Assembly: GCA_024628785.1 (NCBI GenBank)
Contig: CP102405.1
Coordinates: 992,001-1,056,000 of the forward strand
DNA: 64,000 nt
DNA from: Fusobacteria bacterium ZRK30
GTDB taxonomy: Bacteria; Fusobacteriota; Fusobacteriia; Fusobacteriales; Fusobacteriaceae
Direction: 5' to 3'
Position numbers and translations under genes: made by a program. Shown one piece after another: positions 1 to 64,000 of this stretch (positions within the stretch are counted from its first letter, which is position 1; every line of letters begins with the position of its first letter). The notes under the pieces were generated by a model. The model was given only the letters and a program-made list of their open reading frames with translations. It did not search any database and was not told the DNA's origin.

Positions 1-729
1 GTGATGTCAGTTCACCCTACAGGGGAATTTCATATTGAAAGCGGAACCTCTCAGGCTATGGAAGCTATAAGGTTTAAGTATTTTGGTAAGACAGCTCATG
101 CGGCAGGATCTCCTCACTTAGGGATAAATGCTCTGGATGGAGTTATAACTCTTTTTAACGGGGTAAATGCCATGAGACAGCAAACTTATGAAACCGACAG
201 GATCCACGGAATAATTACAAATGGAGGAGAAGCTGCCAATATAATCCCGGATTTTTGTTCGGCAGATTTTTATATAAGGAGCAGTAGCGATAAAGAGTTG
301 AAAAAATTGTCAGAAAGGGTAAAAAAATGTGCCGAAGGAGCAGCCCTTGCTACAGGAACCAGACTGGAGATGGAAAATTATGAATACAGTTTTAAAGATC
401 TTATAACCAACAAAAAATTATCTGAAACTTATATAAAAAATCTGAAACTTTTAGGTGTTAAAGAGATAAAAAAAGGAGAAAAATCAGGTTCTACAGATAT
501 GGGAGATGTCAGTTACTGCTGCCCGGTTATTCATCCATATTTTCCCATAAGCGATGAAGAGTTACCAGGTCATAGTGTAGAGTTTGCCAGAGCAAGTATA
601 ACAGAAAAAGCTTACGAAGGAATGAAGGAAGCAGTTCTATCTATGGTAATGACTGCAGTAGACATAATAATGGATAAAGAATTATTAAAAGAAATTAAAG
701 AGGAATTTCTTTTAACCCATAAAAAATAA
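1..729 (+). CDS. M20-family amidohydrolase/peptidase, C-terminal part (cut by window start)
   Basis: The reading frame is open from base 1, so the N-terminus lies outside the window and the GTG at base 1 is unlikely to be the start. The visible 242 residues hold the dimerisation (lid) domain with HAAGSPHLGINALDG near residue 33, then the second half of the catalytic domain with GSTDMGDVSY and a late GHSVEF segment, which carry metal ligands in M20D enzymes. The GSTDxGDVS signature is typical of the AbgB/aminobenzoyl-glutamate-hydrolase-like branch, which cleaves amide bonds of N-acyl amino acids or small peptides in the cytoplasm. It is followed 14 bases later by an amino-acid binding lipoprotein and then argH, so it probably begins or joins that operon. 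The exact substrate cannot be read from sequence. Confidence 0.85.
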   Translation: MMSVHPTGEFHIESGTSQAMEAIRFKYFGKTAHAAGSPHLGINALDGVITLFNGVNAMRQQTYETDRIHGIITNGGEAANIIPDFCSADFYIRSSSDKELKKLSERVKKCAEGAALATGTRLEMENYEYSFKDLITNKKLSETYIKNLKLLGVKEIKKGEKSGSTDMGDVSYCCPVIHPYFPISDEELPGHSVEFARASITEKAYEGMKEAVLSMVMTAVDIIMDKELLKEIKEEFLLTHKK

Positions 730-743
730 AGGAGATAAAACTT

Positions 744-1490
744 ATGAAAAAATTAATAAATTTAGTTGGAATTTTAATGATGGTTGTATTGGCTGGATGC
801 GGTAAAGAAGAGGTGCAGACTAAAAAAATATACATAGGAACAAACGCCGAATATAAACCCTATGAATATATTGAAAATGGAGAAATAACAGGGTTTGACA
901 TCGAGTTTATGGAAGCTTTGGCTGAAAATTTAGAGTATGAAATAGAGTGGAAAAACTTAAGTTTTGACGGATTATTACCGGCTCTTCAGACCCATAAGAT
1001 AGATATGGTGATAGCCGGTATGTCACCTACAGAGGAAAGAAAAAAAGCTGTAGATTTTACCGATATCTATCATAGCAGTGGACAGGCTGTTTTAGTTAAC
1101 AAAGAAAATAAGGAGATTCAATCAGCAGAAAATTTAAAGGGAAAAGTTATAGGGGTCCAGTTGGGAAGTCTTCAGGAAGGTATCGCTTCTAAAATAGAAG
1201 GTACAGAGGTAAAAAATTATAATTCTTTTACGGGAGCAGTCTTAGAACTTAATGCACAAAAGATAGATGCTGTTATAGTTGGGGATATTGTAGCAGATAA
1301 TTATTTGGAAAATAATAAGAATTTAAAGAAAATAAGTTTATCGGAAGAGCAGCAGAAAGGGACAGACGGAACAGCTATAGCCCTGGAAAAAGGCCAGACT
1401 GAGTTACTTAAAAATCTCAATAAAGGGATAAAAGAGTTAAAAACTAATGGGAAATACCAGGAACTATTAAATAAATATTTTGGTGACTAG
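744..1490 (+). CDS. Amino-acid ABC transporter substrate-binding lipoprotein
   Basis: A 248-residue SBP_bac_3-type protein. It has a lipoprotein signal with lipobox LAGC (Cys about residue 19), so the mature protein should be lipid-anchored in the envelope facing the periplasm. The body follows the polar-amino-acid binding pattern: IYIGTNAEYKPYEYIENGEI, GFDIEFMEALA, DMVIAGMSPTEERKKAVDFT, then an LKGKVIGVQLGS hinge segment. The start has a strong ribosome site (AAGGAG) about 10 bases upstream. It lies 14 bases after the amidohydrolase and 45 before argH. No permease or ATPase gene is next to it, so it must borrow a transporter core encoded elsewhere or act as a sensor. The neighbouring arginine genes suggest a basic amino acid or citrulline as ligand (inference). 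Confidence 0.88.
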   Translation: MKKLINLVGILMMVVLAGCGKEEVQTKKIYIGTNAEYKPYEYIENGEITGFDIEFMEALAENLEYEIEWKNLSFDGLLPALQTHKIDMVIAGMSPTEERKKAVDFTDIYHSSGQAVLVNKENKEIQSAENLKGKVIGVQLGSLQEGIASKIEGTEVKNYNSFTGAVLELNAQKIDAVIVGDIVADNYLENNKNLKKISLSEEQQKGTDGTAIALEKGQTELLKNLNKGIKELKTNGKYQELLNKYFGD

Positions 1491-1535
1491 TATATAAATA
1501 AAAACTAATGAAATCAATATATTCAAGGAGGAGCA

Positions 1536-2909
1536 ATGAAACTTTGGGGTGGACGATTTAATAAGGAAACAGCAAAAATATTAGAGGAATTCAATGGATC
1601 TATAAATTTTGATAAAAGAATGTATGAAGAGGACATAGTGGGGAGTATAGCCCACTCTAAGATGCTGGCTAAACAGGAGATTATTGGAATAGATGAACAA
1701 AAAAAAATAGAAAACGGACTGAAACAGATACTCGAAGAGATAAAGGCTGGGAAGTTTACATTTGATCTAAAAGATGAAGATATCCATATGGCTATTGAGA
1801 AAAGATTGATAGAGATCGTAGGAGAAGTAGGGGGGAAACTCCATACAGCTAGAAGCAGAAATGATCAGGTAGCTTTGGATATCAGAATGTATCTAAAAAA
1901 AGAAAGTATGGCAATTGAGGAATTATTAGGAGAACTATTGGATGGGTTGGTAGAAACAGCTGATAAAAATAAAGATGTTATTATGCCTGGATACACCCAT
2001 CTCCAGAGAGCACAGCCTATCTTATTTTCCCATCATATGATGGCTTATTATGAGATGTTTAAAAGAGATTTAGACAGATTAAAAGACTCCTACAAAAGAC
2101 TGGATGTAATGCCACTGGGAGCCGGAGCGTTAGCTGGGACAACCTATAATATCGACAGACACTTTGTAGCCGGTGAACTTGGATTTTCTAGTGTTACTAA
2201 AAATAGTTTGGATACTGTCAGCGACAGAGACTTTATAATTGAATTGAATTTTATAATTTCTATGGTATCTATGCATATGTCCAGACTGGCTGAAGAGGTT
2301 ATTTTATGGTCTACAAGTGAATTTTCCTTTGTGACTTTGGATGACTCCTATTCTACAGGATCTTCTATTATGCCCCAGAAAAAAAATCCGGATATAGCAG
2401 AACTTATTCGGGGGAAAACAGGAAGAATTTTTGGGAATTTAATGGGAATATTGACTGTTATGAAGGGACTGCCACTGGCTTACAACAAGGATACTCAGGA
2501 GGATAAGGAGGGAATTTTTGATTCCATAGATACCATAAAGATCTCACTGGTTATCTTTAAAGAGATGCTGGTTACTATGAAGATAAATGAAAAAAATATG
2601 ATAAAAGGGATTGAAAATGGATTTATAAATGCTACCGATGTAGCTGATTATCTGGCAAAAAAAGGTCTGCCATTCAGAGAAGCCCACAGAATAGTAGGGG
2701 AATTGGTTGTTTATTGTGAGATAAATAAAAAAAGATTATCAGAATTAAAGTTAGAGGAATTTAAAGGGTACAGTGATCTATTTGAAGGTGATATAAATAA
2801 AAAGATAAGTATAGAGGAGTGTGTCAATGAGAGAAAAAGTTATGGTGGAACCGGGATAGAATCGGTAGAAAGACAGATAAAGGATGCCAAGGAATTTTTA
2901 AAAAAATAA
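1536..2909 (+). CDS. argH: Argininosuccinate lyase
   Basis: A 457-residue fumarase/aspartase-superfamily enzyme, normal length. It splits argininosuccinate into arginine and fumarate, the last step of arginine synthesis from citrulline. Visible signatures are MKLWGGRF at the N-terminus, HTARSRNDQVALD near residue 102, TPGYTHLQ-like MPGYTHLQRAQP near 150, and the superfamily signature GSSIMPQKKNPD near 280, which includes the flexible catalytic-serine loop. The start is preceded by AAGGAGGAGC. It is followed 15 bases later by another binding lipoprotein and then argG, so argininosuccinate synthase and lyase are co-transcribed with two uptake lipoproteins. No argB/C/D/E/F genes are present here, which suits a citrulline-using rather than a complete de novo pathway (inference). 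Confidence 0.97.
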   Translation: MKLWGGRFNKETAKILEEFNGSINFDKRMYEEDIVGSIAHSKMLAKQEIIGIDEQKKIENGLKQILEEIKAGKFTFDLKDEDIHMAIEKRLIEIVGEVGGKLHTARSRNDQVALDIRMYLKKESMAIEELLGELLDGLVETADKNKDVIMPGYTHLQRAQPILFSHHMMAYYEMFKRDLDRLKDSYKRLDVMPLGAGALAGTTYNIDRHFVAGELGFSSVTKNSLDTVSDRDFIIELNFIISMVSMHMSRLAEEVILWSTSEFSFVTLDDSYSTGSSIMPQKKNPDIAELIRGKTGRIFGNLMGILTVMKGLPLAYNKDTQEDKEGIFDSIDTIKISLVIFKEMLVTMKINEKNMIKGIENGFINATDVADYLAKKGLPFREAHRIVGELVVYCEINKKRLSELKLEEFKGYSDLFEGDINKKISIEECVNERKSYGGTGIESVERQIKDAKEFLKK

Positions 2910-2924
2910 AAAAGGAGGAAAAAT

Positions 2925-3677
2925 ATGAAAAAAATAATGCAATTAATGATGGTGTTAATAGTGGGATTAATAATGACAGCATGTGGAGGAAGTAAGGAGG
3001 AGGAAAAGGTTATAGTTGTAGGAACTGCTCCGAATTTTGTGCCATTTGAATATATGGATGGGGATGAGATAGTAGGGTTTGATATGGACCTGTTGAAGGA
3101 GATCGGAAAAGAAAGCGGACTTAAATTTAAAGTAGTAGGGATGGATTTCAGCGGACTTCTGCCAGCTCTTCAGACTAAAAAAATAGATTTAATCGTAGCT
3201 GGAATGTCAATAACAGAGGATAGAAAGAAAAATGTGAATTTTAGCCACCCATATTTTAATGTGAGTCAGGTAATCATGGTAGAAGAAGGATCAAAAGACA
3301 TAGGGAAAGAGTCGGAGATAGCAGGTAAGAAAATAGGTGTGGTGATGGGTACAACCAGTGATACCATAGCTGAGGATCTATCTAAAAAATTAGATGGGGT
3401 AGAGGTAGAAAAATACAATAAATTACATGAAGCGGCTTTATCATTACAGGCAGAAAAAATAGATATGATAATCCTGGATTACCAGCAGGCAGTTAAAACT
3501 GTGGAAAAAAATAAAGGGTTAAAATTAGCTGCTCATACTCTGCAATCGGAAGAATATGCCATAGCTATAGGGAAAGAGGATGTAGAACTGTTAGATAAAA
3601 TAAATAAGGCCTTGGATAAGATTCTTGGAAGCGAAAAATATAATGAATTAATAGAAAAACACATAGAAAATAAATAG
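2925..3677 (+). CDS. Amino-acid ABC transporter substrate-binding lipoprotein
   Basis: A 250-residue SBP_bac_3 protein paralogous to the one at 744-1490. The lipobox is MTAC with Cys near residue 20. Conserved segments include VGTAPNFVPFEYMDGDEIVGFDMDL, DLIVAGMSITEDRKKNVNFS, and IAGKKIGVVMGTTSDT. The ribosome site AAAGGAGG lies just upstream. It sits 15 bases after argH and 12 bases before argG with no terminator between, so it is translated from the same message. Like its paralogue it lacks a permease and an ATPase in the neighbourhood. The two lipoproteins may deliver different basic amino acids to one shared transporter elsewhere in the genome (inference). Confidence 0.9.
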   Translation: MKKIMQLMMVLIVGLIMTACGGSKEEEKVIVVGTAPNFVPFEYMDGDEIVGFDMDLLKEIGKESGLKFKVVGMDFSGLLPALQTKKIDLIVAGMSITEDRKKNVNFSHPYFNVSQVIMVEEGSKDIGKESEIAGKKIGVVMGTTSDTIAEDLSKKLDGVEVEKYNKLHEAALSLQAEKIDMIILDYQQAVKTVEKNKGLKLAAHTLQSEEYAIAIGKEDVELLDKINKALDKILGSEKYNELIEKHIENK

Positions 3678-3689
3678 GGGGAAAAAATT

Positions 3690-4877
3690 ATGGAAAAAGT
3701 AGTATTAGCATATTCAGGGGGATTAGATACATCTATAATAGTGCCTTGGTTAAAAGAAAATTATGATTTAGAGGTTATCGCTGTCTGTGTAAATGTAGGA
3801 CAGGAAGACGAGATGGAGGAGGTAAAGGTAAAGGCTATTGAATCTGGAGCGTCTAAAATTTATATAGAAAATGTAGCTGAGGAGTTTGTTGGTGAGTATG
3901 CTTTTAAAGGGCTGAAAGCAGGAGCGATATATGAGGATAATTATCTATTGGGAACAGCATTTGCGAGACCACTTATAGCTAAGAAATTAGTGGAAGTTGC
4001 ACATAAAGAAGGGGCTGCTTATATTTGCCACGGGTGTACTGGAAAAGGAAATGATCAGGTAAGATTTGAAGTGGGAATAGCTTCGATAGATCCTGCTATA
4101 AAGATAATTGCTCCTTGGAGAGAGTGGGATATTAAATCCAGAGAAGATGCCATAGACTATGCTGAATCTAAAGGGATTGAGCTTTCTGTGACAAAAGAAA
4201 AGATCTACTCAAGAGACCAGAATCTTTGGCATATAAGTCATGAAGGAGGAGATATAGAATTTTTAGAAAATGAACATAAGGATGAACTCTATATGATGGT
4301 AAAATCCCTTGAAGATGCTAAGGATGAGGCTGAGTATGTGGAGATAGGTTTTGAATCAGGAGTGCCGATAAGTGTAGATGGGGAAAAATTATCTGCTGCT
4401 AATCTTTTGATAAAATTGAATAAAATAGCCGGTGAACATGGGGTAGGAGTAGTGGATATTGTAGAAAACAGACTTGTAGGAATGAAATCCAGAGGGATCT
4501 ATGAAACTCCTGGAGGAACTCTACTGTATAAAGCTATAAAAGAATTAGAAAGTATATGTCTAGATAAGGAAACACAGGCTTTTAAGAAAAATATGGGACA
4601 AAAATATGGAGAACTGGTTTATAATGGTTTATGGTTTACTCCTTTAAAAGATGGGATGGATGCATTTATAGATGAAGTTTGTAAAGTAGTAACTGGAACT
4701 ATAAAACTCAAGTTATACAAGGGAAATATAAAGGTAGCAGGAAGAGTATCTCCTAATGCTCTCTATGATGAAGGTATTTCATCTTTCGGAGCCAGCGATC
4801 TGTATGATCATCACGATGCTGAAGGATTTATTAAATTATTCTCCCTTCCAAGTAAGATCAGAGCAATGAAAGGATAA
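3690..4877 (+). CDS. argG: Argininosuccinate synthase
   Basis: A 395-residue cytoplasmic enzyme of normal length that condenses citrulline and aspartate with ATP to argininosuccinate. The PP-loop ATP-binding motif AYSGGLDTS lies at residues 7-15. [14 protein letters not shown] near residue 115 and [21 protein letters not shown] near 150 are family signatures, and [24 protein letters not shown] is the typical C-terminal region. It is the last gene of the operon and is followed at once by a strong intrinsic terminator. Together with argH it completes citrulline to arginine. Confidence 0.97.
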
Positions 4878-4923
4878 AAAAAGAAATTGAGGGCAGTTCT
4901 AGCTGCCCTCAATTTCTTTTTTT
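4877..4923. terminator. Bidirectional intrinsic terminator between argG and the AraC gene
   Basis: A near-perfect long stem, with GAGGGCAG (4889-4896) pairing with CTGCCCTC (4903-4910) around the loop TTCTAG. It is extended by flanking A/T runs that give a T-tract on either strand. It separates the convergent genes argG (+) and the AraC regulator (-). Confidence 0.9.
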
Positions 4924-4924
4924 A

Positions 4925-5797
4925 TTATTTTATAGGGATATAGATATCGATTTCAGAGTCATCGCTGTTATTTTTGAAGCGTTCATCATAAAATTCAAAA
5001 TTAAAACTTTTATCTACTTGAAACTCTGTGGATGGAAGAAGTTTGCCATATAAGTAGTCGTATGTTTTTGGCAGTTTTGATTCCCCATTTTCATAAAATA
5101 ATCTTCCTTTATGGGTAAATACAAGGTACTTTTGTGGTGCTATTACTTTGGTTGCCATACCTTCAGGAATATCCTCAAAAGATGATACTTCAAGAGCAAC
5201 CATCTCATCAAATTCATAAGTTTCCGGGATCATATTATATGCCAATCCATAACCACCAGTGTTTGAGTTGTTTTTGATTTCTTCTGTTCTTGTTAAAAAT
5301 GTTTCCCAAAGCTGCGGGATAGTATTATTTGGCATAACTACCCTTTCTTTCAATCCGACTAATTTGATTTCCCCTTTTTCAATTATTTTGTAATCCATAC
5401 TTGTTCCTCCTTTTAAATTTTTGATTTCCAGGTTAGCAAGATAAAGTTCACTTTTTTCATAAAACCATATACTGGGTTTCACTCTTCTAAAATTTAGAGG
5501 TGAAGAAGAAAAATACTGCTTAAATGATTTTGAAAAAGCTTCTTGGGAACTGAACCCGGATATAATAGCTATTTCAAGAATTCTTATATCAGTATTAATT
5601 AATAATTTTGCCGACTCACTCAGTCTCCTTCTTCTGATATATTCGTGTGTTGTTATTCCTATGACAGCTTTAAATATTCTTGAAAAGTGATAGGGGGATA
5701 TATAAACAAAATCTGATATATCCTGCAGCATAAGTTTTTCACTGAGATTCTCTTCAATATAATCTAGTGATTTTTGTATAGAAGCTATATAATCCAT
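4925..5797 (-). CDS. AraC-family regulator with GyrI-like effector domain
   Basis: The chosen start gives 290 residues. The ATG at 5797 (MDYIASIQ) has AAGGAGG immediately upstream, whereas an upstream in-frame ATG does not. Residues 1-105 form the two helix-turn-helix motifs of an AraC/XylS DNA-binding domain (DISDFVYISPYHFSRIFKA and EIAIISGFSSQEAFSKSFKQYF). The C-terminal half from about residue 130 (MDYKIIEKGEIKLVGLKERV) is a GyrI-like/AraC effector-binding domain, which in relatives binds drugs or other small hydrophobic ligands. The target is unknown; the adjacent insertion sequence separates it from anything it might have been divergent with. A second protein of similar architecture is encoded at 21426-22268. 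Confidence 0.88.
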   Translation of the reverse strand: MDYIASIQKSLDYIEENLSEKLMLQDISDFVYISPYHFSRIFKAVIGITTHEYIRRRRLSESAKLLINTDIRILEIAIISGFSSQEAFSKSFKQYFSSSPLNFRRVKPSIWFYEKSELYLANLEIKNLKGGTSMDYKIIEKGEIKLVGLKERVVMPNNTIPQLWETFLTRTEEIKNNSNTGGYGLAYNMIPETYEFDEMVALEVSSFEDIPEGMATKVIAPQKYLVFTHKGRLFYENGESKLPKTYDYLYGKLLPSTEFQVDKSFNFEFYDERFKNNSDDSEIDIYIPIK

Positions 5798-5869
5798 AAT
5801 TCCTCCTTGTATAATGAAATAGAACTGTATAAGCACTATTTCTAGTTTATTTAATTTTTAATATATAAT

Positions 5870-6056
5870 TAACATAGACGCTGTGGATTAGTTCTTCCTC
5901 CTATAGCTTAGACTATTTCATTAAGGCTCTAACCATAGTTCTATGTTCAATTGTTAATTAGTTAGATAACACTCGATGTTTTATATGTAGCAAGGATACG
6001 TTAACATAGTTTTTATGGAGCACAACGTCAAATAAATTATTTAAGGAGTGGTAACT
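5870..6056 (+). ncRNA. Candidate IS110 bridge RNA region
   Basis: The non-coding left side of the IS110 element can fold into several short hairpins. GCTGTGG (5880-5886) pairs with CTATAGC (5901-5907) using two G-U pairs. TCTAAC (5928-5933) pairs with GTTAGA (5961-5966) around a large internal loop. CATAG-TT-CTATG (5934-5945) lies inside that loop. In IS110-group elements the RNA transcribed from this position has a 5' stem-loop followed by two internal loops that pair with target and donor DNA. The position and general fold agree, but the guide loops have not been matched to flanking DNA, so the assignment is tentative. Confidence 0.4.
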
Positions 6057-7226
6057 ATGATTTTTGTTGGTATCGATGTTGCTAAAAATAAACATGATTG
6101 CTATATTTTTGACTCTTCAAAAGAAATAGTTGAAACAAAATTTTCTTTTCTAAATTCTTTTGAAGGGTTTACAACTTTTAAAAATGTTTTATCTTCATAT
6201 TCTGATGATTTTTCCAATATAAAAGTAGGAATAGAATCAACTGGGCATTATGGCAATAATATTATCAATTTCATTCGCAAAAACAGTCTGGAGTTAAAAA
6301 TATTTAACCCGCTTGCTGTAAACCTTTATCGTAAAGCTATGACACTTCGAAAGACTAAAACCGATAAAATTGACGCTCAAATTATAGCTCAAATGCTTTT
6401 CAGCGATGATTCTAATTCCTACCTACCTATAGATTACAACATAAATGAGTTAAAATCACTAGCAAGACATAGATATAGGTTGGTAAATCATCGCGGGAAG
6501 TTAAAAATATCTGTAACAAGGATATTAGATCTTGCTTTCCCTGAGCTAAGTAATGTAGTTTGGTCAATACATCAAAAATCTTCTTATGCTTTATTATTAG
6601 AATTTCCTACAGTAAAAGATCTTTCAAAAGGTCATTTAACAAAGGTAACAAATATCTTATCTAAAAATTCTCATGGGCGCTATGGTAAAGAAAAAGCTAA
6701 AGAAATTAAAATCCTTGCAACTAATTCTATCGGTACAAGCGAATGGTCAATTGGTTTTGAATTACAACAAAGCATAAGGCTAATCCAAAACATCCAATAT
6801 GAAATAGATCTTTTAGATAAAAAAATAAAAGAAGCTGTCATAGCAACTAAAACACCATTATTAACAATTCCAGGAATATCCTATGTTTTAGCTAGCATTA
6901 TTCTATCTGAAATTGGAAATGTTAAAAACTTTTCAAATTCTGGAAAATTATTAGCTTTCGCGGGATTAGACCCTTCAACTCATCAATCAGGCAATTATAC
7001 TGCAACTATGGCTAGAATGGTTAAAAGAGGCTCTAAATATCTTCGTTGGGCACTATTACAAGCAGCTAGGACAGTTAGTATAAGAGTTCCTGTTTTTAAA
7101 GAATACTTATATTTAAAAAAATCTCAAGGAAAACATTACTTAGTAGCCATGAGTCATACAGCTAAAAAATTATTAAGAGTGATATTTCATTTATTAAAAA
7201 CAGGCGAAAAGTTCATCTGTAGTTAA
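6057..7226 (+). CDS. IS110-family transposase (DEDD RuvC-like recombinase)
   Basis: A 389-residue protein, start ATG 6057 with AAGGAG at 6043-6048; a GTG nine bases upstream overlaps the ribosome site and was not used. The N-terminal RuvC-like DEDD domain is intact: FVGIDVAKNKHD (first Asp near residue 7), VGIESTGHY (Glu), and KTDKIDAQIIAQ (Asp pair). The C-terminal Transposase_20 domain carries LLTIPGISYVLASIILSEIG and FAGLDPSTHQSGNYT, which contains the conserved serine of this family, followed by KRGSKYLRWALLQAA. Length and motifs indicate a functional RNA-guided recombinase. It is flanked by the structured leader described separately. Confidence 0.95.
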   Translation: MIFVGIDVAKNKHDCYIFDSSKEIVETKFSFLNSFEGFTTFKNVLSSYSDDFSNIKVGIESTGHYGNNIINFIRKNSLELKIFNPLAVNLYRKAMTLRKTKTDKIDAQIIAQMLFSDDSNSYLPIDYNINELKSLARHRYRLVNHRGKLKISVTRILDLAFPELSNVVWSIHQKSSYALLLEFPTVKDLSKGHLTKVTNILSKNSHGRYGKEKAKEIKILATNSIGTSEWSIGFELQQSIRLIQNIQYEIDLLDKKIKEAVIATKTPLLTIPGISYVLASIILSEIGNVKNFSNSGKLLAFAGLDPSTHQSGNYTATMARMVKRGSKYLRWALLQAARTVSIRVPVFKEYLYLKKSQGKHYLVAMSHTAKKLLRVIFHLLKTGEKFICS

Positions 7227-7449
7227 CTTAAAAAAATTAAAATGTCTCACTTTTTTTGTAATGCAATTTTTTAGGATTCCAATTAAAAAATATATTAACT
7301 ATTTTTACTTGACTTCATATAGTTAGTCTTAATTTATCTTACTTGATCCAAGTATATCATAAGAAATTTTGTTTTTTTTGACGTAGATTGCTATAAATAA
7401 AAATTAAAATTTTGAGTATATTTTTTTTTGATTTTAGTATTGATATAGA
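7227..7449. other. Non-coding AT-rich stretch holding the IS110 right end
   Basis: No open reading frame with a ribosome site is visible. The first 145 bases presumably contain the short right end of the IS element. From about 7377 there is TTTGACGT, an exact inverted match to ACGTCAAA at 6025-6032 on the other side of the transposase. Whether that pair marks element ends or is chance in AT-rich DNA is unresolved. Confidence 0.4.
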
Positions 7450-7491
7450 AAAATGAGAAGTAATAATTAAAGAATTATTACCTCTCATTTT
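7450..7491 (-). terminator. Terminator of the GroES-like gene
   Basis: AAAATGAG(a)AGTAATAATT pairs with AATTATTAC-CTCTCATTTT around an AAAG loop. On the minus strand it is followed by a short T-rich tract just after the GroES-like stop codon. Confidence 0.7.
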
Positions 7492-7509
7492 ATAAAAGAT
7501 TTCTATTTT

Positions 7510-7773
7510 TTATCCTATTACAGCCAATACTTCTTCTACCTCTAAGATGAGAAAGTTCTTATCTGAATCGGGTATTTCTATTCCAGAATGAGGTTTGAAA
7601 AATACCTTATCTCCCAGGGTGATCTCCTCTTTAATATTTCCAAGTGCAACAACAACTCCCATATTAGAAGATGTAGCTTCCCCAGAACTTGGCAGGATTA
7701 TACCACTAAAAGTTTTTTCTTCAACCTTTAAAGGTTCTACTAATATTCTATTTCCAATTGGTTTAATTTCCAT
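7510..7773 (-). CDS. GroES-family co-chaperonin (orphan, no groEL beside it)
   Basis: An 87-residue Cpn10-fold protein, slightly shorter than the usual 94-97. It begins IKPIGNRILVEPLKVEEKTFSGIILP, matching the GroES N-terminal strand and mobile-loop region, and continues with GVVVALGN, LGDKVFFKPHSGIEI and a final LILEVEEVLAVIG. Two points are odd. No groEL follows, although groES-groEL is the normal operon order. The mobile loop and the region before GVVVALGN (SSGEATSSNMG) differ from housekeeping GroES. It may be a second, specialised co-chaperonin. The ribosome site AAGGAGG lies upstream of the ATG at 7773, and its own terminator follows. Confidence 0.8.
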   Translation of the reverse strand: MEIKPIGNRILVEPLKVEEKTFSGIILPSSGEATSSNMGVVVALGNIKEEITLGDKVFFKPHSGIEIPDSDKNFLILEVEEVLAVIG

Positions 7774-7924
7774 AAATAAACCTCCTTAAATGATTTTTTT
7801 ATATCTATTATTATACACTAAAATAAAAGATATTAGAATTATCATTAATTGATGAAATAAAAGGTTAAATTAAGTAATGTTTCTTTAATTGGTGTAAAAG
7901 TTTTTATTTTTATACAAAAAAGTG

Positions 7925-7953
7925 TTGACATAAAAAAAAAAAACTGGTATTAT
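7925..7953 (+). promoter_or_regulatory. Promoter of the ilvBNC operon
   Basis: A consensus -35 TTGACA (7925-7930) and -10 TATTAT (7948-7953) are separated by exactly 17 bases. It lies 33 bases before the start codon of the Leu-rich leader peptide, as expected for an attenuation-controlled operon. Confidence 0.85.
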
Positions 7954-7985
7954 CTTTCTTAATTACAAAAGAGGAGGAAAGGAAT

Positions 7986-8081
7986 ATGATTTTAACTAAT
8001 GTTTTATTTATGAATTTATTATTATTGCTGCTAGTCTTATTAGACTTAAACCGCAATCAATTGAATAGATTAGGAAAATAA
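7986..8081 (+). CDS. Leu-rich leader peptide of the ilvBNC operon
   Basis: A 31-codon open frame too short for usual gene finders, preceded by the strong ribosome site AGGAGGAAAGG. It encodes MILTNVLFMN, then six leucines in a row (TTA TTA TTA TTG CTG CTA), then VLLDLNRNQLNRLGK. Thirteen of 31 residues are Leu, with Val and Ile as well. It lies between a consensus promoter and two intrinsic terminators upstream of ilvB. This is the arrangement of ribosome-mediated attenuation: stalling at Leu codons when charged tRNA-Leu is scarce should prevent terminator folding and let transcription reach ilvB. The peptide itself probably has no other function. Confidence 0.88.
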   Translation: MILTNVLFMNLLLLLLVLLDLNRNQLNRLGK

Positions 8082-8153
8082 TATTAGGAAAATTATATGC
8101 TTTTGGAGTGAGAAACTTTATTTTAGAATAGTTAAAAGTATAATTTATAGGTG

Positions 8154-8181
8154 GCAGCTAATGTTATTAGCTGCTTTTTTT
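8154..8181 (+). terminator. Attenuator terminator 1 of ilvBNC
   Basis: GCAGCTAAT (8154-8162) and ATTAGCTGC (8166-8174) form a perfect 9-bp stem with a GTT loop, followed by seven T. It lies 73 bases after the leader-peptide stop codon. Confidence 0.88.
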
Positions 8182-8230
8182 ATAAAAATAAATAAATTTA
8201 GAAAGATGTGTAAACTTTTTTTTAGATTAG

Positions 8231-8258
8231 GCAGCTATAGTCATAGCTGCTTTTTTTT
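8231..8258 (+). terminator. Attenuator terminator 2 of ilvBNC
   Basis: GCAGCTAT (8231-8238) and ATAGCTGC (8243-8250) form a perfect 8-bp stem with loop AGTC, followed by eight T. Its arms are nearly identical to those of the first attenuator, so the arms of the two can also pair with each other and could form alternative structures. ilvB begins 53 bases later. Confidence 0.85.
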
Positions 8259-8310
8259 ATAACTTGATATAGGTAAAAATAATATTAAAAAATTATTGGG
8301 GGTGAAGTTA

Positions 8311-10020
8311 ATGAGAGAGATAAATGGGGCAGAAATAATTTTAGAAATTCTGCAAGAGCATGATTTAAACACAGTATTTGGGTATCCAGGTGGATCAGTA
8401 CTCCCTATCTACGATGCTCTTTATTCGTATAGAGAACAGATAGATCATATTTTAACTAGGCACGAACAGGGAGCAGCTCATGCAGCAGACGGGTATGCCA
8501 GATGTAGTGGGAAAACAGGAGTTTGTATAGTTACTTCAGGGCCTGGAGCGGCTAATACAGTTTCTGGCTTGATGACAGCTTATATGGATTCTACACCCAT
8601 GCTTGTTATTACAGGGCAGGTATCCGTTAATAATTTGGGGACAGATGCTTTTCAAGAGTTGGATATAACAGGGGTAACCGATTCCATTACAAAGCATAAT
8701 TACCTTGTGCGTTCACTAGAAGAACTACCTGACCTCTTGAAAGAAGCGATTTATTTAACAAAAAATGGGAGACCGGGACCAGTACTTATAGATATCCCCA
8801 AGGACATTCAGATGAGTAAGATGAGTTATGGCAACTTCAAGGGTGGTTGCAGCGGTGAATATAACACAACTTCAGAGTATAAATATATCTATGAAAAACC
8901 GAAAAAAAATGAAACTGATGAGTTTGTAGAGATGATAAGAAAAAGTAAAAGACCAGTTATTTTAGCTGGGAATGGAGTAATGAAATCGAACTCTTCTAAA
9001 GAGCTGAAAGAGTTATCTCAAAAATTTGATATACCGGTAGCATCTACTCTTTTGGGATTAGGTATCCTTCCATCAGAAGATAGATATAACCTTCATATGC
9101 TGGGAATGCACGGGACAGCTTATGCAAATTATGCTGTGGATGAAGCAGATCTTGTAATAGCCTTAGGGATGAGATTTGATAATAGAGTTACAGGGAATAT
9201 CCACAGGTTTTGTAAAGATGCAAAAATAATTCATGTAGATATAGATGAGGCAGAGATAGATAAAAATAAGCGTGCTGACCTACATATAGTTGGAGATGTA
9301 AATTTAGTCTTGAAAGCTCTCTTAAAATATAAAGAAGAGGGAGAAAATAAAACTTGGATGAATAGGATAATGGAACTCAAGAAAAAATACCCGTTGGACA
9401 GGAATTTTTCGACAGATTATATATTACCGCAATACCTGATTTTTAAAATAAGTGAAATGACTAAGGGACAAGCGATTGTATGTACAGACGTGGGGCAGCA
9501 CCAGATGTGGACTGCACAATATTATAATTTTAATAGGATTAATAGTCTTGTAACTTCAGGGGGAGCAGGGACAATGGGGTTTGGGCTGCCGGCAGCTATA
9601 GGAGCAAAATTAGCTAATCCTGATAGAGAGGTTGTAGCCATAGTTGGAGATGGAGGATTTCAAATGAATTCACAAGAACTTATGACTATCTCTGAATATA
9701 ATTTAGATATAAAAATTATTATTGTAAATAATTCATTTTTAGGGATGGTAAAACAGCTGCAGGAAGTTTTTTATGAAAAAAGACATTCATTTGTAAAATT
9801 AGAAAAAAATCCTGATTTTGTAATGCTGGGTCAGGCATATGGAATAGATTCCCACCTTGCAGAGACTCCTGCAGAGCTAGATAAGCTTTTAAAAAAAATA
9901 TTTTCTACAAAGAGATCATCTTTAATTAACTGTATCGTATCTAAGGAAGAAAATGTGTTTCCAATGATACCTGGAGGGAGATCGGTAGATGAGATGATTA
10001 TATCTAAGGAGGAGTTATGA
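8311..10020 (+). CDS. ilvB: Acetolactate synthase, large (catalytic) subunit
   Basis: A 569-residue thiamine-diphosphate enzyme that joins two pyruvates to acetolactate, or pyruvate and 2-oxobutyrate to acetohydroxybutyrate. The start is ATG 8311 preceded by GGGGGTGA; an in-frame TTG at 8296 overlaps the ribosome site. Conserved segments are [15 protein letters not shown] with the catalytic Glu in THE-like [43 protein letters not shown], and the ThDP/Mg motif [18 protein letters not shown]-type linker features match AHAS rather than pyruvate oxidase. It overlaps ilvN by four bases (ATGA), indicating translational coupling. Confidence 0.96.
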
Positions 10021-10496
10021 AAAAATACCAAATTTTAGTGATCATGAGAAACAGGCCGGGGATATTATCTAAAGTTTCTGGATTATTTTCAAAGAGGGGA
10101 TTTAATATAGATGGAATAACTTGCGGAGTAAGTGAAAAAAAGGAACATTTTAGGATGACAATCACAGTTATTGGTGATGAAAGTTTTGTTGAGCAGGTAA
10201 AAAAACAAATAGCTAAACTCATAGATGTAGTAAAAGTAGAAATTTTAGATGAAAAAAAGGTAGTTAAAAGAGAGTTAGCATTAATAAAGGTTAAATCGGA
10301 TTCTAAAAATCGTTTAGAAATAATAAACATAATCGAGATTTACAGAGCTAAAATTATAGATATTTCCCATGAGGCACTGATTATAGAGCTTACTGGAGAT
10401 TCAAATAAAGTAGAAGGGTTGATAGGTGTCATGGATGAGTTTGGAATATTGGAATCAGCTAGAACTGGAATAAGTGCTATGAACAGAGGAATTTAA
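10017..10496 (+). CDS. ilvN: Acetolactate synthase, small regulatory subunit
   Basis: A 159-residue regulatory subunit. An N-terminal ACT domain ([34 protein letters not shown], residues 3-37) normally binds valine. The C-terminal ALS_ss_C domain follows ([10 protein letters not shown] near residue 83 to the end). The ATG overlaps the ilvB stop codon and the ribosome site AAGGAGG sits inside ilvB. It activates the large subunit and gives feedback inhibition in known homologues. The gene is 18 bases before ilvC. Confidence 0.95.
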
Positions 10497-10514
10497 ACTT
10501 TAGGAGGTAAAAAA

Positions 10515-11474
10515 ATGAAAGAACTAAAATTTTTAGAGGGAAAGAAGTTAACGGTAGTCGGTTATGGGAGTCAGGGACATGCACATGCATTAAATCTTTA
10601 TGATCTAGGAATGGATGTAACTGTAGGTCTTAGAAAAGGATCAAAATCATGGGAAAAAGCTGAAAATGACGGTGTAAAAGTAGCGACTGTAGGAGAAGCT
10701 GTAAAAGGTGCTGACGTAGTAATGATCTTAGCTCCAGATGAAGCTCAGCCGGAACTATATAGATCTGAAATTGAAGAAAATTTAAAAGATGGGGCTTATT
10801 TAGGGTTTGCACATGGATTTAATATTCATTATGAAAGAATCACACCAAGAGAAGGCATAAATGTATTTATGGTTGCTCCTAAGGGACCGGGACATATGGT
10901 AAGAGAGATATTCGAGGGAGGACATGGTGTTCCTTGTTTGGCAGCAATACATAATGATATAACTGGAGATACCAAAGAGGCAGCATATGCCTGGGCAAAT
11001 GGTGTAGGAAGAAAGGTCGGCGTGATAGAAACTACATTCCAAGAGGAAACAGAAACTGATCTATTTGGAGAGCAGGCAGTACTATGTGGAGGAGTAACGG
11101 AATTGATGCAGGCAGGATTTGATACTTTAGTAGAAGCAGGGTATAATCCTGAAATAGCATATTTTGAATGTGTACATGAGATGAAGTTAATAATAGATCT
11201 AGTATATGAAAAAGGATTTGCAGCAATGAGAGATTCTATTTCAAATACAGCTGAATATGGAGATTATATAACCGGTAAAAAAATAATTACAAAGGAAAGT
11301 AAGGAAGCAATGAGAGGAGTGTTAAAAGATATCCAAAATGGAAAATTTGCTAAAGATTTTATAGAGGAAACAGAAAATGGATATAAGTTTATGAATGAAG
11401 AAAGATCTCAGTATTTTGATTCTAAGATAGAGGAAGTGGGATCAAAGATGAGAAAGATGGTATTTTCAAAATAA
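10515..11474 (+). CDS. ilvC: Ketol-acid reductoisomerase (class I)
   Basis: A 319-residue NAD(P)H enzyme converting acetolactate to dihydroxyisovalerate. It has VVGYGSQGHAHALNL at residues 14-28 (Rossmann GxGxxG), LRKGSKSW with the phosphate-contact serine, APDEAQPELY, APKGPGHMVRE and the metal-binding C-terminal knot with EVHEMK-like ECVHEMKLIIDL. The N-terminus is about five to ten residues shorter than usual, starting directly at the first strand, but AGGAGGT before ATG 10515 supports it. Codon use (GCA, GGA, AAA) looks like that of strongly expressed genes here. A terminator follows. Confidence 0.96.
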   Translation: MKELKFLEGKKLTVVGYGSQGHAHALNLYDLGMDVTVGLRKGSKSWEKAENDGVKVATVGEAVKGADVVMILAPDEAQPELYRSEIEENLKDGAYLGFAHGFNIHYERITPREGINVFMVAPKGPGHMVREIFEGGHGVPCLAAIHNDITGDTKEAAYAWANGVGRKVGVIETTFQEETETDLFGEQAVLCGGVTELMQAGFDTLVEAGYNPEIAYFECVHEMKLIIDLVYEKGFAAMRDSISNTAEYGDYITGKKIITKESKEAMRGVLKDIQNGKFAKDFIEETENGYKFMNEERSQYFDSKIEEVGSKMRKMVFSK

Positions 11475-11489
11475 ATAATAAGATCTAAG

Positions 11490-11516
11490 CAGGAGTTAAT
11501 TTACTCCTGTTTTTTG
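11490..11516 (+). terminator. Terminator of ilvBNC
   Basis: CAGGAGT (11490-11496) pairs with ACTCCTG (11503-11509), followed by six T. Confidence 0.85.
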
Positions 11517-11635
11517 ATAGAAATAAATTTTATTTTAAATTTGACTTTTTCTTAAAAAAAATTAATACTTATAGTAATAAACAGTAAGGTAAAAAAGACA
11601 ATAAAAAGTTATAGATAATTGAGGGAGGAGAGAAA

Positions 11636-12847
11636 ATGAAGAAATTTTGGAGTATATTATTCCTATTGATATTAGTGGGGTGTAGCGGAATAGATAAAAG
11701 AGACAACAGAGTAGAACAGAGGGAAGGACCGGAATTCAGAGGAGTTTGGATAGCCAGTGTTGTGAATATAAACTGGCCTAAAACTGTGGGGACAGGTAAA
11801 GACGCCGAGAAAGCCCAAAAAGAAGAGTTTATAAAGTTACTTGATCAGGCTGTAGAAATGAATATGAATGCTGTAGTAGTTCAGATTCGGCCTACTGCTG
11901 ATACATTTTATCCGTCTTCATTTGAACCATGGTCAAAATATCTTACAGGAACTCAAGGAACATCTCCAGGTTGGGATCCATTGCAATTTATGGTAGAAGA
12001 ATCTCATAGAAGAGGTTTGCAATTTCATGCATGGTTCAACCCATACAGGGTAACTATGAAAAAAGAAGATGTTCCTATGAGTAACCATCCAGCTGTTTTA
12101 AATCCAGAGTGGACATTTAGATATGGAGGAAAATTATATTATAATCCCGGAATTCCAGAAGCTATGAACTATAGTATAGATAATATTATGGAAGTGGTGA
12201 AAAACTATGATATAGATGGGGTACATATGGATGATTATTTTTATCCATACCCGGTTAAAGGAGAAAAACTGCCTGATTGGAAAACATATTTAAAATATGG
12301 AAAAGATTTTTCTATAGCAGCTGACTGGAGGAGAGATAATGTAGATAAATTTATTAAAACTCTGAATGGCAGGATAAAAAAGGAGAAACCAAATGTTCAA
12401 TTTGGTATCAGCCCCTTTGGTGTATGGAGAAACTATAATATAGATAAAAGCGGGTCAAAAACCAGAGCAGGGATAACGAACTATGACAACCTCTATGCAG
12501 ATACCAGAAAATGGATAGACAGGGGATGGATAGACTATATTGTGCCACAGATCTATTGGAATCAGGGGTTTAAGGCAGCTGAATATAATACCCTTGTTAA
12601 TTGGTGGGCCCATGAGGTAAGGGGAACCGGTGTAAAATTATATATTGGCCAGGCTGCCTACAAAGTTGGAACCAAAGGATGGAAAGATCCAGATGAGCTC
12701 ATAAATCAGGTTAGATATAATAGAGGAGTAGAAGGGGTAGGAGGAAGTATATATTTTAGTATAGACTCCCTCATAGATAATCCTATGGAAATAAAAGAAA
12801 ATATGAAAAAGACAGTATATAAAGAAAGGGTTAAAATCCCGAATTAG
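11636..12847 (+). CDS. Glycosyl-hydrolase-like family 10 (GHL10/YngK-type) lipoprotein
   Basis: A 403-residue envelope lipoprotein, lipobox LVGC with Cys near residue 16. The body is a DUF187/GHL10 TIM-barrel: EFRGVWIASVVNINWP near residue 34, MNAVVVQIRPTADTFYPS, LQFHAWFNPYRV near 130, YDIDGVHMDDYFYPYP near 190, FGISPFGVWRN and WIDYIVPQIYWNQ. The acidic residues in VHMDDYF and the arginine in QIRPTAD are family hallmarks. Known homologues are poorly characterised envelope glycosidases that may act on peptidoglycan-associated or other glycans. It is 23 bases upstream of an oligopeptide-binding protein in the same operon. Confidence 0.9.
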   Translation: MKKFWSILFLLILVGCSGIDKRDNRVEQREGPEFRGVWIASVVNINWPKTVGTGKDAEKAQKEEFIKLLDQAVEMNMNAVVVQIRPTADTFYPSSFEPWSKYLTGTQGTSPGWDPLQFMVEESHRRGLQFHAWFNPYRVTMKKEDVPMSNHPAVLNPEWTFRYGGKLYYNPGIPEAMNYSIDNIMEVVKNYDIDGVHMDDYFYPYPVKGEKLPDWKTYLKYGKDFSIAADWRRDNVDKFIKTLNGRIKKEKPNVQFGISPFGVWRNYNIDKSGSKTRAGITNYDNLYADTRKWIDRGWIDYIVPQIYWNQGFKAAEYNTLVNWWAHEVRGTGVKLYIGQAAYKVGTKGWKDPDELINQVRYNRGVEGVGGSIYFSIDSLIDNPMEIKENMKKTVYKERVKIPN

Positions 12848-12870
12848 AAATTGTTTTAGGAGGGGGAAAG

Positions 12871-14535
12871 ATGAAAAGAATTATGTATGTTTTTAGTGTT
12901 TTACTACTACTGCTGCTTACAGCATGCGGGGGTAATAAAAATGAAGATCAAGGGGAAGCTGGAGTAAATAAGGTAGAACAGGTTTTGAGATTTAACTTAG
13001 ATGCAGATCCTCCATCCATTGATCCACAATTAAATACCGATTCATCTGGTGCAATGGTGATCAATAATACCTTTGAAGGGCTGATGAGAAATGATGCGTC
13101 AGGGAAACCGGAACCGGCAATGGCAGAATCTGTGGATATTTCTGAAGACAAGACTGTATATACCTTTCATTTGAGAAAAGGTGCTAAATGGTCAGATGGT
13201 AAACCGGTAACAGCTGAAGATTTTAAATATGCCTGGTTGAGGGGCTTAGATCCAGAAGTTGCTTCTGAATATGCTTATCAGCTTTATTATATTAGAGGTG
13301 GGCAGGATTATTTTAAGGGGAAAGGAAAGAGGGAGGATGTAGGATTAGAAGTCTTGGATGACTATACCCTAAGGGTTGTTTTAGAGGCTCCTACACCATA
13401 TTTTTTAAACTTAGTGACATTTTTTACATATATGCCTGTAAGAAAAGATATAGTGGATCAAAAATCTGAGGGGTGGGCAAAAGATCCTAAATTAACCGTA
13501 TCAAATGGTCCCTTTGTCGTGTCGGAATATAAGATAAATGATAAGATTGTATTGACTCCCAATAAAAACTATTGGAACAAAGAGAATATAAAACTAAAGA
13601 AGATGGTACTTACTATGATTATAGAGGGAAGTACGGTATTAACTGCATATGATAACAACGAGATAGATGTTATATCCGGCCAGGTACCTATACAGGAAAT
13701 CCCCAAAAGACAGATGGAAGATCCAACCTTTAAAACGTTACCATACCTAGGAACATATTATTACCTATTCAATGTAGATAAAGCACCTACAAATGATATA
13801 AATGTAAGGAAAGCCCTTTCACTGGCTATAGACAGAGAGGCCATTGTAAATCAGATTACTAAGGCGGGACAGATGCCGGCAACAGGATTTGTTCCCAATG
13901 GACTCATAGATTCTAAAGGGAATGACTTTAGAGCTACAGCCGGTGACTACGATATGTCTACAACAGCCAATATAGAGTTAGCTCGTGAATATTTGGCTAA
14001 AGCTGGATATCCAAATGGTCAGGGGATGCCTCCTGTGGAACTTATGTATAATACCAGTGAATCCCACAAAGCCATAGCGGAAGCTATCCAGAGTATGTGG
14101 AAGAAAAATCTTGGAATAGAAGTTACCTTGGCTAACCAGGAATGGGCAGTGTTTAAAACTACAAGAAGTATGGGGAACTTTCAGGTGATGAGATCTGTGT
14201 GGCTGGGAGATTACAATGATCCTATGACATTTTTAGATATGTGGACCTCATATTCAGGAAATAATAATGCCCAGTGGAGAGCCACAGAAGACGGTAAATT
14301 TCCAGAGAATAAAAAATTTACAAGAATGATTGAGGAGTCGAAGTTAGTCAGCGGGGAAGCTCGTGATAAAAAACTCTATGCTGCTGAAAAGATAATAATG
14401 GATCAGGCCATTATAGCGCCTCTTTATTATTATACAGGTGTAGTAATGATTAAGGATAAAGTTAAAAGCTGGGAAAGGGATATACTGGGAACTTGGTATT
14501 TTGGAAATGCAGAGATAACGGAAAAATTAAAATAA
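12871..14535 (+). CDS. oppA: Oligopeptide ABC transporter substrate-binding lipoprotein (OppA-type)
   Basis: A 554-residue SBP_bac_5 protein of normal length with lipobox LTAC (Cys near residue 19). Typical segments are DPPSIDPQLNTDSSGAMVINNTFEGLM, the family signature around YTFHLRKGAKWSDGKPVTAEDF, ALSLAIDREAIVNQ and the C-terminal WLGDYNDPMTFLDMWTS with the usual aromatic cluster. It captures peptides in the periplasm for an Opp transporter. Permease and ATPase genes are not adjacent. It is probably co-transcribed with the preceding GHL10 lipoprotein and ends at a strong terminator. Assignment to peptides rather than murein peptides or nickel is by overall similarity only. Confidence 0.92.
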   Translation: MKRIMYVFSVLLLLLLTACGGNKNEDQGEAGVNKVEQVLRFNLDADPPSIDPQLNTDSSGAMVINNTFEGLMRNDASGKPEPAMAESVDISEDKTVYTFHLRKGAKWSDGKPVTAEDFKYAWLRGLDPEVASEYAYQLYYIRGGQDYFKGKGKREDVGLEVLDDYTLRVVLEAPTPYFLNLVTFFTYMPVRKDIVDQKSEGWAKDPKLTVSNGPFVVSEYKINDKIVLTPNKNYWNKENIKLKKMVLTMIIEGSTVLTAYDNNEIDVISGQVPIQEIPKRQMEDPTFKTLPYLGTYYYLFNVDKAPTNDINVRKALSLAIDREAIVNQITKAGQMPATGFVPNGLIDSKGNDFRATAGDYDMSTTANIELAREYLAKAGYPNGQGMPPVELMYNTSESHKAIAEAIQSMWKKNLGIEVTLANQEWAVFKTTRSMGNFQVMRSVWLGDYNDPMTFLDMWTSYSGNNNAQWRATEDGKFPENKKFTRMIEESKLVSGEARDKKLYAAEKIIMDQAIIAPLYYYTGVVMIKDKVKSWERDILGTWYFGNAEITEKLK

Positions 14536-14550
14536 TAATTTAAGGTAGAT

Positions 14551-14583
14551 AAAAGGGGTTCTATATTTTAGAATCCCTTTTTA
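14551..14583. terminator. Bidirectional terminator between oppA and the racemase homologue
   Basis: AAAAGGGGTTCTA (14551-14563) pairs with TAGAATCCCTTTT (14569-14581) with one G-U pair. A/T runs on both sides serve the converging genes. Confidence 0.85.
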
Positions 14584-14604
14584 TAATTTTATAGTGTTAG
14601 AGTT

Positions 14605-15396
14605 TTAATAATCCACAGAAAAAATATTATTAAATTCTTCCATGAATATCTCTGGAAGTCTGTTTAAAAGAAGAGATGTGTCTCCATTGATGCAAAAATC
14701 TACATTTCCTTTTTTATTTTCTTTGTTGAAGAGATCCATGGAAATAAGTAAATTTAACAGTTCAAAGACAGATTCTCTGGAAGAATCCACAATTTTTTCA
14801 GGGAAAATTTTTCTAATATCCTCCTTTATAAGGGGATAATGTGTTCCGCCGAGAATAAGGGTATCGGTGTCCTTTGGAATTTTATCCAAATATTTCTTTA
14901 AAACTTCCAGACGATTGGGATGATTTTCCCAGCCAGATTCAATTAGGGCACAGAGTTTTTTACAGGGGATACCATAGAGGGATCCATCCTTTGAGTATTT
15001 TTTATAGGTCTTTTCATAAATTTTAGTTTTTACAGTAAAAGGATTTGCAATATAGGCAATCTTTTTCTTCTTACTTTCCAGAAGGGCTGCTTTTACTCCT
15101 CCTTCTACAACTCCTATGATGGGAATAGGATATTTTTCTTTTAAATATTCCAAGGAAGCTGCAGTCATAAGGCTGCAGGCTATTATGATTACCTTACAAT
15201 GATTTTGAATCATGAATTTAACTATATCTTCACTTAATTTTTGAATCTCTGAGGTAGTCTTAATACCATAGGGAGTATTTTTAAAGTCCCCGTAGTAGAT
15301 GATGTTTTCTCTGGGTAAAATTTTTCTGATCTCCTTTAGGATGGTAAGGCCTCCAATCCCTGAGTCGAATATTCCAATAGGCATTTTATTTCTCAT
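14605..15396 (-). CDS. Glutamate racemase-like protein lacking the second catalytic cysteine
   Basis: A 263-residue Asp/Glu racemase superfamily protein. MurI features are clear: MPIGIFDSGIGGLTIL at the N-terminus, IIYYGDFKNTPYG (usual GDxxRxPYG), IIIACSLMTAASL (usual VACNTAS) and DTLILGGTHYPLI (usual LGCTHYPL). MurI makes D-glutamate for peptidoglycan using one cysteine in each of the last two motifs. Here the first cysteine is present, but the second is glycine (codon GGA), the Asn after the first is Ser, and the Arg of GDxxR is missing. It may therefore not racemise glutamate in the usual way. The start ATG 15396 has AAGGAG upstream. It is divergent from lysA. Confidence 0.8.
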   Translation of the reverse strand: MRNKMPIGIFDSGIGGLTILKEIRKILPRENIIYYGDFKNTPYGIKTTSEIQKLSEDIVKFMIQNHCKVIIIACSLMTAASLEYLKEKYPIPIIGVVEGGVKAALLESKKKKIAYIANPFTVKTKIYEKTYKKYSKDGSLYGIPCKKLCALIESGWENHPNRLEVLKKYLDKIPKDTDTLILGGTHYPLIKEDIRKIFPEKIVDSSRESVFELLNLLISMDLFNKENKKGNVDFCINGDTSLLLNRLPEIFMEEFNNIFSVDY

Positions 15397-15613
15397 AGTT
15401 TACTCCTTAGTATCAAGATATTATTAAGTATAACTCCATATTTGAAATACTTCAAATTAATATATTTTTAATATATGTAAAAAATGCATTTGATATATGT
15501 AGGTCTAGTGCAATTAATGGTGGTTATTTATTTTATATAATATCTATATTTTACAGAATGAGGCAAAAAAGATAAGATATTTGTATAAGAAATTAAAGAA
15601 AGGCGGGGATATT

Positions 15614-16900
15614 ATGTTTGGAACTCAAGAGATTAATGGCGATGGAATTTTGGAAATTGGTGGAGTATCGGTAAAGAAATTAAAGGAAGAGTATGGAACT
15701 CCCCTCTATGTTATGGATAAAAATTATATAGTAGAAAAGGCGGAATTAATAAAAACAAGTTTTCAATCTAAAGTATTTAAGACTGAGGTAGCCTACGCTT
15801 CCAAAGCATTTTTAACTGTTGGGATGTGCAAGATAGTAGATGAACTGGATCTTTGTTTAGATGTTGTTTCTGGAGGAGAGATATATACTGCTTTAAAGGC
15901 AGGATTTCCAATGGAGAGGGCTCATTTTCACGGGAACAGTAAATCTATAGAGGAACTTGAGATGGCAGTAGAATATGGGGTGGGAACCATTATAGTAGAT
16001 AATCATTTGGAATTTGAATTGTTAGAAGATATATGTGTGAAAAAACAAAGGAAGACAAATGCAATCTTACGTGTAAATCCAGGGATAGATGCACATACCC
16101 ATGAGTATATTCAGACCTCTAAGTTTGATTCGAAATTTGGAGAATCGATCTTTCTGGAGGAGACCAAGGAACTCATTAGAGGAATTCATAGAAGTAAGTG
16201 GATAAAATTTGAGGGACTCCATGCCCATATAGGTTCTCAAATATTTGATATCAATTCTTTTTTGAAGGAAGCTGAAGTTATGACCGAGTATATAAAAGGA
16301 TTGGTTGGAGAAGGGATAGGAGTAGAAACCCTTAATTTAGGCGGCGGATACGGTATCTATTATTCAGAGGGAGATGAGCCTATCGATATAGAACTCTGCC
16401 TGAAGGAACAAGTAAAGATTATAGAGAATATAAATGAAGAATATAATTTAGGGATCAAAAAACTCCAGATTGAACCGGGAAGATCGTTAATAGCCAATGC
16501 CGGGACTACCCTTTATACGGTGCAGGGATTAAAAACTACCTATTCGGGGAAAAATTATTATTTTATTGATGGAGGGATGACGGATAATATAAGACCGGCT
16601 CTGTATCAGGCAGTCTATAGTGGGACAATTGGGAACAGGTGTTTGGAGGAAAAAGAAAACCTGGTAACTGTAGCAGGGAAATGCTGTGAATCAGGAGATC
16701 TAATTCTGAAGGATACAAAATTACAGAAAGCAGAATTGGGAGATGTTTTATGTGTATTTGGTACAGGAGCATATAATTATTCCATGGCAAGCAACTATAA
16801 TAAGATCCCCAGACCTGCTGTGGTTATGGTAGAAGATGGGGAATCAGCTCTCATGGTTAAAAGGGAATCATATGAAGATTTAATAAGAAATGACCTGTAG
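15614..16900 (+). CDS. lysA: Diaminopimelate decarboxylase
   Basis: A 428-residue PLP enzyme (fold type III) that makes lysine from meso-diaminopimelate. ATG 15614 is preceded by AAGGCGGGGA; the longer in-frame TTG 15581 lacks a ribosome site. The PLP lysine lies in VAYASKAFLTVGMC near residue 60, HGNSKS near 106 matches the family, the glycine loop is LNLGGGYGIYY near 245, EPGRSLIANAG near 290, and the active-site cysteine segment AGKCCESGDLI near 350. It is monocistronic and ends in a strong terminator. A diderm with DAP-type peptidoglycan would use it to drain DAP into lysine. Confidence 0.94.
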   Translation: MFGTQEINGDGILEIGGVSVKKLKEEYGTPLYVMDKNYIVEKAELIKTSFQSKVFKTEVAYASKAFLTVGMCKIVDELDLCLDVVSGGEIYTALKAGFPMERAHFHGNSKSIEELEMAVEYGVGTIIVDNHLEFELLEDICVKKQRKTNAILRVNPGIDAHTHEYIQTSKFDSKFGESIFLEETKELIRGIHRSKWIKFEGLHAHIGSQIFDINSFLKEAEVMTEYIKGLVGEGIGVETLNLGGGYGIYYSEGDEPIDIELCLKEQVKIIENINEEYNLGIKKLQIEPGRSLIANAGTTLYTVQGLKTTYSGKNYYFIDGGMTDNIRPALYQAVYSGTIGNRCLEEKENLVTVAGKCCESGDLILKDTKLQKAELGDVLCVFGTGAYNYSMASNYNKIPRPAVVMVEDGESALMVKRESYEDLIRNDL

Positions 16901-16910
16901 AGTATTAAAT

Positions 16911-16941
16911 AAAAAAAGTCGTGAATTTCACGACTTTTTTT
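16911..16941. terminator. Bidirectional terminator between lysA and the efflux operon
   Basis: AAAAAAAGTCGTGAA faces TTCACGACTTTTTTT with a very short loop. It serves lysA (+) and the converging efflux operon (-); the efflux stop codon lies in the T-tract at 16940. Confidence 0.9.
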
Positions 16942-18463
16942 AATGTCCACCTTGGGCAGAACCTGTTGTTCTGTTAGCCAAGAGTACAAATGGAACCAGA
17001 GCTAAGGTGATAAATCCAGCAATCAAGAGGACATCATTTACTCCCATGGTAGCAGATTCCTTAGTGATCAAACCATTTATAACAACTAATTTAGCCTGGA
17101 TAGAACCAGGGATAGAGTTAATCAGGGGTAAAAAGTTTGGGTTGCCTGTATGGATATGACTGGCCAATACCTCGTGGTGATAAGCCTGAGAATGGTTCCA
17201 CAGGGGAATAAACAGGCTGCTGCCGATACTGTTCCCCAAATTTCTCATGAAGTTAAAGATCCCGGCGGCAGCTACAATCTCTGTGGGTTTTATACTGCCC
17301 AGGGAAACGTTGTTCAGGGCTACAAAGAAAAATGCAAGTCCGATACCGCTTAAAGCTCTGGTATATGAAACATAGCTAGAGGTAACATCTAAACTGTAAT
17401 TAGCAGTAAAAACTGTAACTATAGTAAAAATAATAAATCCTGTAATGGTAATGTATCTGTTGTCTATTCTATCTGTATATTTACCTATAATAGGAGATAA
17501 AAGCAATATGGGTAAACCCAAGGTAGCTGTTGTTTTCCCACTTATAAATGAGGTATAACCCATAACATTTTGCAGCCAAAAAGGTAAAATAACAGCAGTC
17601 ATATAGAATGCTGCAGATACAATTAGGAGGGAAAATACTCCTATGGTAAAGTTTTTATTTAAGAATAGTCTGACATTTATAACTGGATTTTCATGATACC
17701 ACTCCCAAATTCCCAATATAACCAGGGACATAAATGAAATAAGAGCTAGTATAACGATCGATGGACTGGCAAACCAGTCTAAATCGGTACCCTGTTCTAA
17801 AAAAACCTGGAGGGAACCGATACCGCTTATAAGTAAGAAGATACCTACAACATCCGTTTTTACCCTTATAAATTTTTCACTGGCATAATCCTTCTTAAAC
17901 ATATAGTAGATTACACCACTGGATAAAAAACAAAGGGGGATACTAAAATAAAAACACCATCTCCAAGATGCTACATCGGTAATGGCTCCTCCAATAACCG
18001 GGCCTAAGATAGGACCCAGTATAAGGGTCATTGTCCAGATAGCTATTCCTATTCCCTGTTTTTTCTTGGGAAAAATCTTCATTATCAGAGTCTGAGAAAG
18101 GGGGATCATACTAGCTCCTACAACTCCCTGCAATAGTCTGGCAGCAACCATTGAAGAGAGGGAAAAACTCAGTCCGCAGAGTAAACTGGCTATGGCAAAT
18201 AATATTGTGGACCAGATATACTGCTTCACAGTTCCGAACTGCAGCGTCAGCCACCCGATAAGGGGTAATACTATGGCTTCAGCAACGGAATAAGACGTGA
18301 TAATCCATGTACTTTTACTGGTAGCCATCCCAAAATCTCCTGCAATATGTGTCAGGGATACATTGACTATACTGGCATTTAACATATTTAAAAATGAACC
18401 CATAGCAAGGGCTATAGTTATAAAAATTATTTTTCCTGTGATCTTATCATTTGTTTCTGGCAT
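16940..18463 (-). CDS. emrB: DHA2-family MFS drug efflux permease (EmrB-type)
   Basis: A 507-residue, 14-helix major facilitator of the DHA2 family. After MPETNDKITGKIIFITIALAMG the hydrophobic segments alternate with short loops. WIITSYSVAEAIVLPLIGWL and RLLQGVVGASMIPLSQTLIM are typical of EmrB, and ILGPILGPVIGGAITDVASWRWCF is the antiporter motif C region. It uses the proton motive force to export hydrophobic compounds through the adjacent periplasmic adaptor and outer-membrane protein. It is the last gene of the three-gene operon, 17 bases after the adaptor. The substrate is unknown. Confidence 0.94.
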   Translation of the reverse strand: MPETNDKITGKIIFITIALAMGSFLNMLNASIVNVSLTHIAGDFGMATSKSTWIITSYSVAEAIVLPLIGWLTLQFGTVKQYIWSTILFAIASLLCGLSFSLSSMVAARLLQGVVGASMIPLSQTLIMKIFPKKKQGIGIAIWTMTLILGPILGPVIGGAITDVASWRWCFYFSIPLCFLSSGVIYYMFKKDYASEKFIRVKTDVVGIFLLISGIGSLQVFLEQGTDLDWFASPSIVILALISFMSLVILGIWEWYHENPVINVRLFLNKNFTIGVFSLLIVSAAFYMTAVILPFWLQNVMGYTSFISGKTTATLGLPILLLSPIIGKYTDRIDNRYITITGFIIFTIVTVFTANYSLDVTSSYVSYTRALSGIGLAFFFVALNNVSLGSIKPTEIVAAAGIFNFMRNLGNSIGSSLFIPLWNHSQAYHHEVLASHIHTGNPNFLPLINSIPGSIQAKLVVINGLITKESATMGVNDVLLIAGFITLALVPFVLLANRTTGSAQGGH

Positions 18464-18480
18464 ACAACCCTCCCATGCAA

Positions 18481-19653
18481 TTAATATAAATTAGCTTTAA
18501 CTATACGATCTATTGTTCTTTGAATTTTTTGTACATTCAAAGAGTATGGATTGGAAGATTTAACCTCTATATCGGAAACCTCATCCTCTACTGAGTTAGT
18601 GTTTATCTCAGCATCCATAGTAGTTCCCAGGGGAAGCACTCCATTCTTTTCTAAACTTTCTTTATGAAAGGCAACTCTCACAGGGAGTCTCTGGGTGATC
18701 TTGATCCAGTTACCACTTGCATTTTGAGGTGGCAGAAGGGAAAATGCATTCCCGGTACCAGCAGAGATACCCACAATGTGACCCTCATAGATTTTTTCAT
18801 TCAGGCTGCTTGTTAATTCCACTGTATTTCCAATTTTTATATTTTTCATTTGATTTTCCTTTAAATTTACCTCTACCCATTCATTGTTCAGATCTACTAC
18901 GGAAAATAATGGATGTCCAATTCCAATTTTTTGTCCCAAAGAGACAGATTTTTTAGCAATAACTCCATCTACAGGAGCATAAACTTTTGTTCTAGACAGA
19001 TTAAGATATGCCTGTTTATATTTTAAAATTGCACTTTGAATAGCGGGATGACTATAAGCATCCTTTGAACTGGCCTGCAATTGTGCATTTGAAAGAGCTT
19101 CTTTTTTTTGAGAAACGGCTAATTTTGCATTTTCCAGCTGGGTAGTGGTTGTATCCATCTGTTGACGACTGATGATACCGGCATTAAATAGCTTAAAGTT
19201 TCTATCATAATTTTTTTTAACGTTAGTTAAATTGTTCAGACTCTCTCCCAGGGCATATTGATACTGGGAAACATTAGTTTCAAGGGCCGAATAATTTCTA
19301 ACTGCTTGAGCCAGAGCAATCTCAGCTCCTTCTAAGGCCAGCTGGTAGTCTGTGTTCTCAAATTCTATCAACAGGTCACCTTTTTTTACTTTTGCAGTAT
19401 CTACAAAATTGATCTGAGTTACTCTTCCTGCTATCTGGGCAGTTACAGCAGTTTGATTCCCTGTAACATAGGCATTTTCAGTAGATTCATAGCCATTGCC
19501 GTAAAGGAAAAAATAGAGAGCATAAAGAACTCCCAGAACTGCCATTCCCCCAAGAAAGGTCCCAATTTTTTTCTTGGCTTTTTTTCTATTTTCTTCTATT
19601 TTTATATCTTTTTTATCTTCTAAATTTTCATTTGTTCTTATAACTTCTGACAT
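18481..19653 (-). CDS. emrA: HlyD-family periplasmic adaptor (EmrA-type)
   Basis: A 390-residue membrane-fusion protein. A cytoplasmic, lysine-rich N-terminus is followed by one membrane segment (GTFLGGMAVLGVLYALYFFLYG, residues about 32-53). The first half of the lipoyl-like domain is NAYVTGNQTAVTAQIAGRVTQINF, the coiled-coil hairpin spans about residues 105-215, and the second lipoyl half with the beta-barrel begins at RTKVYAPVDGVIAKKSVSLGQ. The adaptor links EmrB in the inner membrane to the outer-membrane factor encoded just upstream. The ribosome site AAAGGAG precedes the ATG. Confidence 0.94.
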   Translation of the reverse strand: MSEVIRTNENLEDKKDIKIEENRKKAKKKIGTFLGGMAVLGVLYALYFFLYGNGYESTENAYVTGNQTAVTAQIAGRVTQINFVDTAKVKKGDLLIEFENTDYQLALEGAEIALAQAVRNYSALETNVSQYQYALGESLNNLTNVKKNYDRNFKLFNAGIISRQQMDTTTTQLENAKLAVSQKKEALSNAQLQASSKDAYSHPAIQSAILKYKQAYLNLSRTKVYAPVDGVIAKKSVSLGQKIGIGHPLFSVVDLNNEWVEVNLKENQMKNIKIGNTVELTSSLNEKIYEGHIVGISAGTGNAFSLLPPQNASGNWIKITQRLPVRVAFHKESLEKNGVLPLGTTMDAEINTNSVEDEVSDIEVKSSNPYSLNVQKIQRTIDRIVKANLY

Positions 19654-19690
19654 ATATATAACTCCTTTAATTTTTTTAATAGATTAAAAT

Positions 19691-21226
19691 CTATATTTTT
19701 TCTTTTATTACCTGCTCCTTGCTCTTATACACTCCTCCTAAACTGTTGATCAGATCGATTTGATCTGAGTAAAGTTTATAGACCTGCTGGGTTTTGTGGA
19801 GGGAAGAACTCAGGTAGATATAGTGATCTTTTAAATTTTGATATTCAGAAATAGAACCATTTTCTAATTTTAAATTTGAATTTTTATAGATCTTTTCTTC
19901 GTTTTTTTCAATGATATCCAAGTTCATATAGTTGATCTTTGATACTTTAGCACTGCTTAACTTGTTATTGATATCCTGAATAGAATTATTGATAGTTTTA
20001 TTGTAATTTGCAATAAATGTATTTACCTGGATATCAGCAATTTTATAATTAGCTTTGATACCAGATAGGTTAAAGATTGGAAGATAAACCTTTGGCCCGA
20101 ATGACCACATTAAAGATGAAAAATCTTGAAAACTATTGTCTATTCCCAGTCCTCTGTATCCTATGTCTCCTCCAATTGAAACCTGCGGGTAGAAATCTGA
20201 CTTTAATGACTTTAACTTGGCTTTTTGAGAGTTGATCATCATGAGATAATATTGTACATCGGGACGATGGATAATAACATCGGAAGATATCTTGTCGGGA
20301 ATTAGAAGTTCCTGATCCATAAGATGAGAGTAAACAGCGTCTTTTAATATCTTTTTTACCTCAGTCTTATTTTTATAAGATGACAATGAATATATAGTCT
20401 CTGCAGTAGATTCTTTTTTAAATCTGTTTATATTTATATATCTTTTTAGATTAAGGATCTTGTTTTGGATAATCAGCAGATCATCTTCTGATCCTCCACC
20501 AAATTCAATGGTTGATCTGACCTTATCTTCGATAGATACCAGTACAGACAGCTTTTTATCGAGGTTTATTTTTTCCTCCTGGAGATAGATATAATACCCG
20601 TAAAGTTTAGCAATATTTGTAGTAATATTCAGTTCTATCAGTTTTGAATGAAATTTAGTACTTTCAGCCATATACGCTTTCTGCTTAGTTAAATTTTCAT
20701 ATTTATCATAAAAATCAAAGTTGTAATTAGCTCTGATCCCTGTCCCGGCTACATAAGCAGTTTCCCCTGCAAGTGCATCTTCAGAAAGCAGTGTAGGAGT
20801 AAGGGGAGTCCCTCCTGGTCCGGAAATAGATCTTGAGACAGCTTTTGATTTTGTATATGTTTTACTTGTACCTACGACATTTGCTCCTGCATAGAGTCCC
20901 ATTTGAAAAGCACTGTGGTCAGCTGCATCAATAACCGCAGTGGCAGCCTGGATATTTAATTTAGCTACTCTCAGATCGGTATTTGAATCTAACACAATTT
21001 CCATCAGTTTATTAAGAGCCGGATCATTGTAGTTTAACCACCATTTTTCATGACTAAAAACCAAGTTTTGATCTTTGGAATCACTTGTTTCTCCTAGGGT
21101 GAAATTATCCTGTAACTGGATCTCGTTTTTTGTCTGCATGAGGTCTTCATGGGTCTCTGGAACATAGCTGGAACATCCCATTATCAGGAGCAGCCATGAA
21201 ATTAATATTATTTTTTTTGCCTTCAT
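19691..21226 (-). CDS. TolC/NodT-type outer-membrane efflux lipoprotein
   Basis: A 511-residue outer-membrane factor, lipobox IMGC with Cys near residue 18, so anchored like OprM/NodT proteins. Two OEP repeats are present, with the first following WWLNYNDPALNKLMEIVLDSNTDLRVAKLNIQAA. The second contains SSDVIIHRPDVQYYLMMINSQKAKLKSLKSDFYPQVSIGGDIGYRG, the usual RPD...A..DFYP signature. It is the first gene of the efflux operon and proves that the host has an outer membrane. The ribosome site TAGGAGG lies upstream of the ATG. The promoter must lie between it and the terminator at 21367-21404. Confidence 0.92.
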   Translation of the reverse strand: MKAKKIILISWLLLIMGCSSYVPETHEDLMQTKNEIQLQDNFTLGETSDSKDQNLVFSHEKWWLNYNDPALNKLMEIVLDSNTDLRVAKLNIQAATAVIDAADHSAFQMGLYAGANVVGTSKTYTKSKAVSRSISGPGGTPLTPTLLSEDALAGETAYVAGTGIRANYNFDFYDKYENLTKQKAYMAESTKFHSKLIELNITTNIAKLYGYYIYLQEEKINLDKKLSVLVSIEDKVRSTIEFGGGSEDDLLIIQNKILNLKRYININRFKKESTAETIYSLSSYKNKTEVKKILKDAVYSHLMDQELLIPDKISSDVIIHRPDVQYYLMMINSQKAKLKSLKSDFYPQVSIGGDIGYRGLGIDNSFQDFSSLMWSFGPKVYLPIFNLSGIKANYKIADIQVNTFIANYNKTINNSIQDINNKLSSAKVSKINYMNLDIIEKNEEKIYKNSNLKLENGSISEYQNLKDHYIYLSSSLHKTQQVYKLYSDQIDLINSLGGVYKSKEQVIKEKI

Positions 21227-21236
21227 CTATATCCTC

Positions 21237-21300
21237 CTATTTACTAAATGTGTACTATATATACACGAAAGTTTTGAAAATTAAGTTAACCTAAAGGTTG
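21237..21300 (-). promoter_or_regulatory. Candidate operators before the efflux operon
   Basis: Two short palindromes lie in the 140-base promoter region: GTGTA-ctatata-TACAC at about 21256-21272 and AACCTAAAGGTT at about 21285-21296. Their position suits regulator binding. The adjacent AraC gene is the obvious candidate regulator, although AraC proteins often prefer direct repeats. No convincing -35/-10 pair could be fixed. Confidence 0.3.
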
Positions 21301-21366
21301 AAGTAATTTGTTAATTAAATTTTAGCATTTTTTTCTATGAAAGAGTTAAACCATTCTTGCTACATT

Positions 21367-21404
21367 AAAAAAAGACGATATATCCTATAATATCGTCTTT
21401 TTTT
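21367..21404 (-). terminator. Terminator of the AraC gene
   Basis: GACGATAT (21374-21381) pairs with ATATCGTC (21390-21397), flanked by runs of A and T. It lies directly after the AraC stop codon on the minus strand and insulates the downstream efflux promoter. Confidence 0.85.
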
Positions 21405-21425
21405 AATATTTATTGTTTAAATCTT

Positions 21426-22268
21426 TTATTGGCTTACTTTTACAGGGATCATGATGGAATAATGAGCCGGATTATCGATGAAAAACTGCTGAACAACCTC
21501 AAGGGTATCCGTATTAGGAGTGAGGTGTTCCTTGTCAAAAATACTCTGTATATCATTCATTACAACACCTAAAGAGTTATACAACCGGTCACCAGAATAG
21601 TGGAGGAGAGCATATAATCCTGAAGGGATTGTGAAATGTTCTTGAAAATCAAGTTTTTTATCGGTAAAAAAACCAAAGGTATAGATATCTTTAGTTCTTT
21701 TGATAGAAACATAGTAGAATTTTTTTAGTCGGGGTGTAGCGATAAAATCCTGTGATTTTATCTTGGTAAACGCCACAACTTCCTCTTCGCTAAGGGGTGT
21801 TTTAGTAAGGTCTATAGAATAGGTAATTCCATAAACCTTTGTTTTTTTAAAATACTCCAGGGAAAGGTCGATTCTAATCTTTCCATTTAGTGAGATAGTT
21901 TCCTTTTCCAAAATGATCAGTCTCTCCTGTATGACCTTTCTGATGTTGTCTTTCCGATACTGTGTAGGAGTAATATTATAATATTTTTTAAAGGTTCTAT
22001 TCAAAATCTGAGGGTGGGTATAGGAATATTTAAGAGCAATTTTCCAGATTTCCTCAGTTCTGTTACCTAAGATATCATCGCCTATATACTGGAGCCTTCG
22101 CTTACCTATGTATTGCCCAAAGGAGATACCGGTATAAACTTTAAATATTCTATGGAAATGAAATTTTGAGATAAAAAAATTAGCCGAAATTTCATCTAAA
22201 GTGATAGGTCTGTAGATATTATCTTCAACATAGTTGATTATCTCCTTTAATATAGGTGTATAATTCAT
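21426..22268 (-). CDS. AraC-family regulator with GyrI-like domain, next to the efflux operon
   Basis: A 280-residue protein. The N-terminal AraC DNA-binding domain has EISANFFISKFHFHRIFKVYTG as first helix-turn-helix and KIALKYSYTHPQILNRTFKKYYNITP as second, followed by QYRK. From about residue 125 (SLEYFKKTKVYGITYSIDL) a GyrI-like small-molecule domain follows, with ending HYSIMIPVKVSQ. This architecture is that of drug-responsive activators such as Rob or SAV-type regulators. Its place directly upstream of a tripartite pump suggests that it activates the pump on binding a drug-like ligand (inference). Confidence 0.88.
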   Translation of the reverse strand: MNYTPILKEIINYVEDNIYRPITLDEISANFFISKFHFHRIFKVYTGISFGQYIGKRRLQYIGDDILGNRTEEIWKIALKYSYTHPQILNRTFKKYYNITPTQYRKDNIRKVIQERLIILEKETISLNGKIRIDLSLEYFKKTKVYGITYSIDLTKTPLSEEEVVAFTKIKSQDFIATPRLKKFYYVSIKRTKDIYTFGFFTDKKLDFQEHFTIPSGLYALLHYSGDRLYNSLGVVMNDIQSIFDKEHLTPNTDTLEVVQQFFIDNPAHYSIMIPVKVSQ

Positions 22269-22287
22269 AAAATTGACTCCCTTATAT

Positions 22288-23142
22288 TTATACTGTTTTT
22301 AATTTTTTTATCAGATCTCTGCTTTCCTTTATAGATGTTGTTGAATTTTGATACTCTCTTTGAACGATGCCGATAAAGAGTATGTCTATGAGGGACAGCT
22401 GTGCCATTCGAGATGAGATAGCCGAAGATCTGAAAAGATCCTCGTAGGCAATAGAGTAAAGATTTATATCACTATTATTGCTCACAGGATTGTTGCCTAT
22501 ATTTGTAATGGAAATAGTAGTAGCTCCATGTTCCTTTGCTTTTTCAACCCCTAGTATAACTTCCTTACTCTCTCCTCCGTGGGAGATTGCTACCACTAAA
22601 TCCTCTTTATTTAAAGTAGTGGTATGAGTCAGCTGTACATGGGGATCAAAGTCATGAAATGCCATCTTCCCGATCTTACTTAATTTATAGAAAAAATCTT
22701 TTGCAACCAGGGAAGAAGCTCCGACACCTAATATCACTATTTTTCTTGCCTTATGGAGATAGTCTATAGCTATATCTAACTGGTGAAAATTCAGGTTATC
22801 CAAAGTTTCACTGATAGCATTTATGCTGTTATAGGAAAGTTTTTTTGATATATCTTCCATGGAATCATTTAAGGTGATATCTCCATATAGATATGACGTT
22901 GTAGATGAGGCCTTAGCCAACTCCTCTCCCAGACTTATTTTAAACTCTGTAAATCCCTTGATATCTATTTTTTTTATAAATTTTATGATAGTGGATTGGC
23001 CAACTCCTATTTTTTTAGCCAGATCAGAGGATGTTATAGTTTTAACCTCTTCTAGATTGTCCAATATATAGTTAGCCACTTTTATTTCAGTTTTAGATAA
23101 ATTTTTTATTTCATTTTTTATTCGCAGTGTTATAGACACCAT
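22288..23142 (-). CDS. MurR/RpiR-family transcriptional regulator
   Basis: A 284-residue regulator. The N-terminal HTH_6 domain reads KVANYILDNLEEVKTITSSDLAKKIGVGQSTIIKFIKKI. A SIS sugar-phosphate-binding domain follows at about residues 125-260 (KIVILGVGASSLVAKDFFYKLSKIG, VAISHGGESKEVILGVEKAKEHGATTISITN). Such proteins sense phosphosugars and often control amino-sugar or sialic-acid genes. None is adjacent, so its target is unknown. The start is ATG 23142; the next codon GTG (23139) has better spacing to the GGGGGG ribosome site and may be used. Confidence 0.9.
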   Translation of the reverse strand: MVSITLRIKNEIKNLSKTEIKVANYILDNLEEVKTITSSDLAKKIGVGQSTIIKFIKKIDIKGFTEFKISLGEELAKASSTTSYLYGDITLNDSMEDISKKLSYNSINAISETLDNLNFHQLDIAIDYLHKARKIVILGVGASSLVAKDFFYKLSKIGKMAFHDFDPHVQLTHTTTLNKEDLVVAISHGGESKEVILGVEKAKEHGATTISITNIGNNPVSNNSDINLYSIAYEDLFRSSAISSRMAQLSLIDILFIGIVQREYQNSTTSIKESRDLIKKLKTV

Positions 23143-23348
23143 TCCCCCCCTTAATCAACCTTATTTTTACTTTTATTATAACCTTATTTAAAACTAAGGT
23201 GAAGTAAAATTTGAAAAAGGTAAAAAATCAAAAATTTCAAACTTTCTGAGGAAATGCTAAATTGTAATAAGGTAGAAAATATGTTACAATTTAGTCTGAA
23301 TTTAAGGCGGAGAGATTAGAAAAATCAAGTAAGAGGGAGTAAAAAAAT

Positions 23349-23915
23349 ATGGTGAAAAGCTTGAATCAATGGTTATTTTTGTCTATCAATAATTTGGCAG
23401 GGAAAAGTGATGTATTAGACAAAATAGGGGTGTTCTTGGGAGAAAAAGGACCTTATATCTTTATGGGTTTAATAATTTATATTTATTTTAAAAAGCAGAA
23501 TAAAAAAGAAGCTGTCTATGCTACGATTACTGTTATCTTAGCTATACTGCTCAATCATTTTGTAGAATTGTTTTATTATCACCCCAGACCATTTGCAGAT
23601 GGATTAGGAGTAGTTCTGAAAGAACATATAGCAGACAGTTCTTTTCCTTCAGATCATACAACCTTTATGCTGGCTTTATCTTGGTCTTTGACTATGTTTA
23701 AAGATACCAAAAAATGGGGAAGAAATATGCTGATACTGGGGGTCTTATCGGGGCTCTGCAGGGTTTTTGAAGGGGTCCACTATCCATTTGATATATTAGG
23801 AGCTTTAGTTATGGGGTATTTCAGTGCGGTTATAATTTATAGACTAAAGAAAACGTTAAAACCATTAATAGATTTAATTTTGAAGATAGATAATAAACTT
23901 TTTAGAAGAGCCTAA
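23349..23915 (+). CDS. PAP2-family membrane phosphatase (undecaprenyl-diphosphatase BcrC-like)
   Basis: A 188-residue membrane protein with about five helices. The three PAP2 motifs are present: FYYHPRPF near residue 77 (KxxxxxxRP-like without the lysine), SFPSDHTTFMLA near 98 (PSGH-like), and RVFEGVHYPFDILGA near 140 (SRxxxxxHxxxD-like). The two active-site histidines are in SDHT and VHYP. Such small proteins dephosphorylate undecaprenyl diphosphate outside the inner membrane and recycle the wall lipid carrier, giving bacitracin tolerance. A phosphatidylglycerol-phosphate phosphatase role is possible. Confidence 0.88.
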   Translation: MVKSLNQWLFLSINNLAGKSDVLDKIGVFLGEKGPYIFMGLIIYIYFKKQNKKEAVYATITVILAILLNHFVELFYYHPRPFADGLGVVLKEHIADSSFPSDHTTFMLALSWSLTMFKDTKKWGRNMLILGVLSGLCRVFEGVHYPFDILGALVMGYFSAVIIYRLKKTLKPLIDLILKIDNKLFRRA

Positions 23916-23965
23916 TTAGTAATGATTAATTACTAGTTACTTATTATATAGATGAGGTGAGAGAT

Positions 23966-25213
23966 TTGCAATTTATAGTAACAGAGGGAATGGGATGGTT
24001 AGAAGTTGTAACTGGAAGTATGTTTTCAGGTAAGAGTGAGGAATTAATAAAAAGATTGAGAAGATCAAAGTATGCACGTCAAAAAGTAGTAGCCTTTAAA
24101 CATGCAAGTGATGTTAGGTATGATGATGAAAAATTGGCCTCACACAGCCAGTCTTTTATAGAGGGTGTGCCGGCAGCCAGTGTTGAAGAGATGAAAAAAA
24201 TATTCTTTGAAAAGTACAGTGATGCACAGGTAATTGGAATAGATGAAGTCCAGTTTTTTGGAAACTCAGTTGTTAAATTTTGTGAAGATTTGGCTGATAT
24301 GGGAAAGAGAGTGATTGTGGCTGGTTTAGATAAAGATTTTAAGGGTGAACCTTTTAAACCTATGGATGAACTTTTGGCCAGAGCTGAATATGTAGATAAA
24401 TTTCAGGCTATTTGTGCTGTATGTGGAAATCCTGCCACAGTATCCCAGAGATTGATAGACGGAGAACCAGCTTATTATGATGATCCCATTGTATTGGTAG
24501 GGGCGACAGAATCATATGAACCTAGATGCAGAAAGTGTCATAGAATAAAATATAAAGATGACAGTATGGGAAATATTTATTTTATAGTGGGAACTGGAAC
24601 TGAGATCGGGAAAACCCATGTGACTCTAAAATTGATAGAGGAAGATCTTAAAAATAAAAAAAATGTTATGGCATTAAAGCCCATAGAAACAGGATCAGAA
24701 ACTTTTGGTGAAAATTTAGAAGGATCGGATACCAGAAAATATGCGGATCTTTTAGGGAAAAGTATGGAAGAGATAAATACATATTTCTTTAAAAAGCCTA
24801 TGTCTCCTCATATTGCAGCAAACCTGGACGGGAAACAAATATTTGTCGATAAGTTAAAGAAAAGGATAGATGAAGAAATTCAAACCAGTGAAATTTTGTA
24901 TGTTGAGGGTGCAGGAGGTTTGTTGGTTCCTTATAAAGACAGGTATACATATTTAGACCTTTTGGTAGATTACAGAAAAAAATCAGAGGTTATAGTAGTA
25001 GCTGCTAATTCTTTGGGTACAATCAACCATACCTTATTAACAATAGAAACATTGAAAAGAAATGATATCATGATAAAGGGGATTATCTTTAATAATAAAG
25101 ATAATGATACCGATGAAATTTTATTGAAGGATAATATAGAAACTATAGAGAAATTAAGCGGGATAAAGGTTTTAAAAAACATGGGATATGACGGAGGCAC
25201 AGGTGAATTTTAG
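23966..25213 (+). CDS. Fused thymidine kinase - dethiobiotin synthetase (Tdk-BioD)
   Basis: A single frame of about 415 residues joins two enzymes. Residues about 1-200 are a type II thymidine kinase: [20 protein letters not shown] (P-loop), [10 protein letters not shown] with the catalytic Glu, and four zinc cysteines in CAVC and CRKC around the lasso loop [15 protein letters not shown]. From about residue 203 it is Bio[19 protein letters not shown] (P-loop), [10 protein letters not shown] with the carboxylating Lys, and [13 protein letters not shown]. The linker is only a few residues (YKDDSMGN). Start TTG 23966 follows GAGGTGA; GTG 23957 is the longer alternative. Both halves keep their catalytic motifs. 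Thymidine salvage and biotin synthesis are not metabolically linked. It overlaps the next gene by 11 bases. Confidence 0.9.
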
Positions 25214-26057
25214 GAGTTTAGAAAAAACAACAAAATTTGGATATTTATTTTATATCTCATACAGAGGAACTAAATTTCATTCTTTTGATGAAAATAAAGA
25301 TGAAAATTCCACGAAGAAAACTGTAAAAGGTGAATTTATAAAGATATTAGGAGAACTGGGGATTACATGGGCTAAGGGAGTTCAGCAAGGCGGAAGAACC
25401 GATGGTCAGGTAAGTGCCAGGGAAAATATATTGTATATAAATTCAAACAATAAGATAGATAAGGTCTCATTGAAGGACAAATTCAATAAAAAAATAAATG
25501 AGATGAAGATCGTAAAGATAGAAAAAACTCTGCCTAACCTGGCTCTGCCTGAGATGATAGAGGGAAGGGTCTATCGGTATAACTACCCGACAGATAAGAT
25601 AACCTCTACTAAAGAAGAGATCTTAAAAAGATGTGATGAACTTACGGGAACCTATGATGTAAGTGAATTTACCGATAGAAAAGGTCAGAAATTAAAGGAA
25701 AAAATAAGAAGAGTAGAGATATCATACGACAATGGAAGTTTGGTATTTTTAGGAAACTCATTTATGCCAAAACAGGTAAGGATCATGTCTGGCTATATAT
25801 TAACCGGGGAGAAAAAAATCCTGCCGGGGAAATATCTGACTTTGGAAAAGATGATCTTATCCAGGGAGTTAGAGGAGATAATAATAGAGGAAGTTCATGA
25901 TATTTCTGAAGATAATATTTTGAAAATAGAAAAAATTAAAGATATCTATATTTTCTATGTGGCTAAAAACAAAAAAGGTGAAGTTATTGGTAAAAATGCC
26001 TCTAATATCAAAAATTTAAGAAAAAAATATGGAAAGATAATAATAAAGACAATCTAA
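25203..26057 (+). CDS. TruA-like pseudouridine synthase with C-terminal KH-like domain
   Basis: About 284 residues from GTG 25203, which has GGAGG five bases upstream; ATG 25188 is an alternative. [16 protein letters not shown] resembles the TruA start (YDGTxFxG). [19 protein letters not shown] contains the GRTD catalytic aspartate motif, although TruA normally has GRTDxGVHA. The middle holds YRYNYP and [10 protein letters not shown], like the TruA RNA-binding region. The last 45 residues ([28 protein letters not shown]) contain a GxxG-type loop GKNAS as in KH RNA-binding domains. The combination is not standard TruA, and its RNA target is unknown. It is translationally coupled to tdk-bioD. 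Confidence 0.75.
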
Positions 26058-26074
26058 TTTTCCGGAGTGGTATC

Positions 26075-26494
26075 ATGGGCAGAATAAAACAGGGATTAAA
26101 TTATTTATTTGGAAAACCTAAGGCTGAAAAGATAGAAGAGATAAAATTATTCTTAACAGGGGAAGAATATAATATTTTTATAGATATGGATAACTATGAT
26201 AAAGTACATAGTATAAGTGTTTATGAGATGGTAAAGAAAGACAAAGTGTTAAATAGTGATGAAAAATATTTGAAATTAGCCCTCCTGCATGATTGCGGTA
26301 AGGAAAGAGTTTGCCTCCTGACTAGAGTAAAAAAAGTTTTAGTAGGAGACAAACAGTTGGATATGCACCCTAAATTGGGGTATGAAAAATTAAAAGAGAT
26401 AGATCTGGAGTTGGCTAATTTAATTTTAAATCACCATGATTTAGATGGAGATGAGAGGTTAAAGAGGTTCCAGGAGATAGATGATAAAAATTAG
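26075..26494 (+). CDS. HD-domain phosphohydrolase
   Basis: A 139-residue protein consisting of an HD metal-dependent phosphohydrolase domain. KVHSISVYEMVKK supplies the first His, LALLHDCGKERV the HD pair, MHPKLGYEKL and NLILNHHDLDGD later histidines. This pattern fits small HDIG-type proteins that hydrolyse nucleotides or phosphate esters; the substrate is unknown. ATG 26075 follows CCGGAGTGG. It lies 17 bases after the TruA-like gene, in the same operon, and 68 bases before the radical-SAM gene. Confidence 0.85.
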   Translation: MGRIKQGLNYLFGKPKAEKIEEIKLFLTGEEYNIFIDMDNYDKVHSISVYEMVKKDKVLNSDEKYLKLALLHDCGKERVCLLTRVKKVLVGDKQLDMHPKLGYEKLKEIDLELANLILNHHDLDGDERLKRFQEIDDKN

Positions 26495-26562
26495 TGAGAA
26501 ACTAAAAAAAAATAGTTTAAATTCAAGGTTAAGGTCAAAAAAATAATTACAAGGAGTAATGT

Positions 26563-28341
26563 ATGATGATTGATATAGAAAAATATCTACTTTCAGTAGA
26601 AAAACCGGTGCAATATATGGGGAATGAGGTAAACAGTATACATAAGAAAGATTATAAAGCAAATATGTGTTTATTTTTCCCTGATATCTATGAGGTAGGG
26701 ATGTCCAACTTAGGTATAAGAATATTATACGATATATTAAATAAAGTTGACGGGTTTTCATTGGAGAGAGGATTTTCTCCTCAAGAGGATATGGAAGCTG
26801 TTATGAGAGAAAATAATATACCGATGTTTTCATTAGAGAGTAAGACTCCTCTAAAAGAATTTGATGTGGTAGGGTTTTCACTTTCATATGAGATGAGTTA
26901 TACCAATGTGTTAAATGCACTTGATTTAGCAGGAATACCAATGAGAGCAGAGGATAGAACAGAAGAATATCCGCTGATTATGGCAGGGGGAACCTGTACG
27001 GTAAATCCAGCTCCAATGAGTAAATTTGTAGATTATTTTGTGATTGGTGATGGAGAAGAAGTTATGCCGGAAATAGCTGAGATATTTGTGGCAAATACCG
27101 ATAAAACTAAGGCAGAAAAATTAGAACTGATAAAAGATCTAGATGGAGTATATATTCCAAAACTCCATAAGGATAAGAAAATAAAAAAGGCTATAGTTCA
27201 TAATTTGGATAATACAGAATTTTATACTGACCAAATAGTTCCCTTTGTTAAGATTGTTCACGATAGGGTATCTGTAGAGATCCAAAGGGGATGTACCAGA
27301 GGATGCAGGTTCTGTCAGGCTGGGTATACATACAGACCTGTAAGGGAGAGAACTCTGGGAAAAAATATGGCTCTTATAGAAAAAACACTTAAGTCTACCG
27401 GGTATAATGAAGTATCTTTATCTTCATTATCGAGTAGTGATTACAGTAAAATAAACCCTTTGTTGGAAAATTTACAGAAGAAACACGGTGAGAGTAATTT
27501 GAGTATAGGGCTTCCTTCTCTAAGGATGAACCCATATTCTGTAGAGGTTGCAGAGCAGATCCAAAGTGGTAAAAAAACTGGATTTACATTTGCACCAGAA
27601 GCAGGAACTCAAAGGATGAGGGATATTATTAATAAGGGTGTTACAGAGGAAGATATTTTAGAAACGGCGATTTCAGCTGTAAAAGCTGGATGGGGGACAC
27701 TAAAATTTTACTTTATGATAGGTCTGCCTTTTGAAACAGATGAAGATTTAAAAGGGATACATGAGTTAGTAATGAAGGTAGTAAAAGTATGTAAACCATT
27801 TACAAAAAAATTAAATATAACAGTGAGTATATCTAATTTTGTGCCAAAACCTCATACTCCATTCCAATGGGCTGAGCAAATGAATATAGAGGAGATGGAA
27901 AGAAAGCACCAACTCCTAAAAGATATTTTTTATAGAGCAAGACACACGACTCTAAAGATGCATTTCAGAGAAAAATCATATTTAGAGGGGTTCTTATCTC
28001 GTGGAGATGAAAAGATAAGTGATCTATTGGAGAATGTATGGAAAAAAGGTGCCAGATTGGAAGATCATGGTAGAAACTTTCAATTTTCCAGATGGAAGGA
28101 AGCTATAGAGGAATTGAACTTAGATGAGAAAGATTACCTAGGGGAAAGATCGACAGATGTGGAACTGCCTTGGCATATGGTAGATATTGGTGTATCGGAT
28201 AAATTTTATATAAGTGAATTAAATAAAGCTAAAGAGATAGCCCTTACTCCAGACTGTAGAGATAACTGTCTGGGTTGTGGAATGAAGGGAAGAGTTAAAG
28301 AGTGTGGAGAGTTAATCTCTGATAATTTGAAGAAAAAATAA
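26563..28341 (+). CDS. B12-binding-domain radical SAM protein (TIGR03960 type)
   Basis: A 592-residue protein. The N-terminal third resembles a B12-binding-like domain (CLFFPDIYEVGMSNLGIRILYDIL, DVVGFSLSYEMSYTNVLNALDLAGIPM). The radical SAM core starts with EIQRGCTRGCRFCQAGYTYRPVRER near residue 235, holding the CxxxCxxC iron-sulfur motif. The C-terminus has four further cysteines, CRDNCLGCGMKGRVKEC, which may bind another cluster. Members of this family often neighbour a DUF2344/TIGR03936 protein, but none is seen here. The reaction is unknown; tRNA or cofactor methylthiolation-like chemistry has been suggested by similarity only. A terminator follows. Confidence 0.88.
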   Translation: MMIDIEKYLLSVEKPVQYMGNEVNSIHKKDYKANMCLFFPDIYEVGMSNLGIRILYDILNKVDGFSLERGFSPQEDMEAVMRENNIPMFSLESKTPLKEFDVVGFSLSYEMSYTNVLNALDLAGIPMRAEDRTEEYPLIMAGGTCTVNPAPMSKFVDYFVIGDGEEVMPEIAEIFVANTDKTKAEKLELIKDLDGVYIPKLHKDKKIKKAIVHNLDNTEFYTDQIVPFVKIVHDRVSVEIQRGCTRGCRFCQAGYTYRPVRERTLGKNMALIEKTLKSTGYNEVSLSSLSSSDYSKINPLLENLQKKHGESNLSIGLPSLRMNPYSVEVAEQIQSGKKTGFTFAPEAGTQRMRDIINKGVTEEDILETAISAVKAGWGTLKFYFMIGLPFETDEDLKGIHELVMKVVKVCKPFTKKLNITVSISNFVPKPHTPFQWAEQMNIEEMERKHQLLKDIFYRARHTTLKMHFREKSYLEGFLSRGDEKISDLLENVWKKGARLEDHGRNFQFSRWKEAIEELNLDEKDYLGERSTDVELPWHMVDIGVSDKFYISELNKAKEIALTPDCRDNCLGCGMKGRVKECGELISDNLKKK

Positions 28342-28345
28342 TATA

Positions 28346-28400
28346 AAAACTCCTAGAGGAATCAAACTATTATAGTTAGTGTTTCCTTGGGAGTTTTTTT
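28346..28400 (+). terminator. Terminator of the radical-SAM operon
   Basis: AAAACTCC...AGGAA pairs imperfectly with TTCCTTGGGAGTTTT, followed by seven T. Confidence 0.75.
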
Positions 28401-28496
28401 ATTAAGAATAAAAAAAGGAAATAAGTTTTTTTCGAATAAAAGATTAATTAGAGTAGTTAAATTTATTTAACTGGTGAATAAAGGGAGGGGAGTAAT

Positions 28497-28769
28497 TTGA
28501 AAAAAATGCAGTTAGAAATAAATGGAGATACGGTAAAAATAAACGATATTCTAATTTTTGGTGTACACGATCTCGAGATCGGGGAAGACTATGTACTATT
28601 AAAAAAAGACAACGATAACTTAATTCATTTTATCGATCATGAAAAAGAGTTCCACCCTTATTTTACTGTAATAAGGATAAAAGATGGAGCAAGGTTAGCT
28701 CACAACTATAGGTACTGCAATTTTAAACCCATAGAGATAATGGAAGGTTATCATCAAAAAACTTTATAA
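28497..28769 (+). CDS. Hypothetical 90-residue protein
   Basis: No family is recognised. TTG 28497 follows GGGAGGGGAG at good spacing; ATG 28506 (MQLEINGD) is the alternative. The sequence is hydrophilic with an alternating beta-strand pattern (LEINGDTVKINDILIFGVHDLEIGEDYVLLKKD) and no signal peptide, so a small cytoplasmic all-beta protein is likely. It is monocistronic, with its own terminator 40 bases after the stop. Confidence 0.6.
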   Translation: MKKMQLEINGDTVKINDILIFGVHDLEIGEDYVLLKKDNDNLIHFIDHEKEFHPYFTVIRIKDGARLAHNYRYCNFKPIEIMEGYHQKTL

Positions 28770-28810
28770 GTTTTTGATATATGAATCTAAATAGAATCCT
28801 GAATTTACTG

Positions 28811-28840
28811 AAGAGGCTGGTGTTTTTCAGCCTCTTTTTA
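28811..28840 (+). terminator. Terminator after the 90-residue gene
   Basis: AAGAGGCTG (28811-28819) pairs with CAGCCTCTT (28828-28836), followed by T. Repeat copy A begins directly after it. Confidence 0.85.
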
Positions 28841-28957
28841 TTGTCCAGAAAATTATACCCACAAAGGTGTGTCGAAAAGTGGAGTCATCAAGATTTCTGA
28901 AGATTATGAAAAAATTAGATTTTACCTGCCTGGATGCAACGTCACGTTGCTCTTTTT
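28840..28957 (+). repeat. Intergenic repeat, copy A
   Basis: It starts right after the terminator T-tract with TTGTCCAGAAAATTAT and ends with the hairpin GCAACGTCACGTTGC (28936-28950) and a T-run. A 22-base block at 28930-28951 is identical to 48878-48899 in copy C. The 3' edge touches the stop codon of the converging thioredoxin-like gene. Confidence 0.75.
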
Positions 28958-29264
28958 ATAATAATAACTCTTTATATTTATAGATTTTATCCTTTAATTC
29001 TGAAATCCTCAAAAATCGACCTTCCCTATAGACTTCCTTTCCCATGGTAAACATGAGGATTGTAGGAGCAGTAAATACATTATATATGGTACCAACCTCT
29101 CTATTCTCCTCTATATAGAGATCTATAAACTTTATCTTTTCTGTCTCTGCAATTTCCTCGACCTTTGGCAGAAGTTCAATACAGACACTGCAGCTCCTGC
29201 TCTTTACATACAGGATAACAATTTCTTCATCTTTTATAGTTTTAGTGATCTTATCTAAATTCAT
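28956..29264 (-). CDS. Thioredoxin-like protein
   Basis: A 102-residue thioredoxin-fold protein with the redox motif CSVC in YVKSRSCSVCIELLPKVEEI (near residues 24-27) and the cis-proline segment FTAPTILMF near 67. The dipeptide between the cysteines (SV) is unlike the GP of classical thioredoxin, so redox potential and partner may differ. No signal peptide, hence cytoplasmic. The last residues YKELLL end at the border of repeat copy A. Confidence 0.85.
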   Translation of the reverse strand: MNLDKITKTIKDEEIVILYVKSRSCSVCIELLPKVEEIAETEKIKFIDLYIEENREVGTIYNVFTAPTILMFTMGKEVYREGRFLRISELKDKIYKYKELLL

Positions 29265-29526
29265 TTGAAACCTCCTCGTTTTTATAAAATTATACTCTAT
29301 TATCAGCTTATATGCATATCTATTATAAAAAAACGTGGATTTGTAAGTTTAAACTGATGTTTTAATAAAAAATTATTATCTTGTGTGATAGAAAAAAATT
29401 AAGTTGTACTAAATATCGGTTAAAATACGTTAATTCGAACATAAAATGTTGCTTTTTTTTTGTTTTAGGTGTATAATCCACATACAATATAATAAAAAAT
29501 TATCACGAGAGGTTGAAGGGGGAGTT

Positions 29527-30810
29527 ATGGACGTTAAAAAAATTGTAAAAATATTAAGTGAAGAGATAGTACCAGCAGAGGGGTGTACTGAGCCCATTGC
29601 TATAGCATATGTAGGAGCAAAAGCTGTAGAAATTTTAGGAAAAAATCCAACTAAATTAGATATATATGTTTCTGGAAATATGATAAAAAATGTTAAAAGT
29701 GTAAATGTTCCAAATGGTGGAGGAATGGTAGGAATAGAGGTTTCTGCTGTTATGGGAGCTATTGCTGGAAATGCAGATGCAGAATTAATGGTTATCAGTG
29801 ATGTTACCCCTGAACAATTAGAGGATGTTAAGGAATTTATTAAAAATAAAGAGATAAATGTAATCCATGAAAAAACTGATGTAAAGTTATATGCAAGAGT
29901 TATTGCCTATAACGGAGATGAATCTGCAAGTGTTGAGATAAAACATCTACATACTAATATTACAAAGATAGAAAAAAATGGAGAAACTTTAATAAATAGA
30001 GCCTGTAATGATACAAATTTTGTTTCTACAGAGGAAGACAGAGCTATCCTTACAATTGAAGGGATATATAATTTTGCTAAAACTGTAGATTTATCTGAGA
30101 TAGAAGATGTTTTTAAGATGGTAGTAGATTATAACTCTGCAATAGCCAAAGAGGGATTGACTGAAAAATATGGTGTGAATATGGGATCTATGATCCGTGA
30201 AAATATGGAAAAAGGAATATATGGAAATGATCAAAAAAATAGAAGTGCCAGTTTTGCAGCTGCAGGGTCAGACGCAAGGATGGCAGGATGTCCATTGCCG
30301 GTAATGACTACCAGTGGAAGTGGAAACCAGGGGATGACGGCTTCGTTACCAATAATTCAATATTGCACTGATAATAATTTGAGTTATGAGCAAATGATCA
30401 GAGGGTTGGCTTTTTCTCACCTAGCTTGTATTCACATAAAAACAAACGTAGGTAGATTATCGGCTTATTGTGGAGCTATATGTGCATCAGCAGCTGTCGG
30501 AGGAGCTCTAGCTTTCGTAATGGAAGAGAGTTTAGAGGTAGTAGCTGACTCAATAACGAATACTTTAGGGAATGTTTCTGGGATGATCTGTGATGGAGCT
30601 AAGGCATCTTGTGCTATGAAAATAGCCAGTGGAGTTTATGCCGCATTTGATTCACTACACCTTTCAAAAGCCAAAAAAGTATTGTCTAATGGAGAGGGGA
30701 TAGTAGGTGAAGATATAGAAAAAACTATAAAAAATATCGGTATCCTATCTCAAATAGGGATGAATGGAACCGATGAAACGATCTTGGGAATAATGACAAA
30801 TAAATACTAA
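29527..30810 (+). CDS. cyuA: UPF0597 / CyuA (YhaM)-type L-cysteine desulfidase
   Basis: A 427-residue enzyme of the UPF0597 family, related to the beta-alpha subunits of L-serine dehydratase. ATG 29527 follows GAAGGGGGAG; an upstream in-frame start at 29446 has no ribosome site. EEIVPAEGCTEPIAIAYVGAKA near residue 12, VSGNMIKNVKSVNVPNGGG, AGCPLPVMTTSGSGNQGMTASLPI near 275 and IKTNVGRLSAYCGAICASAA are family hallmarks, with cysteines that bind an iron-sulfur cluster in homologues. It releases H2S, ammonia and pyruvate from cysteine. Pyruvate output fits the PFOR-based metabolism. Confidence 0.88.
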   Translation: MDVKKIVKILSEEIVPAEGCTEPIAIAYVGAKAVEILGKNPTKLDIYVSGNMIKNVKSVNVPNGGGMVGIEVSAVMGAIAGNADAELMVISDVTPEQLEDVKEFIKNKEINVIHEKTDVKLYARVIAYNGDESASVEIKHLHTNITKIEKNGETLINRACNDTNFVSTEEDRAILTIEGIYNFAKTVDLSEIEDVFKMVVDYNSAIAKEGLTEKYGVNMGSMIRENMEKGIYGNDQKNRSASFAAAGSDARMAGCPLPVMTTSGSGNQGMTASLPIIQYCTDNNLSYEQMIRGLAFSHLACIHIKTNVGRLSAYCGAICASAAVGGALAFVMEESLEVVADSITNTLGNVSGMICDGAKASCAMKIASGVYAAFDSLHLSKAKKVLSNGEGIVGEDIEKTIKNIGILSQIGMNGTDETILGIMTNKY

Positions 30811-30813
30811 ATT

Positions 30814-30864
30814 AAAAAAAACCTATGAAAGAGATACTAGGGAGTATCTCTTTCATAGGTTTTT
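30814..30864. terminator. Bidirectional terminator overlapping the MATE coding end
   Basis: ACCTATGAAAGAGATACT and AGTATCTCTTTCATAGGT form a perfect 18-bp stem with A and T runs. The right arm (30843-30864) lies within the MATE frame and encodes its last residues LKTYERDT. Confidence 0.92.
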
Positions 30865-32183
30865 AACATATATATGGTATAGGAAACAAGGATGATAACG
30901 GCACTCCAATTTACTACAAGGATTCCTACCCAAACACCGTATATGGGGTTTGGTAAAAGCCCTATTAAGATAGGGAATAATAATAGGGGTAGCAAAAATT
31001 GCCGGTATATTCCTATAAAGATAACAAAATTTGGTTTCTTGAGACCCTGAAGGACAGCTACAGAGATGTTTAAAAAAACGTAGGAGTTAAAGGCAAAGGT
31101 TTCTATATTAAGATAGGTGACACCATATTTTATAACTTCCATGTCATCTGTAAATAATCTTAAAAAATATTTTGAAAAGGGAAAGATTATAAACATGGCA
31201 GTGGTCATTATGAGGAGTCCGTAAATAAGACCTAATCTATAAACTTTTTTAATCCTTTCTAAGTTCCTGGCACCAAAATTCTGGCCTGTAATACTTAAAA
31301 TAGCGATATTTAAACCAATAGTAGGAAGAAGTGCCATCTGTTCTACTCTCATAGAGATACCGTAGCCTGCTACTGCAGAGCTGCCTCCTACATCTAAAAC
31401 GAAATAGTTGATCACAAAAACTCCTAAAGCCATACTCATCATATTCAGGCTGGCTGGGAATCCCTGCTTCAAAATTTCTAAATAGTGGTGAAAATCAGGT
31501 TTTTTCAGATGTAGTCTGGCTTCTAAAAATAAGGGAGATCTTATAACTTTTTTCAGAAGATAAAAAGATCCTGTTATTTGGATAAAAATAGTGGCTAAAG
31601 CAAGACCTGCAATCCCCATATCAAAAACTAATATAAATAGAGGGTCTAAGATTAAATTCAAGAAAAAACCAAGAATAAGAAAATTTCTGTAAGGTTTGGT
31701 GTCTCCCTGGGCAGAAAGGATAGCGTTGAAGGAACTGTTTAAGATAAAGAATAAACTTCCTCCCATAATTATATGGATATATTGAACACCATAAATTGTG
31801 GTTTCGGCAGGAGCGTTTAAAAATTTAAATGTAGTACCTGTGAGGGAAATTCCTAAAAAGGTAACGAAAAAGCTCAAAATAATTCCAAGACTGATAGAGT
31901 CTTCAGAAGTGTCCCTGGCACTTTCCATATTTTTTTCTCCTAAAAGGTTGGAGATAAGAGCTGTAGTTCCTGTCCCCATTCCGGAGCCGATAGATATGAG
32001 GATAAAAAAAAGCGGAAATGAGAGAGTGAGACCTGAAACTGCATCAGATCCTATATAACTGGCATAGAGAGTATCTACTATGTTAAATAAGGTATTGAAT
32101 AAAAATCCAATACTTGAAGGGATAGCTATTTTTTTTATGAGACATCCGATGTCTCCTTGAGTCAGATCTAAATGTTTGCTCAT
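30837..32183 (-). CDS. MATE-family multidrug/metabolite exporter
   Basis: A 448-residue, 12-helix protein of the MATE family (MatE domains about 15-175 and 240-405). The N-terminus is IGCLIKKIAIPSSIGFLFNTLFNIVDTLYASYIG and continues AVSGLTLSFPLFFILISIGSGMGTGTTALISNLLG, both family-typical. Such proteins export organic cations or flavins in exchange for Na+ or H+. The final codons lie inside the shared terminator with cyuA. Substrate unknown. A second MATE gene is at 42227. Confidence 0.92.
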   Translation of the reverse strand: MSKHLDLTQGDIGCLIKKIAIPSSIGFLFNTLFNIVDTLYASYIGSDAVSGLTLSFPLFFILISIGSGMGTGTTALISNLLGEKNMESARDTSEDSISLGIILSFFVTFLGISLTGTTFKFLNAPAETTIYGVQYIHIIMGGSLFFILNSSFNAILSAQGDTKPYRNFLILGFFLNLILDPLFILVFDMGIAGLALATIFIQITGSFYLLKKVIRSPLFLEARLHLKKPDFHHYLEILKQGFPASLNMMSMALGVFVINYFVLDVGGSSAVAGYGISMRVEQMALLPTIGLNIAILSITGQNFGARNLERIKKVYRLGLIYGLLIMTTAMFIIFPFSKYFLRLFTDDMEVIKYGVTYLNIETFAFNSYVFLNISVAVLQGLKKPNFVIFIGIYRQFLLPLLLFPILIGLLPNPIYGVWVGILVVNWSAVIILVSYTIYMLKTYERDTP

Positions 32184-32396
32184 AGTTTATCTCCTTTTTA
32201 GAAGTCTCTACAAATTTCTTCGTAGGAGAAGTTGTATTGTCTGGGATAAATTGTTGTTAATATAAATATTATGCCATAAAAAAAATGGAATTACTTAAAA
32301 TTGCCAGAGAAAAAAATAGAAGTTTAAATATAATATTTATATCTTTTTGGAAATGACTGAAGTATAATATTAAGAAAAAACAGAGGAGGATAAAAG

Positions 32397-33548
32397 ATGA
32401 TTGATTTTAATAAAAAAATAGATAGAAGTCAAAATGATTCAAGAAAATGGGCTGGAAGAAAAAATTATTTTGGAAGGGAAGATATTCTACCTATGTGGGT
32501 GGCAGATATGGATATAGAGGCTCCTAATGTAGTGGTGGAAGCTTTAAAAAATAAAGCTGACCAAAAAATATTCGGTTATACCATGGAAAGTGAAAGGTAT
32601 ATAGGTAGTCTGGTAGACTGGGTGGAAAAAAGACACGGATATAAATTACCTTGTGATAAAATCGCTCATTCTCCTACGGTAGTAACCAGCCTGAATCTAT
32701 TGATTAAGAGTTTGACCGATGAAGGAGATAAAATAATGATACAGTCTCCAACTTATCCGCAGTTTGTAAAACAGATTAAGAATAACGGGAGAAAACTAGT
32801 TGTAAATGAACTGATAAAAAAAGAAGAAAGATATGTAATTGATTTTATAGATTTCGAGGAAAAAGTAAAGTGCTCTAAGGTATTTATATTGTGTAACCCC
32901 CACAATCCTAGTGGAAGAGTTTGGGAGAGGGAAGAATTATCAAAAATCGCAGAGATTTGTGTGAGATACGGAGTTAAGATCATTTCCGATGAAATTCATA
33001 GTGACCTGATCTTAGATGGAAAACATATTTCCATAGCCAGTCTGGGGAGTGAAGTAGAAAACCTTGTATATACTTGTCTTTCTTCTACTAAAACCTTTAA
33101 TCTGGCTGGAATTCAGAGTTCATTCGTAGTTTTCCCTACAATAGGGGAGAAAGAAGGTTTTATAGATGAACTTTCTCTGATTGGAGTTCATGAACCCAAT
33201 AGTTTTTGTATGGATATGGTGATATCTGCCTACAATGATGGGGAGGAGTGGTTAGAAGAACTTCTAGATCATTTGAGAGGAAATATGGAATTTGCCATAG
33301 ACTACATAGGTAAAAATATTCCTCAAATCAGGGTGAGAAAACCTGAGGCTACTTATCTGCTTTGGCTAGATCTAAGAGAATATGGAATGGATAATGAAAA
33401 ATTAAAAGAAAAATTAGTGGAAGATGGCGGCTTAGCCCTTACAATGGGAGGGGCTTTTATGGGTGCTGGATTTGCAAGAATGAATATAGCGTGTCCTAGA
33501 TATATCTTAGAGGATGGATTAGAAAGGCTGAAGAAAGCTTTTGGTTAG
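32397..33548 (+). CDS. PatB/MalY-type cystathionine beta-lyase (PLP aminotransferase fold)
   Basis: A 383-residue class I/II aminotransferase-fold enzyme. LPMWVADMDIEAP near residue 30, FGYTMESERY near 60, CNPHNPSGRVWEREEL near 165, SDEIHSDLILDG near 198 and the PLP lysine in SSTKTFNLAGIQSSFVV near 230 match PatB C-S lyases more than plain aminotransferases. It cleaves cystathionine or cysteine conjugates to pyruvate, ammonia and a thiol. With the cysteine desulfidase nearby this makes a small sulfur-amino-acid degrading locus, though not one operon. ATG 32397 follows GAGGAGG. Confidence 0.9.
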   Translation: MIDFNKKIDRSQNDSRKWAGRKNYFGREDILPMWVADMDIEAPNVVVEALKNKADQKIFGYTMESERYIGSLVDWVEKRHGYKLPCDKIAHSPTVVTSLNLLIKSLTDEGDKIMIQSPTYPQFVKQIKNNGRKLVVNELIKKEERYVIDFIDFEEKVKCSKVFILCNPHNPSGRVWEREELSKIAEICVRYGVKIISDEIHSDLILDGKHISIASLGSEVENLVYTCLSSTKTFNLAGIQSSFVVFPTIGEKEGFIDELSLIGVHEPNSFCMDMVISAYNDGEEWLEELLDHLRGNMEFAIDYIGKNIPQIRVRKPEATYLLWLDLREYGMDNEKLKEKLVEDGGLALTMGGAFMGAGFARMNIACPRYILEDGLERLKKAFG

Positions 33549-33706
33549 TGATAATTGGTGTAATTTGTGACAAAGAAAAAGATTTTTAGCGGTAGATTAT
33601 TCAGATTAAAAGGGGAGCGAAAGAATTTAAGCTTGGTTTTATGACAAAAAAAAATAAATATGTTAATATTTGAGTACAAAATCAATAAAATGCTAGGAGG
33701 AAAAAG

Positions 33707-35146
33707 ATGTTTAAAAAATTATTTGGGTTTGGGAAGAAGAAAGTTGAAACTGATGAAAAGTTAAAAATAAAGGAAGAGGAAGAAAAAAAAGAACTGGAAC
33801 AATTGAAGGCTAAAGAGGAAGAGGAAAGAAAGGAACTGGAGGCATTAGAAAATCAAAAAGAAGCTGACAGGGTTGAAACGGAAAGAAAAGAAGAGTTAAG
33901 GATTAAAAATGAAGAGCTGGAAATAGAAAAAGCTAAGGAAAAGAAACTGGCAGAGGAAAATGAAAGATTGAAAGCCGAGCAAGAGGCTAAAAGAAAAGAG
34001 TTAGAGGAATTAAGAGCTAAAGAGAAAGCAGAAAGAGAAAAGCTTGAGAAGTTAAAAATTAAAGAGGAAGAAGAGAGAAAAGAATTGGAGGAGTTAAAGG
34101 CTAAAGAGGAGAAAGAGAGAAAAGAATTAGAGAGATTAAAGGCTGAAGAAGATAAAATAGCGAAAGAAGCTGAAGAAGAAGCCAAAAGAAAAGAAGATGA
34201 GGAGTCAAAGAAGAGGGAAGAAAAATCTAAGAAAAGAGGATTTTTCAAATCTTTAAAGGAAAGACTTGTAAAAACCAGGGAAGGGTTGTTTGGAAAGATG
34301 AAAACACTTTTTGCCGGAAGAAGTGTTATAGATGAGGAGATGTATGAGGAATTAGAGGATCTATTGATCCAATCGGATATCGGTATGGATATGACACTTA
34401 AGATAGTAGGAGAGTTAGAGAAGGAAGTTAGAAAAAGAGGGATCAAAGATCCTAACTTAGTCTATGATGTATTAAAAGATGTAATGGAAGGGTTCTTAAT
34501 CGCTGAAGGAACAGAGTTAGAAGTAGATAAACCCGGGATGAATATAGTCTTAGTAGTAGGGGTAAATGGAGTAGGGAAAACAACTACTATTGGAAAATTG
34601 GCTGCTAAGTTTGTAAAAGACGGTAAAAAAGTAGTGATAGGTGCAGGAGATACATTTAGAGCGGCAGCTATTGAGCAATTAGAAGAATGGTCAGATAGAG
34701 CAGGTGCTGATATCATAAAGCATGAGCAGGGAAGTGACCCGGGAGCAGTGGTCTTTGATACACTAAAAGCTGCAAAAAACAGAGGTGCTGATATAGTGAT
34801 AATAGATACAGCAGGAAGATTACATAATAAGAATAATCTTATGAAAGAGTTAGAGAAGATAAACATTATTATAAAAAAACATGTAGGGGAAACAGCCTAT
34901 GAGAGTTTATTGGTAATAGATGGAACTACCGGTCAAAATGGATTGAACCAAGCTAAAGTATTCAATGAGGTAACTAAATTGAGTGGATTTGTAGTGACTA
35001 AATTAGATGGGACAGCCAAGGGTGGGATAGTATTTGCTATATCTGAAGAGTTGAAAAAACCAATTAAATTTATTGGGGTAGGAGAGGGGATAGAAGACCT
35101 CCGTGAATTTAAATCTAAAGAGTATATAGATGCTATTTTTGAATAA
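33707..35146 (+). CDS. ftsY: Signal recognition particle receptor FtsY
   Basis: A 479-residue GTPase that docks ribosome-SRP complexes at the inner membrane. The first ~180 residues form a highly charged coiled coil made of repeated Glu/Lys segments (ELEQLKAKEEEERKELE and variants), the expanded A domain. The NG domain follows: GVNGVGKTTTIGKLA near residue 282 (G1), DTFRAAAIEQLEEWSDRAG, IIDTAGRLHNKNNLM (G3), TKLDGTAKGG (G4) and GVGEGIEDLREF (G5). The repetitive A domain is longer than usual and probably mediates membrane and translocon contact. ATG has AGGAGG upstream. Confidence 0.96.
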   Translation: MFKKLFGFGKKKVETDEKLKIKEEEEKKELEQLKAKEEEERKELEALENQKEADRVETERKEELRIKNEELEIEKAKEKKLAEENERLKAEQEAKRKELEELRAKEKAEREKLEKLKIKEEEERKELEELKAKEEKERKELERLKAEEDKIAKEAEEEAKRKEDEESKKREEKSKKRGFFKSLKERLVKTREGLFGKMKTLFAGRSVIDEEMYEELEDLLIQSDIGMDMTLKIVGELEKEVRKRGIKDPNLVYDVLKDVMEGFLIAEGTELEVDKPGMNIVLVVGVNGVGKTTTIGKLAAKFVKDGKKVVIGAGDTFRAAAIEQLEEWSDRAGADIIKHEQGSDPGAVVFDTLKAAKNRGADIVIIDTAGRLHNKNNLMKELEKINIIIKKHVGETAYESLLVIDGTTGQNGLNQAKVFNEVTKLSGFVVTKLDGTAKGGIVFAISEELKKPIKFIGVGEGIEDLREFKSKEYIDAIFE

Positions 35147-35375
35147 AAATTAAATTTGGATAAAAATAAATCAAAAAAAGCTTTTAAAATAAACGTAAAA
35201 ATAATATAATAGTTATGTTAGGAAAAAATGGTATAAAAAATATGTTTATGGGAATAAAAGTTTGTAAATGAAACACAAAACTCTGACCGACTGTAAGAAA
35301 GCAAAAACCATATGTACAACTAGAGTAAAATGTGTTAATATAGGTTTCATATTATATAGATCGGGAGGATGACTA

Positions 35376-36371
35376 ATGGGAATCATTAATCAAATAAAAG
35401 AAAAAGCTAAAGTGACACAAAAGACTATCGTTTTACCAGAAGCAACTGATGAAAGAGTATTAAAAGCAGCACAAGAAATCGTAAAAGAGGGATTGGCTAA
35501 AGTTGTATTAGTAGGGAATGCAGAAACTTTAAACGCAGAAGCAGCAAAAGTAGGAGCTAACTTAGAGGGAGCTGTTATAATTGATCCAAACACTTTTGAA
35601 AATATAGATGCTTATGTAGCTAAATTAGTAGAAAGAAGAGCTAAGAAAGGAATGACTCCAGAAAAAGCTAAAGAGATATTAACTACAGATGTTAACTTCT
35701 TTGGTGCTATGATGGTAGCTTTAGGAGATGCAGATGGAATGGTATCTGGATCAGATTCACCTACAGCAAACGTACTTAGAGCTGGATTCCAAGTAATAGG
35801 ACCTAAGCCAGGAATGAAAACAGTATCATCTGTATTCATCATGGAGTTAAAAGATAAAGTTGAAGAGTATGGAAATATCTTAATATTTGGTGACTGTGCA
35901 GTAATACCAGAACCTAATTCTCAACAATTAGCTGATATTGCTATGGGTGCAGCTGAAACAGCTAGATCAGTAGCAGGAATCGAGCCAAAGGTAGCATTAA
36001 TGACATTCTCAACTAAAGGATCAGCTAAACATGATTCAGTAGATGTAGTAGCAGAAGCAGGAAAGATATTAGCTGAAAGTAATGTAGATTTCGAATTTGA
36101 AGCTGAATTACAAGCTGATGCAGCATTAGTAGCAGCAGTAGGAGCTAAAAAAGCACCTGAATCAAAAGTAGCAGGAAATGCAAACATCTTAGTATTCCCT
36201 AACTTAGCAGCAGGAAATATCGGATATAAATTAGTACAAAGATTAGCAGGAGCAGAAGCTCACGGACCATTATTACAAGGTTTAGCAGCACCAATCAACG
36301 ACCTTTCAAGAGGTTGTTCAGTATCTGATATAGTAAACTTAACAGCAATAACATCAGTACAAGCTAACTAA
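35376..36371 (+). CDS. pta: Phosphate acetyltransferase
   Basis: A 331-residue short-form Pta (no N-terminal regulatory domain). It converts acetyl-CoA and phosphate to acetyl phosphate. Signatures are KTIVLPEATDERVLKAAQ near residue 16, GMVSGSDSPTANVLRAGFQVIG near 120, and the C-terminal GPLLQGLAAPINDLSRGCSV. Codon choice is strongly biased to a few A-ending and C-ending codons, as for highly expressed genes. ackA follows after 99 bases, so together they make ATP from acetyl-CoA. GGGAGGA precedes ATG 35376. Confidence 0.96.
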   Translation: MGIINQIKEKAKVTQKTIVLPEATDERVLKAAQEIVKEGLAKVVLVGNAETLNAEAAKVGANLEGAVIIDPNTFENIDAYVAKLVERRAKKGMTPEKAKEILTTDVNFFGAMMVALGDADGMVSGSDSPTANVLRAGFQVIGPKPGMKTVSSVFIMELKDKVEEYGNILIFGDCAVIPEPNSQQLADIAMGAAETARSVAGIEPKVALMTFSTKGSAKHDSVDVVAEAGKILAESNVDFEFEAELQADAALVAAVGAKKAPESKVAGNANILVFPNLAAGNIGYKLVQRLAGAEAHGPLLQGLAAPINDLSRGCSVSDIVNLTAITSVQAN

Positions 36372-36470
36372 TAGATAAAATAGTAGGAGTTAGAGATGAC
36401 TCCTACAAAAATAATATAGATGATAAGTGAAATATATATCATCAAAATAAAATCTAGGAGGAAATAATTA

Positions 36471-37664
36471 ATGAAAGTTTTAGTAATTAACTGTGGTAGT
36501 TCATCTTTAAAGTACCAACTAATCAACCCAACAACTGAAGAGGTATTCGCAATCGGTCTATGTGACAGAATTGGAATCCACGGATCTAAGTTTGAGTACG
36601 AAGTACCAGCTACAGATTTCGAATTAGAGTTAGAGCATGATATGCCTACACATAAGGAAGCTTTAGAATTAGTGTTAAATACATTAACAGGAGAGCACGG
36701 AGTAATTGCAGATATCAATGAAGTTGACGCAGTTGGACATAGAATAGTACATGGTGGAGAAGAATTCACAACATCTGTATTATTAGATGAAAAAGTAATG
36801 GCAGGAATCGAAGCTAACAACGACTTAGCTCCATTACATAACCCAGCTAACTTATTAGGTGTAAAGACTTGTATGGAACTTATTCCTGGAAAGCCTAATG
36901 TAGGAGTATTTGATACAGCATTCCACCAAACTATGCCAGCAAAAGCATTTATGTATCCATTACCATATGCTGACTATACAGAGTTAAAAGTAAGAAAGTA
37001 CGGATTCCACGGAACTTCTCATAAATTTGTTGCAGGATTAGCTAACGATTTATTAGGAAACCCAGCTAACTCAAAAGTAATCGTATGTCACTTAGGAAAC
37101 GGAGCATCTATATCAGCTGTTAAAGATGGTGAATCAGTAGATACTTCAATGGGATTAACTCCATTACAAGGATTAATGATGGGAACTAGATGTGGAGATA
37201 TCGACCCAGCAGCAGCATTATTTATCAAAGCTAAGAGAGAATTAACTGATAAAGAGATCGATGCTAGAATGAACAAGAAATCTGGAATCTTAGGAATCTT
37301 CGAAAAGTCATCTGACTGTAGAGACCTTGAAATTGCAAGAGGAGCTGGAGATGAGAGAGCAGCATTAGCTATCGATATGATGACTTATAGAATCAGAGCT
37401 TATATCGCATCATACGCAGCAGCTATGGGTGGAGTAGACATGATCTGTTTCACAGGTGGAATTGGAGAAAACTCTAACTTAATAAGATCTAAATCTTTAG
37501 AAGGATTAGAATTTATGGGTGTAGAATTAGATGAAGCTGTTAACTCAGTAAGAAAGAAAGGATCTGTAAAATTATCTACAGAAACTTCTAAAGTAGCTAT
37601 CTATAAGATCCAAACAAACGAAGAATTAGTAATCGCTAGAGATACATTAGCAATAGTTAAATAA
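36471..37664 (+). CDS. ackA: Acetate kinase
   Basis: A 397-residue ASKHA-fold kinase that transfers phosphate from acetyl phosphate to ADP. VLVINCGSSSLKYQLI at residues 3-18 (phosphate 1), AVGHRIVHGGE near 84, FDTAFHQTMP near 145, HGTSHKFVA near 180 and VCHLGNGASISAV near 205 are the family motifs. Strong ribosome site AGGAGG. Same high-expression codon bias as pta. A clear terminator follows. Confidence 0.97.
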   Translation: MKVLVINCGSSSLKYQLINPTTEEVFAIGLCDRIGIHGSKFEYEVPATDFELELEHDMPTHKEALELVLNTLTGEHGVIADINEVDAVGHRIVHGGEEFTTSVLLDEKVMAGIEANNDLAPLHNPANLLGVKTCMELIPGKPNVGVFDTAFHQTMPAKAFMYPLPYADYTELKVRKYGFHGTSHKFVAGLANDLLGNPANSKVIVCHLGNGASISAVKDGESVDTSMGLTPLQGLMMGTRCGDIDPAAALFIKAKRELTDKEIDARMNKKSGILGIFEKSSDCRDLEIARGAGDERAALAIDMMTYRIRAYIASYAAAMGGVDMICFTGGIGENSNLIRSKSLEGLEFMGVELDEAVNSVRKKGSVKLSTETSKVAIYKIQTNEELVIARDTLAIVK

Positions 37665-37670
37665 TTTTAA

Positions 37671-37701
37671 AACTGCCAGATTAATCTGGCAGTTTTTTTT
37701 T
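37671..37701 (+). terminator. Terminator of pta-ackA
   Basis: AACTGCCAGA and TCTGGCAGTT form a perfect stem with loop TTAA and a run of ten T. Repeat copy B starts at its end. Confidence 0.92.
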
Positions 37702-37790
37702 TATTGTATAGGAAATTATAAAATTTATGAAATAAAAAAAATTGTAAAACCTAAATTATACTTATTTGGACACAACGTCATGTTTTTTTT
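37702..37790 (+). repeat. Intergenic repeat, copy B (diverged)
   Basis: TATTGTATAGGAAATTAT, TTATGAAATAAA, CTAAATTAT, TTTGGACACAACGTCA and a T-run occur in the same order as in copies A and C. The terminal hairpin is degenerate (CACAACGTCATGTTT). Confidence 0.6.
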
Positions 37791-38050
37791 GATGTAAAAA
37801 TAGATAATACCTGACCTCCAGACCCAATGAATAAAAAAAAATTAAATTTATCAAAACAATGTCCGTAAAATGTAGAAAAAACAGGGTATTTGTAAAGTAT
37901 AACCATACAAAAACTTAGAGATTCAAAGGATTTTACCACGATAATACTAAGTGAAAAAAGTAATTAAATGTATTAAAGTGGTTAAATATGATGTTTTAAG
38001 AACGAAAAAAGTGTAAAAAGTGATAAGTTTAAAAAAATAATAATGAATTA
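37791..38050. other. AT-rich upstream region of nifJ, no gene seen
   Basis: About 260 bases of very AT-rich, A-tract-containing DNA with no plausible open frame. It may act as an UP-element-like stimulator of the strong nifJ promoter (inference). Confidence 0.4.
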
Positions 38051-38079
38051 TTGACAAAATATTGCTAGTGAAGTAAAAT
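38051..38079 (+). promoter_or_regulatory. nifJ promoter
   Basis: A perfect -35 TTGACA (38051-38056), 17-base spacer and -10 TAAAAT (38074-38079), 71 bases before the start codon. Confidence 0.75.
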
Positions 38080-38150
38080 TGTACATGAAAGATATTTTAT
38101 TTTACTGACACCAATAAAATATAATTAAAATTTTCAGGAGGTCAAAAAAA

Positions 38151-41100
38151 ATGGCTAAAACTATGCAAACAATGGACGGAAACCAAGCTGCAGCGTGGGT
38201 ATCATACGCATTCACAGAAGTAGCAGGGATCTATCCTATAACACCATCATCACCAATGGCAGAATACACTGATCAATGGGCAGCTCAAGGTAAGAAAAAC
38301 TTATTCGGAGTACCTGTAAAGTTAGTAGAAATGCAATCGGAAGCAGGAGCAGCAGGATCAGTTCATGGAGCGTTACAAGCAGGAGCTTTAACGACTACTT
38401 ATACAGCATCACAAGGATTATTATTAAAAATACCTAACATGTATAAGATCGCTGGAGAATTATTACCTTCAGTAATCCATGTATCAGCTAGATCATTATC
38501 AGCTCAAGCATTATCTATATTTGGAGATCACTCAGATATATATGCTGCAAGACAAACTGGTTATGCAATGTTGGCCTCTGGATCTGTACAAGAAGTAATG
38601 GACCTTGCAGGTGTGGCTCATTTAGCAACATTTAAAACAAGAGTACCTTTCATGCATTTCTTCGACGGTTTCAGAACTTCACATGAAATCAACAAAGTAG
38701 AAGTAATGGATTATGCAGATTTAGATAGATTATTAGATAGAGATGCTGTTCAAGCATTCAGAGATAGAGCAATCAACCCTCATCACCCAGTGACTAGAGG
38801 AACAGCTCAAAACGATGACGTTTATTTCCAAGCTAGAGAAGCTCAAAATAAATATTATGATGCAGTACCAGCAGCAGTTTTAGAATATATGGAAGAAATT
38901 TCAAAGATTACAGGAAGAGAATATAAGCCATTTACTTACTATGGAGCAGCAGATGCTGAAAGAGTAGTAGTAGCTATGGGATCAGTTACAGAGACTATCA
39001 AAGAAACTGTAGATCATTTAGTGGCATCAGGAGAAAAAGTAGGATTATTAACTGTTCACTTATACAGACCATTCTCTGCTGAGTACTTCATGAACGTTTT
39101 ACCTAAGACAGTTAAGTCAATATCTGTATTAGATAGAACTAAAGAACCTGGAGCAAACGGAGAACCTTTATACCTTGACGTAGTTGAGTTATTCAAAGAT
39201 GACAAAAATGCACCAAAAATCATTGGAGGAAGATACGGATTATCTTCTAAAGATACTACACCTGCTCAAATAGTAGCTGTATTTGAAAATGCAAAAATAG
39301 ATACTCCTAAAGAAGGATTCACAGTAGGAATTATCGATGACGTTACTCACTTATCATTACCAGTAGGAGAAGCTGTATCAGTAGTTGCTGATAATGTAAA
39401 AGAATGTTTATTCTTCGGGTTAGGATCTGACGGTACTGTAGGAGCTAACAAAAACTCAATCAAAATCATAGGAGACAAGACTGATCTTTATGCTCAAGCT
39501 TACTTCGCATATGATTCAAAGAAATCTGGAGGAGTTACTAGATCTCATTTAAGATTCGGTAAAGACCCTATCAGATCAACTTACTTAATCAACAGACCTT
39601 CATTCGTAGCATGTTCTACACCATCTTACTTAGGTAAGTATGACATGACAAGTGGATTAAAAAAAGGTGGATCATTCTTATTAAACTGTGTATGGGATGC
39701 AGAGGAAACTGTTGCAAACTTACCTAACTCAGTTAAGATTAAGTTAGCTAAAGCAGAAGCTAAGTTATTCATCATCAATGCAAATAAATTAGCAGTTGAA
39801 TTAGGATTAGGAAACAGAACTAACACAATAATGCAATCTGCATTCTTTAAATTAGCTAACGTAATTCCATTTGCAGAAGCTCAAGAATATATGAAAGAGT
39901 ATACTTATAAGTCATACATCAAAAAAGGTCAAGATATCGTTGACATGAACTACAACGCAATTGATAAAGGAGCAGACGAGTTAGTAGAAGTTACTGTAGA
40001 TCCAGCTTGGATCAACTTAGTACATGAAACAGCTGAAGACGCTTACAAAGGTTCTGCATTCGTAGAAAAAATTGCTAAGCCAATAAACGCTATCAAAGGA
40101 TATGATTTACCAGTATCTGCATTTGACGGATATGAAGATGGTACATTTGAAAATGGAACTACAGCATTTGAAAAAAGAGGGGTAGCAGTAAACGTACCTC
40201 AATGGATTCCTGAAAACTGTATCCAATGTAACCAATGTTCATTTGTTTGTCCACATGCAGTAATCAGACCTTTCTTAATTAATGAAGAAGAAAAAGCTAA
40301 TGGACCAGAAGATATGAAAACTTTAAAAGTTATCGGAAAAGCTGACGGTGTAGAATACAGATTACAAGTTTCACCACTTGACTGTACTGGTTGTGGAGTA
40401 TGTGCAAACGTATGTCCAGCACCTAAAGGAAAAGCATTAGTTATGACTCCAATTGCTGAAGTTATGCCTGAGCAAAAATTCGCTGATTTCTTATTCAACG
40501 AAGTAACTTACAAGAAAGAAATCATGGGAACTGCAAATGTTAAAACTTCTCAATTTGCACAACCTTTATTCGAATTCCATGGGGCATGTGCTGGTTGTGG
40601 AGAAACTCCATATATCAAGTTAATCACTCAATTATTCGGAGATAGAATGATGGTAGCAAACGCTACTGGTTGTTCATCAATATACGGTGGATCAGCTCCA
40701 TCAACTCCTTACTGTACAAACGGTTGCGGAGAAGGTCCAGCTTGGGCATCATCATTATTTGAAGATAATGCAGAGTTCGGATATGGAATGCACGTTGCTG
40801 TAGAAGCATTAAGAGATAGATTAGAAGTAGAAATGGAAAAAATCATGGATAAAGTTACTCCAGAAGTAGCAGAATTATTCAAAGAATGGATTGAAAACAG
40901 AACTGATGGAGAGAAAACTCAAGAGATCAGAACTAAGTTATTACCATTAATCGAAGGTAATGAAGACGCTAAAGAAGTAACATCATTAAAAGACTACATC
41001 ACTAAGAAATCACAATGGATCTTCGGTGGAGACGGTTGGGCAAATGACATCGGTTACGGTGGAATAGATCACGTTTTAGCTACATCTGATGATATCAACA

Positions 41101-41675
41101 TCTTAGTAATGGATACAGAGATGTACTCAAATACTGGTGGACAAGCATCAAAAGCATCACCAACTGGATCAGTAGTTAAGTTTGCTGCAGCTGGAATGCC
41201 ATTAAAGAAGAAAGATTTAGCTGCTATCTGCATGTCTTATGGACATATCTATGTAGCTCAAGTATCTATGGGTGGAAGTCAAGCTCAATACTTAAAAGCT
41301 GTTAAAGAAGCAGAAGCTCATAAAGGACCATCTATCATCATTGCATATGCTCCTTGTATCTCACATGGTGTAAGAAAAGGTATGGGTCACTCTCAAACAG
41401 AGATGAAGTTAGCTACTGAATGTGGTTACTGGCCATTATTCAGATTTGATCCTAAATTAGAATTAGAAGGTAAGAACCCATTACAAATCGATTCTAAAGA
41501 ACCTAACTGGGACAAATATGAAGAGTTCTTATTAGGAGAGACTAGATACTTAACATTAACTAAGTCTAATCCTGAAAGAGCAAAAGAATTATTCGCTAAG
41601 AATAAAGCAGAAGCTGCAAAGAAAATAAGACACTATAAGAGATTAGCTGCACTTGACTATTCTCAAGGTCTATAA
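38151..41675 (+). CDS. nifJ: Pyruvate:ferredoxin (flavodoxin) oxidoreductase
   Basis: A single-chain PFOR of 1174 residues, normal length. It oxidises pyruvate with CoA to acetyl-CoA, CO2 and reduced ferredoxin. Order: domain I with AAAWVSYAFTEVAGIYPITPSSPMAE; domains II-IV including the CoA site region; an 8Fe ferredoxin domain with CIQCNQCSFVCPHA and CTGCGVCANVCPAP (about residues 690-765); and the thiamine-diphosphate domain with CAGCGETPYIKL, GDGWANDIGYGGIDHVLA and TEMYSNTGGQASKASPTG. Codon bias is the strongest in the window. With pta and ackA just upstream it forms the acetate/ATP branch. The oxygen-sensitive enzyme points to anaerobic life. Confidence 0.98.
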   Translation: MAKTMQTMDGNQAAAWVSYAFTEVAGIYPITPSSPMAEYTDQWAAQGKKNLFGVPVKLVEMQSEAGAAGSVHGALQAGALTTTYTASQGLLLKIPNMYKIAGELLPSVIHVSARSLSAQALSIFGDHSDIYAARQTGYAMLASGSVQEVMDLAGVAHLATFKTRVPFMHFFDGFRTSHEINKVEVMDYADLDRLLDRDAVQAFRDRAINPHHPVTRGTAQNDDVYFQAREAQNKYYDAVPAAVLEYMEEISKITGREYKPFTYYGAADAERVVVAMGSVTETIKETVDHLVASGEKVGLLTVHLYRPFSAEYFMNVLPKTVKSISVLDRTKEPGANGEPLYLDVVELFKDDKNAPKIIGGRYGLSSKDTTPAQIVAVFENAKIDTPKEGFTVGIIDDVTHLSLPVGEAVSVVADNVKECLFFGLGSDGTVGANKNSIKIIGDKTDLYAQAYFAYDSKKSGGVTRSHLRFGKDPIRSTYLINRPSFVACSTPSYLGKYDMTSGLKKGGSFLLNCVWDAEETVANLPNSVKIKLAKAEAKLFIINANKLAVELGLGNRTNTIMQSAFFKLANVIPFAEAQEYMKEYTYKSYIKKGQDIVDMNYNAIDKGADELVEVTVDPAWINLVHETAEDAYKGSAFVEKIAKPINAIKGYDLPVSAFDGYEDGTFENGTTAFEKRGVAVNVPQWIPENCIQCNQCSFVCPHAVIRPFLINEEEKANGPEDMKTLKVIGKADGVEYRLQVSPLDCTGCGVCANVCPAPKGKALVMTPIAEVMPEQKFADFLFNEVTYKKEIMGTANVKTSQFAQPLFEFHGACAGCGETPYIKLITQLFGDRMMVANATGCSSIYGGSAPSTPYCTNGCGEGPAWASSLFEDNAEFGYGMHVAVEALRDRLEVEMEKIMDKVTPEVAELFKEWIENRTDGEKTQEIRTKLLPLIEGNEDAKEVTSLKDYITKKSQWIFGGDGWANDIGYGGIDHVLATSDDINILVMDTEMYSNTGGQASKASPTGSVVKFAAAGMPLKKKDLAAICMSYGHIYVAQVSMGGSQAQYLKAVKEAEAHKGPSIIIAYAPCISHGVRKGMGHSQTEMKLATECGYWPLFRFDPKLELEGKNPLQIDSKEPNWDKYEEFLLGETRYLTLTKSNPERAKELFAKNKAEAAKKIRHYKRLAALDYSQGL

Positions 41676-41720
41676 TTTATCCTCTTCCTTTTAGGAGTGA
41701 GAATAAAATAGATATATAGA

Positions 41721-41753
41721 GAAAGGACTGGAAAATTTCCAGTCCTTTTTTTT
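41721..41753 (+). terminator. Terminator of nifJ
   Basis: GAAAGGACTGGAAA pairs with TTTCCAGTCCTTTT followed by eight T. Confidence 0.92.
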
Positions 41754-41880
41754 TCTTTAATATTGTTTAATTTTAATTTTATTATTTTTCAATTAAATTT
41801 TTGTGAAAGGTAAAAAAAGATGTATAAAGTAATAGATGAAGATTATTTAGGGTGTATTATATTTATGGAGGGAGATTATT

Positions 41881-42195
41881 ATGAAAAACCAAACTATAAC
41901 TATCTGGGGGGAATTAAAGGATAGACTTAATATCTTAACTAAAGGATTTAGAATTTTATTATTAGAAAAACCTAAAACAAAGGAGGATATTTTATTTGAA
42001 ATAGATGAATATCAAAAAAATAGGGAAGAAAAATATAGATATTTTGAAGAAAATAATGAACTACGAATGGAGAGAGATAATATAATTTATAAGATAGAAG
42101 TAATGGAAACAGTAAGAACTTTATTTTATCCTCAACCCAAATTAGGTACTATAGCAGGAACATGGATTATTGAAGTAACTGAAATTAGAAAGTAA
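41881..42195 (+). CDS. Hypothetical 104-residue protein
   Basis: Not recognised. The protein is charged and helical in the middle (KTKEDILFEIDEYQKNREEKYRYFEENNELRMER) and lacks a signal peptide or membrane segment, so it is probably cytoplasmic. ATG 41881 has GGAGGGAG upstream at fair spacing. It is monocistronic between the nifJ terminator and its own terminator. Confidence 0.6.
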   Translation: MKNQTITIWGELKDRLNILTKGFRILLLEKPKTKEDILFEIDEYQKNREEKYRYFEENNELRMERDNIIYKIEVMETVRTLFYPQPKLGTIAGTWIIEVTEIRK

Positions 42196-42197
42196 AA

Positions 42198-42228
42198 AAA
42201 TAAGGGATCCTTGGGATCCCTTATTTTT
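42198..42228. terminator. Bidirectional terminator
   Basis: AATAAGGGATCC and GGATCCCTTATT form a 12-bp stem with loop TTG, with A and T runs on either side. It serves the 104-residue gene and the converging MATE gene, whose stop codon is at 42227. Confidence 0.9.
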
Positions 42229-43579
42229 ATGCCATGATATATTTATTTTTCCTCTTCCATAGACCTGACAGATAAAACAGGATGGAGATAACTCCTATGG
42301 CATTTGTAGCAATAGCTGTAGAATACCATAATGATCTTTCTCCTACAAAAATTCCTAGGATGAAAACAAGGGGAATTCTCAGGAGCCATAATCTAATAAT
42401 GGTGATATACATGGATATCTTAGTATAACCGGCTCCCTGGTGTACTCCCATGATAATCTGAGAGATCCCCCATGCAACAGCTGTAGGTGTTGTAGCAATA
42501 AAAAATTCCTTTGTAAGTTTTTTTATTGAGGGGTCGGCGGTAAAGAAAGACAGGATATTCTCTGAAAATAAAATTATAATAACCGAACCTGAGAGGCTGA
42601 TAAAAATACTTATAATTCCTAATTTTTTCACAGCTTCTTCAACTCTTTTTATCTTTCCGGCACCTATATTCTGACCAGCAATAGTAGTCATAGTAGCAGA
42701 TAGACTGGTTCCCAGACTGAATAAAATACTATTTATCTTATTGCCCAGACCCACTGCTGCAATGACGGAACTACCATAACCAACAGCATAGGAATTGATA
42801 AGCATATTTCCTAAAGGAGAGGTAGACTTAGTGATAACAGCAGGAATTCCCAAGGCAAGGATGTATATAAAATCTTTCCTTGATATTTTAAGGTGCTTTT
42901 TTGAAATCCTTAATCCTTTTCCCTTATAAAATAAATCATAGATTCCATAGATGGTTAAAAATCCTTTTGAAACTACCGTAGCTATGGCAGCTCCTTTAAT
43001 TCCTAAATTCATTTGAAATATTAAAATAGGATTGAGTAAAAGATTCAGACCAAGGGAAGCAATATTCAGATATAAAGGCTTCATGGTATCTCCTTCAGCT
43101 TGTTTTATAGAGAGATAACATACGTTTATAAAGGTGAAAAAAGTTCCCCAGAGAATGATTTTTAAATAACGGGAACTCTCTGCTAACAATACTCCGTGGG
43201 CATTTAGTGTTTCAAGGATTGGGTCTGAAAGAAAAACTCCTGCCAGCCCAATGAAGACAGATAAAATAGATGCTAAAAAAATAAGGTTACCGATATTTTT
43301 TTTAGCACCATCATAGTTTTTGGCTCCTATATTTTGAGAAACCATAGATAGCATAGGAACTGCTAACCCCATTCCAATAGCCATTATTCCATTTATTATT
43401 GGGTCAACAAAGGTAAGGGCCGCTACCTGTATACTTCCCATCTTCCCCATAAAAAACATGTCTGTAAGGGTATAGGCTCTTTGAATCAACTCACCAATCA
43501 TGAGGGGAATGGAGATCTTTAAGATTACTTTATAGAGACTTTTATTAACTATCAAATCTCTGTGTTTTATATATTTCAT
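42227..43579 (-). CDS. MATE-family exporter (second copy)
   Basis: A 450-residue, 12-helix MATE transporter, distant from the one at 30837. LYKVILKISIPLMIGELIQRAYTLTDMFFMGKMG and IMAIGMGLAVPMLSMVSQNIGAKNY near the start, and ATMTTIAGQNIGAGKIKRVEEAVKK in the second half, match the duplicated MatE domains. Cation-coupled export of an unknown drug or metabolite. The gene stands alone. Confidence 0.92.
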   Translation of the reverse strand: MKYIKHRDLIVNKSLYKVILKISIPLMIGELIQRAYTLTDMFFMGKMGSIQVAALTFVDPIINGIMAIGMGLAVPMLSMVSQNIGAKNYDGAKKNIGNLIFLASILSVFIGLAGVFLSDPILETLNAHGVLLAESSRYLKIILWGTFFTFINVCYLSIKQAEGDTMKPLYLNIASLGLNLLLNPILIFQMNLGIKGAAIATVVSKGFLTIYGIYDLFYKGKGLRISKKHLKISRKDFIYILALGIPAVITKSTSPLGNMLINSYAVGYGSSVIAAVGLGNKINSILFSLGTSLSATMTTIAGQNIGAGKIKRVEEAVKKLGIISIFISLSGSVIIILFSENILSFFTADPSIKKLTKEFFIATTPTAVAWGISQIIMGVHQGAGYTKISMYITIIRLWLLRIPLVFILGIFVGERSLWYSTAIATNAIGVISILFYLSGLWKRKNKYIMA

Positions 43580-43888
43580 TTAAAACTCCTTATATTATTA
43601 ATTAGCTAAAAAACAACTCTTAGATGAGTTTAGCCAGAATGAAAAAATCTTTATATTTTATCACATATTTAATACTTTAACAACTGTAGCTTGCACTAGC
43701 CTTGAGTTATAAGGTTAAAATTATGAAGAAATCTTTATATTTTATATATATTTGAAATTTTTTAAGGTTATTTTTATATTTTTTTAACCTTAACTTGTTT
43801 AAACTTAAAAAAGTAGTATAATTGTAGCAATGATTTAAAATATAGGGAAATGAGGTCATCTATAAAATTAAAGTAGGGGGAAGAAAAA
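43580..43888. other. Intergenic region with a short direct repeat
   Basis: No open frame is supported. ATGAAAAAATCTTTATATTT at about 43638 and ATGAAGAAATCTTTATATTT at about 43722 form a direct repeat about 85 bases apart; it could be regulatory or chance. A plausible promoter for the downstream membrane protein lies near 43800. Confidence 0.35.
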
Positions 43889-44791
43889 ATGTTTGGAGAG
43901 TTAAAAAGAGGCAGGGGGGATTCAAAATATATCCTATCATTTCCTATATTTATTGTGTTATTCACCATAAATATAGGACTTTATTTGCTGGTATCACCAA
44001 AGGCGGTATATTTATTTTTGATACTTGGAATTATTGAATTTATCTTGGCAAAAAAAAGATTTAATGGGATAGTGAAATCTTCTAATATGAATATTTTATC
44101 CGCTTTATTTCTCCTGCTGCCAAGTATGATGGCATTAATATTTAACAATAGAAGCGAAGGATTTCCAATAGGAGTAGCAGGATTAATTGTTCTCCTAGGG
44201 CTCAAAGTTTATCTTATGGCAGCAAAAACGAGAAAAAGAGTTGTCATAAGGAGTTCTTCTAGTGGTTTATTCAATCTAATAACTCTTACATTGTTTATAT
44301 CAAATTTTTATTTTATGATCTTTTACAACTATCAAAATAAAGTAAAATGGGTATCAAAAGTTCCCAGCGGAATAACTTCTAATCTAAAGTTTTCAGATCA
44401 AAATATTTCCTTTTTGACCAATGATGATTTTTTGAGAAGAGATGTCTATAATTTTCCCCAAACCTATATTGTTGATAAAGACACTGGAAAAACAACAGAT
44501 ATAGAAACAGGATATAAATTTCCTGAAGAGTTTAGCCCTTTTAAAGGAAAGGTAGAAAAAATAAGATACCAGAATTTAGAGATCTCAGTTACAGGGGATA
44601 AATTATATATTGAAGATACCTCTTCTAAAAAACAATTATTTAAATTTATAGTAAATGGAGATATAGTAACAACTCCTGTTGTGAAAGATAATATACTTTA
44701 TCTTGCAGCCAATGGAAGGGCTGTTATGGATAAGGTTAAAAGGACAGATATTTTTGCAGTGGATATAAATTTTTTATTAGGAGATAAATAA
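43889..44791 (+). CDS. Predicted membrane protein with C-terminal beta-rich domain
   Basis: Not recognised. 300 residues. Five or so membrane segments fill residues about 12-150 (FPIFIVLFTINIGLYLLV, AVYLFLILGIIEFILA, ILSALFLLLPSMMALIF, VAGLIVLLGLKVYLMAA, FNLITLTLFISNFYFMIF). The remainder is hydrophilic and beta-rich with FIVNGDIVTTPVVKDNILYLAANGRAV, which looks like one or two PQQ/beta-propeller-type strands. Such a topology puts the C-terminal domain in the periplasm. ATG 43889 follows GGGGGAAG. Confidence 0.65.
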   Translation: MFGELKRGRGDSKYILSFPIFIVLFTINIGLYLLVSPKAVYLFLILGIIEFILAKKRFNGIVKSSNMNILSALFLLLPSMMALIFNNRSEGFPIGVAGLIVLLGLKVYLMAAKTRKRVVIRSSSSGLFNLITLTLFISNFYFMIFYNYQNKVKWVSKVPSGITSNLKFSDQNISFLTNDDFLRRDVYNFPQTYIVDKDTGKTTDIETGYKFPEEFSPFKGKVEKIRYQNLEISVTGDKLYIEDTSSKKQLFKFIVNGDIVTTPVVKDNILYLAANGRAVMDKVKRTDIFAVDINFLLGDK

Positions 44792-44848
44792 TAGGAATAA
44801 AAGATATTATTTTAAATTTATTGAAAAAGGTTAAAAAGAATATTTATA

Positions 44849-44880
44849 AAAAAATCACTCCTAATTAGGAGTGATTTTTA
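44849..44880. terminator. Bidirectional terminator before recR
   Basis: AAAAATCACTCCTAA and TTAGGAGTGATTTTT form a perfect inverted repeat between converging genes. Confidence 0.9.
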
Positions 44881-44889
44881 ATATCCTGT

Positions 44890-45483
44890 CTACTGTTCTT
44901 TTCTATCGTTTAATGCTCTGTTGATAGTAGCAATATCGGAAAATTCAATATTTCCACCCATAGGAATTCCACTGGCGATCTTAGAGATCTTTACACCAAA
45001 TGGTTTGAGTAATTTCATAAGATACATGGCTGTAGTTTCCCCTTCTAAATCAGGATTAAGAGCCAGAATAATCTCGTTTATTTCTTCAGCAGCTACCCTG
45101 GTTAAAAGTGATTTGATATTTAATTTATCCGGGGTTATCCCGCTGAGGGGAGCGATCTTTCCGTTTAAAACATGGTATTTACCGTTATATGACTTTGATT
45201 TTTCCAGGGCGATAATGTCTCTATTATCTTCTACAACACAGATGACAGAACTATCTCTAGTTTCATTATCACATATATCACAGATAGGAGATTCACTTAA
45301 GTTACCGCAGACTGTACATTTTTCAGTATTCTCCTTTACCTCGTAGACAGCTTTTATAAATTCCTCTATCTCATTTTTTTCCATCTCCAGGATATGAAAT
45401 GCCAACCTGCTGGCAGATTTTTTCCCGATTCCCGGGAATCTATAAAAATAATCTGTTAATTTTTCTATACTTTTTGTTGCCAA
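44890..45483 (-). CDS. recR: Recombination mediator protein RecR
   Basis: The chosen TTG start at 45483 follows AGAGGTG and gives 198 residues, the standard RecR length; a longer ATG start would add 22 residues with no family match. LTDYFYRFPGIGKKSASRLAFHIL (helix-hairpin-helix), the zinc finger CTVCGNLSESPICDIC near residues 55-70, and the Toprim segment VICVVEDNRDIIALEKSKSYNGKYHVLNG are all intact. RecR works with RecO (and RecF) to load RecA on SSB-coated gaps. No dnaX or YbaB gene, its common neighbours, is beside it. Confidence 0.95.
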   Translation of the reverse strand: MATKSIEKLTDYFYRFPGIGKKSASRLAFHILEMEKNEIEEFIKAVYEVKENTEKCTVCGNLSESPICDICDNETRDSSVICVVEDNRDIIALEKSKSYNGKYHVLNGKIAPLSGITPDKLNIKSLLTRVAAEEINEIILALNPDLEGETTAMYLMKLLKPFGVKISKIASGIPMGGNIEFSDIATINRALNDRKEQ

Positions 45484-45765
45484 ATTTTTCACCTCTTTGA
45501 ATTTAAATATTATATCTATTATTATAACATTTAAAACAATAAACTTCATCCTAAAGAAAAGAGGAGATGTTGATATTTTTTGATATATATATGTATATAT
45601 ATTTTTTTATTCTAACAATTGGTGGAGATAAAACCTGTAAATTAAGGTTAAAAGCCTTTACTAATCCTGGGATTCATTAGGTTAGAATATGTTTAAATCC
45701 CTCAATTATAAGGAGGGGAATTATCTAAAATCAAAACAAATAAGTTAATGGGAGGAGGAGTTATT

Positions 45766-46803
45766 TTGAAAAAAAATTTAATGTTATTAGGGGTAGTTGC
45801 CGTAATCCTTTCTTTAGTAGTGCATGTGTTTTTTTATGAAAAGGATTATAGTGGAACATATAAGGGAGTATACTGGAAGGGACACTCTAAAGGTGTGGCC
45901 TTGGAGGATGCTAAACAGAAGATCGAAACGGTTTTAACATTGGAGAAAGATGGAACAATTTCAGATGCCAGGATCGATTTTTTAGTCTTTAAAAATGGTG
46001 AGTGGATAGCCAGGAATAATCCTGAAGCCGAAGTATCTGTTGATTTTTCTGTAGACCCTGTGGCAGCTATTCCAGGATCAAACTACAAAAAAGGAATATC
46101 TATGTTTGATATAACAACTAATGATCTGATGGGATTTTATGCTGTAGCAGTAGATGATGATGGTAGTGTGGCTCTTGTAATATTAGATCCTGTTACCCGT
46201 TATCAGATGGAAGCTAAATTTAAGCCTGGTTTTGATTTTAATTCCAAGTTTAAAGATATAGTTATTAACAGAGAGTTGATTCCCACTGTAAGAGCTTCTA
46301 AAAGCGGACTTTTAAAACCTGAAAACTGGTCTGAACTGGAGGGGAAAAATTTATACGGGATCCATTTTTACGATAATGTAATTAAAGATCGTGGTGTTTT
46401 AGAGGGAACGGATGAAAATTCGACAATTCTTGAGATACTTAGTGCTCTAGGTGTAAAGTTTGAAAATGAAATCCCAGAGAAGATGGGATTAAAATATGGT
46501 TTCCATTCCAATGGTGGATGGCAGGGGAATTATAGTGCCATTGAAAATTATCTTGTCGGTAAAAATGCAAATCAAATCAAATCATTGATCGATTGGTCTC
46601 CTAAGAGGTATTCTGAAAGTATAGATGAAAATAATTATTTTGGGATAGATATACCTGCTGGTGCAACTAAAACCATTCAAGATTCATATGAAGGGATAGC
46701 AGGATCTACAGTGCGAATGTCAAGGGAGAACACTTCCTATATGGCTGCTTTGGTAGAAGCTGGCATTCTAGATGAAGAAGATGTAATTAAAGGGCGTTTT
46801 TAA
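45766..46803 (+). CDS. Predicted exported/membrane-anchored protein of unknown function
   Basis: About 345 residues from TTG 45766, which has GGGAGGAGGAG upstream. The N-terminus (KKNLMLLGVVAVILSLVVHVFF) is an uncleaved signal anchor. The body is all-beta to mixed (YSGTYKGVYWKGHSKGVALE, KIETVLTLEKDGTISDARIDF) and vaguely like FMN-binding-type envelope domains, but the match is not reliable. FHSNGGWQGNYSAIENYLVG near residue 240 is a distinctive glycine/aromatic segment. It is probably periplasmic. No operon partner is adjacent. Confidence 0.6.
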   Translation: MKKNLMLLGVVAVILSLVVHVFFYEKDYSGTYKGVYWKGHSKGVALEDAKQKIETVLTLEKDGTISDARIDFLVFKNGEWIARNNPEAEVSVDFSVDPVAAIPGSNYKKGISMFDITTNDLMGFYAVAVDDDGSVALVILDPVTRYQMEAKFKPGFDFNSKFKDIVINRELIPTVRASKSGLLKPENWSELEGKNLYGIHFYDNVIKDRGVLEGTDENSTILEILSALGVKFENEIPEKMGLKYGFHSNGGWQGNYSAIENYLVGKNANQIKSLIDWSPKRYSESIDENNYFGIDIPAGATKTIQDSYEGIAGSTVRMSRENTSYMAALVEAGILDEEDVIKGRF

Positions 46804-46955
46804 AAAAATATTTTTTAGAATAATATTTATGCGACTTGATCTCTTTTAAAAGTCTTAAGGTTAAAACTATTTAAAAAGGGCGAAAAAAATGATGTTTCAA
46901 AGAGAAATAATATTAAAATAAAATAAAAGAACCTAGTGTAAAGGGGGAAATTATT

Positions 46956-47239
46956 ATGTCTGAAAAGGAACTGAGAAATAAGGTTATTGAACTCTTCTAA
47001 AAGACATCTTTCTTTGGAGGAATAGAAGGAGAAGATACAGATATTGTTTTAGCAGTGATCCCCAAGACGACCTTCTCCCTTTTGGAAAATCAAAAACCCG
47101 AACTCTATGGAAAGTTAATACTCAAAATGTGGAAAGATGCCTCAAATTGCTAAAAGAGATAAAAGTTGGCTATAAAGGAAAAAAATGTGAAGAGCTATTA
47201 TATTCATTAAGTAATATTGAAAAGGTATTAAACAATTAA
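46956..47239 (+). pseudogene. Decayed small gene
   Basis: ATG 46956 with ribosome site AAAGGGGG starts MSEKELRNKVIELF and is stopped after 14 codons by TAA (46998-47000). The same frame continues KTSFFGGIEGEDTDIV...LLENQKPELYGK. A one-base shift near 47120 then leads into VNTQNVERCLKLLKEI...EELLYSLSNIEKVLNN, ending at TAA 47239. Two lesions in a roughly 95-codon gene, with ribosome site and terminator retained, indicate recent inactivation. The family is not recognised. Confidence 0.65.
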
Positions 47240-47262
47240 AAAGAGGGAAACCTCTTTTTTTT
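47238..47262 (+). terminator. Terminator of the decayed gene
   Basis: AAAAGAGG-gaaa-CCTCTTTT followed by T. Confidence 0.75.
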
Positions 47263-47353
47263 ATGTACAAGAACAATATTTAATTGTTCTTATTATTGCC
47301 TTAATATTTTGATATTATTAAATAAACCAATAGGAAGAAAATCTCTTTTCAAT

Positions 47354-47382
47354 AAAAAAATGAAGGTTTCCCTTCATTTTTA
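47354..47382 (-). terminator. Terminator of the 103-residue gene
   Basis: AAAAATGAAGG-ttt-CCTTCATTTTT; on the minus strand it follows the stop codon at 47395 and ends in a T-run. Confidence 0.75.
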
Positions 47383-47394
47383 TATAACTGTTAT

Positions 47395-47706
47395 TTAGTT
47401 ATTTTCATTCATTTGGTTAGCCTGCATCAATTCCTTGATACTTTTATTAAGGTCTCTTCTTTCCTTTGAATATTCAGCAGTTCTAATGATGAAATCATCG
47501 ATTCTATCCTCATAGTCACTCTTCATACCTTGAATGATATCCTTTATCTCAGATGTAGTCATATTATCCTTGATATATGATGATAAGTTGTCTAATAATT
47601 CAACTCTTTTTCTGTTATCTCTTATTTTTTTCTCAACATCAGTTACTTCTCTTTTGATTTTATTTTTTCTTCTCATATTTCTTACGATTTCTAAAGCGTT
47701 ATCCAT
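47395..47706 (-). CDS. Hypothetical coiled-coil protein, 103 residues
   Basis: Not recognised. Almost wholly helical and very charged, with heptad-like patterns ([31 protein letters not shown] and [18 protein letters not shown]). No signal peptide or membrane segment. GGAGGGAC precedes the ATG at 47706. A structural or binding role is possible, but nothing in the context shows which. Confidence 0.65.
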
Positions 47707-47899
47707 AATTTGTCCCTCCTATAAATTAATTGACTGTTACTACACCAATAGTATAACATATCATCTGTAAATATTTAAATAGATAGTGGATTAAATTATG
47801 TTCATTAAAACTTGATTTTGTAATTTTATTTCAAAAAAAAATAAAATTTTGCACAAATTTCAATAATGCTTTATAATTTGTAAAGGGGGTTGAATAAAA

Positions 47900-48757
47900 A
47901 TGGATTGTATAACAAAATTAAAGGAAATGAAAGAGGTATTTACAAAGACAGAAAAAAAGATAGCTCAATATATTTTAGGGAATTTAGAAAACATAAAGGG
48001 GATGAGAGCCAAGGAATTAGGAGAATTAATAGGTATAAGCCAACCCAGCATAATTAGGTTTGCCAAAAAATTGGGATATAAGGGGTTTCCGGAATTTAAG
48101 ATAGCTCTAAGTGAAGCAATAATAAGAAAAAAATCAAAAAAAACTAAGATAGTACACGACCAGATTTCAATGGATGACATAAGTTCGGAAGTTATAAAAA
48201 AAGTGGCCTATCAAAATATTGAAGCCATAAGAAATACTACTTCTATTGTGGATGTTTCAGATATGGAAGAAACTGTAGATGCCATATGTAAGGCTAGGAA
48301 TATCTATATTTTAGGAGCTGGATTTTCAGGTCTGGTGGCCAAGAATTTGATGTATAAACTGTTGGAGATAAATCTAAGTGCCAGTTATCTGGATGATACC
48401 CATGTACAGTTGACCAGTATGAACAATACCACTCCTGAGGATTTGGTCTTTGCTATATCCCACAGCGGCCAGACATATGAGATAATTAAGTCTGTAGAGA
48501 TAGCGAAAAAAAATGGGGCAAAGGTAATTACCCTGACCAAGGTAGTGGAAAATCCACTGAGTAAGTTGGCAGATATAGCCATTAAAACTGTAGCTGAAAA
48601 TGTTAATTTCAGGCTGACTGCGATTTCCTCTACAATAACTCAGCTGACTGTGATAGATGCAATTTTTATCCTCCTCAGTAAGATTAACTATGAAAAAAAC
48701 TTGAGTTTAGCCAAGAAAAATACAAAGACAGTGAAGATATTGAAGGTAAAGAAGTAG
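47900..48757 (+). CDS. MurR/RpiR-family transcriptional regulator (second)
   Basis: A 285-residue regulator with N-terminal HTH_6 (KIAQYILGNLENIKGMRAKELGELIGISQPSIIRFAKKLGYKGF) and a SIS domain at about residues 125-260 (NIYILGAGFSGLVAKNLMYKLLE, VFAISHSGQTYEIIKSVEIAKKNGAKVITLT). It is a paralogue of the gene at 22288. Phosphosugar ligand expected; no sugar genes nearby. Monocistronic, with its own terminator. Confidence 0.9.
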   Translation: MDCITKLKEMKEVFTKTEKKIAQYILGNLENIKGMRAKELGELIGISQPSIIRFAKKLGYKGFPEFKIALSEAIIRKKSKKTKIVHDQISMDDISSEVIKKVAYQNIEAIRNTTSIVDVSDMEETVDAICKARNIYILGAGFSGLVAKNLMYKLLEINLSASYLDDTHVQLTSMNNTTPEDLVFAISHSGQTYEIIKSVEIAKKNGAKVITLTKVVENPLSKLADIAIKTVAENVNFRLTAISSTITQLTVIDAIFILLSKINYEKNLSLAKKNTKTVKILKVKK

Positions 48758-48789
48758 AAAAAGTCATCTAAAATTTAGATGACTTTTTC
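48757..48789 (+). terminator. Terminator of the RpiR gene
   Basis: AAAAAGTCATCTAAA and TTTAGATGACTTTTT form a perfect stem. Repeat copy C begins directly after it. Confidence 0.92.
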
Positions 48790-48904
48790 TATTTTAGGAA
48801 ATTATTTGTAAAGCTGGATCTGTAATCTAAAACTTATGAAATAAATGAAAGACTATAACAATCTAAATTATGCCTGTCTGGATGCAACGTCACGTTGCTT
48901 TTTT
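48790..48904 (+). repeat. Intergenic repeat, copy C (runs into the desaturase gene)
   Basis: Blocks TATTTTAGGAAATTAT, CTTATGAAATAAA, CTAAATTATGCCTG and the hairpin GCAACGTCACGTTGC (48884-48898) followed by T match copies A and B in order. The 3' part, 48868-48904, is coding on the minus strand. Confidence 0.8.
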
Positions 48905-49776
48905 AATCTGGCATTAATTCTTTTGATCTTCTCTAAATACTTTAAAATATTTTTCTGAGCTTCCTTTCCTTCTGAAGTAGTTGGCTCTAATTTAGCAATT
49001 TTCCACCTTTTAATAAGAACTTCTAAAACCTGGTTTACATATTCATCCGGGCCATATCCGGCTTTTTGAATGACCTTCATCCTATCATCAAAATCACTCA
49101 AAGATCCTCCGGGCATTTTGAAGTTTTTGATTACAGGCCAGACATGTGTTATTAAATTAGGATTCAGCTCCAGGTGTGCATCAACTATCTGGTTGTAGAA
49201 AGCATAGTGAGATGATTCATCCTTGGCTATTCTAAGGAGTAAATCGCTCAGTCCAGAGTCATATTGTTGTGCATACTTAGCTATATTTCTATAAAATACA
49301 ACTGTTCCCAATTCCTGTAACGAAGTGTATACCATAGATGCCAGAGGTTCCGACAAGATAGAGTCCCATCCGGTAGTAAGGATCTCTTTTTTTACTTTGG
49401 TAAGCTCCTTAGGGTCAGCGTTTCTGGTCAAGATTAAGTAAGTTTCCAAAGCTGCGGCATGCTGGTCTTCCTCACTTACCCAAGTATGTACAAAATTTTG
49501 CAGGGGCTCTAAACTATCTGTAAACATATTATTTAAAAAAGTAGTATACCAGGGAAGATTTAATTCTGTCAGCATAGAAGTTTCTATTGCTGTGATCAAC
49601 TCCTGAGGCAATGTATTTTGTGACTTATCATAGGGCAGGGTAGAAAAAGACTGCCCCCTATCCCAAGGCATATATTCATAAAAATTCCATTCCATTGATT
49701 CACTTTGTTTTTGGTGTCTTAAATATAAATTCATTATTTTTTCTTCTAAATCTATTTGATTTTTAATTGTATTCAT
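48868..49776 (-). CDS. Soluble (plant-type) acyl-ACP desaturase
   Basis: 302 residues from ATG 49776, which follows GGAGG; an ATG four codons upstream overlaps the ribosome site. The ferritin-like four-helix diiron fold is shown by TWVSEEDQHAAALETYL (EExxH) near residue 105 and RIAKDESSHYAFYNQIV (DExxH) near 192, with MEWNFYEYMPWDRG near the N-terminus. Such enzymes insert a double bond in acyl-ACP using O2 and reduced ferredoxin in the cytoplasm. The last 12 codons (QRDVASRQA end) are supplied by repeat copy C. An oxygen-dependent enzyme beside PFOR-type metabolism is unexpected and suggests transfer or use under low oxygen. Confidence 0.9.
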   Translation of the reverse strand: MNTIKNQIDLEEKIMNLYLRHQKQSESMEWNFYEYMPWDRGQSFSTLPYDKSQNTLPQELITAIETSMLTELNLPWYTTFLNNMFTDSLEPLQNFVHTWVSEEDQHAAALETYLILTRNADPKELTKVKKEILTTGWDSILSEPLASMVYTSLQELGTVVFYRNIAKYAQQYDSGLSDLLLRIAKDESSHYAFYNQIVDAHLELNPNLITHVWPVIKNFKMPGGSLSDFDDRMKVIQKAGYGPDEYVNQVLEVLIKRWKIAKLEPTTSEGKEAQKNILKYLEKIKRINARLKKQRDVASRQA

Positions 49777-49819
49777 CGTTACCTCCATATTATTAACATC
49801 GATATTTTTCTATAAACAA

Positions 49820-49848
49820 AGTTTACTAAACAAGTAAAGAAATGTCAA
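49820..49848 (-). promoter_or_regulatory. Desaturase promoter with palindromic operator
   Basis: On the minus strand: -35 TTGACA (49848-49843), 17-base spacer, -10 TAAACT (49825-49820). The perfect palindrome TTTACT-tgttt-AGTAAA (49838-49822) covers the spacer and part of the -10, a typical repressor site. TetR-type fatty-acid regulators bind sites of this kind (inference). Confidence 0.65.
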
Positions 49849-50161
49849 CAAAAATATAATAACACCTGAAATTTTATTTTTCTAAGGTGATTGCTTAGAA
49901 TATTTGGTGAGTTCAATCCTTTTAATACCAAAAGCCTATAATATTCTTGAGTTAGATAAAATTTCCTGCACGGGATTTCTTTGTTCTCATAGTTTGATAC
50001 CTTTAATCAAATTAATTTTTAAAAAGTATCCATAGAGTTGTCACAACTTTAAACTTTATATTCATAATTGTGAGCAATAAGGTCCTGATAAACTTTTTGC
50101 AACACTCTTACTAATAGTGTAAAATGAACTTATATAAATATATTAATATAAAGGAGGAGTT
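49849..50161. other. Intergenic region between desaturase and lytS, no gene seen
   Basis: About 310 bases of AT-rich DNA without a supported open frame. AAAGGAGGAG directly before 50162 is the lytS ribosome site. No strong terminator or repeat was recognised. Confidence 0.4.
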
Positions 50162-51835
50162 ATGTTCGGGCTTGTTGGAAATCTAATAAATAGTTTGGGT
50201 TATATCATAACGATAGCATTTTTCCTATCGAGGGCTAGGGGATTCAAACGATTAATAAAAAAAGAAAAATATACAAAACTAGATATGGTATTATTATCTC
50301 TAATATTTTCTGTACTTGCTATAGGTGGAACCTATATGGGAACAGATTATAATGGTGCCATAGCCAATACTAGAAATATCAGTGTAGTTGTAGCAGCGAT
50401 TATAGGGGGACCTATGATCGGACTTATCACAGGATTAACTGCAGGGATCCACAGGATCATGATAGATCCCTATGGAATAACGGCAATTCCCTGTGGCATA
50501 GCCACTTTTTTAGGGGGCTGGGGACTGGGATACTTAAATAAACTCAATGTAAAAAATAAATATATATTGGGGTTTATAGGTGGAATTATTATTGAAAATA
50601 TCAGTATGGGATTGATATTACTCATGTCAAAACCATTTTATCTGGCTTTAAATATAGTAGAAACTATATATTTTCCTATGGTTTTAGTAAATGCTTTGGG
50701 AGTAGCCATCGTAATATTAATAACAGAAAATATGATGCTGGAAGAAGACAGGGTAGCAGGGGAAGAGGCTAGGTTAGTTTTGGAGATAGCTAATAAAACA
50801 TTGCCATATTTTAGAGATGTAAATAATGATTCGTTAAAAAATGTATGCAGGACTATACTGGAATCTTTAGGTGCTAAAATAGTGGTATTTACCGATATGG
50901 AAGATATAATTTCATATTGTGCCCAGGATGAGAAATATGAAATAACGCATACAAAGATTCGAGGGAATGTCACAAAGGAAGTGCTTAGAACAGGGAAGTT
51001 TAGAATGGTTAACAAGGATGACGAGGAAGAGAGAAAATTAGATTGTATCTCTGAGGATATTATTTCATTTATAATAGTACCACTCAAATCAGGAACTGAA
51101 GTAACTGGGGCATTAAAAGTTTATTTTTCGGAAAACTCTTATATATCGGAAAGAAATAAAAACCTAGTTCTGGGATTATCTGAGCTTATATCGACCCAGC
51201 TGGAGATAAGCAGGATAAAAAAGCTGGAGGAGATGGCCAGAGATGCAGAGATAAAAGCGTTACAAACTCAAATCAATCCGCATTTTTTATTCAATGCACT
51301 AAATACAATAACCTCTTTTGTGAGAATAGACCCTATTCAGGCCAGGAGTACAATTATTGATCTGGCGACCTATCTCAGATACAATTTGGACAATGGAAAT
51401 AAACCTGTGGATATAGTTATGGAATTAGAGCAGGTAAAAGCCTATGTGAATATAGAAAAAGCAAGATTTTATGATAAAATAAATATGCACTATGAGATAG
51501 ATGAAGATGTTAAACTGGTAAAGATACCAAGTTTGACAATTCAGCCCCTGGTAGAAAATGCAATACAGCACGGGCTTTTAAATGGAACAGGGGGAAAGGA
51601 TATCTACCTCAAAATATACAGAGTAGATAAAAATAAAATACGTGTGATCATAGAAAATAATGGTAGGAGTATAGACCAGGAAGTGATCGATAAAATATAT
51701 AGCGATAGCATTGAAAGCAGTAAGATAGGTCTTTATAATGTACATCGAAGGATAAAATTGATCTATGGAAAGGGATTGGATATAGAAAAATTAGAGGAGG
51801 GAACAAGGATAACTTTTGATATCAGGGGGGAATAA
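50162..51835 (+). CDS. LytS/BtsS-type sensor histidine kinase
   Basis: A 557-residue membrane kinase. Residues 1-190 hold the 5TMR-LYT membrane domain (NLINSLGYIITIAFFLSRARGF, GGTYMGTDYNGAIANTRNISVVVAAIIGG, GLTAGIHRIMIDPYGITAIPCGIATFLGG). A GAF-like domain follows at about 225-350, then a His_kinase domain with LQTQINPHFLFNALNTITSF near 375 (phospho-His in the PHFLFN motif) and an HATPase with PLVENAIQHGLLNGTGG. Relatives BtsS and YpdA sense pyruvate. It overlaps the response-regulator gene by one base. Confidence 0.94.
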   Translation: MFGLVGNLINSLGYIITIAFFLSRARGFKRLIKKEKYTKLDMVLLSLIFSVLAIGGTYMGTDYNGAIANTRNISVVVAAIIGGPMIGLITGLTAGIHRIMIDPYGITAIPCGIATFLGGWGLGYLNKLNVKNKYILGFIGGIIIENISMGLILLMSKPFYLALNIVETIYFPMVLVNALGVAIVILITENMMLEEDRVAGEEARLVLEIANKTLPYFRDVNNDSLKNVCRTILESLGAKIVVFTDMEDIISYCAQDEKYEITHTKIRGNVTKEVLRTGKFRMVNKDDEEERKLDCISEDIISFIIVPLKSGTEVTGALKVYFSENSYISERNKNLVLGLSELISTQLEISRIKKLEEMARDAEIKALQTQINPHFLFNALNTITSFVRIDPIQARSTIIDLATYLRYNLDNGNKPVDIVMELEQVKAYVNIEKARFYDKINMHYEIDEDVKLVKIPSLTIQPLVENAIQHGLLNGTGGKDIYLKIYRVDKNKIRVIIENNGRSIDQEVIDKIYSDSIESSKIGLYNVHRRIKLIYGKGLDIEKLEEGTRITFDIRGE

Positions 51836-52551
51836 TGAAGTGTATAATAATTGATGATGAATATCCGGCAAGGATGGAGCTACGATATTTTATAGAAAAA
51901 TATGAAGAGTTAGAGATTGTAGGAGAGTTTGAAGATTCTATGTCAGCGCTTAATTTTTTTGAAAAAAATAGTGTGGATATAATCTTTTTAGATATAAATA
52001 TGCCAAATATGAATGGGATGGTCTTAGCTAAATTAATATCGAAATTTGAAATAAAACCACAGATTATATTTATCACTGCATATGGTGAATATGCAGTGGA
52101 TGCTTTCAGTATAAAAGCTTTTGACTATATATTAAAACCATATTCTGAGGAGAGGATAATAAAAACCTTAGATAGTTTAATAGAAAAAAACATAGAAGAA
52201 AAACCTAAGGAAGAGAAGAGTATCAACAGACTGACTTTGTGGAAGGGGGAAAAGATGTATGTTTTATCACTGGATGAAATCTATATTTTTGAAGCCTGTG
52301 AAAGGGAAACTAAGGTATATGCCAAGGGTGAAATATATTTTTCCAAACAGAAAATATCTGATTTGGAGGGAGAGCTGCCAAATATATTTTTCAGAACCCA
52401 CAGATCATATATAGTGAATATAAATAAGATAAAAGAAATAATACCCTGGTTTAACAGTACGTATAACCTAAAGATAGAGGATTTGGATGTAGAAGTTCCT
52501 GTGAGCCGGAATAAGATAAAAGAATTTCGAACTTTATTGAATATAAAATAG
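51835..52551 (+). CDS. LytTR-family response regulator (LytR/BtsR/YpdB-type)
   Basis: A 238-residue regulator. The receiver domain has IIDDEYPARMEL near residue 4 and the phospho-acceptor Asp in DIIFLDINMPNMNGM near 54, with the conserved Lys in DYILKPYSEERI near 103. The LytTR DNA-binding domain covers about 135-238 (IFFRTHRSYIVNINKIKEIIPWFNSTYNLKIED). It is paired with the upstream kinase through a one-base overlap and lies before cstA, whose promoter region holds fitting repeats. Confidence 0.95.
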   Translation: MKCIIIDDEYPARMELRYFIEKYEELEIVGEFEDSMSALNFFEKNSVDIIFLDINMPNMNGMVLAKLISKFEIKPQIIFITAYGEYAVDAFSIKAFDYILKPYSEERIIKTLDSLIEKNIEEKPKEEKSINRLTLWKGEKMYVLSLDEIYIFEACERETKVYAKGEIYFSKQKISDLEGELPNIFFRTHRSYIVNINKIKEIIPWFNSTYNLKIEDLDVEVPVSRNKIKEFRTLLNIK

Positions 52552-52563
52552 AAAATAAAACTA

Positions 52564-52609
52564 AAAGTTCCAAAATAGAACTAGATGGCTTAATAAAGAT
52601 CGGAACTTT
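52564..52609 (+). promoter_or_regulatory. Inverted repeats after lytR
   Basis: AAAGTTCC (52564-52571), GAACT (52578-52582) and GGAACTTT (52602-52609) form overlapping inverted repeats. They could make a weak stem ending the lytSR message or be a protein site; no T-tract follows, so they are not called a terminator. Confidence 0.35.
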
Positions 52610-52613
52610 AAAA

Positions 52614-52691
52614 TGCATTTCATGACGAATATTTGTATTTAATGTTTGGAATTTTGTATTTTATCTCCAAATTACACCTTGAATCTATAAT
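52614..52691 (+). promoter_or_regulatory. cstA promoter with three LytTR-type direct repeats
   Basis: TGCATTTCAT (52614-52623), TGTATTTAAT (52634-52643) and TGTATTTTAT (52655-52664) repeat with 20-21-base spacing. The -10 TATAAT follows at 52686-52691, with no good -35, as expected for an activator-dependent promoter. The first box differs in one base from the published YpdB half-site GGCATTTCAT (recalled from literature). Confidence 0.65.
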
Positions 52692-52742
52692 AGATGTATA
52701 ATAATCATATCAAATATATTAAATTTATTTTAGGAGGACGAT

Positions 52743-54170
52743 ATGATTACTTTTTTAGTATCGATAGTTTTATTAGTTTTAGGTCATCTTTTTTATGGAA
52801 AATTTGTTGAGAAGGTATTTGGAGTAGATCCAAAAGCGAAAACACCAGCAATTAAGTTAGAGGATGGAGTAGACTTTATACCATTACCAGGTTGGAAAAT
52901 ATTTATGATTCAATTCTTAAATATTGCAGGATTAGGACCAATATTTGGAGCCATTGCAGGAGCTTTATTTGGACCGGTAGCATTTATATGGATTGTAATT
53001 GGATCAATATTTGCAGGTGGAGTACATGACTATATGTCAGGGATGTTATCACTTAGGAATGACGGTAGATCAGTACCGGAATTAGTCGGAAAATATTTAG
53101 GACAACCTTATAGAATGGCAATGAGAGTTATATCTGTAGTACTTTTAGTATTAGTAGGAGTAGTATTTGTAGCAGGACCTGCAACTATCTTACATGGATT
53201 AACAGGATTAAATGTACAAGTATTGATCTACATCATATTCGCTTACTATTTAATAGCAACATTAGTACCGGTAGATAAGATAATAGCTAAGATCTATCCA
53301 TTGTTTGGAGCAGCGTTGTTATTCATGGCAGCTGGTGTAGGAGTAATGTTATTTGTAGGAGGATTTGAGATCCCTGAATTATTTGGAAATATAACAAATA
53401 TGCAAGCAGCACCTATGAAAACTCCTATATTCCCAATGTTATTTATCACAATAGCATGTGGAGCAATATCAGGATTCCATTCAACTCAATCACCACTTAT
53501 GGCAAGATGTTTAACTAATGAAAAGCAAGGTAGAAGTGTATTCTATGGTTCTATGATCGCAGAGGGTGTAGTAGCATTAGTATGGGCAGCAGCAGCAATG
53601 GCATTCTTTGGTGGAGTAAAAGGATTAGCAGGATTTGACGGGAATGCAGCAGCAATTGTAAATGTAATATCTAACTCATTATTAGGAAAAGTTGGAGGAG
53701 CATTGGCAGTATTTGGAGTAGTAGCAGCACCTATCACATCTGGAGATACAGCATTTAGAAGTGCAAGACTTACAATAGCAGATGCACTTAACTTTGAACA
53801 GCACTCTATGAAAAATAGATTATTAGTAGCTATCCCATTATTCGTTATTGGATTCTTCCTTTCAAAGGTAGACTTCAACATTGTATGGAGATATTTCGGA
53901 TTCACTAACCAATTGATCGCAACTATCGTATTATGGACTTCTACAGCTTACTTTGTAAGAGAAAAGAAAAACTTCTGGATTACATATATTCCGGCAGTAT
54001 TCATGACATCTGTGTGTATCGCATTCATAATGATGGCACCGATTGGATTTGGATTACCAGTAATGATGTCTAAGTATGCAGGAATTGCTTTAGCAATAGT
54101 TATCGGAGTAGTATTCTTAGCAGTAAAAGATAAGGTATACAATAAAGAAGGTAAAAAAGTAACAGCATAA
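52743..54170 (+). CDS. cstA: CstA-family transporter (probable pyruvate/peptide symporter)
   Basis: A 475-residue integral membrane protein with about 14 helices. GWKIFMIQFLNIAGLGPIFGAIAGALFGPVAFIWIVIGSIFAGGVHDYMSGML segments are a hallmark of CstA. ITIACGAISGFHSTQSPLMARCL and FGVVAAPITSGDTAFRSARLTIAD also match. It is the short form, lacking the C-terminal extension of E. coli CstA. BtsT and CstA of E. coli import pyruvate. Linkage to a LytSR-type system and to PFOR metabolism supports pyruvate uptake here (inference). AGGAGG precedes the ATG. Confidence 0.92.
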   Translation: MITFLVSIVLLVLGHLFYGKFVEKVFGVDPKAKTPAIKLEDGVDFIPLPGWKIFMIQFLNIAGLGPIFGAIAGALFGPVAFIWIVIGSIFAGGVHDYMSGMLSLRNDGRSVPELVGKYLGQPYRMAMRVISVVLLVLVGVVFVAGPATILHGLTGLNVQVLIYIIFAYYLIATLVPVDKIIAKIYPLFGAALLFMAAGVGVMLFVGGFEIPELFGNITNMQAAPMKTPIFPMLFITIACGAISGFHSTQSPLMARCLTNEKQGRSVFYGSMIAEGVVALVWAAAAMAFFGGVKGLAGFDGNAAAIVNVISNSLLGKVGGALAVFGVVAAPITSGDTAFRSARLTIADALNFEQHSMKNRLLVAIPLFVIGFFLSKVDFNIVWRYFGFTNQLIATIVLWTSTAYFVREKKNFWITYIPAVFMTSVCIAFIMMAPIGFGLPVMMSKYAGIALAIVIGVVFLAVKDKVYNKEGKKVTA

Positions 54171-54231
54171 CCCCCCCTTACTCAGCCTTCTCCTACATGG
54201 GAAGGACAGAGTAAATAATATAATGTAACAG

Positions 54232-54268
54232 AAAAGAGAGAAGATCCAGATGGATCTTCTCTCTTTTA
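54232..54268. terminator. Bidirectional terminator between cstA and trpS
   Basis: AAAAGAGAGAAGATCC and GGATCTTCTCTCTTTT form a perfect 16-bp stem with loop AGAT. Confidence 0.93.
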
Positions 54269-54299
54269 GTTTATTGACTAGTGATCAATAAATTATTTA

Positions 54300-55262
54300 C
54301 TATATCAATCCTACTGCTTTCTTAACTTCTACCATCTTAGCTCTTGCAATTGCACTAGCTTTTTCAGCACCTTCAGCTAGTATTTTATCTACATATTCAG
54401 GGTTAGCTACTAATTCTTCACGTTTAGTTCTTGCTTCTGCAAAATGCTCCAGGATAGCTTCTAAAAGTTCTTTTTTAGCATGACCATATCCGTAGTTACC
54501 AGCTCTAAATTTTTCCTTCATCTCTTCTAATTTTTCAGGTGTAGCGAATAATTTATACAGGGTAGTTACATTGTTATCCGGGTCCTTAGGATCCTCTAAC
54601 GGTGTAGAATCAGTTACAATACTCATTACCTGCTTTTTTAATGCTTTTTTAGATGCAAACATATCGATGGTATTACCATATGATTTTGACATCTTAGCTC
54701 CGTCTACTCCGGGAACCACAGCTGTACTCTCGACAATCATAGGTTCAGGAAGCTTGAAAGTTTCAGTGTATTTCTCATTGAACTTTGTAGCGATGTCACG
54801 GGTCATCTCCAGATGCTGTTTTTGGTCTTTTCCAACTGGAACCATATCTACATCATACATTAAGATATCCGCTGCCATAAGTACCGGATATGTAAATAAT
54901 CCTGTATTAGATGAGATACCACGAGCACTCTTATCTTTAAAAGAATGACCTCTCTCTAAAAGTGACATTGGAGTAAGATTTGATAAAACCCACATAAGCT
55001 CTGTATGTTCCGGTACATGAGACTGGATGAAGATACTGGCTTTTGCAGGATCTACTCCTAATGCTAAGTAGTCTAAAACTACATCTCTGGTATTTTTACG
55101 CAGTGCATCTGCATCTGTAGAAGATGTAAGAGCATGGTAATCTGCTACGAAGAAGAGACAGTCGTTTTCTTCCTGGAATTTGATAAATTGTTGTATTGCA
55201 CCAAAATAGTTTCCTATATGTAAGATTCCACTTGGTTGTATTCCTGATATTATTTTTTTCAT
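54300..55262 (-). CDS. trpS: Tryptophanyl-tRNA synthetase
   Basis: A 320-residue class Ic synthetase, normal for bacterial TrpRS-I. GIQPSGILHIGNYFGAIQQF at residues 6-25 holds the HIGH-equivalent (HIGN), PVGKDQKQHLEMTRDIA near 143 contributes to Trp/ATP binding, and GAKMSKSYGNTID near 190 is the KMSKS loop. It charges tRNA-Trp in the cytoplasm. GGAGGG precedes the ATG. Its long leader carries a Trp-codon leader peptide and an intrinsic terminator that ends 15 bases before the start codon, so expression should fall when charged tRNA-Trp is plentiful. Confidence 0.97.
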   Translation of the reverse strand: MKKIISGIQPSGILHIGNYFGAIQQFIKFQEENDCLFFVADYHALTSSTDADALRKNTRDVVLDYLALGVDPAKASIFIQSHVPEHTELMWVLSNLTPMSLLERGHSFKDKSARGISSNTGLFTYPVLMAADILMYDVDMVPVGKDQKQHLEMTRDIATKFNEKYTETFKLPEPMIVESTAVVPGVDGAKMSKSYGNTIDMFASKKALKKQVMSIVTDSTPLEDPKDPDNNVTTLYKLFATPEKLEEMKEKFRAGNYGYGHAKKELLEAILEHFAEARTKREELVANPEYVDKILAEGAEKASAIARAKMVEVKKAVGLI

Positions 55263-55277
55263 GGTTCCCTCCTATAA

Positions 55278-55306
55278 TAAAAAAAGACCAGTCGAGATGA
55301 CTGGTC
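55278..55306 (-). terminator. Attenuator terminator in the trpS leader
   Basis: GACCAGTC (55306-55299) and GACTGGTC (55293-55286) form a perfect 8-bp stem on the minus strand, followed by seven T. It lies between the leader peptide and the trpS ribosome site. A competing hairpin TTTAATT-cta-AATTAAA lies just upstream at 55354-55338. Confidence 0.9.
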
Positions 55307-55390
55307 AAGTATATATGTTTTTCCTCTGATTCCATATTTTAATTTAGAATTAAAGGATAAAAAAGATATTACTATTGATTAGACGTCAAT

Positions 55391-55459
55391 CTACTTAGAT
55401 GAAACAGTATTAAAATTATTAGATAAATTTCTCCACCACCAAGTAAATCTTTTTGACAC
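55391..55459 (-). CDS. Trp-codon leader peptide of trpS
   Basis: A 22-codon frame starting at GTG 55459 after AAGGAGGTAGCTATT, a very strong ribosome site. It encodes MSKRFTWWWRNL followed by SNNFNTVSSK and TAG. Three consecutive TGG codons in a 22-residue peptide are very unlikely by chance. Position between a consensus promoter and an intrinsic terminator before trpS makes it a trpL-like leader peptide controlling the synthetase gene by ribosome stalling. Confidence 0.88.
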   Translation of the reverse strand: MSKRFTWWWRNLSNNFNTVSSK

Positions 55460-55493
55460 AATAGCTACCTCCTTTATAGATTATTTTAGATAA

Positions 55494-55522
55494 ATGATAC
55501 CTTTTTTAGATGGGAATGTCAA
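55494..55522 (-). promoter_or_regulatory. trpS leader promoter
   Basis: Minus-strand -35 TTGACA (55522-55517), 17-base spacer, -10 TATCAT (55499-55494). It starts immediately after the stop codon of the upstream glycosidase frame (55524), and the leader-peptide start codon is 34 bases beyond the -10. Confidence 0.85.
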
Positions 55523-55523
55523 C

Positions 55524-57263
55524 TTATTTAGGGCTATATTTCTCTTTTTTTCCAGTTTCATGATCTAAAATAATAAGGGATTGTTTTTTTATTTTTTCCC
55601 CATTATAAAATTTATCAGTGGTAGAATAATTCGTTATGATACTGTATCTCTTTCCAAATTCAGTTTTTTGGAGTGTGTTGTCACTAGATAGATATTTAAA
55701 ATTAGTCATAGGTAGTTTTACCAAGATTTTATGCCATTTAGAGAAAAAAACTGCATGGGGAACTATATATTTTTTGTCCCTCTTCCAAATCCTTCTATCC
55801 AGATGATATAAAGGTGGGATATTATATGAAATTTCCATAAGGTAAGTGTTTTTTCTTTGACCTTTAAACTTTAAGCTTCCCATTGTCCAGTGGTGTGTTG
55901 TTATAATAGAATCATTGTAAACCAATTGGTATAAAGGAAGATTAAATTTATTATTAAAATAAATATAGGAATAGATATCTTTTAATGGAACCTCTTTTTC
56001 AAATAAAGCAGGAACTCCTCCAGTAGGAGAGTAATATTTTCCCAGATAATACTTTGAAGTTTTATTTTTACGGAGATCTTTGTCTCCCCATCCAAACAAA
56101 GGTCTTGTCATTCCGTGAGCAAAATCAATATATTTACTTGAAAATCCCATTCCATTTTCAGACCCTAAAACCATATTATAATTTTTAGAAATATAATTCA
56201 TTTTTTTTATCCTAGCATTCATGTCATCTTTTTGTGTAGACATCCTGCTTGGAGTATAATCATTGTGAAATTCACCAGTAGCATCTACATCTAAAAACCA
56301 TGAATTAATCTCCATACCATTGCTTAAAATTTTATCTATTCGATCTTTTATTAAGGGTATTGTGGTAGATGGATTTAATTTTCTACCTGTCTGCTGGAAC
56401 CCCTTAATTTTTTTACCATTTTTGTCTGTAATAGTATCGTTGTTATAGGCATTTTGATTATTGAATTCAACTGTTGACCATGCTTTATCTCCAGGTTTGA
56501 CAATTGTATGATATGAATCGTAGACACCTATCAGATACCCCATCTTATTTGCTCGCTTAACAACGTCAGGGTTACCAATAGTATAGAGGTCGTTATTGTC
56601 TCCCAGCCAAGCCTTGTCTATATTATTATTTTTAAGTTCCGTTAAAATATAGTTAGATACACCATCTCCAAAACTGTCCACGGGATTTAAATATTCTTTA
56701 TATCTATTATAAAATTCATATTTATTTTTTAAAATTTTATCACTGTCAGTGAATTGTTTTGGATACTGGAGTAAGTTTTTTTGTTCCAAAGAATGATTTA
56801 TCCCCTTTATAAAAATATTTGTATTGTAGCTATGGTATTGCTTTATTTCAGTTTTTAAATTATTTATAAACTCATCTTTTTCATCATAATTTTTTAGTCC
56901 GGAGTAGATTTTTATAGCAATATTATTCTCTTTAATCTTTAAATCTTTTTTAAAGGCCTGATATAGCCCTTTAGGATCTTTTACATTTTCTGGAGAGATC
57001 ACTCCTAATCCCCATAGATAAAAATGAGAAGCCCCGTATAATTTTTTTATGTTAGGATTTATTTGTGCCTTTTCTTCCAATGTTTTAAATTTTTTATTTT
57101 TGATCAGTAAATTTCTATATGTAGCAGTGATCGCTTTGATATCTTTAGGCAATATATAAATACTAAAAGATATAGTTTTTGGAGCTTCCATAATAGGGAA
57201 GGTGTGGGTGAGGTTAAACTGTATATCCTGTAAATTTATAGGTATTATTAAAGATATTTCCAA
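55524..57263 (-). pseudogene. C-terminal part of a frameshifted secreted glycosidase-like gene
   Basis: A 579-codon frame overlapping the upstream frame by 50 bases; it has no ribosome site, and its apparent start is inside the upstream coding sequence. The protein resembles TIM-barrel glycoside hydrolases: MGYLIGVYDSYHTIVKPGDKAW, MEINSWFLDVDATGEFHNDYTP with a candidate catalytic Asp, and YNMVLGSENGMGFSSKYIDFAHG with a candidate Glu. This suggests a GH101-like or DUF5696-like enzyme, but the family is not certain. Removing one T from the GTTT near 57223 would join both frames through TVNLTHTFPIMEAPK. It is either a true mutation, a programmed shift or a sequence error. Confidence 0.65.
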
Positions 57264-57759
57264 CTACTATCATAGCATTAAAATGTTTATATTCAGAACT
57301 GAAGAAAGCCATGGAAAACCTTTCACTAAAAATTTCTTCCCCCTTACTAATTAGATAGTTTTTCAACTTTTTATCCTTTGCAGGAATTCTTTGCCCTTGA
57401 TATAGTGGTAAAATAAAATTTTCTACCCCTTTTGAAATCTGAGGAAAAGTTATTTTATCGTCTGTTTTAGTAGCGGTAATAGAGATATCTAAACGATTTT
57501 TTATAACTTTGAAACTAAAATTTTTACTGTTTCTATAAAAACTAATCTTATTATTGTTTTTTAAAACATTAGTTGGTTCTAAGTTATTCTGAGCTATAGA
57601 TAATACCTCACTATGGTTACCTTTGTTGACCATTATTTCTAGAGTATTAGTATCTATAAAATAAGACACCTCTCTATCAGAGTATATTTTGATACTCTCC
57701 CCAAAAGTTGTAAGTGCAGAAAACATCATAAATACAACTAACAATATTTTTTTCATCAT
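57214..57759 (-). pseudogene. N-terminal part of the same glycosidase-like gene, with signal peptide
   Basis: 181 codons from ATG 57759, which follows GGGAGGTCGAT. MMKKILLVVFMMFSALTTFGES is a Sec signal peptide. The rest (YFIDTNTLEIMVNKGNHSEVLSIAQNN and FPQISKGVENFILPLYQGQRIP) is a beta-sandwich-like domain typical of the N-terminus of large glycosidases. The frame ends at TAA 57214 just after GNIFNNTYKFTGYTV. The product would be truncated before the catalytic domain unless the ribosome shifts. It is preceded by a promoter with the same operator boxes as the two-component operon. Confidence 0.7.
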
Positions 57760-57779
57760 ATCGACCTCCCTTTTTTTTA

Positions 57780-57811
57780 AGAATACCAAAAAAAAGTGAT
57801 GAAAAAGTGAT
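57780..57811 (-). promoter_or_regulatory. Promoter and tandem boxes before the glycosidase gene
   Basis: On the minus strand ATCAC-ttttt-c-ATCAC (57811-57796), two copies 11 bases apart, is followed after ten bases by -10 TATTCT (57785-57780). The same layout and spacing precede the two-component operon. Confidence 0.65.
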
Positions 57812-57821
57812 ATTGAACAAA

Positions 57822-59156
57822 TTATATTTGCGTTAAATTTAATTTATATAAGACTCCGTTATTAAAATTTTCTATAGTGATATTTATTTTTGAATTGTCT
57901 AAAATATTTTTTATAATAGTGGTGCCTAATCCAGATCCATTTTTATTTTTTTCTCCTTTTTCTGTATAAAAAATATTCCATATTTTGTCTATATTCTTTA
58001 TTTTTTCTCCATCGTTATAAAAATTTAAATATAATTTATTGTCTTCTATATTTAAGTAAATAAGTACATTCTTGTCAGCAAACTTAAATATATTTGAAAA
58101 AATATTGTCCAATGCAATCGCTAATTTTCTTTGATCCCCTTTTAAAATAAGGTTATTTTCTATTTTATTTATACAGTTTATATCCAAATATTTGTTTATA
58201 TATTTTATCTCTAATTCTTTTATTATTTCTCCCAAATCGACTATTTCTTCTACACTGGCTTCTTCTAAGCTAGATATAGTTAGAAGGTTGTCGATTACTT
58301 TAGCACTGCTAAAACATTCTTCTATGATAGTTTCTAAATAAAAGTTATTTTTATGAGGGATTATATTATCTTTTACAGCAGAGGCATAGCTTCCGATTAT
58401 AGCTAAAGGGGTTTTTAGTTGATGCCCTGCATTTCTTATAAACTCCTCTTTTTCTTCAATTTTTAAATTTAATTTATCAATGTTTGTCTTTAAATTAGCT
58501 CCTAAAATATTTATACTTTTTCCTAATCTATCAAACTCATCATTTGTTTTGATGTTATACTGGCTTTCAAATTTTAAATTTGAAAATTCTAGAGATATAT
58601 CGTTTATTAAATAAAGTGGCCTTATCAACTTCCTCAAAATAAATACTAAGGTAATTACAGTTAAAATTGATAGAATAAAACTAAATATAAATAGTATATT
58701 TTTTAAATATGGAAAAAATTCATTAAACTCAATAAGGGGAGTGATTACTGCTATTATTTTATTATCTGTACTTTTAAAATAAAGGACAAGAGCACTGGCG
58801 TTTATCTTAGGCTGTCTATATTCAATTATTATCTTTTCCTTCTTTTCAAGTAGACCTCTATTAGCCTGTGTTAACCATATTTTAGTAAGGGGAAGTTTTT
58901 TATTATATACACCCCATCGTAGAGAATTATTAAATTCTTCTAAATCAGCATTGTTATCTAATTCTAAAATAATCACATTGTTATCTTCCTCTAATTTGTT
59001 ATTTTTTTTATACGAATTATATGTATTTTCTAAAATTTTAGATTTATGTTTACGGTAACTGATCTGAATCATAGATGTATTGAGATAAAATAATAAGATA
59101 AAGTTTATGAGTAAAACAGTAAATACAGAGAATAAAATTTTATTTTTTAATTTCAT
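57822..59156 (-). CDS. Sensor histidine kinase of an OmpR-type two-component system
   Basis: A 444-residue membrane kinase. Two membrane segments (LFSVFTVLLINFILLFYL near residue 9, FIFSFILSILTVITLVFILRKL near 155) enclose a periplasmic sensor domain. A HAMP-like linker is followed by HisKA with FIRNAGHQLKTPLAIIGSYA near 240 (phospho-His in GHQLKTPL), and an HATPase with ALDNIFSNIFKFA (N box) and GSGLGTTIIKNIL (G2). It overlaps the response-regulator gene by 17 bases and ends just before the glycosidase promoter. The signal is unknown; a glycan-related cue is a guess from context. Confidence 0.93.
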   Translation of the reverse strand: MKLKNKILFSVFTVLLINFILLFYLNTSMIQISYRKHKSKILENTYNSYKKNNKLEEDNNVIILELDNNADLEEFNNSLRWGVYNKKLPLTKIWLTQANRGLLEKKEKIIIEYRQPKINASALVLYFKSTDNKIIAVITPLIEFNEFFPYLKNILFIFSFILSILTVITLVFILRKLIRPLYLINDISLEFSNLKFESQYNIKTNDEFDRLGKSINILGANLKTNIDKLNLKIEEKEEFIRNAGHQLKTPLAIIGSYASAVKDNIIPHKNNFYLETIIEECFSSAKVIDNLLTISSLEEASVEEIVDLGEIIKELEIKYINKYLDINCINKIENNLILKGDQRKLAIALDNIFSNIFKFADKNVLIYLNIEDNKLYLNFYNDGEKIKNIDKIWNIFYTEKGEKNKNGSGLGTTIIKNILDNSKINITIENFNNGVLYKLNLTQI

Positions 59157-59811
59157 TTTTTACCTCCAAATAGTATCCAACCTTTGATTTGGTCTTTATT
59201 CCGTCTATTCCTAGTTTTTTTCTAAGTGATTTAATGTGTGTATCAATGGTTCTAGTGTCTCCATAATAATCATATCCCCATATGATATTTAATAACTGCT
59301 CCCTGGAATAGATTTTATTTTTATTCTCGACTAAATGAAGGAAGAGTTTATATTCCTTTGGGGTTAAGTTTATGTGTTCTTTACCTTTAGATATTAGCTG
59401 CTTTTTTTTGTCGACAAGAAGTCCAAATATCTCAAATGTATCTTCACCGTATACTCTGGTTAAAATAGATTTTATTTTTGCTATGAGTATTTGAGGGTTG
59501 AATGGTTTTATTATATATTCATCTATGCCCAATTTGTAGCCCATTAACTGGTCTTTGTCATTTGAGTTAGCAGTTATCATAACAATAGGGATTTCACTAA
59601 TTTTTTTTATTTCTGTGCATATATCAAATCCATTCTTCTTCCCTTCTATCATTAAATCTAATAGAATAAGAGATATATTTTTAGAAGTATAGTATTGACT
59701 CATAGCTTCTTCATAACTTTTAGCTTCTAAAACTTCAAATCCTTCACTTTCAAGGTAATCTTTTACTATTATCATTAATTTTAAATCATCTTCTACAATT
59801 AATATTTTCAA
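59140..59811 (-). CDS. OmpR-family response regulator
   Basis: A 223-residue regulator. Start TTG 59811 follows AGGAGGAG. Receiver: ILIVEDDLKLMIIVKDYL, phospho-acceptor Asp in SLILLDLMIEGKKNGFDI near residue 53, Lys in DEYIIKPFNPQIL near 103. Winged-helix Trans_reg_C at about 125-220: HINLTPKEYKLFLHLVENKNKIYSREQLLNIIWGYDYYGDTRTIDTHIKSLRKKLG. It is co-transcribed with the kinase downstream. Direct-repeat boxes in its own promoter and before the glycosidase gene suggest autoregulation and control of that gene. Confidence 0.95.
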   Translation of the reverse strand: MKILIVEDDLKLMIIVKDYLESEGFEVLEAKSYEEAMSQYYTSKNISLILLDLMIEGKKNGFDICTEIKKISEIPIVMITANSNDKDQLMGYKLGIDEYIIKPFNPQILIAKIKSILTRVYGEDTFEIFGLLVDKKKQLISKGKEHINLTPKEYKLFLHLVENKNKIYSREQLLNIIWGYDYYGDTRTIDTHIKSLRKKLGIDGIKTKSKVGYYLEVKNEIKK

Positions 59812-59841
59812 GTTTGCTCCTCCTAATTTATAGTTAATTTT

Positions 59842-59873
59842 ATTATACCTAAAAAAAGTGATGAAAATATGAT
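59842..59873 (-). promoter_or_regulatory. Promoter and tandem boxes of the two-component operon
   Basis: On the minus strand ATCAT-atttt-c-ATCAC (59873-59858) with 11-base period, then ten bases, then -10 TATAAT (59847-59842). No -35 consensus is present, so the boxes probably take its place. Confidence 0.7.
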
Positions 59874-59950
59874 TAAATTAATTTTTGTTACTAATTCTAA
59901 AAAAAACTTTGTGGTATACTTAATAAAAAGAAATAAAATGGAGTGAAAAT

Positions 59951-60298
59951 ATGAAAAAAATATTAATATTATTGGCAGTTATAACTTTATTTGGATGCAG
60001 CGATAAAGGATCAGCCAAAAAAATAGAGTTTAGAAAGGAAATCATCTATACCCTTGATGGGGATAAGCCCTATACAGGTGAGGGAGTTCTATACTATGAT
60101 GGAGATAATATAGAAAGCAGAGGTTATTCCAAAGACGGGAAACCAGATGGAGAGTGGATATATTATTTTTATAACGGGAAGGTAAAGAGAAAGGGGAGTT
60201 ACCTGAACGGGAAGATGGAAGGTCACTGGATCTACTACTATCATAGTGGTGAAGTAGAGGGGGAAGTTGAATATAAAGATGGGAAGGAAATCAAGTAG
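59951..60298 (+). CDS. MORN-repeat lipoprotein
   Basis: A 115-residue envelope lipoprotein, lipobox LFGC with Cys near residue 16. After a short linker it carries MORN-like repeats: GEGVLYYDGDNIESRGYSKDGKPDGEWIYYFYNGKVKRKGSYLNGKMEGHWIYYYHSGEVEGE, in each of which a YxNGKxxGxW pattern can be seen. Such repeats are found in YwqK-type proteins of unclear function. It is divergent from the two-component operon, with 139 bases between, so it could share regulation. Confidence 0.85.
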   Translation: MKKILILLAVITLFGCSDKGSAKKIEFRKEIIYTLDGDKPYTGEGVLYYDGDNIESRGYSKDGKPDGEWIYYFYNGKVKRKGSYLNGKMEGHWIYYYHSGEVEGEVEYKDGKEIK

Positions 60299-60710
60299 TT
60301 TACTCTTTCTTGTCATTAGGATTTTATATAGTTTTTTCTCCCGATTGACGAGTACGAAAAAATTATATTTAGTAAATACGATTTTTACGATGTCAAGGGA
60401 GAGAGGGTAAAAACGACATTATAAAAATTATGTAAATGGGATATAAAAAGAAAAATTATAAAAATATTAAGCGACCTGCTAAGTAATGTTGCAATCGATT
60501 CTCTCACAACTCTTAAATTTATAGAATAAATTTTATAGAGTTATGGTGAAGACCCTTGCGGTCTGATTTTTTATAATTTTATTGAATATGGAATAATAAT
60601 TTTTATATAGTCTTGAATTATTAGATACTTTTCTTCCACATCTTAATTTTTTCTAAATAGAAATAAATTGAGTACTGGTGGTTCGAAAAAAGTATCAAAA
60701 GGGGTATGAT
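60299..60710. other. Intergenic region before recG with structured segment
   Basis: No protein-coding frame is supported. The first 200 bases are featureless AT-rich DNA. The segment 60508-60572 has two consecutive hairpins and is listed separately. Confidence 0.5.
60508..60572 (+). ncRNA. Candidate small structured transcript end
   Basis: AACTCT-t-AAATTTAT (60508-60522) pairs with ATAAATTT-tat-AGAGTT (60526-60542). A second hairpin AGACC-cttgc-GGTCT (60550-60564) follows with a T-run to 60572. The pair looks like the 3' end of a small RNA, because the upstream gene ends 210 bases earlier. No promoter was firmly recognised. Confidence 0.3.
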
Positions 60711-62759
60711 ATGTACAAAAACTTATACAATAAAATAGAAAATTTAGATATTAAGGGTGTAGGTGAAAAAACTATAGTTGCCCTAAAAAATCTGGGAATA
60801 AATACCATCATGGATCTGATGTGTTTTTTCCCTCGAACCTATGAGGACAGGTCCAATATAAAGAAGATAGGTGAGATCAGGTCGGAAGAATACGTGGTGG
60901 TTATCGGGAGGATCATCTCGGTGGAAAATAGAAAAACTAAAACTCGTAAGACCATGACTGTGGCTCGTATTACTGACGGAACAGGGATGCTGGATATGGT
61001 TTGGTTCCAGATGCCGTATCTAAAGAAAAGCCTTCAGGTAGGAGAGGAATATGTATTTATCGGCAATGTAAAAAGGGGATATAACTTTCAGATTATGGGT
61101 CCGGAATACAGAAAATATAGTGGTAAATTAAGTGAGGAGATAAAACCTATCTACAGCAGCAATAGAAACTTATCTCAAAATGGACTCCGAAAAATAATAA
61201 GGAGTACAATAAAAAAGTATATCCCCCTTATGGAGGAAAATATCCCTAAAGAGATACTCCAAAAATATAAATTGATAGGTAGGAGGGAAGCAATCCTAAA
61301 AATTCATCTGCCAAAAACCTTAAGGGAAATAGAGGAAGCTAAGAGCAGAATGGCTGTAGAGGAACTCCTGATATTGGAATTAGGAATATTATCTAAAAGG
61401 TTTCAATTGGATGCCGATAACAGTTCTAAATACAAGTTAAATGATGACAGACATATGGTGAAAAAATACCTAAACAGCCTGGGATTTGACCTTACCAGGG
61501 CGCAAAAAAAAGTGATCACAGAGATATATAAAGATCTGGCAGGTGGAAAGATTGTAAACAGGCTTATCCAGGGTGATGTTGGATCTGGGAAAACTATTGT
61601 AGCTGTTTTAATGCTCTTATACCTTGTGGAGAATTCCTACCAGGGGGTAATTATGGCTCCTACAGAGATTCTGGCTGTCCAGCATTATCTGTCAGTGGTA
61701 GATGACTTGGCTGAATTAGGAGTGAGGGTAGAGATCCTGACCGGTAGTATCAAGGGGAAAAAAAGGGAAAAACTCCTATCTGAGATAAGGGAGGGAGTCA
61801 TCGATATAGTGGTGGGAACCCATGCCCTTATAGAAGATCATGTGGAGTTTCATAAATTGGGATTGATTGTAGTAGATGAACAGCACAGGTTTGGAGTGGA
61901 GCAGCGGAAAAAATTGAGAGATAAGGGTGAGATAGCTAATCTTCTAGTCATGAGTGCTACTCCTATTCCAAGATCATTGGCTCTCAGTATCTATGGGGAT
62001 CTGGATGTTTCCATCATAGATGAACTGCCTCCAGGGAGAACTCCTATAAAGACCAAGTGGATAGAGTCGGATAATGATCTGGAAAAAGCCTATGAGTTTA
62101 TCAGAAAACAATTGGTTAAGGGAAGACAGGCATATGTTGTAGCACCCCTTATTGAGGAAAGTGAAAAACTGGCTGTGACCTCTGCTACAGAACTCTATGA
62201 GGATATGGTCAGAAGATTTTCTGAGTTTGAGATAGGACTCCTCCATGGGAGGATGAAAAATGGAGAAAAGGAAGAGATTATGGCTAAGTTTAAGAAAAAT
62301 AAGATCCAGATATTGGTGTCTACTACAGTTATAGAGGTAGGAGTGAATGTTCCTAATGCTACTATTATGATGATAACCAATGCCAACAGGTTCGGGCTGG
62401 CAGGATTGCACCAGCTTCGTGGAAGGGTAGGAAGGGGAGAACATAGATCCTACTGTTTTTTAATAGCCAAAACAGATAATGATACCTCTAAATCCAGATT
62501 AAAGGTTATGGAATCAACTACAGATGGTTTTTTAATAGCCGAGGAAGATCTAAAACTCCGTAAACCAGGGGAGATATTCGGGACACGTCAGAGCGGGATC
62601 TCAGATCTAAAATTTGTAGATATAGTTCACGATGTAAAAACCATAAAGTTAGTCAGGGATATCTCCATAGAGTATCTAAAAAAATACAGTGGAGAGATAC
62701 AGGAAAATACATTGAGAATTGATATAGTGGAAAAATTCAAAGTGGATGAGATAAAATAG
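60711..62759 (+). CDS. recG: ATP-dependent DNA helicase RecG
   Basis: 682 residues from ATG 60711, preceded by AAAGGGG; an in-frame GTG at 60678 lacks a site. N-terminal wedge (OB) domain: GVGEKTIVALKNLGINTIMDLMCFFPRTYEDRS, VVIGRI, DGTGMLDMVWFQ. Helicase domain: LIQGDVGSGKTIVAVLML (motif I), MAPTEILAVQHY (Ia), VVGTHALIEDHV, VVDEQHRFGVEQR (DEQH, motif II), VMSATPIPRSLAL (III), STTVIEVGVNVPNAT and HQLRGRVGRGEH (motif VI). It remodels stalled replication forks and branched DNA. The phosphatase gene follows after 10 bases. Confidence 0.97.
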   Translation: MYKNLYNKIENLDIKGVGEKTIVALKNLGINTIMDLMCFFPRTYEDRSNIKKIGEIRSEEYVVVIGRIISVENRKTKTRKTMTVARITDGTGMLDMVWFQMPYLKKSLQVGEEYVFIGNVKRGYNFQIMGPEYRKYSGKLSEEIKPIYSSNRNLSQNGLRKIIRSTIKKYIPLMEENIPKEILQKYKLIGRREAILKIHLPKTLREIEEAKSRMAVEELLILELGILSKRFQLDADNSSKYKLNDDRHMVKKYLNSLGFDLTRAQKKVITEIYKDLAGGKIVNRLIQGDVGSGKTIVAVLMLLYLVENSYQGVIMAPTEILAVQHYLSVVDDLAELGVRVEILTGSIKGKKREKLLSEIREGVIDIVVGTHALIEDHVEFHKLGLIVVDEQHRFGVEQRKKLRDKGEIANLLVMSATPIPRSLALSIYGDLDVSIIDELPPGRTPIKTKWIESDNDLEKAYEFIRKQLVKGRQAYVVAPLIEESEKLAVTSATELYEDMVRRFSEFEIGLLHGRMKNGEKEEIMAKFKKNKIQILVSTTVIEVGVNVPNATIMMITNANRFGLAGLHQLRGRVGRGEHRSYCFLIAKTDNDTSKSRLKVMESTTDGFLIAEEDLKLRKPGEIFGTRQSGISDLKFVDIVHDVKTIKLVRDISIEYLKKYSGEIQENTLRIDIVEKFKVDEIK

Positions 62760-62769
62760 GAGTGGATTT

Positions 62770-63474
62770 ATGAATATAGTGAAGTTGAATATGGAAGATT
62801 ATGACAAGGTATGGATTATAAGTGACATCCATGGATATCATAATGTATTCTTAAAATTAATGGATAAGATAAAATTGACAGCAAAGGATCTATTGATTAT
62901 AAATGGTGATTCCTGCGATCGTGGGCCTTCAAGTTTAAAGATGTATGAAACAATAGAAGATTTGATCGAGAGGGGATTAAACATAATTCATACCTTTGGT
63001 AACCATGAGGATCTTATGGTCAATGCCATTGAAAAGGGTGAATTATTTGCCTGGTATAGAAATGGAGGGAGACAGACAGTTGATTCCTATAAGAAAAAAT
63101 ATGATATCTTGAATAAACACTTAAAATATATAAAGAATATGCCCATAGCAGTTGATCTGGGTAAATATTTTATAGTACATGGAGGGATAAATCCAGAAAA
63201 AAGCATCGAAGATCAGACTCCCTATGAGATGACGTGGATAAGGGGAGATTTTATAGATTATCCCCTTTTAAAAACCGATAAAATTATAGTTTATGGGCAT
63301 ACTCCTAACTTAGATGGGAAGATCCACTTTGTCAGTGATCAAAAGATATCTATAGACTGCGGGAGTTACGACACCGGAGTTGTAGGAGCTATTGAGCTGA
63401 AAAGTATGGAGATTATATATGAAAGCACAGACAGATTAAATATATATTTGAATCAGCACTTTAAAAAAAGATAG
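62770..63474 (+). CDS. Metallophosphoesterase (PPP-type phosphatase)
   Basis: A 234-residue calcineurin-like phosphoesterase. The metal-binding signatures are WIISDIHGYHNVFLKLMDKI (DxH) near residue 18, LIINGDSCDRGPSSLKM (GDxxDRG) near 45, TFGNHEDLM (GNHE) near 77, and KIIVYGHTPNLDGK and ISIDCGSYDTG at the C-terminus. This is the pattern of bacterial PPP-family Ser/Thr or tyrosine phosphatases and of ApaH-like Ap4A hydrolases. Substrate open. Overlap of the message with recG is likely. Confidence 0.9.
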   Translation: MNIVKLNMEDYDKVWIISDIHGYHNVFLKLMDKIKLTAKDLLIINGDSCDRGPSSLKMYETIEDLIERGLNIIHTFGNHEDLMVNAIEKGELFAWYRNGGRQTVDSYKKKYDILNKHLKYIKNMPIAVDLGKYFIVHGGINPEKSIEDQTPYEMTWIRGDFIDYPLLKTDKIIVYGHTPNLDGKIHFVSDQKISIDCGSYDTGVVGAIELKSMEIIYESTDRLNIYLNQHFKKR

Positions 63475-63583
63475 AGTTGGACTTTGGTTAATACTATGAA
63501 AATATCGAGGAATTAAACTTGCTAATACTCCAATATAAAAGTAATATCATAAGGATATTATTTTGTATTTAGGAGGAGAGAGT

Positions 63584-64000
63584 ATGAAAAAGTTAATATT
63601 TATAATACTGTCATTGCTGCTTTTAGCATGTGGAAAAGAAGAGGTATCTAAAAAAACTAGAGATACACTAGTGATTGCAGATTCGGCTAATCCAAAATCG
63701 TTGGATCCACACATGGGAAATGACGGGAGTTCTTTACGGATAAACAAGCAAATTTATTCAAGACTGGTAGAATCAACTGGAGACATGGAAATTATTCCTG
63801 GGTTGGCAGAAAGCTGGGAACAGATCAATCCAAAAACTGTAGAATTTAAATTGAGAAAGGGAGTTAAATTTCATAATGGAGAAGATTTTACAGCAGAGGA
63901 TGTAAAGTATTCATTTGAAAGGATGCAGACTTCACCAAGGATAGCCTTTATCCTGCCACCATTGGAGGAGATCAAGGTTATAGATGATTACACTGTACAG
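63584..64000 (+). CDS. Peptide ABC transporter substrate-binding lipoprotein, start only
   Basis: 139 codons from ATG 63584 run to the window edge without stop. MKKLIFIILSLLLLACGK is a lipoprotein signal (Cys near residue 16). The body is SBP_bac_5: DTLVIADSANPKSLDPHM, IYSRLVESTGDMEIIPGLAESWEQ, VEFKLRKGVKFHNGEDFTAEDVKYSFER. It resembles DppA/OppA dipeptide or oligopeptide-binding proteins. Strong ribosome site AGGAGGAG. It probably starts a transporter operon beyond the window. Confidence 0.92.
   Translation, partial: MKKLIFIILSLLLLACGKEEVSKKTRDTLVIADSANPKSLDPHMGNDGSSLRINKQIYSRLVESTGDMEIIPGLAESWEQINPKTVEFKLRKGVKFHNGEDFTAEDVKYSFERMQTSPRIAFILPPLEEIKVIDDYTVQ

Follow-up and report, generated by a model that had tools for sequence, protein, structure and literature searches.

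The closest described counterparts of the locus reported here are two E. coli systems: PyrS/PyrR (YpdA/YpdB), which apparently has a single target array, at the gene for the MFS protein YhjX, and BtsS/BtsR (YehU/YehT), a LytS/LytTR pair controlling the CstA-family transporter BtsT. A LytS-type pair of Bacillus subtilis, LytS/LytT, is reportedly tied to pftAB. The product of these genes, PftAB, is a pyruvate transporter (PMC5626966), so here too a LytS-type pair is connected to a transporter, although PftAB, unlike the CstA protein considered below, is hetero-oligomeric and holin-like. For YpdB, the published oligonucleotide has the form GGCATTTCAT-N11-GGCATTTCAT, corresponding to a period of 21 bp, and phosphomimetic YpdB was described to bind cooperatively on two sites (PMC4847170). 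A comparative study of these systems (PMC5552118) is confined to gamma-proteobacteria, the terms Firmicutes, Fusobacteri and Clostridi being absent from its available text. Of its five species, three are credited with YpdB motifs; Serratia marcescens and Aeromonas hydrophila are those for which it identified none. With the matrix used in the present work, box pairs are found in Serratia and in other Aeromonas loci. In the titles and abstract openings of the open-access papers listed by the literature searches, no operator of the PyrR type is described, either at cstA or for Fusobacteriota.

The window analyzed here is a stretch of 64,000 nucleotides from the 3.6-Mb genome of Fusobacteria bacterium ZRK30. 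It carries a sensor kinase gene, a response regulator gene and a cstA gene in tandem, with the following features.

50162-51835, plus strand: LytS-type sensor histidine kinase, PyrS-like, with Pfam matches 5TM-5TMR_LYT, GAF (slightly below the Pfam cut-offs), His_kinase and HATPase_c
51835-52551, plus strand: LytTR response regulator, PyrR/YpdB-like, with Pfam receiver and LytTR domains; proposed box-binding activator
52614-52623, plus strand: box 1, TGCATTTCAT, exact match to TGYATTTNAT, kept within the genus
52634-52643, plus strand: box 2, TGTATTTAAT, exact match to TGYATTTNAT, invariant in all six aligned genomes of the genus
52655-52664, plus strand: box 3, TGTATTTTAT, the last box, exact match, starting 42 bp before the conserved -10
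52674-52679, plus strand: -35 slot, ACACCT, no match to the consensus, placed from the -10 position with a 17-bp spacer
52697-52702, plus strand: conserved -10, TATAAT in five of six genomes of the genus and TACAAT in the sixth, at an offset that is conserved elsewhere
52732-52737, plus strand: cstA ribosome-binding site, AGGAGG, assigned from the sequence
52743-54170, plus strand: cstA, encoding a 475-aa CstA-family transporter (Pfam PF02554, E 1e-61, 209.8 bits against a cut-off of 27); proposed target

Kinase and regulator have the same domain order as PyrS and PyrR, and comparison places both on the PyrS/PyrR side. The kinase aligns with 39% identity to E. coli PyrS vs 29% to BtsS, while BLASTP gives the regulator 47% identity to PyrR (YpdB) but merely 31% to BtsR. 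In a tree of 63 regulators, the window's regulator and E. coli PyrR share a 47-row clade with a support of 100/100, BtsR falling outside; some of the outermost lineages have long branches and an uncertain branching order. Among the NCBIfam matches listed for the regulator there is no PyrR model; the best is BtsR, below its cut-off. When solved structures were searched for residues in contact with DNA, the LytTR part gave a weak match to AgrA (E about 0.1). Three genomes of genus g9 (L051-L053) carry a second, more distant LytTR regulator of about 40% identity, and the one of these included in the tree lies outside the PyrR clade.

The locus resembles BtsS/BtsR-btsT in that a LytS/LytTR pair is joined to a CstA-family transporter, but it differs in regulator clade and in operator, the YehT (BtsR) site of the yjiY control oligonucleotide being unlike TGCATTTCAT (PMC4847170). 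The transporters differ as well: BtsT is a long form, and the window's CstA is short (475 vs 701 aa) and resembles E. coli CstA and BtsT weakly and over part of its length. With PyrS/PyrR, on the other hand, the locus shares, besides domain make-up and regulator placement, GGCATTTCAT-like repeats with a period of 21 bp and, apparently, the restriction to one target array. The initial annotation had noted a likeness to the half-site and spacing of YpdB, and both hold: box 1 differs from GGCATTTCAT in one of 10 bases. Differences from the E. coli system are that the array lies at cstA rather than at yhjX, that it comprises three boxes vs two, and that the regulator genes adjoin the target. The window's system is thus best described as one of the PyrSR type in regulator and operator, with CstA in place of YhjX as the coupled transporter.

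All three boxes lie in the 191-bp gap between regulator and cstA, and, as first annotated, they are exact copies of TGYATTTNAT starting at 52614, 52634 and 52655, hence with spacings of 20 and 21. Box 3 is weaker (GGTGTTT) in two of the six genomes of the genus. Both strands of the window together hold five exact matches, three of which make up the array. A single match says little, because the AT-rich genome has 282 of them vs 106 for the reversed control; within the window, boxes with at most one mismatch number 134 against 91 expected. The spaced pair is far more discriminating. When the genome was searched for the motif, a check already suggested with the first annotation, TGYATTTNAT-N10,11-TGYATTTNAT matched twice, both times in the cstA array, and its reversed control not at all. 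A degenerate pair pattern, applied genome-wide in search of further regulon members, gave 48 matches vs 37 for the reversed control and is therefore unable to name more targets; the strict pattern names the cstA promoter only. Two pairs elsewhere in this genome may be mentioned. One, GCATTTAAT / GCATTTCAT, has a period of 22 bp (G000:C3:40140-40170) and is possibly a second target missed by the strict pattern. The other is a related pair with a period of 16 bp (G000:C1:477856-477881), about 2 kb from another LytTR gene (L003).

Across 98 genomes of the phylum Fusobacteriota, searches identified the regulator in 47 and CstA in 74. In the window's family (61 genomes), regulator and cstA occur together in 47, cstA alone in six and neither in eight; the regulator never occurs alone. 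Promoters were scored with a box matrix seeded by the published YpdB site alone, iterated, and applied by leaving out one genus at a time. The 90 cstA rows yielded upstream DNA for 89, the second half of a split gene in G037 being omitted, and 87 were scored, the upstream DNA of L087 and L099 being too short. Where a fusobacterial genome has the regulator, the promoter of its primary cstA gene shows a triple box with periods of 20-22 in 46 of 46 scored cases (score 14.0-34.4, median 21.6), while the 41 control cstA promoters score at most 12.4, each of them below all of these 46. These controls consist of 27 cstA genes from regulator-less genomes (22 from another family, five from the window's family) and 14 cstA paralogues from regulator-bearing genomes. 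Only periods around 21 separate the two sets, and shuffled promoters put through the same procedure have medians of 5.5-7.7. Rank tests gave values of 1e-8 and 7e-13, which ignore kinship; because the genomes are related, 46/46 does not represent 46 independent events, and the count per genus is 13/13. With a matrix from the window's genus, g1, only and 300 shuffles per promoter, p ≤ 0.01 was reached in 23 of the 46 promoters, six of them from that genus. The remaining promoters were weak in this test, which the pooled leave-one-genus-out matrix replaced, and for promoters that individually lie above p 0.01 the signal depends on the pooled matrix.

Box position follows cstA, whatever the arrangement of the genes. 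The lytSR-cstA tandem of the window recurs across genera g1, g7, g8, g10 and g11, whereas genera g2, g4, g5 and g6 have lytS and cstA in divergent orientation. In g3, regulator and cstA converge; in g9 and g14 they are widely separated, and in g12 they sit on separate contigs. In every one of these arrangements the boxes precede cstA. Three genera, g2, g3 and g12, are mixed, and their regulator-less genomes are also without boxes (G002 vs G003; G015 vs other g3; G049 and G050 vs G048), the absence of the regulator being less certain in two of these four genomes because they are 82-85% complete. Extra cstA copies in g3 and g9 (L088, L089, L094, L129, L131-L138, L140, L142) have no boxes, and these paralogues therefore seem to be controlled otherwise.

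The same boxes are found in other phyla. A genome scan with the regulator alignment returned 80 loci, 31 of them with a CstA or YhjX match, of which 27 were scored; L149, from the window's genus, and L190, L192 and L211, whose regulators are less than 40% identical, were omitted. With a matrix built from fusobacterial cstA promoters only, the top-scoring pair in each of the 27 PyrR-like loci, which belong to Bacillota and Pseudomonadota, falls in front of the linked transporter gene. These pairs score 16.1-29.9, whereas 2802 null windows reach 13.7 at the 99th percentile and 19.4 at most. Two of these loci carry cstA (a Romboutsia MAG and Anaerophilus) and 25 carry yhjX, the latter from Clostridium, Paenibacillus, Saccharibacillus, Cytobacillus, Neobacillus, Aeromonas, Vibrio, Shewanella, Serratia, Yersinia and others. 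The three omitted cstA loci with less similar regulators have no box (best pairs 8.1, 10.8 and 5.7, respectively). In 16 whole-locus scans of PyrR-like loci without an adjacent transporter gene, many of them from Enterobacteriaceae, no score exceeded 20.0.

For a second, larger test on clostridial genomes, one scan returned 59 regulator rows, 30 of which were assigned loci, and together with a further scan it supplied 46 distinct loci for scoring; L254 and L258 are from the genomes of L148 and L147 and are thus also counted among the 27. The maximum of 716 null windows was exceeded by 35 of 38 cstA and four of four yhjX upstream regions. At the three misses (L268, L270, L271), the boxes stand right after the regulator gene, before a small ORF that precedes cstA; in L268, the 111 aa of this ORF that were compared with Pfam gave no match. 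Four clostridial loci lack both transporters and have cstA elsewhere in the genome, and a boxed cstA (25.7-27.1) is present in all four genomes; one tandem cstA copy has no boxes (10.9). Clostridial LytS/LytTR-cstA loci (such as L147, L148, L230-L237) share boxes, -10 offset and CstA target with the window, and the regulators of L147 and L148 fall in the same clade as that of the window. They differ in that they were scored as two boxes and, in three cases, in the small ORF between boxes and cstA. The proposed connection, through the boxes, between the LytS/LytTR pair and the cstA promoter is therefore borne out in 13 fusobacterial genera, and the link extends to Clostridia and Bacilli and, at yhjX, to Proteobacteria, including genomes in which the regulator is unlinked.

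Promoter geometry is conserved along with the boxes. Counted from the first base of the last box, the -10 begins after 42-44 bp in 42 of 46 fusobacterial promoters, against a background of 0.39 per 3-bp window, and the same offset occurs in 19 of 28 promoters from other phyla, E. coli yhjX included (background 0.11). It was also seen in 37 of 42 clostridial promoters, a count that has no background figure and includes three promoters with a misplaced pair. Both the fusobacterial and the other-phyla profile peak at 43, the offset at which E. coli yhjX has a candidate -10 hexamer, TATGGT. The initial annotation had taken the TATAAT at 52686-52691 as the -10 and had let the boxes end at the -35 position, and comparison corrects both points. 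The hexamer at 52686-52691 is TATAAT in merely three of six aligned genomes of the genus, and preference was given to 52697-52702, which is conserved and whose offset is common across genera and phyla. With this -10 and a 17-bp spacer, about 9 bp would separate the end of the array from the -35 slot that follows it. The slot would then lie one 21-bp period past the last box, as if RNA polymerase filled the next place in the array.

Taken together, it is very probably these boxes that the regulator of the neighboring pair binds, and we have considerable confidence in the wider reading, in which a PyrR/YpdB-type operator at cstA connects a metabolite-sensing kinase to cstA activation. According to this model, the membrane kinase would detect a small metabolite outside the cell, pyruvate being the most likely one, and phosphorylate the regulator, which would bind the tandem boxes cooperatively on one face of the helix. 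A poor -35 element follows the array at a distance of one 21-bp period, and bound regulator may recruit RNA polymerase to the -10 at 52697-52702 and so switch on uptake through CstA. Comparison establishes the family of the regulator, the operator, the geometry of the promoter and the joint occurrence of regulator and boxes, whereas the binding as such, activation as opposed to repression, pyruvate as signal and the cargo of CstA are inferred.

Other origins of the array, or other uses of it, have to be weighed against this model. A chance triplet of an AT-rich motif, which the frequency of single boxes in the genome and the surplus of near matches in the window might suggest, can practically be dismissed, since the spaced pair is unique with a control of zero and since the reversed-pattern control, the other periods, the shuffled promoters and the regulator-less controls all speak against it. 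Two further LytTR proteins are encoded in the window's genome, and the boxes could belong to one of these or to some other regulator, the neighboring pair being a bystander. We consider this highly improbable: boxes and window-type regulator are gained and lost together across species, even when unlinked, and the regulator is a relative of PyrR just as the boxes are PyrR boxes. The regulator might also repress cstA from these boxes, or have both roles, given that some LytTR regulators are dual and that BtsR is annotated as a dual regulator in NC_000913. That would be surprising for an array upstream of the -35 slot, followed by a poor -35 and a good -10, as activation would predict, and the same geometry is seen at E. 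coli yhjX, the expression of which is triggered by YpdB (PMC4847170).

The nature of the signal and of the cargo leaves more room for an alternative, in which regulator, operator and target are the same but kinase and transporter deal with another small carboxylate (lactate or a 2-oxoacid) or with peptide or amino-acid availability. Three residues of the BtsS pyruvate site, Arg72, Arg99 and Cys110, are kept in the window's kinase, while Ser113 is replaced by Ala. Among fusobacterial homologues having the respective column, Arg72 is conserved in 43/43, Arg99 in 44/44 and Cys110 in 44/44; of the 44 residues in the Ser113 column, 33 are Ala and 11 are Ser. The two arginines are described as highly conserved in LytS kinases generally (PMC10653868) and, being common to these kinases, are weak evidence. 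In E. coli, S113A abolished the pyruvate response of BtsS, which cuts against a simple transfer of pyruvate sensing to the window's kinase, and such changes in the BtsS site may shift specificity, for instance to lactate (PMC10653868). As to cargo, both pyruvate and peptide transport have been reported for the CstA family, some members being implicated in peptide use (PMC7730263). On the other side, the pyruvate-responsive E. coli PyrS likewise lacks the Ser, having Thr at this position where the window's kinase has Ala, and the nearest characterized regulator is PyrR. We therefore regard a signal and cargo other than pyruvate as a tentative alternative, on the unlikely side, and pyruvate as the plausible signal of the window's kinase and our best guess.

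The idea that the unit feeds pyruvate:ferredoxin oxidoreductase (PFOR) found no support. The PFOR gene of the window (38151-41675; POR_N, POR, PFOR_II, Fer4) lies 11 kb from the array, and a scan of the window revealed no box array upstream of 38151. PFOR was also rejected as a co-regulated gene, the triple matches in its vicinity (14.1-14.9) all falling within the gene. Should pyruvate be the signal, the system would provide external pyruvate sensing in PFOR-carrying fermenters, without a direct link to the control of PFOR. In any case, a testable assignment of regulator, operator and target becomes available for a transporter whose conservation extends over the window's fusobacterial family and many Clostridia.

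Loci of the PyrR clade include both transporters, CstA or YhjX. One side of the clade (24 rows, support 84/74) unites the fusobacterial rows with Anaerophilus (cstA), the fusobacterial CstA label being given by genome and not by adjacency. On the other side (23 rows, 100/96), Romboutsia (cstA) is sister to all yhjX-linked rows, which branch with Clostridium and Bacilli first and Proteobacteria after. The cheapest reading of this tree, in which Clostridia are thinly sampled and the clostridial yhjX-linked loci L260, L261, L263 and L265 are absent, would be that cstA was the original target and that a single exchange to yhjX took place within Bacillota. More broadly, PyrR and its 21-bp-periodic TGCATTTCAT operator may form an old portable switch, found in three phyla at a fixed distance from the -10, that served CstA first and YhjX later, the replacement having arisen within Bacillota and been passed on to Proteobacteria; we judge the case for and against this scenario to be evenly balanced. 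If it is true, E. coli PyrSR-yhjX would be a derived form of the window's system. The comparison suggests that a LytTR regulator is able to retain its DNA site and promoter geometry over three phyla despite a swap of target. Finally, the yhjX promoters of Vibrio, Yersinia and Serratia (L185, L187, L226, L160, L155) have an extra box-like stretch one period downstream (TGCAGCTCATT, TGCAACTCATT), and three-box arrays are therefore not peculiar to the window's family.

Follow-up and report, generated by a model that had tools for sequence, protein, structure and literature searches.

A tryptophan-codon leader upstream of trpS in Psychrilyobacter, predicted to be a trp-type attenuator copied from a trpX leader

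In E. coli, the trpL leader controls trpEDCBA by means of tandem Trp codons, a 1:2 hairpin, a 2:3 antiterminator and a 3:4 intrinsic terminator, the choice between these structures depending on the ribosome. Attenuators have also been described at the synthetase genes pheST, leuS and cysS (pheST is named in PMC1262725, and uORFC-8-2 in PMC8632094), and a passage of PMC4833913 cites Lopatovskaya et al. 2010, a comparative survey of attenuation at synthetase genes. For trpS itself, a candidate attenuator was reported for trpS2 of Streptomyces avermitilis (PMC1262725), trpL2 lies upstream of trpS in S. lividans TK24 (PMC8079986), and ribosome profiling in Caulobacter crescentus revealed a small CDS before trpS, for which the relevant passage states no mechanism (PMC4117421). 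The first-pass annotation of our locus had set leader peptides, classic for trp biosynthesis operons, against T-boxes, which govern trpS in many bacteria; given the Streptomyces and Caulobacter leader ORFs, this contrast is less sharp than it was drawn. Since such trpS leaders are known, as are attenuators of other synthetases, the mechanism proposed below is not new. A search of the open literature, whose scope did not extend to the survey of Lopatovskaya et al. 2010, where an earlier prediction is possible, returned no trp or trpS leader from Fusobacteria; neither this phylum, nor the three-gene regulon, nor the history of duplication appears to have been reported in the literature searched.

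The trpS leader analysed here is found in a genome of Psychrilyobacter (Fusobacteriaceae), the nearest named record being a Psychrilyobacter MAG with 90% TrpS identity. From its sequence and from modelling, we propose, with a probability of about 0.87, that it works as a classical ribosome-mediated (trp-type) transcription attenuator and arose by duplication of the trpX attenuator of the same genome, and that these two together with the trpE attenuator make up a three-member Trp regulon. All features lie on the minus strand of the window (the whole 64,000-nt stretch of DNA that was analysed), in the order promoter, strong Shine-Dalgarno (SD) sequence, 22-codon ORF, intrinsic terminator and trpS, and sequence reading and profile searches recovered each of them as first annotated. 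The trpS gene (54300..55262) encodes a tryptophan--tRNA ligase of 320 aa (TIGR00233 and PF00579; 328.7 bits against TIGR00233, for a cut-off of 176.75), and is the only close match of its kind in the genome. A consensus scan placed a sigma-70-type promoter, TTGACA-17-TATCAT, at 55494..55522 (TTGACA at 55522-55517, a 17-nt spacer, TATCAT at 55499-55494). It fits the consensus at 11 of 12 positions and is the best promoter match within 2.5 kb; the scan yielded 14 promoter-like sites for 11.5 expected, and the trpS promoter taken alone is not significant. Both hexamers are recognisable in relatives G054, G055, G056 and G057. Upstream of this promoter lies a gene (55524-57263, minus) matching PF11308 (Glyco_hydro_129, GH101-related) with an E value of 8.8e-111.

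The leader SD, AAAGGAGG (55468..55475, seen in sequence and fold), precedes an ORF with a GTG start (55391..55459), which reads (M)SKRFTWWWRNLSNNFNTVSSK followed by the stop codon and contains three tandem Trp codons, TGGTGGTGG (55433..55441), as control codons. After a spacer of 84 nt comes the terminator, GACCAGTC-ATCTC-GACTGGTC plus seven T (55279..55306), made of an 8-bp GACCAGTC/GACTGGTC stem (55306-55286) and a 7-U tract (55285-55279); it was found by scan and is kept in G054, G055, G056 and G057. The terminator ends 16 nt before the trpS ATG (55262), and trpS has a second SD of its own in this interval, on the same transcript as the leader.

Folding and pair counts define the segments between which the switch would operate. 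Region 1 (GATTTACTTGG, 55439..55449) is a partner of region 2 (TCTAAGTAGATTG, 55387..55399), which overlaps the leader stop codon and can pair either with region 1 or with the 5′ arm of the terminator, the latter contact running through 55391-55387. Region 2′ (TCAATAGTAATATCTTTTTT, 55358..55378) forms the upper part of the antiterminator or else pairs with the leader SD. In the folds, an apical hairpin (55322..55357) tops the antiterminator, and region 3 (55299..55321) is its 3′ strand, which contains the terminator 5′ arm GACCAGTC (55306-55299). The "short hairpin" first annotated between ORF and terminator can be equated either with this apical hairpin (55357-55322) or with a weak one at 55390-55374, and has its place as the head of the antiterminator.

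The mechanism that we propose is as follows. RNA polymerase would start near 55487, and a ribosome would presumably begin at the GTG and translate the 22 codons. When charged tRNA-Trp is scarce, it would halt on the three Trp codons and cover region 1. This would free region 2, located at the leader stop and immediately past it, to pair with the terminator 5′ arm, GAUUG/GACUG with CAGUC and then UCAAUAGU..AUAU with AUAU..ACUUGA, and polymerase would read through into trpS. When charged tRNA-Trp is plentiful, the ribosome would either cover region 2 while at the stop codon, or depart and let the 1:2 helix form; with region 2 covered or so paired, the terminator would fold and no trpS would be made. 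Extra TrpRS thus appears, from sequence and simulation, to be made only at low charged tRNA-Trp.

The elements and the ribosome logic are those of E. coli trpL; the gene controlled is trpS instead of trpEDCBA. The peptides are unrelated, with no similarity past WWR; the Psychrilyobacter leader also has a long spacer, in which there is an additional apical hairpin, and an SD that can be sequestered. With the Streptomyces trpS leaders, which belong to another phylum, it shares a Trp-codon leader peptide upstream of trpS and a proposal of attenuation; S. lividans trpL2 (MMTRTCTQLWRAA) differs in having a single Trp codon, in being leaderless and in having hairpins with no U-rich tract after them. 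The likeness to the C. crescentus case is the small leader CDS on the trpS mRNA. The pheST and cysS leaders likewise combine a synthetase gene with ribosome-mediated attenuation by cognate codons, for other amino acids and in other phyla.

The fold of the whole leader was more stable than all 200 of 200 dinucleotide shuffles (z −4.0). In the untranslated RNA, region 1 (GAUUUACUUGG, the last codon of which is the first Trp codon) forms a helix with the sequence of region 2 at the stop codon, and 55377-55358 pairs with the leader SD. The 1:2 helix counts 11 bp in the minimum-energy fold, and 95.5% of its cells are paired over four species; for the 2:3 antiterminator (GAUUG/GACUG with CAGUC plus a long upper stem), the corresponding value is 93.9%. 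Slid versions of the two structures gave 34-53% paired, against 95% and 94% for the real ones. Among these four close relatives, no two-sided compensatory changes were found in the 1:2 or 2:3 helices; both covariation and a shuffle control on the pair columns are uninformative for this set. When the RNA up to a ribosome sitting on the Trp codons was removed, region 2 paired with the terminator 5′ arm in the fold, and a ribosome at the stop codon covered the closing helix of 2:3. The mutually exclusive antiterminator called for by the first annotation was thus found; in the folds it responds to ribosome position, and each of the genus's four leaders retains it (4/4).

To express this response as a number, we computed by partition-function simulation the mean probability that the terminator 5′ arm is paired while its 3′ arm has yet to be made. 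For the window, it was 0.19 in untranslated RNA, 0.64 with the ribosome on the Trp codons and 0.22 with the ribosome at the stop; the values for relative G055 were 0.19, 0.78 and 0.22, and those for G057 0.32, 0.81 and 0.20. The switch was robust to ribosome footprints of 9-18 nt. In each of the three leaders, 0 of 400 dinucleotide shuffles reached the observed switch; these are not three independent tests, because the statistic was chosen after the folds had been seen and the leaders are related. The closing helix of 2:3 is just 5 bp long, and in the window it contains a G-U pair. In addition, the stalled minimum-energy fold of the window has a slightly shifted register near the stop, with G-C and C-U pairs at 55385-55382, which makes its closing pairs less certain than those of G055 and G057. 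The terminator wins at equilibrium whatever the state, and therefore the switch must be kinetic.

The trpS leader has relatives in its own genome. All 32 occurrences of TGGTGGTGG in the 3.6-Mb genome were read in frame, and only those at trpS and trpE belong to a short, RFTWWW-type leader ORF. The trpE leader peptide, MIRFTWWWKSDNSTNKIALTRGPGLGNKSIY followed by a stop, is succeeded by two tandem terminators and then by trpE (L200/L248, G000:C2 near 2152.9 kb, minus), and in the antiterminator predicted for it, the GGACCAGGUUU region is the partner of the terminator arm AGCCUGUUC. Treated by the same method, this leader gave 0.21 untranslated, 0.99 stalled and 0.05 at the stop. A third leader (L261, G000:C2:1939737-1939833) encodes MSKRLTWWCKNESNKFNTELLSRSVFDQ followed by a stop, and lies before a gene for a TrpX-type ABC substrate-binding protein (NF041285, 282.8 bits, below the cut-off of 390). 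From the −10 region to region 2, the trpS leader shares about 80% DNA identity with this trpX leader (genome-wide E 2.3e-16), which is why we regard it as a duplicated copy, and the two peptides are homologous. The trpX peptide of Psychrilyobacter reads WWC, its third control codon now being Cys. By comparison with trpX, the trpS leader has undergone a frame shift: its stop is now AAG-TAG, and the old stop position remains as CAATAG. The trpX leader of genus g14, VSKRFTWWWQNLSITQFNKPLLSRSGFDQ followed by a stop, likely represents the ancestral form. Taken together, the sequences make copying of the importer (trpX) attenuator the most likely origin of the trpS element. A search of a plasmid collection gave no relative of the trpS leader. 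Between the trpX leader and trpX (L260, L261 and L272), a hairpin GATGCAACGTCACGTTGC with a T-run has one and the same sequence in two genomes of Psychrilyobacter and in g14, another genus, and is better conserved than its flanks.

Leaders of the RFTWWW or KFTWWW type before trpE or trpX are also present in Ilyobacter-like, Fusobacterium-like and g11 genomes. The trpX and trpE leaders found in Fusobacteriaceae share the RFTWWW-type peptide, the promoter and the SD with the trpS leader; they differ from it in that region 2 lies inside the ORF and the stop codon further downstream, and many are followed by two tandem terminators. Most of them produced the same ribosome-position switch, often a stronger one, with about 0.9 stalled and 0.1 at the stop for most trpX leaders of other genera. 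For Psychrilyobacter's own trpX leaders and for the Ilyobacter-like trpE leaders, the simulated switch was weak or absent. If the proposal is right, trp-type leader-peptide attenuation extends to the Fusobacteriota, and a single tRNA-charging signal would act within one genome at three levels of Trp supply: biosynthesis (trp operon), import (trpX) and loading onto tRNA (trpS). The trpS attenuator, as a copy of an importer attenuator, would then be an instance in which the duplication of a cis-acting RNA switch, and its re-tuning to a second gene, can be traced.

We examined conservation in six genomes of the genus from which trpS was recovered, the window's included, which leaves five relatives (G054-G058). 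The leader is kept in 3 of the 5, one of them with WW in place of WWW, and its frame is without indels in all three. The predicted conservation of WWW frame and terminator was borne out in G054 and G055, where the promoter is retained too, and only in part elsewhere: G057 kept the frame and the terminator, with WWG and nine amino-acid changes, and G058 (L007) lacks the whole element. A terminator with no leader ORF, the pattern that the first-pass annotation had named as contrary to its proposal, occurs once, in G056 (L005, a 62%-complete MAG). There, promoter and terminator are present, and a deletion took out the ORF along with region 1 and the core of region 2. On these grounds it has the appearance of a lineage-specific loss of the switch, or else of a fault in the MAG, more than of evidence against the switch in other genomes. 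The same locus carries a tandem duplication of about 55 nt repeating the U-tract, the SD and the first ten trpS codons, for which an assembly fault is possible. Compared with the window, its two nearest relatives differ at 1 and 3 of the 69 ORF positions, 6 and 11 of the 84 spacer positions, and 0 and 1 of the 21 terminator positions. The natural variants among these close relatives (WWW, WW, deleted) could serve for testing the switch.

The absence of the leader in G058, and the two Trp codons and nine amino-acid changes of G057, make the trait patchy. Together with the ORF deletion in G056 and the weakness of the 5-bp closing helix in the window, this patchiness is what could be expected of a decayed or weakly functional attenuator, i. 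e. a recent copy of the trpX leader with basal read-through and little Trp response. We hold this to be improbable: the window and its two closest relatives all have an undamaged WWW, frame, SD and terminator, their ORFs differ at no more than 3 of 69 nt, and the predicted switch exceeds that of every shuffle.

Two other readings of the ORF are far less probable still, and to a similar degree. In having a short leader with Trp before a gene related to Trp, the locus recalls TnaC, where the nascent peptide arrests the ribosome in response to free tryptophan. TnaC needs a Pro-stop at the end of the peptide, and ours ends in VSSK and stop; codon stalling is the better fit for a run of three Trp codons, for the intrinsic terminator and for pairing dependent on ribosome position, and induction of trpS by excess Trp would make little sense. 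The SD of trpS on the leader transcript could also suggest that the ORF works through translational coupling or reinitiation at trpS, to which the 128 nt separating the leader stop from the trpS ATG, with a strong terminator in between, are opposed.

Finally, we searched for other regulators. No T-box was matched with Rfam in the whole window, nor in 20 trpS loci of the family, and the sole T-box-like match in the genome (L140, G000:C1:493452-493626; 74.1 bits, under the Rfam cut-off of 93) precedes a gene identified by eye as asparaginyl-tRNA synthetase-like. The genome has no match to TRAP (PF02081; the B. subtilis control was positive) and no family match to TrpR (the positive control worked). 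A tRNA-sensing T-box or a protein-binding, TRAP-type attenuator accompanied by a chance ORF is the least probable of all readings: T-boxes are usual at synthetase genes of Firmicutes and one such element may exist in this genome, but none is matched in the window, genes for TRAP and TrpR were not found, and homologous Trp leaders precede trpE and trpX. The earlier suggestion that trpS is controlled by ribosome stalling at Trp codons is favoured by the modelled folds, the homologous trpE and trpX leaders, and the lack of TRAP and TrpR matches in the genome and of a T-box match at trpS.

A second, unrelated type of trpS leader was observed in the family. In the Ilyobacter-like g9, in g14 and in part of g6, the leader peptides end in WWC, WWF or WWNN, and at L009, L014, L027, L112, L116 and L124 the WW lies one or two codons before the stop. 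Folding predicts a relay of hairpins, in which a stalled ribosome leads to 1:2 and to pairing of 3 with the terminator arm, and a ribosome at the stop leads to 2:3. This prediction is clear for L112, L124 and L014, and partial for L009 (from the second Trp codon). L027 and L116 showed no relay switch at equilibrium, and because of these two the relay model is kept as a lead only. An ORF scan of the trpS loci of Leptotrichiaceae and more distant Fusobacteriota found no Trp leader. We tentatively suggest, at somewhat less than even odds, that trpS of Fusobacteriaceae gained ribosome-mediated attenuation at least twice and by two RNA logics. Psychrilyobacter would have copied the trpX attenuator, with the frame shortened and a new stop inside region 2. 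In the Ilyobacter-like, g14 and some Fusobacterium-like (g6) genomes, a ribosome held on the WW just ahead of the stop would allow 1:2 to form and free 3 to block the terminator, and its further movement by two or three codons would favour 2:3 and termination. In two g6 genomes (L127 and L129), as at L005, trpS is preceded by a promoter and a terminator, here CCTGTGACTTCACAGG, and by no leader ORF, and at L013 one control codon has changed from TGG to TGA.
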